From the IMG/VR virus record IMGVR_UViG_3300031784_000199, positions 1 to 23,803 of that record: a stretch of DNA of 23,803 nt. One strand, 5' to 3'. This DNA is from a virus. The notes beneath the pieces were generated by a model. That model made no database searches and was not told the DNA's origin. It saw only the letters and a list, made by a program, of their open reading frames with translations. Numbering within the stretch: the stretch's first letter is position 1; each line of letters opens with the position of its first letter. Positions 1 to 23,803 of the stretch are shown here, piece by piece. The position numbers and the translations under genes were made by a program.

Positions 1-619
1 AGGCGGGCGTGACGGAGGCCCCCATGCGGGCCGCGATCAGCGGGTCGGCACCCTGGCTTTCGCTGCCGGGATACCAGCGCCAGACAACGCCCGACATATC
101 CATCGGCGCGCCGTCGGCCCAGATGCGCCCGATGCCGGTGACTTGCCCTCCCGGGCCTCCTCCGCCTCCATTCTCTCCCCCGGAGAGAATGGTCCCTCCG
201 GGACCGGCTTCGGAGCCTTCACACAGTGCAACCGCGAAGGACGCGGAATAGAGATACTCGGTCGTCGTGACCGTCGGTCCGCGCCGACGACCGCCCTTGC
301 CGCCCCCGCCCTGGGTCTCGGTCGTGACGATCTCCTCGCGGAAATCGGTCGCCCAGATGATGTTGCCCCCGAGGCGCATCCTCCCGAAGAGGCGCGGCAA
401 GACTGTGCCCTCGGTCGCGGACGTGATCCGCAGACCGTCCAGGCGCGCGCCCTCGATGCGCTGGCCGGGTGTCAGCGACGCCAGCAGATAGCTGTCGACA
501 ACCGAACCGATGGAGGAACCGACCAGCCCCCCGATGGCGGCCCCGGACAGACCGAGGATGGTTCCGCCGAAGCCCGCGCCCAGCGCGGAGCCGACAGCAC
601 CGAGGACGAGGGTCGCCAT
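1..619 (-). CDS. Tail tip hub / TIM-barrel baseplate protein, N-terminal part (runs off the window)
   Basis: Starts at an ATG at 619, 1 nt after the stop of the NlpC/P60 gene, and stays open to the window edge (about 206 residues visible). The N-terminus is a glycine/alanine-rich hydrophobic stretch (MATLVLGAVGSALGAGFGG), followed by an 'LFGRMRLGGNIIWATDF' segment and 'YLYSASFAVALCEG'. This is the start expected of the multidomain tail hub (GTA TIM-barrel / phage host-specificity type) that forms the tail tip and contacts the host. Its place after DUF2460, DUF2163 and the NlpC/P60 peptidase matches the RcGTA order. Odd feature: a Gly-rich insertion of about 25 residues between 'ALCEG' and 'TGIGRIWADG', encoded by tandem palindromes at 168-217, where relatives (from memory) run straight through. 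The assignment is inferred from the N-terminus and context; the catalytic or receptor-binding domains lie outside the window. Confidence 0.82.
   Translation of the reverse strand, partial: MATLVLGAVGSALGAGFGGTILGLSGAAIGGLVGSSIGSVVDSYLLASLTPGQRIEGARLDGLRITSATEGTVLPRLFGRMRLGGNIIWATDFREEIVTTETQGGGGKGGRRRGPTVTTTEYLYSASFAVALCEGSEAGPGGTILSGGENGGGGGPGGQVTGIGRIWADGAPMDMSGVVWRWYPGSESQGADPLIAARMGASVTPA
168..217. repeat. Three tandem palindromes inside the tail hub gene
   Basis: Three perfect hairpins lie side by side: an 11-bp stem (168-178 with 182-192, 3-nt loop), a 6-bp stem (191-196 with 200-205) and a 4-bp stem (206-209 with 214-217). They are read in frame as a Gly-rich peptide. Such back-to-back symmetry is not expected from ordinary coding sequence and suggests an inserted palindromic element. 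Confidence 0.7.
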
Positions 620-620
620 G

Positions 621-1064
621 TCAGAGGATCTCCGAATGTGCAGGAAAGAGGAAGGCCAAGGCGATGCGCCGCGCCCATGCGGTCGTGAGCGGTTCCTCGA
701 CCACGCCCAGCGCCTCGTAGGCGTGCAGGAAGCTGGCAGGGCCGGTCAGGATGCCGATGTGCTTGGCGATGGCCCCGCGCCGCATGCGGAACAGCACCAG
801 CGCCCCCGGGCCGGCCTCCGCGACCGGCACCATCAGCATCCAGCGGCCCGCCCCGTCGGCGAGAACTTCGAACGGTCCGGCCTCGCCCCAGTCCCGGCTG
901 TAGGCGGGCACCGGCAGTGGCTCGGGGCCGACCACCTCGCGCCAGACCCCGCGCGCCAGCCCGAGGCAGTCGCAGCCTGCGCCTTTGACGCTGGCTTGAT
1001 CGTGGTAGGGCGTGCCGAGCCAGCCGCGCGCGGCGGCGATCACGCAGGCCGGATCGGCGGGCAT
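621..1064 (-). CDS. NlpC/P60-family tail peptidoglycan peptidase
   Basis: 147 aa. It has the NlpC/P60 cysteine peptidase signature: 'GCDCLGLARGVW' with the probable catalytic Cys33 and 'KHIGIL' with the probable catalytic His102. These tail-associated enzymes cut cell-wall peptides during DNA entry; the RcGTA counterpart sits at the same place. The ATG at 1064 was chosen over an in-frame start far upstream (1340) because it overlaps the stop of the DUF2163 gene by one base (TGATG), indicating translational coupling. The upstream extension would be an arginine-rich shadow of that gene. The length is usual for the family. Confidence 0.9.
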   Translation of the reverse strand: MPADPACVIAAARGWLGTPYHDQASVKGAGCDCLGLARGVWREVVGPEPLPVPAYSRDWGEAGPFEVLADGAGRWMLMVPVAEAGPGALVLFRMRRGAIAKHIGILTGPASFLHAYEALGVVEEPLTTAWARRIALAFLFPAHSEIL

Positions 1065-1948
1065 CAGAGCACGCTGCCGTCGTGACCGGCGTCGCGGACG
1101 GCATAGCGCAGGACCGAGTCCTGACCCGGGATCGTCGGAAAGCCGCGGAAGTTGACCGCGTTCGCAAACTTCGCCGCGCAGGTGTCGATCCGCTTGTCGC
1201 ATCCTGCCCGGATGGTGAAGGCGTGCCCGACCGCGATGGCACGGACTGGCTCGCCCAGCAGGGTGATCATCACGTCGCTGCCCGCCTTCTCGTGGATCAT
1301 GACTTCCGTCCGCCGCCCGGCATTCGGCCCGCTCGTCCATTCGACCGTACCGAAACTGAAGAGGTTGTCGGCGAAGCCGCCGAGGCCGGAGGCAAGGAAG
1401 GCACGGTCGCGCAGCAGGGTGATCACCGCCCCGGTGCCCTTGTAACCCGCCGCCTCCAGGTTCACGCCGCAGCGCGTATCGCCCAGCGCCGCGTCGCAGG
1501 CGGCCTGAAACGTCCGGCCCACGGTCTGCCCGAGGGCGTGCGCCATGCTGCGCACTTCCGCCACGAAGGCCATCCGCCCGCGCCTGATCTGGCCGACATT
1601 GCCCTGCCGCATCAGCACCCGCTGCGTCGTGTCGGCCCAGTTGACCCGCCAGGCCTCGACCGCCGCGTTGTCCCAGCGCCCGTCGATGATGTCGGTCTCG
1701 GTGATCCGCCCGGACATCAGCACGCCCTCCGCGTCCTGCGCGTCGACGGACAGGTCCGAGCCCGAGCGGACTTCCGAGGCGATCAGCCCGCTGTCGGGCT
1801 CAAAACTGGTGCCGAGGAAGGCCAGCGTGCGGTCGTGATCGGTGAAGCCGAGGACGACACCGTCGGCACGGGTGATCCGCCAGCACCACGCAAGCGTGGT
1901 CGTGCCGTCGTCGAGATGCGCCTGCAGGGTGGGTGCCAATGCCTTCAT
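1064..1948 (-). CDS. DUF2163 / BR0599-family tail tip protein
   Basis: 294 aa. It begins 'MKALAPTLQAHLDDGTTTL' and continues with 'CWRITRADGVVLGFTDHDR', the hallmark N-terminus of the DUF2163 family found in the distal tail of RcGTA and many alphaproteobacterial siphophages. The second half carries several cysteines ('AGCDKRIDTCAAKF', 'CDAALGDTRCGVNL'), typical of the family. It overlaps its neighbours by 1 nt and 4 nt, within a tightly coupled tail-tip operon. In the GTA the equivalent is part of the baseplate hub. The role is inferred from family and order. Confidence 0.9.
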   Translation of the reverse strand: MKALAPTLQAHLDDGTTTLAWCWRITRADGVVLGFTDHDRTLAFLGTSFEPDSGLIASEVRSGSDLSVDAQDAEGVLMSGRITETDIIDGRWDNAAVEAWRVNWADTTQRVLMRQGNVGQIRRGRMAFVAEVRSMAHALGQTVGRTFQAACDAALGDTRCGVNLEAAGYKGTGAVITLLRDRAFLASGLGGFADNLFSFGTVEWTSGPNAGRRTEVMIHEKAGSDVMITLLGEPVRAIAVGHAFTIRAGCDKRIDTCAAKFANAVNFRGFPTIPGQDSVLRYAVRDAGHDGSVL

Positions 1949-2574
1949 CGTCTGATCTCCATCAGCGGTATCGAGGTGATCGAGCCGAGGCGCTCGATGT
2001 CGAGGTTCACGTCCATGGAGTCGCTGTCGAAGCGGACCGGCACGTCGAATTCGAAGCCCGCCGCCACCGCGACGCCCGATCCCGGTGCCGTGGTGAAGCT
2101 GACGATCCCGGTCGTCGTGTCGACGGTCCAGCCGGTCAACTGCTCCACGCCGCCAAGTGCCACGCGAACGGTTCCGGCCACCGGCTTGACGATGGTCCGC
2201 GTCCAGGACTGCGCGCCGGAGACATACCGTTTGGACAGCTGGAAGAAGCGGTTCGATCCCGTGCCGGTGCCGATTGGCTGGTCGGTGAAGCCCGGAACAG
2301 CCGAGGGTGCGCAGGATTTGAAGTCGGACCAGTCCTTGAACCGGAAGCCGTGAAGCCGACCGTTGCGGGCTTCGAAGAAGGCCACGACTGTTGCCAGATC
2401 GTCGGCACGCCGGACGCCATAGCCGACGTCATAGCGGCGACGGCTGTTGGCCCAGCTGGCGTTGCGTTCCTCGTCGCCGGAGAACAGTTCGACGATCTGG
2501 GTGCGCCGCTCCGGCCCGCCCCGTGCGCCACGGCTGATGTTGTCGGGGAAGCGCACTTCATGGAACGCCATCAT
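1945..2574 (-). CDS. DUF2460 (TIGR02217-type) distal tail protein
   Basis: 209 aa. It begins 'MMAFHEVRFPDNISRGARGG' and has 'DVGYGVRRADDLATVVAFFEARNG' followed by 'GFRFKDWSDFKS', the conserved core of the DUF2460 family. These proteins form the distal-tail ring under the tube and carry the hub; RcGTA has one at this position between the tape measure and the DUF2163 gene. The start overlaps the tape-measure stop by 4 nt and the stop overlaps the DUF2163 start by 4 nt, so all are coupled. A second ATG immediately follows the first, so the start could be one codon later. Confidence 0.9.
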   Translation of the reverse strand: MMAFHEVRFPDNISRGARGGPERRTQIVELFSGDEERNASWANSRRRYDVGYGVRRADDLATVVAFFEARNGRLHGFRFKDWSDFKSCAPSAVPGFTDQPIGTGTGSNRFFQLSKRYVSGAQSWTRTIVKPVAGTVRVALGGVEQLTGWTVDTTTGIVSFTTAPGSGVAVAAGFEFDVPVRFDSDSMDVNLDIERLGSITSIPLMEIRR

Positions 2575-5018
2575 ATGCCCCTCCGGCCAGCGCTGACGGC
2601 GCGGGCAATGTCGGCAGCGACCTGCGTGCGCGATTGTCGGAAACTTTCGGCGTCGCGCGCCATGATCGTGACGGAGATGTTCGGGGACGCACTTTGCCCT
2701 TGCCCATATCCAGAGGCCTCCCGGCGGGAGAGGACGCGTTCGCCGCGCTGCAGGATGGCAGGCATTTCGTCAGGCCTGATCCCCGCCCAGCCACCCGCGT
2801 GCATGCGCGGCGCATTGGCAAAAGCCAGCGCCGGGACCATGCGACCGGGGCCCGGTGATCCGACGATGCCACCCGCATGCAGGATGTTTGCGAAGATACC
2901 ACCAGCGCCGCCAAGCGCGCCCGACAGGGCATTGGCGATGGGGCCGAGGATGAAGCGCCGCGCCGCCAGTTTCGCCAGATCGGCGATCATCGAGGTGACC
3001 AGATCGCGGAAGTCGAGCTTGCCGGTCTTGACGAACTCGCCCACCGCATTCTCGGCCGAGGTGAAGGCCCCGACCAGCGCGCTTCCGATATCGCCGCCAA
3101 TGTTACTCGCCTTGGTGGCGTAGTCGGCGAGCGCTGCGGTTACCGCACCCCAGCCGGTCGCGGCCTGGTCAGCCCCGGCGGCAGCGTTCGCCCCGGCCTC
3201 GCGCGCAGCCGCACCAGCACTTCCGGCAGCAGTCGCGGTGTCGTCCAGTTCGGTATTCAGGGCATCTGCCGAACTGGCGGCATCTGCCAACGCTGTTTCA
3301 GCCTCCGTCCCCGTACCGATCACCGCATCGCGCAGCGCTTGCCAACTGGCCAGCGGACGACCCGCAGCATCGGCCAGCATGCCTGCTGCTTCGCGGGAAC
3401 CGTCAGCCCGGCCACGCGCATCGTCTGCCATCGCGCCAAGCCCGAGGTTGGGTGGTTCAAGATACGTGCGCGACAGCGCGGCCGAGAAGGCATCTGCGGC
3501 GGCAGCGCCAGCAGCCGTTGCGGCACCCTCGAACGGGTTGCCGATCCGGCCCAGTTCCACCGGGTCGAGTGTGCCGATCCGGACCCCGCCTTCGCCCACG
3601 GCCCAGTCGGGCAGCAGGTCCAGCGCGGCGTTCAGCCCGTTGATGAAATTGTTGATGCGCGTCACGACGCCGTTCAACATCGCCTCGACACCAGAAATCA
3701 GCCCGTTTGCGGCCTGGAAGGCGAAATCACCGATGGCGCCGGGCAGACTGCCCCAGATTGCCACCGCCGCATCATAGGCTCCCTGGAAGATCGCCGCCGT
3801 CCGGTCGCCGAAGCTGACAAAGCCTGCAATGGTGCCTTCCATCACAGAAAGCCTGGCCGCCTTCAGCCCCTCCCAGCCCGCAGCCATGTTGGCGAATGCA
3901 GCGTCGAGTGACAGGCCGATGCGCGACCAGACCTCCGATGCCAGATCACCCAGCAGCCGGAACGCCTCGCCCACGCCGCCGACCCGGGCAACAAGCTGCG
4001 AGAACTGATAGACCAGTTCCCCCGCGCCGACGATCAGAGCCCCGATGCCGGTGCGGATCAGCGCCCCGCGCAGGAACACGAGTGCGGTGGCGAGGCCGCG
4101 CACTGACAAGGCGGCAACGGCCAGCCCTGCAACCCAGCGACCCGCCATGAAGGCGGCGAAGGTCGCGGCATAGGTGGCGAGCCGTTCGAGGTTGTCGAAG
4201 ACTGCGGTGATTGCGCCGCCGATGGGTCCGGTGCCGCGTGCCATGTCGGCCAGCGCATTCGCCACCGTCTCCAGCGCCGGTGCGACGGCAGCGGTCAGGC
4301 GGTTTGTGAGTCCGAGCCAGATCAGGCTCAGCTTGGCGATGGCATCGCCCGTGCGTTCGATCTGCGCCGCATCGGCCACGCTGACCGCCACCCCGAAATC
4401 CTGCACGTCCTTTGCCGCTTCCCGCAAGGTCGCGGAGTCGATGCGCAGAAAGGCCAGCGCCGCCCGGTCACCGAAGAGGTCGGATGCCACGGCGGCGCGC
4501 TCGGCTTCCGGAACGAACTGGTTCAGGGCCTCCTGGATGGCGACGATGCGCTGGTCGAGCGGCAAGGCCTGCAGTTCTGCCGCCGTCAGGTTCAGCCTCT
4601 GCAGTGCCCCCACCGCCGAGCCTGATCCGGCAGCAGCTTCGGAAAGCCGCGTGGTCAGCTTCTTGGTGGCCTGTTCGATCTCGCCCATCGAGACACCGGC
4701 CAGTTCCCCAGCCCATGTCAGCACTTGCAGGCTTTCGACGGTGGTCCGGAGCGAAGCGGCCATGTCAGCCTGCGCGCCGATGACATCGAGCCCCGAGCGG
4801 ACCATTGCCACGCCCGCAGCAGCAGCGGCGGCGGTGACCGCCGCCAGCGCTATCCCGGCTTCGCGGGCGAAGCTGCCAAGCCGAGCATTGGCCAGTTCCA
4901 TTTCGGAGGACAGGCGGCTAAACCCGCGCGTGCCCGCCTCGCCAATCCCTTCCAACTCCGCACGGACCTGACGGCCGCCTTCGGCGACTAGCCGGACACT
5001 GACCCTTTTCTCAGCCAT
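2571..5018 (-). CDS. Tail tape measure protein
   Basis: 815 aa, the longest gene of the tail module and directly upstream of the distal tail protein, as expected for the protein that sets tail length and is packed inside the tube. The N-terminus ('MAEKRVSVRLVAEGG') is followed by Ala-rich helical segments (about residues 50-75). Hydrophobic stretches lie in the middle (about 275-335), and the C-terminal 'MIADLAKLAARRFILGPIANAL' region is typical of lambda-type tape-measure C-termini. The start at 5018 overlaps the end of the chaperone -1 reading frame by 8 nt, another sign that this frame is translated. It is much longer than the RcGTA tape measure, which would predict a longer tail. Confidence 0.9.
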   Translation of the reverse strand: MAEKRVSVRLVAEGGRQVRAELEGIGEAGTRGFSRLSSEMELANARLGSFAREAGIALAAVTAAAAAAGVAMVRSGLDVIGAQADMAASLRTTVESLQVLTWAGELAGVSMGEIEQATKKLTTRLSEAAAGSGSAVGALQRLNLTAAELQALPLDQRIVAIQEALNQFVPEAERAAVASDLFGDRAALAFLRIDSATLREAAKDVQDFGVAVSVADAAQIERTGDAIAKLSLIWLGLTNRLTAAVAPALETVANALADMARGTGPIGGAITAVFDNLERLATYAATFAAFMAGRWVAGLAVAALSVRGLATALVFLRGALIRTGIGALIVGAGELVYQFSQLVARVGGVGEAFRLLGDLASEVWSRIGLSLDAAFANMAAGWEGLKAARLSVMEGTIAGFVSFGDRTAAIFQGAYDAAVAIWGSLPGAIGDFAFQAANGLISGVEAMLNGVVTRINNFINGLNAALDLLPDWAVGEGGVRIGTLDPVELGRIGNPFEGAATAAGAAAADAFSAALSRTYLEPPNLGLGAMADDARGRADGSREAAGMLADAAGRPLASWQALRDAVIGTGTEAETALADAASSADALNTELDDTATAAGSAGAAAREAGANAAAGADQAATGWGAVTAALADYATKASNIGGDIGSALVGAFTSAENAVGEFVKTGKLDFRDLVTSMIADLAKLAARRFILGPIANALSGALGGAGGIFANILHAGGIVGSPGPGRMVPALAFANAPRMHAGGWAGIRPDEMPAILQRGERVLSRREASGYGQGQSASPNISVTIMARDAESFRQSRTQVAADIARAVSAGRRGI

Positions 5019-5331
5019 GGCCGTCTCCGATCTGTTCGTTGAGCTTGCGCACCATCACCGCTTCGATTTCGGGAAGCAGTTCGGCGGCGATGAGGGTGTC
5101 GATGCCAAGCGCCCGTGCCATCGCGAGGGCCGCGCCCATGTCCCAGCCAAATACGGCTCCGGGGATCGCCCGCAGCTGGCCGCCAAGGCGGCCGACCAGA
5201 TCCCAGACCTGCCAGCCGTCTTGCGTCTGTGGACGGTTCAGTCTTGCGGGGCAGTCGGGGCAGCGCCCCGTACAGGCCGCGCAGTAGCGGTCGCCCCCGC
5301 CGAAGGACCATTCGGCAAGAGCGCGGAGACG
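5011..5331 (-). CDS. Tail assembly chaperone extension, reached by -1 frameshift (gpT-like)
   Basis: About 106 codons in the -1 frame relative to the chaperone gene, running from the slippery site to a TGA at 5013-5011. The frame has no ATG, GTG or TTG between the slippery site and an internal ATG at 5139, so it cannot be started independently at its beginning. Yet its product is clearly protein-like: 'LRALAEWSFGGGDRYC', a CX2CX3CX2C cluster ('CAACTGRCPDC'), then 'DGWQVWDLVGRLGGQLR' and a helical C-terminus ending 'VRKLNEQIGDGHG'. It ends 8 nt inside the tape-measure start. With the chaperone's first 115 residues it gives a fusion of about 221 aa. In lambda and many siphophages the equivalent gpGT fusion binds the tape measure and recruits tube subunits. 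Confidence 0.8.
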   Translation of the reverse strand, partial: RLRALAEWSFGGGDRYCAACTGRCPDCPARLNRPQTQDGWQVWDLVGRLGGQLRAIPGAVFGWDMGAALAMARALGIDTLIAAELLPEIEAVMVRKLNEQIGDGHG

Positions 5332-5675
5332 TTTTTTTCTGCCTCCAGGATCAGACCCTTGGCGACGTATTGGGTCTGGAAGGCCTCGAAGACCGGCCAG
5401 ATTTCCAGAAGAGCATCGATACCTTCGGGCGAGACCGGCACAGCATCGCCCGCGTCATCACCCACCCCTTCCCAATCCAGGACCGCGCGGCGGGCGACGG
5501 CCTTGGCCATGGCCAGCGCCAGTTCCTCCTGCGTGGCGGACTCTGGCAGGGCTTCGATAGCGGGATCGGCGCGGGCCGAGACCATCAAGGCGGTGGTCAG
5601 CGGCGCGACCTGCAGGCGCAGGCCGGGGGCGAGGGTCAGCCAAGCAGGGGCTGCGGTCAGGTTCAGTCTGATCAT
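5238..5675 (-). CDS. Tail assembly chaperone, zero frame (gpG-like)
   Basis: 145 aa. It lies between the tail tube and tape measure genes, the canonical place of tail assembly chaperones. It starts 'MIRLNLTAAPAWLTLAPG' at 5675; an in-frame ATG at 5717 lies inside the tube gene and adds an implausible HRRPRQHC leader. The middle is acidic and helical ('EELALAMAKAVARRAVLDWEG', 'IDALLEIWPVFEAFQTQY'). Near codon 113 it reads GAA AAA AAC, a -1 slippery heptamer, after which the zero-frame tail becomes low-complexity ('SAGATATARPVRGAAPTAPQD') while the -1 frame becomes protein-like. This is the pattern expected of a gpG/gpGT pair. Confidence 0.85.
   Translation of the reverse strand: MIRLNLTAAPAWLTLAPGLRLQVAPLTTALMVSARADPAIEALPESATQEELALAMAKAVARRAVLDWEGVGDDAGDAVPVSPEGIDALLEIWPVFEAFQTQYVAKGLILEAEKNVSALLPNGPSAGATATARPVRGAAPTAPQD
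5331..5337 (-). promoter_or_regulatory. Programmed -1 ribosomal frameshift site A_AAA_AAC
   Basis: On the minus strand the run GAA AAA AAC places the heptamer A AAA AAC exactly in the X_XXY_YYZ register of the chaperone frame. Seven consecutive A residues are unusual in this GC-rich gene. Slipping back one base continues into CGT CTC CGC and the open extension frame. The surrounding GC-rich sequence could supply a stimulatory structure, but I did not identify a specific one. Confidence 0.85.
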
Positions 5676-5677
5676 GG

Positions 5678-6616
5678 TCAGTAACTCACAACAGTGTTGA
5701 CGAGGACGGCGGTGCACATGCGGGCGGGGCTGACGGCCTTGGCCGCCTGCCAGTCGAAGGTGGCCTGTATGCCTTGCGGGCCCGGGATCTCGATCCGGGG
5801 GCGCGGCAAGTAGACGGCATGGGCGGTGAAGGTGAAGCTGGCGTTGGCCCCGAGGCTCCAGGCGAAAACCAACTCGCAGGGCGTGCCGTCGATGGCCTGC
5901 GTGATCAGCGTGCTATCGGCGAAACGGACCTCGACCCGGCCAGTCAGCGCGGCCATGCCGGGGTCGGCCCCCTCGATGCGGCCGTCCGAGCGGATGGTCT
6001 CGATCCGGTCGAGGCCATTGGAATAGGTCACCTCGGCCGAAATTACATTGCCGAGTGGCGAGCCATTGCGGGTGATCGCGCCGTTGAAGTGCCCGAACCG
6101 CTGCAGGGCGAGCGAGGTTGGCGTGCCAGCGGCAGTGGCCGCCGCGACGCTTTCGCCCTGCGCAACCAGCCGCGCTGTCGCGGTCAGCAACCCCGACCGC
6201 GCCATCTGCCACGAAAGCTGATCGCAGACGCAGCCGGTGTACATCGCATAGCGCGGCACCTCGGGCATGGCCGTCTCGATGGCCATGCTCGGCAGTGTCC
6301 AGTTGCCGGACTGGAAGGTGTGGGTCTTGGGCGTGGTGCCAGAGGTGACAGGCGCGCCGAAGGCTGCTTTCAGCCACAGCCCAAGGTTCTCGACGTCGAT
6401 CGGCACCACGACATCGCCGTCGGCGGTGACCGCGTCCTTGATCGGGGCCAGCGGGTCGCGTCCCTGGCCCAGCAGTTCCGACGCGATCAGCGGCTGTTCA
6501 GAGCCGAGCGTGGTGCTGGCAAAGGGCATCGTCCGGTAGCCCGTGGCGGGAGCGGTGCCGTAGACAGATTCGAACGCAAGCGCCATTTGCGCCCGCGCCC
6601 CATGGGCTCGTGCCAT
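5678..6616 (-). CDS. Major tail tube protein
   Basis: 312 aa. It starts 'MARAHGARAQMALAFESVYG' and is rich in Thr, Gly and beta-type segments ('GNVISAEVTYSNGLDRIETI', 'FADSTLITQAIDG', 'ANASFTFTAHAVYL'), as for siphophage tail tube subunits. It lies between the tail terminator and the tail assembly chaperone, the usual position. The C-terminal 'IQATFDWQAAKA' segment recurs in tube proteins of alphaproteobacterial prophages, as I remember them. A Shine-Dalgarno-like AGGAGAC lies just upstream of the ATG. The function is inferred from order and composition. Confidence 0.8.
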   Translation of the reverse strand: MARAHGARAQMALAFESVYGTAPATGYRTMPFASTTLGSEQPLIASELLGQGRDPLAPIKDAVTADGDVVVPIDVENLGLWLKAAFGAPVTSGTTPKTHTFQSGNWTLPSMAIETAMPEVPRYAMYTGCVCDQLSWQMARSGLLTATARLVAQGESVAAATAAGTPTSLALQRFGHFNGAITRNGSPLGNVISAEVTYSNGLDRIETIRSDGRIEGADPGMAALTGRVEVRFADSTLITQAIDGTPCELVFAWSLGANASFTFTAHAVYLPRPRIEIPGPQGIQATFDWQAAKAVSPARMCTAVLVNTVVSY

Positions 6617-6640
6617 TGTTGTCTCCTATCGTGAGAGGGG

Positions 6641-7060
6641 TCAGGCCAGTGGATCGGCCGTGGAATAGTGCAGGATGACCGGGATCACCGCTGCCTTCAG
6701 GCTGGCGGCACCCTCGACGGGCAGATCGACCGGGCGCGGTGCTTCCGCCTCTACCCAATCGCAGAGGCCGCCCAGCGTGCGGTCGGCGGCAAGCGCCGCG
6801 CCGATGCTGGCGCAGAGGGTGTCGAAGGTGGCATCACGGGCGGAACCCTGAACGACCGCTTCGATCTCGGCCCGGTGCTGATAGTGGTAGCGCAACGGCG
6901 AGAGCGTCACCTCGGGCTCCCCCGGCTCGCCATCACGCAGGATCAGGAGGCCTGCCGTGGGGACGCGTTCGGGCAGCACGTCACCGCGCAGGACGGTGGC
7001 GGGCAATGCTGAAAGCCGCGCGTGCAGCGCGGCGAGGATGGTTTCGCGGGGGGTGGGCAT
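6641..7060 (-). CDS. Tail terminator / tail completion protein
   Basis: 139 aa. It begins 'MPTPRETILAALHARLSAL' and contains 'GLLILRDGEPGEPEVTLSP' and 'YHYQHRAEIEAVVQG', a pattern shared with small phage proteins that cap the tail tube (sometimes misannotated in databases as acyl-CoA transferases). It sits directly upstream of the tube gene, with a 24-nt gap. Upstream of it, the plus-strand NYN gene breaks the operon, so its transcript must either read across that gene or start close by. The role is inferred from position and size. Confidence 0.65.
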   Translation of the reverse strand: MPTPRETILAALHARLSALPATVLRGDVLPERVPTAGLLILRDGEPGEPEVTLSPLRYHYQHRAEIEAVVQGSARDATFDTLCASIGAALAADRTLGGLCDWVEAEAPRPVDLPVEGAASLKAAVIPVILHYSTADPLA

Positions 7061-7112
7061 TCGATGATCCTGAAGCTATCAATCTTCGGCAAGTCTTCAG
7101 AGAAGCAGTTCA

Positions 7113-7131
7113 GTTCTCGGTCTATGAGAAC
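7113..7131. promoter_or_regulatory. Inverted repeat upstream of the NYN gene (possible operator)
   Basis: GTTCTC (7113-7118) and GAGAAC (7126-7131) form a perfect 6-bp dyad with a 7-nt spacer, ending about 20 nt before the NYN start codon. It may bind a repressor or form a hairpin in the leader. No convincing -35/-10 pair was seen nearby. Confidence 0.35.
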
Positions 7132-7150
7132 AGTGAGAGGGAAGTTTTCG

Positions 7151-7690
7151 ATGGCTGACTGGATTTATGTTGATAACTCAAATGTCTTCATTGAAGGCCA
7201 ACGGGTCAGTGCAGTGCAACAGGGCATGGCGCTGGACATCTATGACGCTATGGCCAACAGGATCATCGACACCAGCTATCGTATCAGCTTCGGAAAGCTG
7301 TATCAGTTTATCGCGGGGGCCGATCGGAAAGAGACCGCGCGCGCGATGCTCTTTGGGTCGAGGCCGCCGCAGAATGATGCAATTTGGGACGTCGCGAAAC
7401 GCGCCGGATTTGAAGTAGTCACCCATGACAGAAATGCAGCGAACAAAGAGAAGAAGATCGATACTGGCATCGTTACACAGATGACACGTGATGCGTATCG
7501 CAACGCGGCGCCGGGCGACGTATTCACCATCGTCTCGGGCGACTCGGATTACGTACCAACGGTCGAGACCCTGATCAAAGACGGGTTCAGAGTTGACGTA
7601 GTTTTCTGGGATCATGCAGCACGTGAGCTCCGGGAATCATGTTCCAATTTCATTTCTCTAAACCCGCACCTGAACACATTGACGCCTTGA
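7151..7690 (+). CDS. NYN-domain (LabA/DUF88-like) putative RNase, moron gene
   Basis: 179 aa, on the strand opposite to the whole late operon. The NYN (PIN-like) fold is supported by 'WIYVDNSNVFIEGQR' with Asp8 and Asn11, 'KKIDTGIVTQMTRDAY' with Asp104, and 'IVSGDSDYVPTVETLIKDG' with Asp131 and Asp133, which together would form the acidic metal-binding site of a nuclease. The start at 7151 was chosen because the domain begins there and a GAGAGGG stretch lies upstream; in-frame starts at 7022, 7064 and 7124 only add a non-conserved leader. The codons are visibly less GC-biased than those of its neighbours. It is flanked by tail completion genes on both sides, so it looks like a separately expressed cargo gene. 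Its RNA target is unknown. Confidence 0.85.
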   Translation: MADWIYVDNSNVFIEGQRVSAVQQGMALDIYDAMANRIIDTSYRISFGKLYQFIAGADRKETARAMLFGSRPPQNDAIWDVAKRAGFEVVTHDRNAANKEKKIDTGIVTQMTRDAYRNAAPGDVFTIVSGDSDYVPTVETLIKDGFRVDVVFWDHAARELRESCSNFISLNPHLNTLTP

Positions 7691-7736
7691 TCTGTGTTTC
7701 GGTCCAGTCTCTGACACGCCTGCTTGGCAATAGTCT

Positions 7737-8381
7737 CTAGCCGCGCCCCGCCACCCAGTTCGCCACAATCAGCCCCGGCACACAGTTCGCCGCCCGCTCG
7801 GCATCCCTTGCCAGGTCCAGCCGTTTTGGTAGCTTAACCTGCGACACCAACAGGAAGATCGGCGCGGTCACGACGCCCCTGCCGGTTTTCGACTTTGACG
7901 CCACCGCACGCCCCTTTGTATTCAGCCGCCCTTCCGCCACCAATAGGCTCGGTCCCCGACGGCGATAGATGAACCGAAGGCGCAGGCCGGTGCGGCGTTC
8001 CCATTCGCCGGGGGTGGTCGAGGCACTGCCGCGACGGCCGCCGCGCGTGGACTTGCCTGCTGCTGGCGTGGGGATCGCCAGCCAGAACCCGTTTTTCGAG
8101 CGGATCAGCGGACCGGTGTCATGCGCGCCGATGATCACCGGGGCGTTCGACCAGACCAGTGCCGCCGCGTTCAGGCTTTCGCCGGACTTCGGGAAACTGG
8201 CGGAGCGGATTGAATTGGCGAGGCGCGTGCCCAATCCCGCGCCGGTGATCTGGGCGCGCCAGGCGGATTTCAGGCCGGTGCCTGCCTCGCGCATCGCGGT
8301 GGTGACAGCGCGTTCCCCGGCTACGACCTCGGCCGCCAACAGGGCGACGATGTCGGGATCGATGGCGAGTTTCAGTTTCAC
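7737..8381 (-). CDS. DUF6441-family phage protein (tail completion-like)
   Basis: 214 aa. It starts 'MKLKLAIDPDIVALLAAEV' and has the conserved pattern 'AMREAGTGLKSAWRAQITGAG', 'RLANSIRSASFPKSGESL', 'AALVWSNAPVIIGAHDTG' and 'FWLAIPTPAAGKSTRGG'. I recognise this as the DUF6441 family of alphaproteobacterial prophages, located between the head-tail joining gene and the tail terminator. By position it may fill the role of an HK97 gp10-like tail completion protein. Its start overlaps the stop of the upstream gene by 4 nt. The exact function is not established. Confidence 0.75.
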   Translation of the reverse strand: MKLKLAIDPDIVALLAAEVVAGERAVTTAMREAGTGLKSAWRAQITGAGLGTRLANSIRSASFPKSGESLNAAALVWSNAPVIIGAHDTGPLIRSKNGFWLAIPTPAAGKSTRGGRRGSASTTPGEWERRTGLRLRFIYRRRGPSLLVAEGRLNTKGRAVASKSKTGRGVVTAPIFLLVSQVKLPKRLDLARDAERAANCVPGLIVANWVAGRG

Positions 8382-8689
8382 GCTGGCCTCAGATCGACAG
8401 TCCAGACCAGCCGCTCGCGATCACGGACGGGCTCGCCCTGAATGAGGAAGGCGTCGCCGTCGATTTCCACCCTGTCGCCGGGGCGCGGGTTCGGCACCTC
8501 GGCGACGCGCAGGTCAATCCGGGTGGTGTCGGACCAGAGACGTGCATCGCCGAAGTCGGTGACGGCATCGGCACGCCAGGCGACGATGCGCACCAGAACA
8601 GGCGCGCCGCCGTCGGCGATGTAGACCGCGTCGCGCCCCACGTTCGGATCGGCGAAGAGTGCGCCGACGGCGGCGGCGAAGGCGCTCAT
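8378..8689 (-). CDS. Head-tail joining protein (gpFII-like)
   Basis: 103 aa, beginning 'MSAFAAAVGALFADPNVGRDAVY' and ending 'FLIQGEPVRDRERLVWTVDLRPA'. Small beta-rich proteins of this form, with 'FADP.V..DA.Y' near the start and 'G....I.G..F.I...P..D..R..W..DL', resemble lambda FII-type head-tail joining proteins that complete the connector before tail attachment. The start at 8689 overlaps the DUF2190 stop by 1 nt (TGATG); a more upstream in-frame start (8842) gives only a shadow of that gene. The assignment rests on pattern and position. Confidence 0.65.
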   Translation of the reverse strand: MSAFAAAVGALFADPNVGRDAVYIADGGAPVLVRIVAWRADAVTDFGDARLWSDTTRIDLRVAEVPNPRPGDRVEIDGDAFLIQGEPVRDRERLVWTVDLRPA

Positions 8690-9024
8690 CAGAACGCGCC
8701 GTTCAGACGCACCCGGCCGATCAGGTCGGTCGCCCCGCCTGCCACGGCCTCGGTCGCCACGCCGATCAGCGTGTTCGCGGTCAGGGTTTTGGTCGTCTGC
8801 TTGGCGGTGTTGTCCCAATAGATCCTGTCGCCCGCGGCCCAAGCCTGCGACGCGACCTTCTTCAGATCGTAGACGCCCTCGACGGCTGTTTCGACCGAAT
8901 CACCAAGGATAGCGGTGCCGGAAGCGACACCGAAAATGGACCCGACAAGCAGGCCGTCGCCGGAAGTGACAGCATAGGGCGCGGTCAGGGTGATGGTATT
9001 GCCGGGCTGGACGTAGTTCTTCAT
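8689..9024 (-). CDS. DUF2190-family capsid decoration (cement) protein
   Basis: 111 aa, beginning 'MKNYVQPGNTITLTAPYAV' with 'SGDGLLVGSIFGVASG' and later 'AGDRIYWDNTAKQTTKT' and 'LIGVATEAVAGG'. This is the standard layout of DUF2190 proteins, which sit on the outer surface of phage capsids and stabilise the shell. It lies immediately downstream of the capsid gene, separated by an 80-nt spacer with a strong stem-loop. An AAGGA Shine-Dalgarno-like sequence precedes the ATG. Confidence 0.85.
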   Translation of the reverse strand: MKNYVQPGNTITLTAPYAVTSGDGLLVGSIFGVASGTAILGDSVETAVEGVYDLKKVASQAWAAGDRIYWDNTAKQTTKTLTANTLIGVATEAVAGGATDLIGRVRLNGAF

Positions 9025-9050
9025 CGCGGATGTCCTTTCGCGAACATGGA

Positions 9051-9076
9051 GACAGGCGGCGCGAGGGCCGCCTGTC
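9051..9076 (-). promoter_or_regulatory. Stem-loop between capsid and decoration genes
   Basis: GACAGGCGGC (9051-9060) and GCCGCCTGTC (9067-9076) form a perfect 10-bp stem with a 6-nt loop. On the minus strand it follows the capsid stop and precedes the DUF2190 ribosome binding site. No T-run follows, so it is not a typical intrinsic terminator; it may be an mRNA-stability or attenuation hairpin. Confidence 0.55.
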
Positions 9077-9104
9077 AGGGTTCAGGTGATGGGATTGTCG
9101 CGGC

Positions 9105-11138
9105 TTAAGCGCCGGGATTTCGGTAAAGACCGCGCCAGTCGATGGCCTTGGCGCCGAAGTCGAGGCGGCACTTGATCTCCACCCCATCGACATCGAAGCC
9201 GTTGCGGGTCTCGATGTAGGCACCCTGCTGACCCTCCAGATAGGCGTATTCGATGGTATCGATCTGGTTTGGGCTGGCCGCCAGATACCAGGCGGTAGGG
9301 CTCGCGGCATCAAGCCGCGGCTCGCTGATCGGGCTCAGCGAGCGGATTGACTGGGGCACCACGGTGGCAGGCGTGGCGGGAACAAGGTTCTGGGCCACGA
9401 GTTGCTCGGCCCTGAGTTCCAGCGCGGCGGGCACGATCAGGAAAGCCGGGCGGATGTTCAGGACCGTCTTCTTGTCGAACCCTGTCTGCAGCGCCATCGC
9501 CGCCCGGGCCGCGCCCACGGCATCGACGGCCAGTGCCGTGCCGGTCGCGGCCAGGTTCCTGTGAGTGGGGTGGAACAGCGCGTTGCCGTCGGCCATCGCC
9601 GGGTTGGCGGTGATGATGCCCCAGACGACATCGCTTTCCAGCTGCGCGATGGAGTTGCCATACATCGCCGGGATCCGGGTGAAGGCATCCAGATCGTCGT
9701 TGATCAAGGTCTGGCGGGTGATCGCGACCACCCGGCCATAGGTCTTGACCTTGTAACTCTCCTTGGACTCGCCGAGCGTGCCGCGCTTGAACTCGCCGCT
9801 TTCGCCGACCTCCAGAAGCTGGGGTGCCTCGCCCAGCTGGACACGGTGCATGGACTTGAAGTCGGTCGCCAGCACTTGGCGGCAGAACAGCATGAAGGTC
9901 CGCGGATAGGTCTCATAGGCCTGGCGCAGGGTCTTGTTGGTGACGGCGGATAGGATTTCGGGGAAGTCGGAGGTGGAATGCAGCGAGCGCGTCGCCACCT
10001 CGTCGCGCGACAGGCCGCGCGTGTTCACCCCCGCATTGGTCAGGCTTTCGCGGGCCAGTTCCAGAAGCGACATGCCGCGGTACTGGCGGGCAGAGTCGTC
10101 CAACTGGAACAGCGTCGGGCTGTAGCGATGCAGAAGGGCATTGGCCACGGCATCGCGGCGGGTCACACGTTCATCCCGGCCGCCGAGCGGGATCGAGACA
10201 TGCGGGAAGGTGCGGGTCTCGTTGGATTTGGCAGCAACCTGGTCGAGGATCAGGCGGCGGGATTCATCGACGGTGACACCGCGTTTCACCAGATCCTCGG
10301 CAAAGCCGCGCTCAAGGTTCAGCCGGCCCGCCAGATCGTAGATGGTGGACACGCGATCACGCTCGGCCTCGCGGGCGCGGGTCGCAATGGCCTCGGTGTC
10401 GGGTGCAGGAGCCAGTTCCGACATTCGCGTGGCCGTCGGTTCGGGCTGCGCCGGGGCCGCGACGGGCTGCTGGCGGGTCTCGCTGCTGGCGGGGACATCC
10501 CCGGCCACGGTGGTCGTGCTCTCAGGCATGGATGCCTCCTTTTGCATGCGGATATCGATGATCTCGAGGGGAAAGCTGGCCTGATCGGCAGCGCGGACCT
10601 GCGCGCGGGGATCGGCGGGAACGGTCACGAAGCTGACCTCGAGCGGGGTCCAGCGTTCGACGATGCGCTGCTCGACCTCGCCCTTGGCGGCAGGCTCGAC
10701 CACCTTCACCCGCTCGATGGAATAGCCGACCGAGACGTTCCGGATGATGCCGTCGCTGATCAGGCCGAACATCCGGTCGGCGGCCTGGTCCAACCCGTCG
10801 CGCGGGAAGCGGATGGTGGCCTTGCCTTCCTTGCCCTCGATCCAGGCGCGTTCGACCACGCCCACCTGCGAATGCGAGGACCAGACCGAGTGGCTGTCGA
10901 GCGCCGGGGCGCCCGCGTTGAGCCGCGTCAGGTCCACCGCCCGTTCGCTGACCTCGAGTATCTCGTCGAAGGGGACGGAGGTGTCCCAGCCGGTCCAGCG
11001 CCGCCGCCGGACGGCCGCGCCGGTGGTGAAGACCACGTCAACCGAGCGCGCCTCGGTGTTGACGGTCGCGGGCAGGATGGGCGCGCGCCGCAGCTGCATC
11101 GGCAGGGCGACCGGGGCCGCCATCATCGTGTCGGGCAT
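9105..11138 (-). CDS. Prohead protease / major capsid protein fusion
   Basis: 677 aa in two parts. Residues about 1-190 look like a prohead protease of the HK97/S78 type: 'ALDSHSVWSSHSQVGVV' with the likely catalytic His83, and 'GIIRNVSVGYSI' with the likely Ser136. Then come a low-complexity linker (about 205-260), an Arg/Glu-rich helical segment resembling a scaffold or delta domain (about 265-330), and an HK97-fold capsid domain ('VRTR..', 'FKRGTLGESKESYKVKTYGR', 'ALFHPTHRNLAATG', ending 'WRGLYRNPGA'). Natural fusions of this kind are known in alphaproteobacterial prophages. The start at 11138 lies 4 nt after the portal stop; the longer in-frame start (11225) lies inside the portal gene. 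A strong internal ribosome binding site near codon 204 suggests that a capsid-only form is made as well. Confidence 0.88.
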   Translation of the reverse strand: MPDTMMAAPVALPMQLRRAPILPATVNTEARSVDVVFTTGAAVRRRRWTGWDTSVPFDEILEVSERAVDLTRLNAGAPALDSHSVWSSHSQVGVVERAWIEGKEGKATIRFPRDGLDQAADRMFGLISDGIIRNVSVGYSIERVKVVEPAAKGEVEQRIVERWTPLEVSFVTVPADPRAQVRAADQASFPLEIIDIRMQKEASMPESTTTVAGDVPASSETRQQPVAAPAQPEPTATRMSELAPAPDTEAIATRAREAERDRVSTIYDLAGRLNLERGFAEDLVKRGVTVDESRRLILDQVAAKSNETRTFPHVSIPLGGRDERVTRRDAVANALLHRYSPTLFQLDDSARQYRGMSLLELARESLTNAGVNTRGLSRDEVATRSLHSTSDFPEILSAVTNKTLRQAYETYPRTFMLFCRQVLATDFKSMHRVQLGEAPQLLEVGESGEFKRGTLGESKESYKVKTYGRVVAITRQTLINDDLDAFTRIPAMYGNSIAQLESDVVWGIITANPAMADGNALFHPTHRNLAATGTALAVDAVGAARAAMALQTGFDKKTVLNIRPAFLIVPAALELRAEQLVAQNLVPATPATVVPQSIRSLSPISEPRLDAASPTAWYLAASPNQIDTIEYAYLEGQQGAYIETRNGFDVDGVEIKCRLDFGAKAIDWRGLYRNPGA
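10527..10540 (-). promoter_or_regulatory. Internal ribosome binding site and start for a capsid-only product
   Basis: Inside the fusion gene a perfect AGGAGG (10540-10535) lies 5 nt upstream of an in-frame ATG at 10529 (codon 204, 'MPESTTTVAG'). The ATG falls exactly at the protease/scaffold boundary. Starting there would give a 474-aa scaffold-plus-capsid protein ending at the same stop (9105). Confidence 0.65.
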
Positions 11139-11142
11139 GGCC

Positions 11143-12654
11143 CTAGTTCTCCTCTGCGTCGGATGGGGGTTCGGTCGTAGCACTGGCCGGATCGCCCGTC
11201 TGCGCACTGCCAGTCTTGGTGACACGGCGCGGATCGCTGTCGAGCACCAGCCCCAGCGCGTCGAGCTTGGCGTTGGTGGCAGCGATCTCGGCCAGCACCG
11301 CGTCGGGATTGCGGCCCTGTTTCGCGATCACCTCCGCCAGCGTCATCGTGCCCGAGCGTATCGACAGCAGGTTCGCCATCGCGTCCTTCTGCGGATCGAC
11401 CGCTTCGAACTTCGGCGGCGACCATTCGACCGGCACATCCGGCGTCGGGATCTGACCCGCAGCCCAAGCGGCTTCGGTGAACCAGTGCCACACGGGCGCA
11501 CAGAACATCGGGATGAACAGCTGCCACTGCACGGCGTCGATCTGGCGGCGGAACTCGACCAGCCCCGCCCGGATCGAGGAATAGTTGACCTGGCTGAGAT
11601 CGCCGGTCAGCAACTCGTAAGGCACCCGGAACCCGGCCGAGATCGTGTGCAGGCTCGCCCGCTTGTATTCGCCATAGCCACCGGTGGCGGACGGCTGGTT
11701 GAACTTGATGTCCTTGCCGCCTCTGGCATAGGCGATCAGTCCCGGCTCGAACTGCTCGACCCGGTTGCCGTCGGCGTCGATCACGGTCGGCGCGATGCCT
11801 TGCTGGGATTCGTCGTCTCCAAAGACGATGGCGGTGACACAGGCTTCGGTCTTCTTGCGGACCAGTTCAGCCACCTCGTAGTCGTCGAGGTCGCGCAAGC
11901 TGCGGATCACCGGAGCGCCCCAGGGAACGCCACGCGCCTGCGTCCGCTGCTTTTCATAGACATGGGCGATCTCGGTCGCGGGAACCGGGCGGCTGTCGAG
12001 CCCGCCACGCAAAGCCCCATGCGCATCGCCGGGGTGTTCGGGATGCAACCAATAGGCGCGACGCTTGCCGACCGGATCGAACTCGATGCCTTGCACGATG
12101 CGCCCCGCACCGACGTTGCTGGACTTGGTGGCGTCAAGAAAGTCAGCCTCCAGCACCTGCAATTGCAGCGGCACCGCCAGACCATCGCTGGCCCGCCGAA
12201 GCCTGCGCCGCACCAGCACCTCACCCGCCTCGACCATTTCGCGGCAGATCAGCGTCTGCAGACCGTAGAAATCCAGTTGGCCGTCGGCGTCGCAATCCGC
12301 CGTCCAGCGTTCGAACAGGGCATCGACCTTTCGGTCCAGCTTGTCGTCGCCGCTGGCCGCACGGGGCATGATGCCGCTGCCCACGATGTTGTTCACCAGC
12401 ACCGCCACAGCCTTGGCCGCATGCGGGTTGTTGCGGACCAGATCGCGCATCCTGTCGCGCAGCAGCGCCCCGGCGACACCGATCTCGGTGTCCGCAGAGG
12501 ACCCCGGCGCGCGCCAGCCGTCCGTGCGACGGCCCTTGGACGCCCCATAATAGCCGCGCGTCAGGGTCTCGAAGGCCTGCCGTGCCAAGACACGCCGGGC
12601 CGCCATGCGCGGGGCGACCGAGGCGATGGCATGGTCCATCCAGTTCGCGGGCAT
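11143..12654 (-). CDS. Phage portal protein, lambda family
   Basis: 503 aa. Typical lambda gpB-family sequence: 'SADTEIGVAGALLRDRMRDLVRNNPHAAKAV', 'LVNNIVGSGIMPRA', 'VPLQLQVLEADFLD', 'KRRAYWLHPEHPGDAH', 'SIRAGLVEFRRQIDAVQWQL' and 'FIPMFCAPVWHWFTEAAW'. The portal forms the 12-mer ring at the capsid vertex through which the terminase pumps DNA. It sits between gpW and the protease-capsid gene, as in lambda. Its start overlaps the gpW stop by 1 nt. The length is close to that of lambda gpB. Confidence 0.93.
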   Translation of the reverse strand: MPANWMDHAIASVAPRMAARRVLARQAFETLTRGYYGASKGRRTDGWRAPGSSADTEIGVAGALLRDRMRDLVRNNPHAAKAVAVLVNNIVGSGIMPRAASGDDKLDRKVDALFERWTADCDADGQLDFYGLQTLICREMVEAGEVLVRRRLRRASDGLAVPLQLQVLEADFLDATKSSNVGAGRIVQGIEFDPVGKRRAYWLHPEHPGDAHGALRGGLDSRPVPATEIAHVYEKQRTQARGVPWGAPVIRSLRDLDDYEVAELVRKKTEACVTAIVFGDDESQQGIAPTVIDADGNRVEQFEPGLIAYARGGKDIKFNQPSATGGYGEYKRASLHTISAGFRVPYELLTGDLSQVNYSSIRAGLVEFRRQIDAVQWQLFIPMFCAPVWHWFTEAAWAAGQIPTPDVPVEWSPPKFEAVDPQKDAMANLLSIRSGTMTLAEVIAKQGRNPDAVLAEIAATNAKLDALGLVLDSDPRRVTKTGSAQTGDPASATTEPPSDAEEN

Positions 12655-12863
12655 CAGCGGTCCCCACGGGAGAAACCCGCCAACCCGGCCACCGGCAGCG
12701 GACGGGTCGTCCCTGCGATGGACCGTTCGATGGTCCGGATACGACCCAACAGATCCTCGGCCGAGCCATAGTCGACGGATTTTCCATCATAGCTGACCCG
12801 GGTCGTGCCGCTGGCATAGGCCCGGCGCAAAGCGGCCAGCTCGGTTTCCGTCCAGTCGGTCAT
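12654..12863 (-). CDS. gpW-family head-tail joining protein
   Basis: 69 aa, essentially the length of lambda gpW. It begins 'MTDWTETELAALRRAYASGT' and continues 'RVSYDGKSVDYGSAEDLLGRI', the hallmark of the family (an N-terminal helix, then 'G...V.Y.....Y.S..DL...I'). gpW stabilises packaged DNA and forms the platform for gpFII. The start at 12863 is 1 nt before the TerL stop; a longer in-frame start inside TerL (13112) gives an arginine-rich shadow and is rejected. The position between TerL and portal matches lambda. Confidence 0.9.
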   Translation of the reverse strand: MTDWTETELAALRRAYASGTTRVSYDGKSVDYGSAEDLLGRIRTIERSIAGTTRPLPVAGLAGFSRGDR

Positions 12864-12864
12864 G

Positions 12865-14868
12865 TCAAAACCATCCTCCGCGTCGGCCAAGCCAATCCGA
12901 CTGGCGTTTTCCCTTGGGTGCGGCTTGCGGCCGGTTGACCCGCCCCGCCGCATCCTCCGTCGTCGGCGCGGCCCCGAGTTGATCCTCGAGATCGCGCCAT
13001 TTCTCGTCGGTCCAGCGATCCGCGCCCGCGATCCAGGCGGCGGCGCGGGCATAGACCCTGCAATCCAGCGCCTCGTTGCGTTCGCGCAGCTTCTGCCATT
13101 CCAGCCGGGCAAAGCCGCGCTTGGTGCGCACCGTCACCAGTTGTTCGGCCACGAACTGCTTCAGCCATTCGTTCTCGACCCAATGCGGCAGATGTACCGA
13201 ACCGGGCGGGAACGCTGCCCCTTCGGCCATGTCCTCCTCGGTCGGCCGTTCCAGCCTCAGGAAGCTATAGGTCTCGGCCTTGAAGGTCGACACCGCCACC
13301 GTCCAGAGCCGCGCGCCGCGCCGCAGGCGTTTGCCGCCCTCGGTCGCGTCGACGAAGGTCGGCCCCGACACCGGGCTGGAGCGGTTGAACCCCTCGACGC
13401 CTTTCACCGGCGACACCTGCGCGAAGCCTTGGGCCCGCGACCATGAATAGACCGCCGGGGCTTCGTATCCTGTGTCGATGGCGAGCCGCGCGATGCGCAG
13501 ATGCGCGCCGCGTTCATGCGGCCAGGACCGGTCCAGCAAGGCCGTCAGTTCCGACCACGCGTCGTGCCGGTCCGGCCCGCCTTCGATCACGATGTGATCG
13601 ACGAGCCAGCTTTCCAGACCGCGACCCCAGGCCCAGACATCGACTTCGATCCGGTCCTTCTGCACGTCGGCCCCGGCGGTCAGGAACAGCCCGCCCGCAG
13701 GCACCGTGCCGGATTTCCAGCGCTCGCGCCGGTCGTAGAGCCGCTGCCAGTCGGGGGCTTCGCCGGTTTCGACCCATGTCTCGCCGAGGATCGTGTTGCG
13801 GAACGCCTTGATCGCCTCGCCCGACCCTTGGGCCGCTTCCCATGACCGCACGATCCGCTCCCAACTCAGCCAGCCGATCGGCGAGTACAGCGCCGAGAGG
13901 TGATATCCGACCGTGGTCGGATCGGCGGCCACGGCGGTCGCCCGCCATTCGCCGTCCTCCAGCATCGCCGTCTTGTGATGCTCGCCGATGGGCGCATCAC
14001 AGCCCTCGCAGTGATATTCCGCCGTCTCGGGCCGCCCTTTCTGCCAGCGCAGCCGGTCGAACTTCAGCCACTGAGCATGGCCGCAATGCGGGCACGGCAC
14101 GAAGAACCGCCGCTGGTCGCTGGCTTCATATTCCCGCTCGATCCGGCTCAGACCCCGGATGGTGGGCGTCGAGACCAGGAACACCTTGCGCCGGTGGGCG
14201 AAGGTCAAGGATCGGGCCTCGGCAAGCGTCACCGGGTCGCCTTCCTCGTCGGCCGAGGCCGGATAGGCATCGACCTCGTCGAGGAAGATGTAGCGCGCCG
14301 GGGTCGAGCGCAGCCCGACCGCCGAGTTCGCGCCGGTCATGATCAGGATGCCGCCCGCGAATTCCTTGGACAGCATGGTGTTGCCCGCGTCGCGCGACCG
14401 GGCCGGTTTGACCCTCTCCCGCAGGTCGGGACTTTCGTCGATCAGCGGGTCGATCCGCTGGCGCGAGTTGCGCTTGGCCAGTTCCACGGTCGGCTGGACC
14501 GCCAGCATCGGGCCCGGCGCCTGGTGGATGGCAAAACCGATCCAGTTGTTGCCTGCCTCGGTCGCGCCGACCTGTGCCGCCTTCATGAAAACGATGCGCT
14601 GCATCACATCGCCGGGCGACAGCCGGTCCATGATCTCGCGCATGTAGGGCGTGCGCGCCGTGCGATACCGTCCCGGTTCGGCAGAAGCCCGGCCCGACAG
14701 CATCCGATGCCGGTCAGCCCACTGCGAAACGGTCAGGTCCGGATCAGGGGTCAGCCCCGCGCCCCAGGTGCGCAGGATTTCTGCTGCGCCGTCGAACTCC
14801 GTCAGGCCATCATCGTCACCGGAAGTCAGGCCGGACCTCGGCAAGCTCGTCGAGGTGGGCGCGTACAT
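12865..14868 (-). CDS. Terminase large subunit, GpA family
   Basis: 667 aa. The ATPase domain carries a variant Walker A 'KAAQVGATE' (residues 96-104) and a Walker B 'YIFLDEVDAY' (about 193-202). A four-cysteine zinc-ribbon-like motif (C259, C262, C287, C290) follows, and then the nuclease region beginning 'FLTAGADVQKDRIEVDVWAWG'. This is the GpA packaging motor that cuts and translocates DNA into the prohead. The start at 14868 overlaps the end of TerS by 53 nt, which is longer than the other overlaps here; no better in-frame start was seen. GpA-type terminases usually cut at cos sites, but I could not identify one. Confidence 0.93.
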   Translation of the reverse strand: MYAPTSTSLPRSGLTSGDDDGLTEFDGAAEILRTWGAGLTPDPDLTVSQWADRHRMLSGRASAEPGRYRTARTPYMREIMDRLSPGDVMQRIVFMKAAQVGATEAGNNWIGFAIHQAPGPMLAVQPTVELAKRNSRQRIDPLIDESPDLRERVKPARSRDAGNTMLSKEFAGGILIMTGANSAVGLRSTPARYIFLDEVDAYPASADEEGDPVTLAEARSLTFAHRRKVFLVSTPTIRGLSRIEREYEASDQRRFFVPCPHCGHAQWLKFDRLRWQKGRPETAEYHCEGCDAPIGEHHKTAMLEDGEWRATAVAADPTTVGYHLSALYSPIGWLSWERIVRSWEAAQGSGEAIKAFRNTILGETWVETGEAPDWQRLYDRRERWKSGTVPAGGLFLTAGADVQKDRIEVDVWAWGRGLESWLVDHIVIEGGPDRHDAWSELTALLDRSWPHERGAHLRIARLAIDTGYEAPAVYSWSRAQGFAQVSPVKGVEGFNRSSPVSGPTFVDATEGGKRLRRGARLWTVAVSTFKAETYSFLRLERPTEEDMAEGAAFPPGSVHLPHWVENEWLKQFVAEQLVTVRTKRGFARLEWQKLRERNEALDCRVYARAAAWIAGADRWTDEKWRDLEDQLGAAPTTEDAAGRVNRPQAAPKGKRQSDWLGRRGGWF

Positions 14869-15376
14869 GTTTTTCCAAGGCCTTCTGCATCGCGGCCGGT
14901 TCCACGCCCAGTTCCGCCGCCATCAGCGCCGACGACCGCGCAGGCCAGTTCACCCATGCATCCCGCACCTCCCGCGCGAGGCGAAACACCAGCGACAGCG
15001 CCCGGGCCCGCTCGATCAATTCCCCCTTCAGCTTTTGCAGCCGGATGCGCCGCTCTTGCGCTTTCAGCACCTCGTTGGCGGTCTTGGCCTGCAGGTAGGT
15101 CGTGCCCCCGCCAACCGCTGGCACCGCCAGCCCCTGTTCGCGCAGAGTGTCGCCCACAGCAGCAACGGCCGCCTCGGGCACCGGCTTTAGCTTGGGCTCG
15201 GGCGGCTTTCGGGTCTTCGACGGGTCGGTCGTTTCCGCCCGACGCACATCGCTGGCCTTGGCATCGATGCTGCCATCGGCGAACAGCACAAGCCGTTCGG
15301 CCGTCTTCGCCTTCTGGATCGCGCCCCGGGAAAGCCCGACGTGCGCGGCGTATTGGCGCTCGCTCATGCCCTGCAT
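14816..15376 (-). CDS. Terminase small subunit-like DNA-binding protein
   Basis: 186 aa. The N-terminus 'MSERQYAAHVGLSRGAIQKAKTAERL' fits a helix-turn-helix as in Nu1-type small terminase subunits, which recognise the packaging site. A charged, Pro-rich linker and a helical C-terminal half ('AKTANEVLKAQERRIRLQKLKGELI') follow, as in TerS proteins that oligomerise and contact TerL. It lies directly upstream of TerL. There are two candidate starts, 15376 and 15367 (three codons later). Its upstream region is AT-rich and abuts the IS110 element. Confidence 0.82.
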   Translation of the reverse strand: MQGMSERQYAAHVGLSRGAIQKAKTAERLVLFADGSIDAKASDVRRAETTDPSKTRKPPEPKLKPVPEAAVAAVGDTLREQGLAVPAVGGGTTYLQAKTANEVLKAQERRIRLQKLKGELIERARALSLVFRLAREVRDAWVNWPARSSALMAAELGVEPAAMQKALEKHVRAHLDELAEVRPDFR

Positions 15377-15566
15377 TTGCGGCTCCGATTATCATTCAAA
15401 AACATATGCTTATTCAGTTGATAAGCGTCGCCGACAGAGATGCCGTAATGGGCGAGTCGCTCACGGACCCGGCGTTGGGCTGCCTGTTCCGTCAGAGGCT
15501 GGTTATCGTCCTGTCACGGGCGACCATTCCGGTCGGCCTCAACGATCCGAACGGGGGGAAGAGACC
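15377..15566. other. Non-coding stretch between TerS and the transposase
   Basis: 190 nt. The first about 50 nt are AT-rich and contain the half-site at 15397-15411 and a GCTTAT/ATAAGC dyad (15408-15413 with 15421-15426, 7-nt loop). On the minus strand this is the leader of TerS and may hold the late promoter. Nearer the transposase is a CGACC/GGTCG hairpin (15521-15525 with 15531-15535). In IS110-group elements the bridge RNA is encoded in this 5' flank, so it is one of two candidate locations. Confidence 0.45.
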
Positions 15567-16607
15567 ATGGATCATTTTGTCGGCATCGACGTATCTCTTG
15601 AAAGCTGCGCCGTTTGTGTCTTGACCCAGTCAGGCACTGTGGCGCGGGAAGCAAAGATCGCCTGCGAACCCGAGGCGCTGATCGCGTTCCTGCGCGAGAT
15701 GGATGTGAGCATCACCGGCATCGGGCTCGAGGCCGGCCCCTTGTCGCAATGGCTGCACCGGCATCTCTGTGCTGCAGGGCTGGAAGCGGTGTTGATGGAG
15801 ACGCGCCAGGTGAAAGGCGCATTGAAGGCCATGCCGATCAAGACTGATCGCCGTGACGCGCTCGGCATCGCGCAGCTGCTCCGCATGGGCTGGTTCCGCC
15901 CGGTACACTGCAAGTCGGTCTCGGCGCAGGAACTCCGGGCGCTGCTCGGGGCGCGCCGGACGCTTCAGAAGTCCATGATCAGCATCGAGTTGTCGATGCG
16001 CGGCATGCTGCGCGGGTTCGGCCTCAAGCTCGGCCAGATTACACGGCGGCGGTTGCCGGAGCGCGCCCGCGAACTGGCGGACGGCAACGAGATGCTGACG
16101 GCGATGGTGACCGCGATGCTGCGCGGCCACGCCGCCCTTCGCAGTGAACTCGCGAAGCTCGAGAACCGGTTGCGCCGGATCGCGCGGGCAGACCGTGTGT
16201 GCCGACTGATGATGACCGTTCCTGGCGTGGGCGCCGTGGTGGCGTTGCAGGTCAAGGCAGGGATCGATGATCCCGCGCGCTTCCGATCCTCGAAGATGGT
16301 CGGCTCGCACTTCGGCCTGACGCCGCGCCGCGAGCAGTCCGGCGAACGCGACGTGGTGGGGGCGATCAGCGCCGCCGGTGACCAGAACGTGCGTACTGCG
16401 CTTTTCCAGGCCGCGACGGTGATGCTCTATCAGTCGCAGACGAAAAGCTGGCTGAAGGCCTGGGGCCTGCAGGTCGCCAAGCGGCGCGGCATGAAACGCG
16501 CCGTCGTGGCCGTCGCCCGCCGCCTTGGCGTCGTCCTGCACCGGATGTGGAGCGACGGCACAACTTTCAGTTTGGCGCATCCGGCGGGCGCCAGCGCAGC
16601 GGCGTGA
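15567..16607 (+). CDS. IS110-family transposase (bridge-RNA-guided recombinase)
   Basis: 346 aa. The N-terminal RuvC-like DEDD domain begins 'MDHFVGIDVSLESCAVCVL' with 'GIGLEAGPLSQWLHRHL' and 'PIKTDRRDALGIAQLLRMGW', giving the acidic residues. The C-terminal Transposase_20 region reads 'MMTVPGVGAVVALQVKAGID', then 'FGLTPRREQSGERDVVG', whose serine is the probable nucleophile. Both domains are intact, so the gene may be active. The start at 15567 follows a GGGGGGAAGAG stretch; an in-frame extension reaching back to 15102 passes through the antisense of TerS and is rejected. It lies upstream of and divergent from the phage late operon. Confidence 0.93.
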   Translation: MDHFVGIDVSLESCAVCVLTQSGTVAREAKIACEPEALIAFLREMDVSITGIGLEAGPLSQWLHRHLCAAGLEAVLMETRQVKGALKAMPIKTDRRDALGIAQLLRMGWFRPVHCKSVSAQELRALLGARRTLQKSMISIELSMRGMLRGFGLKLGQITRRRLPERARELADGNEMLTAMVTAMLRGHAALRSELAKLENRLRRIARADRVCRLMMTVPGVGAVVALQVKAGIDDPARFRSSKMVGSHFGLTPRREQSGERDVVGAISAAGDQNVRTALFQAATVMLYQSQTKSWLKAWGLQVAKRRGMKRAVVAVARRLGVVLHRMWSDGTTFSLAHPAGASAAA

Positions 16608-16956
16608 TGGCGCGAACCCGTACCGGGTAATCCGATCGCCTTCCGCGCGCCAAACCGCCCCTTGAATTGGACCGCAAAGAATCCCGGTCCTCCGATGTCC
16701 CTTCGCCGGGACGCGGTCTCGATGATGCCGTACGTTCGCTGGTGCCGACCGCAAGGTCGAGCACGCCATCAGAGATCGGCACGCGAGATCCTACTGACCA
16801 GGCATGGAGTGGCGGCCCAGCGTCGACCACGGACGGAAGCATGATACCGGCGAAGTGGCTCTGAACACAAACCTTGGGAACGGTCGCTGCGACAGGCAAA
16901 CACCAAGATCACGATCCGCGGCGCACCCACGTCGTGTGCCTTGCCATGCCCGGGTA
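16608..16956 (+). other. Non-coding stretch downstream of the transposase
   Basis: About 350 nt with no credible gene on either strand. It contains ACCCG-TAC-CGGGT (16616-16628) right after the stop codon, a 6-bp stem with an 18-nt loop (16682-16711), a GNRA-capped hairpin (16742-16764) and a 7-bp stem allowing one G-U pair (16920-16926 with 16934-16940). In IS1111-group elements the 3' flank encodes the guide RNA, so this is the second candidate location. Confidence 0.45.
16682..16764 (+). ncRNA. Candidate structured RNA (possible IS110 bridge RNA segment)
   Basis: Two adjacent stem-loops: TCCCGG/CCGGGA closing an 18-nt loop (16682-16687 with 16706-16711), then GTGC-CGACC / GGTCG-A-GCAC closed by a GCAA tetraloop with one bulged A (16742-16764). 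A large open loop plus a GNRA-capped hairpin beside an IS110 transposase recalls bridge RNA architecture. No promoter or homologue was checked. Confidence 0.3.
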
Positions 16957-17001
16957 GAAGTCAAGCATATGATTTTGCTTAGAAAGAAGATGTTTGACTT
17001 C
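16957..17001. promoter_or_regulatory. Inverted repeat upstream of the plus-strand cargo genes
   Basis: GAAGTCAAGCAT (16957-16968) and the inverse of ATGTTTGACTTC (16990-17001) form a 12-bp dyad with one mismatch and a 21-nt spacer, in a markedly AT-rich patch. It overlaps the right-hand 15-bp repeat. It could be an operator/promoter region for the two downstream genes or part of the IS end. Confidence 0.4.
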
Positions 17002-17024
17002 ACTTCTCCCATTACGGAAGCGAA

Positions 17025-17042
17025 CGTCCTTTCAGAAGGACG
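17025..17042 (+). promoter_or_regulatory. Leader hairpin before the 74-aa gene
   Basis: CGTCCTT-TCAG-AAGGACG is a perfect 7-bp stem with a 4-nt loop, ending 26 nt before the ATG at 17069. It probably forms in the mRNA leader; its role is unknown. Confidence 0.4.
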
Positions 17043-17068
17043 ATGCAACTCACCACGGAGCCACCGAA

Positions 17069-17293
17069 ATGACCCGCCGCGCGACCGACAACACGAAAGC
17101 CCTCGACGCCTTCCTTGCCGCCAAGTTCGAGATCGACGCGATGCTGGCACGCCTCGCCGCCCTCAGCGCCGACCACTTCGAGACCAGCCCCGACGAGATC
17201 CACTGGGGGCACGTCGGCACCCTGAATCACTACCGCGCCACGCTGCGCGAGATCACCAACAGCGCCTTCAAGGAAGGCGAACACGCCGAGTGA
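17069..17293 (+). CDS. Small conserved hypothetical protein upstream of DUF3489
   Basis: 74 aa, 'MTRRATDNTKALDAFLAAKFEIDAML...' and ending 'ITNSAFKEGEHAE'. It is largely helical and acidic, with 'DEIHWGHVGTLNHYRATLREI' in the second half. Proteins of this kind precede DUF3489 genes in alphaproteobacterial genomes and mobile regions, as I remember. The start at 17069 was chosen over 16994 because the protein-like sequence begins there and the longer version would be translated through the leader hairpin. No function is recognised. It is plus strand, opposite to the phage operons, and lies 89 nt upstream of the DUF3489 gene. Confidence 0.65.
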   Translation: MTRRATDNTKALDAFLAAKFEIDAMLARLAALSADHFETSPDEIHWGHVGTLNHYRATLREITNSAFKEGEHAE

Positions 17294-17382
17294 GACGACC
17301 CACTCCCGGTCCCGCCCGCCGACTGGCGGGCTTGGCCTCGTAGAAGGGCTTGCATCCCGCGCGCCCCGACACGGAGACGACG

Positions 17383-17955
17383 ATGACCCAGCTTACCGAC
17401 ACCCAAGCCCTGATCCTGAGCGCCGCCGCCAAGCGGCCAGCGCGCATCGCCCTGCCGCTGCCCGAAAGCCTGCGCGGCGGTGCCGCCGCCAAGGTGGTCG
17501 GCGCGATGATCGCCAAGGGCCTGCTGCAGGAGGTCGACGCCGACCTGCGCAAGGGCGAACCCATGTGGCGCGAAACCGGCGACGGCCACGGTGTCACGCT
17601 TGTCGCCACCGACGCGGGCCTCGCCGCCATCGGCATCGAGCCGGACAACGCGAACACCGCGCCTGAAGGCGCGGCGGACAAGCCGACCGAGGAAGCCGCG
17701 CCCGACACCCCCGCCAAACCCGACGCCGCGCCCAAGCCGCGTACGCCGCGCGAGGGCACCAAGCAAGCCAAGCTGATCGCCATGTTGCGCGCGCCGGACG
17801 GCGCAACCATCGAGGAGATCACGGTTGCCCTCGAATGGGCAGCTCACACGGTGAGGGGCGCGATGGCCGGAGCGCTGAGGAAGAAACTCGGACTCGAAGT
17901 GACTTCGGAGAAGGTCGAAGGGCGCGGAAGGATCTACAGACTGCCCGCTGCCTGA
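17383..17955 (+). CDS. DUF3489-domain protein
   Basis: 190 aa. The N-terminal half ('MTQLTDTQALILSAAAKRP..', 'LPLPESLRGGAAAKVVGAMIAKGLL') has winged-helix character, a Pro/Ala-rich linker (about 85-125) follows, and the C-terminal 'GTKQAKLIAMLRAPDGATIEEIT' then 'W..HTVRGAMAGALRKKLGL' is the DUF3489 domain, a second probable helix-turn-helix. It may be a DNA-binding regulator. The start at 17383 (GACGATG) is preferred over the 17350 in-frame start. An intrinsic terminator follows. DUF3489 genes are common in alphaproteobacterial mobile regions, often near recombinases; none is visible here. Confidence 0.8.
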   Translation: MTQLTDTQALILSAAAKRPARIALPLPESLRGGAAAKVVGAMIAKGLLQEVDADLRKGEPMWRETGDGHGVTLVATDAGLAAIGIEPDNANTAPEGAADKPTEEAAPDTPAKPDAAPKPRTPREGTKQAKLIAMLRAPDGATIEEITVALEWAAHTVRGAMAGALRKKLGLEVTSEKVEGRGRIYRLPAA

Positions 17956-17980
17956 TCGGTTTGCCGCCGAAGACTCCATT

Positions 17981-18010
17981 GCCGCCGTCCCATCAGGGGC
18001 GGCGCTTTTT
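17981..18010 (+). terminator. Intrinsic terminator of the DUF3489 operon
   Basis: GCCGCC (17981-17986) pairs with GGCGGC (17998-18003), followed by five T residues (18006-18010). It ends plus-strand transcription just before it would run antisense into the early operon. In the minus direction no T-run follows, so it acts one way. Confidence 0.75.
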
Positions 18011-18204
18011 CATTGCATCGACAGCAGATCGCGCGCCGCCGCCTGCAGGATGTCCTGCGCCATCCGGGGCTCGCAAGTATAGATGCCGCCCGGCTCAGGT
18101 TCGCCGACATTGTCCTCGAACCATTGCCGACCCTCGTCCGAGATTGGACGCAGGACCACGATGGTCCCGTGGTTGTTGATCTCGATGTGTTGCCAGTCGG
18201 ACAT
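18010..18204 (-). CDS. Small phage protein of unknown function
   Basis: 64 aa, 'MSDWQHIEINNHGTIVVLRPIS' and ending 'AQDILQAAARDLLSMQ'. The composition is well-balanced and acidic; the stretch 'DEGRQWFEDNVGEPEPGG' looks like a genuine compact protein. It is the last gene of the early minus-strand operon, ending within the T-run of the opposing terminator. No family is recognised and the Shine-Dalgarno sequence is weak. Confidence 0.6.
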   Translation of the reverse strand: MSDWQHIEINNHGTIVVLRPISDEGRQWFEDNVGEPEPGGIYTCEPRMAQDILQAAARDLLSMQ

Positions 18205-18245
18205 GTGCCAAGGCTAGCATCCGTCGCCCGGCACCGCCAGCGGGG

Positions 18246-18461
18246 TCAGGAGCGACGCCATCTTTCGAACAGCCGCCGCAGGACGTAGGATCGCGCTATG
18301 CTCACGACGGTGAACACCGCGCCCATCTTGAGGTTCTGCGCCAGCGTCGTGTGCAGCCCGAAGACCGGGAAGATCAGGATCTGCGTCACGACTGCGACAC
18401 CGTAGCCGACGATCACGTTGGCGACGGCTTCGACCAGCGACATGAGACGGGACTGCTTCAT
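18246..18461 (-). CDS. DUF7220-family small membrane protein
   Basis: 71 aa with two probable membrane segments: 'VEAVANVIVGYGVAVVTQIL' (about residues 10-29) and 'NLKMGAVFTVVSIARSYVL' (about 43-61), and an arginine-rich end ('RRLFERWRRS'). The N-terminal 'MKQSRLMSLVEAVANVIVGYG' is the signature I associate with DUF7220 proteins of alphaproteobacterial phages. The start overlaps the stop of the second reading frame of the methyltransferase locus by ATGA and lies 9 nt after the methyltransferase stop. Its function is unknown. Confidence 0.75.
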   Translation of the reverse strand: MKQSRLMSLVEAVANVIVGYGVAVVTQILIFPVFGLHTTLAQNLKMGAVFTVVSIARSYVLRRLFERWRRS

Positions 18462-19030
18462 GCCGTCACCTCATCCGTCGGCAAACAGTTCAGCTGCCAG
18501 AGTTCTGAGCGCATGCGCCGCAACCAGGGGGACCACGCCGTTGCCACAGAGGCGAAGCCGGTCCACCCGGTGGGCCAGCCCATCAGCGCCTCGACGAACA
18601 GCGGGTTCAAGGTCCGGCGCACATCGGAGGTATCGCTCCCAGCCATCTGCGTCGCCAGGACCTGGCGGCCAAGCAGGCCGTTCACCGGTGTGTTCGCCAG
18701 TGTCGTCGCCCCGTCCTTGTGATCGCGCGCCGTCGGGGTCATCCACATCCCCGCCGCATGGGTCAGATCGGCCGACCGCCGATTGCCCGCGCTCGGCTTG
18801 CAGCCATCGTTCGCCATCGGCGTTGGCCAGTCGCGCGCCATCCGGTCCAGACCCTTCTCTTCCTTCCGCTCGCCGCCCCGACTGCGGAAACTGTCGATCT
18901 GAGGCGTCGGCCATAGGGCTGCCGTCGTCGCCAGGTTCATCCCGTGCTGGCCCGCTTCCTGCGACGGTGTGGGTTTGGTCTGCCGGTTCTCGTTGGCGCT
19001 CGCCCTCGGCGTGGGCCATAGGCGCATCAT
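18458..19030 (-). CDS. Possible overlapping gene in the methyltransferase 3' half ('WPTP'-repeat frame)
   Basis: A second open frame on the same strand as the cytosine methyltransferase. From about 19095 it reads a repeated motif: 'SWPTPRA', 'LWPTPRA', 'LWPTPQI', 'DWPTPMAND', 'MWMTPTARDHKDG', then 'LNPLFVEALMGWPTGWTGF'. That string matches a family I recall from phage methyltransferase loci. A candidate start is the ATG at 19030 (190 aa); the frame itself is open from 19657. Its stop overlaps the next gene's start (ATGA), whereas the methyltransferase stop lies 9 nt away. Either this is a truly dual-coded segment, or homologues use one frame or the other. In GC-rich DNA long shadow frames are common, hence the low confidence. 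Confidence 0.35.
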   Translation of the reverse strand: MMRLWPTPRASANENRQTKPTPSQEAGQHGMNLATTAALWPTPQIDSFRSRGGERKEEKGLDRMARDWPTPMANDGCKPSAGNRRSADLTHAAGMWMTPTARDHKDGATTLANTPVNGLLGRQVLATQMAGSDTSDVRRTLNPLFVEALMGWPTGWTGFASVATAWSPWLRRMRSELWQLNCLPTDEVTA

Positions 19031-19700
19031 TTCCGTCCGGTTCCCGCCACTCGAGCGGGTGCCAGAGCAGGCGCGCGGGGTCGGCCAGCTCGTCCCCCTC
19101 CCGGATGGCAAGGATGAAGAGCCGCTCACGCTTGTGGGGGGCGCCGACTTCCGCCGCCGTGAAGAGGCCTGCCGCAAGGCGGTAGCCCATGCCGACCAGT
19201 CCTGCGGCGACTTCGGGGAAGCCGAGGCGGAGATGATGGGCGACGTTTTCGAGGAAGACGAAGGGCGGCCCGACCTCGCCGATGATGCGGGCGACATGCG
19301 GCCAGAGATGGCGTGGGTCGTCAGCGCCCCTGCGCTTGCCCGCGACGCTGAACGGCTGGCACGGATAGCCCGCAGTGACGATGTCCACCGCGCCGCGCCA
19401 CGGGCGGCCGTCGAAGGTTCCAACGTCGTCCCAGACAACAGCCTGATCCAGGGACGCGTCTTCCATCCGCGCCACGAGAGTGGCTGCGGCGTAGGTTTCC
19501 CGTTCGACATGGCCCACAGCACGATATCCGGGGGTGGCGATGGCAAGCCCGAGGTCGAGTCCGCCCGCGCCGGAACAGAGAGAGAGGCCGAAGAGGCATG
19601 CGTCTCCGGCTCCGGAAGCATGCCCGGAGGAAGGTAAAGCCAGGTCATGCATGTCACGCGGCAGGTTCGGGTTGGGTTTCTTCAGGCGCGGCCGGGGCAT
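18471..19700 (-). CDS. DNA (cytosine-5) methyltransferase
   Basis: 409 aa. Motif I is 'LSLCSGAGGLDLGL' (about residues 39-52), motif IV 'AGYPCQPFSVAGKRRG' with catalytic Cys114, motif VI 'LENV' (150-153), motif VIII 'KRERLFILA' (about 190-198), and the late motif 'LCGNGVVPLVAAHALRTL' lies near the C-terminus. The target-recognition region (about 205-375) is odd: low-complexity, with repeated 'LADP', 'MADA', 'LANADGERW' units that also read as another repeat in the +1 frame. It probably methylates phage DNA against host restriction. The start at 19700 has GAGAGG 7 nt upstream; an alternative ATG at 19652 sits just after the upstream stop. The chosen start overlaps the upstream methylase by 47 nt. 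Confidence 0.88.
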   Translation of the reverse strand: MPRPRLKKPNPNLPRDMHDLALPSSGHASGAGDACLFGLSLCSGAGGLDLGLAIATPGYRAVGHVERETYAAATLVARMEDASLDQAVVWDDVGTFDGRPWRGAVDIVTAGYPCQPFSVAGKRRGADDPRHLWPHVARIIGEVGPPFVFLENVAHHLRLGFPEVAAGLVGMGYRLAAGLFTAAEVGAPHKRERLFILAIREGDELADPARLLWHPLEWREPDGNDAPMAHAEGERQREPADQTHTVAGSGPARDEPGDDGSPMADASDRQFPQSGRRAEGREGSGPDGARLANADGERWLQAERGQSAVGRSDPCGGDVDDPDGARSQGRGDDTGEHTGERPAWPPGPGDADGWERYLRCAPDLEPAVRRGADGLAHRVDRLRLCGNGVVPLVAAHALRTLAAELFADG

Positions 19701-20997
19701 CCCCCAGCCTCTCTGTTCTCACCAGTGCGAAGGTCCGGCCATCGCCATCGAGGATTGCTTCGCGCCCTGTGTCGGCTTGCCAGCGTTCGACGGCCACATC
19801 GATGTAAGCCGGGCTGATTTCCATCGCGAACACGCGGCGGCCATTGGCCTCGCCCGCCATGATCTGTGAACCGGAGCCCGAGAATGGCTCGTAGCAGAGG
19901 CCACCCCGGGCCACATGCTGGCGCATCGGGATCCCGAAGGCGTCGAGCGGCTTCGGCGTCGGATGGTCGGGCCGGTCGTCCTTGGCAAAGCTGGGCAGCG
20001 CCCATGTCGACGGCAGCGTTTCCTCGGCCACCTTCGGCGGCCGGTTCGGGCGGCGCCAGCCCATGAAACAGGGCTCGTGCTTCCAGAGGTAGTGGGACCG
20101 GGTCAGGACGCCGCGGTCCTTCACCCAGATGATCTGCTGGTGCACGAAGGCCCCGGCCTTTTCCCAGCACGCTTCCAGCATCGCCTGGCGACGCGAGGCG
20201 TGCCAGCAATACCACGCGGCGTTTTCTGCAATTGCTTCCGCCACGGCGGCAGAAATGAAGCCGTCGTAAAGCTCGGCCCCCTGCGAACTGTCGTCCCAGG
20301 TCGTGCCATAGGAGGCCGACCAGTCCTTGTTTCGAGTCGGATGGTTCGAACCGTCATAGTCGACGAGGTATGGCGGGTCGGTTGCAAACAGGATCGCCCG
20401 CTCGCCATTCATCAGGCGGCGCACGTCAGCAGCGCTGGTGCTGTCGCCACAGAGCAACCGATGTTCGCCGAGGATCCACAGATCGCCGGTCCGCGACGCC
20501 GGGTTGCGCGGCGGTTCGGGGATGGTCACCGGAGGCACCGAGCCCCCGGTGCCACCTTCTTGCCCGTCCCCCTCAGGAACGTAGGCCAGCAGCTTGTCCA
20601 ACTCGCCGTCGGAGAAGCCGACGAGCGACAGGTCGAAATCCTCAGCCAGCAGGTCGTTCAGTTCCGCAGACAAAAGCGCCTCGTCCCAGGTGCCGAGTTC
20701 CGTCAGCTTGTTGTCGGCAATGCGATAGGCCCGCCGCTGCGCCTCGGTCAGATGCCCGAGCACGATCACAGGCGCTTCGGTCAACCCAAGCTGCGTTGCG
20801 GCCAGCACCCGGCCATGACCCGCGATCAACTCGCCGTCCTCTCCCACGAGGCACGGCACGGTCCAGCCGAACTCGGCCATGCTGGCGGCAATCTTCGCGA
20901 CCTGGTCCGCGCCATGCGCCTTGGCATTGCGGGCGTAGGGCTGGAGCTTGGCCAGCGGCCACATCTCGATCCGATCCGGGGCAAAGCTCAGCGTCAT
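19654..20997 (-). CDS. ParB-domain / DNA N6- or N4-methyltransferase fusion
   Basis: 447 aa. An N-terminal ParB-like nuclease/partition fold ('MWPLAKLQPYARNAKAHG', 'VPCLVGEDGELIAGHGRVLAA') occupies about residues 1-100. A methyltransferase follows, with motif IV 'TDPPY' (206-210) before motif I 'FSGSGSQIM' (372-380), i.e. the beta-class order, and 'HPTPKP' (345-350). It would methylate adenine N6 or cytosine N4 in phage or host DNA. Such ParB-fused methylases are common in alphaproteobacterial prophages. No restriction enzyme is present, so it is a solitary methylase, probably for self-protection or regulation. The start at 20997 was preferred over 21105, whose extra residues lie in the repeat region. 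Confidence 0.88.
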   Translation of the reverse strand: MTLSFAPDRIEMWPLAKLQPYARNAKAHGADQVAKIAASMAEFGWTVPCLVGEDGELIAGHGRVLAATQLGLTEAPVIVLGHLTEAQRRAYRIADNKLTELGTWDEALLSAELNDLLAEDFDLSLVGFSDGELDKLLAYVPEGDGQEGGTGGSVPPVTIPEPPRNPASRTGDLWILGEHRLLCGDSTSAADVRRLMNGERAILFATDPPYLVDYDGSNHPTRNKDWSASYGTTWDDSSQGAELYDGFISAAVAEAIAENAAWYCWHASRRQAMLEACWEKAGAFVHQQIIWVKDRGVLTRSHYLWKHEPCFMGWRRPNRPPKVAEETLPSTWALPSFAKDDRPDHPTPKPLDAFGIPMRQHVARGGLCYEPFSGSGSQIMAGEANGRRVFAMEISPAYIDVAVERWQADTGREAILDGDGRTFALVRTERLGDAPAAPEETQPEPAA

Positions 20998-21032
20998 CAG
21001 CGGGTCATTCCTTGGATCAAGGTGGATACCCC

Positions 21033-21299
21033 TGGCTTCCGGACTCCGGGGTCCAGACTGGACTCCACGCAGGGTCCAGTGGCCACCGGGGGTGTCCAGC
21101 TTCAAGGGTTTGAATTTGCAGTGTTTCAGGCGAATTCAGGCGGTGCTGGCTTCCGGGTGGCTTCCCAAAAATCCGGCCCTGTCGCTAGCGATGTGCCGCG
21201 CTTCGCCCGCCAGCATACGAATATGGCCAGGAAGGAACCAGAAATCAGTGGGTTAGCGGGATGGACCCCGGCTGGACCTTCTCTGGACCCCGGAAGCCA
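21033..21299. repeat. Cluster of short direct and inverted repeats (possible origin or operator array)
   Basis: GGTCCAG occurs at 21050-21056 and 21073-21079 (GTCCAG again at 21094-21099) and in inverse form CTGGACC at 21272-21278 and 21283-21289. TGGCTTCC occurs at 21033, 21147 and 21158, and inverted at 21292-21299. The outer ends form an 11-bp perfect inverted repeat: CCGGGGTCCAG (21046-21056) with CTGGACCCCGG (21283-21293). The function is unknown; iterons, an operator array or a small mobile element are the options. Confidence 0.6.
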
Positions 21300-21324
21300 A
21301 CCGGAAATCCAGCCGCATCCGCCC

Positions 21325-21365
21325 AAAAGCAAAGGGGAGAGCGAACCCTTCGGCGCACTCTCCCC
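21325..21365 (-). terminator. Intrinsic terminator after the DUF6362 gene
   Basis: On the minus strand GGGGAGAG (21365-21358) pairs with CTCTCCCC (21341-21334), enclosing a smaller CGAA/TTCG stem, and is followed by TTTGCTTTT (21333-21325). It lies about 70 nt after the DUF6362 stop and would end the replication transcript before the methylase genes. Confidence 0.75.
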
Positions 21366-21437
21366 ATCTTGCCTTCGGAATAGCACGAACATGTTGCAGA
21401 TGTCGAAGGGAAAAGTGTTGCAACACATTGGAGTCGC

Positions 21438-21815
21438 TCACGCATTCAGTCGCGCCGCGATCTTGGTCAGCGCCAGCTGCCAGCGTCGCCATGCCGTCGT
21501 CCGGTCGCAGCCCATCTCGCCGCTGATCTGCTTCCATGGGATGCGGGCCGCGCGCGACCAGACGAGCTTGCGCTCGGCCTCCTCGATCCAAAGCACCCAG
21601 TCCGAGGTCTGCTCCAGCCGGGTGATGGCTGCGGCCGATGGCCAGACCCGCATGGGCTCGGGCTCCATCTCGGCGATCTCGCGGCTGGTGCGAACGATCT
21701 GCGGCCAGGCGTTGAAGAACCCCTGCGCCTTTATCGGTGGCAGCTTGCGCAGCGTGCGGAACGCCTCCTCGAAATGATCGGCCACGCAATCGGCCGTCCA
21801 GATGCGGTCAGCCAT
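21438..21815 (-). CDS. DUF6362-family helix-turn-helix protein
   Basis: 125 aa. The conserved N-terminus 'MADRIWTADCVADHFEEAFRTL', a central 'RVWPSAAAITRLEQTSDWVLWI' and the C-terminal 'RIPWKQISGEMGCDRTTAWRRW' with 'ALTKIAARLN' fit the DUF6362 family, the last part being a probable DNA-binding helix-turn-helix. The start at 21815 has a perfect AAAGGAGG 6 nt upstream, which decides against the 21863 start. It overlaps the previous gene by 8 nt. It could be a regulator of the late or methylase operon; the role is inferred only from the domain. Confidence 0.85.
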   Translation of the reverse strand: MADRIWTADCVADHFEEAFRTLRKLPPIKAQGFFNAWPQIVRTSREIAEMEPEPMRVWPSAAAITRLEQTSDWVLWIEEAERKLVWSRAARIPWKQISGEMGCDRTTAWRRWQLALTKIAARLNA

Positions 21816-22008
21816 GGCGAACCTCCTTTCCCATCGGGCGACGCCCGTAAAGCTTCTCGCCAAGCTGGCGCACCAGTTCGCGTTCGGGCCAGGTCAGCCG
21901 CTGATCGTCGGCCGATACCGCCAGCACGCCCTGGTCGTGCCAGCCCTCGCGCTTGACCTGATCGGGGTCGCGACGCTGGCCGCCATAGCCGTGTGGATGC
22001 CACCTCAT
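21808..22008 (-). CDS. Small conserved phage protein (66 aa)
   Basis: Begins 'MRWHPHGYGGQRRDPDQVKREG' and continues 'WHDQGVLAVSADDQRLTWPERELVRQLGEKLYG', which has protein-like character with a helical second half. The start at 22008 overlaps the RuvC stop by 4 nt (ATGA) and its end overlaps the DUF6362 start by 8 nt, so it is embedded in a coupled operon. A longer version starting at 22206 is a shadow of the RuvC gene. No function is recognised. Confidence 0.65.
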   Translation of the reverse strand: MRWHPHGYGGQRRDPDQVKREGWHDQGVLAVSADDQRLTWPERELVRQLGEKLYGRRPMGKEVRHG

Positions 22009-22544
22009 GCGACACCCCCATTCGTTGCGATGGCCCAGAGCAGAAGCGCGATGGCATCGGCTTCGTTGTCGTCGGCGGGGCTGAAACCAAGGGCACGGGC
22101 GGCGGCGATCATCGCGTCCTTGTCGGCATTGCCCTTGCCGGTGGCGTGGCGCTTGATCGTACCGACCGGAACGCCTTCGTAGGGCACGCCCCGCAGTTCG
22201 GCCCAAGCGGTCAACGTGGCCATCAGCCCGCCGTAGACATGGGCCGCATCGGTCGCGACATGGCGGCGGACCTCTTCGAACCAGATCGCTGCGATGGGAC
22301 CGGACAGCCGGTCCAACTCGCCCAGCCAGTTTGTGAAGCGGAGGTATCGCATGCCGCCGCCGTCAAAGCGACCGGGGCGGAAACTGGCGGTGCCGCTGGT
22401 AATCAGACCATCGTGGCCGCGCAGGGCCCAGCCTGTTGTGGTGCCCAGATCGAGGGCGAGGATGCAGCGCTGGCTTGAACTGGTGACGGGCAGCAATTCA
22501 AACCTTGCGCAGTCGAATTTGGGGATCAAAGTCGTCGCAGCCAT
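22005..22544 (-). CDS. RuvC-like Holliday junction resolvase
   Basis: 179 aa. An RNase H/RuvC fold is indicated by 'ILALDLGTTTGWAL' with Asp32, 'AIWFEEVRRH' with Glu90/91, and the C-terminal 'DDNEADAIALLLWAI' with Asp163. The 'VPVGTIKRHATGKGNADKDAM' segment is typical of phage RuvC-like crossover junction endonucleases. It would resolve branched DNA before packaging or during recombination. The start at 22544 has AGGAGAG 6 nt upstream; the 22742 start would cross the leader hairpins. Short overlaps link it to the two downstream genes. Confidence 0.87.
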   Translation of the reverse strand: MAATTLIPKFDCARFELLPVTSSSQRCILALDLGTTTGWALRGHDGLITSGTASFRPGRFDGGGMRYLRFTNWLGELDRLSGPIAAIWFEEVRRHVATDAAHVYGGLMATLTAWAELRGVPYEGVPVGTIKRHATGKGNADKDAMIAAARALGFSPADDNEADAIALLLWAIATNGGVA

Positions 22545-22583
22545 GATGGCTCTCCTGTCTTTGGGGGGCTGGTCCTGGTGGAA

Positions 22584-22626
22584 GACGACGGCGGTCATGT
22601 GCTTGGCGGTACGGGCCGCCGTCGTC
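22584..22626. promoter_or_regulatory. Long inverted repeat in the leader of the RuvC gene
   Basis: GACGACGGCGG (22584-22594) and CCGCCGTCGTC (22616-22626) form a perfect 11-bp stem with a 21-nt loop, 40 nt upstream of the RuvC start. There is no T-run. It could shape the mRNA leader or bind a dimeric regulator. Confidence 0.5.
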
Positions 22627-22650
22627 GGATCGGGGGATGGGGGAGACCTG

Positions 22651-22881
22651 TCAGGGCGGCCCGCGCGCCAGGCCCTTACGCATGGGATGAGTGGCCCACC
22701 CGAGGGTGGGGCCATCCCATACGTAGTATGGAGGTTCAGCACCTAACTGTTCGAGCCGATCCAACACGTTGATTTTGTTGGGGAATAAGACTTCATGAAG
22801 TCTTCGGGCATGAGTAAGGGACCTAACTCTTATTTGCGCGTAACCCGTTGATTTCATTGATTGCACAGTTGGCGCTGTCAT
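22651..22881 (-). CDS. Possible small gene between helicase and RuvC (76 aa)
   Basis: Starts 5 nt after the helicase stop and reads 'MTAPTVQSMKSTGYAQIRVR', 'LHEVLFPNKINVLDRLEQLG', 'PPYYVWDGPTLGWATHPM', which looks like a real protein rather than a shadow. The codons are much less GC-rich than those of the neighbours. The DNA encoding it is packed with palindromes (22682-22730, 22787-22804), so the region may instead be a regulatory or replication site that happens to be open. The start ATG itself lies in a CATATG palindrome. No family is recognised. Confidence 0.45.
   Translation of the reverse strand: MTAPTVQSMKSTGYAQIRVRSLTHARRLHEVLFPNKINVLDRLEQLGAEPPYYVWDGPTLGWATHPMRKGLARGPP
22682..22730. 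repeat. Nested palindromes near the 3' end of the 76-aa ORF
   Basis: ATGGGATG (22682-22689) pairs with CATCCCAT (22713-22720) around an inner GGCCCACCC (22693-22701) / GGGTGGGGCC (22704-22713) stem. CATAC-GTA-GTATG (22718-22730) follows immediately. Together they can form a long cruciform or RNA hairpin. Confidence 0.55.
22787..22804. repeat. Perfect 18-bp palindrome
   Basis: AAGACTTCATGAAGTCTT is a perfect 18-bp palindrome without a spacer, unlikely by chance, inside the 76-aa ORF. The form suits a dimeric DNA-binding protein site. Confidence 0.7.
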
Positions 22882-22911
22882 ATGAGTCAGGCCTCACTCA
22901 TATGAGTTAGG
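22878..22911. promoter_or_regulatory. Tandem operator-like repeats at the helicase 3' end
   Basis: TCATATGAGT(C/T)AGG occurs twice, at 22878-22891 and 22898-22911, spaced 20 bp (about two helical turns). The second copy lies within the perfect palindrome ACTCATATGAGT (22896-22907). AGTTAGGT at 22905-22912 recurs inverted as ACCTAACT at 22741 and 22821. It overlaps the helicase stop and the start of the 76-aa ORF. Confidence 0.55.
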
Positions 22912-23803
22912 TCGTCTTCCGGCCCATCCTGGTAGACCCAGACAGCCGGATTTTCGACCTGAAGGCTGAGCCCGGACTGGGGGCATTTGAAGTGGCTGGG
23001 AAGGACCGGACGGGCGGTCGTGGTGACCTCGCCGGTGGTCGGATCGACCTCCTCGACGGTTGCGCCGAACTGCATGCCTTCCACGCAGAGGTAGCCGAAC
23101 CGGGAGCGGGTGACGGGAAAACCGAACCCGGAAGGATCCCGCAGGAACTTCACGAAGCCCTTGGTGGCAAGCACGGAGAGGCGTTCGCGGATCGTATGCT
23201 TGCTGCCCAGACCACCCCGGTTCTCGAAGGTCTCGGCAAACTGCATGGCGGTGTAGAGGCGCTCGCCCGCCGCCTCATCTAGCAACATGCCGAGGATGAC
23301 ATCGTGCTTGCGCAGCCGTTCGGCGTCGAACCTGGCCCCGACCTCCTTGCGCACCAGCCGCTCGTTCATCGGGTTCAGTTCGACCCAGCGACCCGCCACT
23401 TTGTCGATCAGCTTGCCCGGCAGCGCGGGGCCATTGCGCAACTCGATTTCGAGGCGGCGCTGGGTGCTGTCCTCGTCGGGCCGGTGCATGAGCAGCCCCG
23501 AGGTGTAGAAGCCGCGCAGCGCGCTGGCGCCAGAGAGGGCAAGGAAGGGATCGTCCTTGACCTGATGTTTGGCGGCCTTGCGGGTGTGGTGGGCGAGGAT
23601 GACGCCCGCGTCCGGATTGACCGCTTCGCGCAGCACCTCGACCCGGTCCTTCAGGAAGAACATCATGGCGGTGTTGTCGTTTTCGCCGCCGCCTTCGGGG
23701 CCGCCATCGAACAGGTTGCGGATCGGATCGATGACGATGATGTCGGGCGGCGTGTCGGGGAATGCGGCCCGGATGGCCTCGGCGATGCGGGAGACGCCGT
23801 CGG
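22887..23803 (-). CDS. RepA-like AAA family ATPase / replicative helicase (5' end outside window)
   Basis: About 304 C-terminal residues; the frame is open to the window edge, so the start and Walker A lie outside. A Walker B 'DIIVIDPIRNLFDG' is followed by 'NTAMMFFLKDRVEVLREAV' and 'GVILAHHTRKA', the sensor-like histidine motif of hexameric RepA/RecA-fold (AAA_25) helicases. Then come 'FLALSGASALRGFYTSGLLMHR' and a C-terminal winged-helix-like region ('GGLGSKHTIRERLSVLATKGFV'). Such proteins load or drive replication forks in phages and plasmids. The ATG at 23666 is internal, not the start. The 3' end encodes the palindromic repeats at 22878-22911. Confidence 0.85.
   Translation of the reverse strand, partial: DGVSRIAEAIRAAFPDTPPDIIVIDPIRNLFDGGPEGGGENDNTAMMFFLKDRVEVLREAVNPDAGVILAHHTRKAAKHQVKDDPFLALSGASALRGFYTSGLLMHRPDEDSTQRRLEIELRNGPALPGKLIDKVAGRWVELNPMNERLVRKEVGARFDAERLRKHDVILGMLLDEAAGERLYTAMQFAETFENRGGLGSKHTIRERLSVLATKGFVKFLRDPSGFGFPVTRSRFGYLCVEGMQFGATVEEVDPTTGEVTTTARPVLPSHFKCPQSGLSLQVENPAVWVYQDGPEDDLTHMSEA

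Follow-up and report, generated by a model that had tools for sequence, protein, structure and literature searches.

M.AquI (CYCGRG) is a natural two-polypeptide DNA cytosine-5 (C5) methyltransferase, and M.EcoHK31I (YGGCCR; Lee, Kam and Shaw 1995) also consists of two polypeptides; the larger one carries motifs I-VIII and X and the smaller one motif IX, and the predicted target-recognition domain (TRD) is assigned to the larger subunit (PMC3404938). An orphan methyltransferase of a Bacillus prophage has been predicted to share the YGGCCR specificity of M.EaeI (PMC4722110). M.HaeIII and M.HhaI are single chains with a TRD and a motif IX of their own. Within a partial coverage of the literature, we found no open paper on a nested layout of such genes in phages, only remarks on EcoHK31I. 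Here, we describe a locus in a virus record of 23,803 nucleotides (IMG/VR IMGVR_UViG_3300031784_000199, positions 1 to 23,803; this whole stretch is called the window) that, judging from sequence comparisons, is likely to encode a naturally split C5 methyltransferase made of two polypeptides, alpha and beta, from overlapping frames.

The two frames and their neighbours

The window contains genes for a lambda-type portal, a GpA-type terminase, a capsid, and a tape-measure protein. An IS110-family transposase gene (15480-16607, plus strand) adjoins the terminase genes on the opposite strand. The methyltransferase locus has the following features:

19654-21105, minus strand: N4/N6-type DNA methylase gene (PF01555), immediately upstream of alpha and beta
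18471..19652, minus strand: alpha, predicted C5-cytosine methyltransferase ORF (frame A), 393 aa, from the first ATG of ATGCATG to TGA; PF00145 match
19059..19652, minus strand: predicted alpha catalytic domain, residues 1-198 (AF2, PDB match, variation at frame A third positions)
19586-19560, minus strand: alpha motif I, LSLCSGAGG
19370-19347, minus strand: alpha motif IV, GYPCQPFS (PCQ)
19250-19233, minus strand: alpha motif VI, ENV
19145-19116, minus strand: alpha motif VIII, GAPHKRERLF
18654..19058, minus strand: alpha linker, residues 199-333 (LADP/MADA/LANADGERW units), stop-free and without protein constraint in frame A
18474..18572, minus strand: alpha motif X, residues 361-393
18458..19648, minus strand: putative beta (frame B, +1 relative to frame A), up to 396 aa from a candidate ATG at 19648; extent taken from homologue starts and stops
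18458..19093, minus strand: beta core, putative WPTP target-recognition region and motif IX (frame B wobble positions vary, first and second positions nearly fixed)
18560..18610, minus strand: motif IX-like block of beta, LNPLFVEALMGWPTGWT, nearly invariant in the alignment
18249..18461, minus strand: next gene (DUF7220), starting at the ATGA shared with the beta stop

By its motifs and fold, alpha is predicted to have C5-cytosine methyltransferase activity. It holds motifs I-VIII, the linker, and motif X, and its stop is the TGA at 18473-18471. PF00145 matched alpha with 111 bits in Pfam (cut-off, 22), and the match spans motifs I-VIII only; motifs I, IV, VI, and VIII all lie in one catalytic domain, whereas a TRD and a motif IX are missing from this chain and their equivalent sits in frame B. 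The AF2 model of alpha was confident at around residues 18-190 and in motif X (blocks 371-390), and the linker was disordered, with pLDDT mostly 30-50. The top PDB match was M.HaeIII, over 170 columns without the TRD, and the M.HhaI fold was matched as well. The alpha start at 19652 was taken from the conserved ATGNATG and the upstream stops of homologues; a start at 19700, which would give a longer ORF, is not supported, because several homologues have in-frame stops upstream.

The original prediction had placed two open frames in the 3′ half of the methyltransferase gene, one ending with the GNGVVP motif and the other, in +1, giving WPTP units and LNPLFVEALMGWPTGWT and overlapping the next gene by ATGA. 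We located all of these on the minus strand at the place indicated, with GNGVVP at 18545-18528 and five W(P/M)TP units (WPTP or WMTP) starting at 19087, 19018, 18913, 18829, and 18745. The overlap is real, but its extent had been drawn too narrowly, as frame B is open from 19657 and has an ATG at 19648, four bases past the frame A ATG at 19652. The frame B stop, TGA at 18460-18458, forms ATGA with the DUF7220 gene, whose ATG starts at 18461, and this junction was found in 99 of 106 homologues. At the motif IX-like block, one piece of DNA reads as DGLAHRVDRL in alpha (18584-18555, just before GNGVVP) and as ALMGWPTGWTG in beta; DGL-x-x-R is common at this position among alpha proteins.

The prediction had left the second frame unnamed, and a proposed identity is added here. 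Among the best homologues, identity was 89-94% for frame B versus 81-90% for the whole of frame A. Two PHROGs families, phrog_1008 (labelled "DNA methyltransferase") and phrog_27243 (of unknown function), have matches to the beta frame and therefore look like beta-subunit families. A beta profile gave no sequence match in the PDB. The AF2 model of beta alone was unconfident (mean pLDDT, 51) except around the motif IX block, which would be compatible with folding of beta upon contact with its partner but is no proof of it.

Selection on the two frames and the start of beta

A codon alignment of 104 distinct homologues (P0001 numbering; interrelated and thus non-independent) showed that the positions free to vary shift along the gene. 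From A codon 1 to ~200, variation is mostly at A third positions, whereas at A codons ~205-340 it is at A first positions, which are the wobble positions of B, with hardly any change at A third positions (B second positions). At codons ~364-381 all three positions are nearly fixed, and A third-position variation resumes from codon ~382, that is, in motif X. The order of constraint is thus A, B, both, and A again, with the constraint on beta beginning at TSWPTP, and this codon pattern shows that both frames are under selection, in different segments. In two further homologue sets, pairwise counts put 50-55% of the differences in the WPTP region at B wobble positions. Selection confined to the methyltransferase frame, which would have spoken against dual coding, is contrary to this pattern, the overlap being constrained in the WPTP frame. 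Nor did close homologues have stops in that frame over the overlap; across A codons 207-345 of P0001, both A and B were stop-free in all 104 homologues, whereas the third frame held 428 stops. When codons were reshuffled synonymously for B, 2.0 A stops per sequence were expected and only 11% of sequences remained open, versus the observed 0 stops in 104.

Frame B is also protected upstream of the WPTP region. With the A protein held fixed, 121.5 frame B stops were expected in the last 90 codons of I-VIII across 47 diverse, non-redundant loci (<80% identity) and 0 were observed, while the third frame, as a control, had 198 versus 197 expected; 39 other loci had 3 frame B stops versus 68.9 expected. 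Immediately ahead of motif IV, diversity at fourfold-degenerate A sites drops from 0.72 to 0.61 (P = 9e-8). In a Rhodobacterales set of closely related sequences, the stop deficit in the first half of frame B was similar in the third frame; because of this relatedness the comparison carried no information there, and the non-redundant sets were used instead.

It is scarcely credible, given these data, that GC-rich composition and conserved methyltransferase motifs produce the WPTP frame as a side effect, without any protein being made from it. The genome is GC-rich, off-frame shadows of conserved motifs do look conserved, and in the earlier part of I-VIII of the same 47 loci frame B stops were near-neutral (98 versus 119 expected). 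However, the constrained frame changes along the gene in every set tested, a codon-phase switch that contradicts this explanation, and the nested layout also occurs at moderate GC with many third-frame stops (a Paenibacillus plasmid at 44%, and several I-VIII regions at 0.37-0.5). An open frame arising by chance from GC content was ruled out by the stop counts and the codon-phase bias.

In the window clade, a beta start at ATG 19648 is likely but not settled, because the extraction of homologues relied on the ATGNATG pattern, absent from 3 of 139, and because frame B is broken in its first half, before the WPTP region, in three of the 136 close homologues; this first half may therefore be dispensable or untranslated in the clade. 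The 11 bases of TGACATGCATG (19646..19656, minus strand) hold the stop of the upstream methylase, the alpha ATG (19652), and the beta ATG (19648), and since the methylase stop TGA touches both starts, the three frames may be translationally coupled. The exact TGACATGCATG was found in 96/136 homologues and ATGNATG in nearly all. The second ATG, that of beta, was present in all 136 extracted homologues, with alpha residue 2 varying among H, D, N, and Y, and frame B was open to a stop 10-37 nt past the alpha stop in 133 of them. A TTG at 19423 is an alternative candidate. An internal start near the WPTP region was rejected for the window clade, as no conserved ATG, GTG, or TTG was found there between B residues 158 and 237; ATGATG at EMMRLWPTP was likewise discarded as unconserved.

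In other clades, the beta start appears to lie immediately ahead of motif IV, and a Shine-Dalgarno-like site often accompanies it. A beta consensus (EQLTLS.DSLAS...LTWK...FQL.PS.PRT.ET.SSLWPTP) appears at this place, and in many short-start loci a GGAGG-type site precedes a start codon here, e.g., AAAAAGGAGGTTTCCTAATG in L291.

Fused, frame-split, and nested relatives

Of the 306 first-round loci, one was fused and six were frame-split. In the fused locus, L300, a single ORF contains motifs I-VIII, a WPTP unit, LNPDWVECLMGFPIGWT, and motif X; our search for more fused loci returned none beyond L300/L394, which are the same contig. In the six frame-split loci, the A ORF ends right after motif VIII and the +1 ORF consists of WPTP units, an LMGFP block (motif IX), and motif X. 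Because of this fusion and these six loci, we place beta in the position of the TRD and motif IX. L300 also shows, at the level of sequence, that a natural ORF exists in which beta motifs are fused in frame to a methyltransferase. The second of the two readings offered by the original prediction, frame switching among members of the family, is partly true, although such members are rare; true dual coding is the better reading, supported by codon phase, stop avoidance, and conservation across phyla.

The frame-split loci would make sense as frameshift fusions, and the A/B boundary has a G-rich stretch, GGGAGGGGG, close by. Both would suit a programmed +1 ribosomal frameshift after motif VIII that yields a fused protein of I-VIII, TRD, and motif IX alongside full-length alpha. 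Boundary frameshifting is nevertheless disfavoured, because frame B is stop-protected for ~90 codons upstream of the boundary, which such a mechanism would not need, and because beta has its own start sites, with Shine-Dalgarno-like sequences at internal starts in many loci. Moreover, A positions at codons 200-204 vary, leaving no invariant slippery heptamer, and the fusion product would be without motif X in nested loci. We therefore consider such a frameshift improbable.

We give equally little chance to the idea that beta is a separate protein with a role other than supplying the TRD and motif IX, for instance, one that regulates alpha or the host. The ~100 extra N-terminal residues of beta in short-start lineages, with a conserved consensus of their own, would agree with such a role, as would the failure to find a known fold, but L300 has the beta motifs in the same frame as I-VIII and X, the six loci have them in the same frame as X, and alpha itself shows no constrained TRD or motif IX.

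The nested layout, with motif X in A, was found in 292 of the 306 first-round loci with beta and in 81 of the 82 second-round loci that were scorable in both frames. It occurs in Sphingomonas, Roseicitreum, Paenibacillus, and Lacticaseibacillus and in phages of Bacteroides, Erwinia, and cyanobacteria. Overall, the phages or plasmids that have it are alphaproteobacterial and enterobacterial ones and those of Paenibacillus, Lacticaseibacillus, Bacteroides, and cyanobacteria; sequence matches show beta to be conserved across phyla. Among laboratory coliphages, Bas72 is an example with this arrangement. In the cyanophages, both frames match at the same place. A beta query of the Erwinia type matched 218 phage records, including phages of E. 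coli, Klebsiella, Salmonella, and Rhodobacter. In a Paenibacillus plasmid (L165, 2501-3300), the motif IX segment is duplicated (GQLNPTWVECLMGFPLDWTS and GQLNPAWVECLMGFPLGWTNIS), and only the first copy is inside the beta ORF.

Public annotation is inconsistent. Both frames are annotated as methyltransferases in Paenibacillus phage Bloom (BLOOM_56/57) and E. coli phage K1ind2 (gp32/gp33), and frame B is an annotated CDS in Komagataeibacter phage phiKX1, Synechococcus phage Ssp-JY39, and a Sphingomonas plasmid; in other records, only a single frame carries an annotation. For the Bloom and K1ind2 overlaps, we found annotation only and no analysis in the literature covered. On the whole, we lean toward the view that this is an old and very widespread nested gene, in which the recognition subunit of a split cytosine methyltransferase is overprinted on the gene of the catalytic subunit (in short-start lineages, catalytic motif IV is part of the overprinted stretch), that phages of Pseudomonadota, Bacillota, Bacteroidota, and cyanobacteria have retained it, and that most annotations show a single ORF or pick the wrong frame.

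A putative split enzyme and known systems

In the arrangement that we propose, alpha (19652-18471) would provide motifs I-VIII and X, joined by a long unstructured linker, and would carry out AdoMet binding and the attack on cytosine, and beta (+1, ending at 18458) would provide the target-recognition region with the WPTP units and the motif IX-like LNPLFVEALMGWPTGWT and would read the target site. Beta, for which the twin ATGCATG next to the upstream gene's stop is a possible start in the window clade, would be made as a separate protein, bind alpha, and set the specificity, the two assembling on DNA into one active enzyme. Its biological role may be, for example, the protection of phage DNA. 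If this is true, many annotated phage "orphan" cytosine methyltransferases are half an enzyme, a recoded clone of the annotated ORF could yield an inactive protein, and specificity predictions from the middle of alpha are meaningless. The family would also be a large natural data set on two proteins sharing one DNA over the long term, with fused, split, and nested forms together, and naturally split methyltransferases for use in targeted methylation could be drawn from it.

Among known systems, M.HaeIII and M.HhaI share the fold of the alpha catalytic domain, but alpha matches these complete single chains over only ~170 columns. The split of M.AquI (I-VIII and part of the variable region in one chain; the rest, IX, and X in the other) resembles that of the six frame-split relatives; in the window, unlike in M.AquI, motif X stays with alpha instead of joining motif IX in the small subunit. 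The M.EcoHK31I small subunit is reportedly encoded within the gene of the large one, in a different frame, and in the window locus the small frame is likewise nested inside the large one. As in M.EcoHK31I, the larger chain at the window locus has I-VIII and X, and motif IX is in the smaller; the likeness is one of layout. The two differ in that the constrained TRD region of the window locus lies in the small frame, as judged from the codon data. The YGGCCR prediction may connect phage members with the EcoHK31I/EaeI group. The same nested layout as in the window is seen in BLOOM_56/57 of Bloom and gp32/gp33 of K1ind2.
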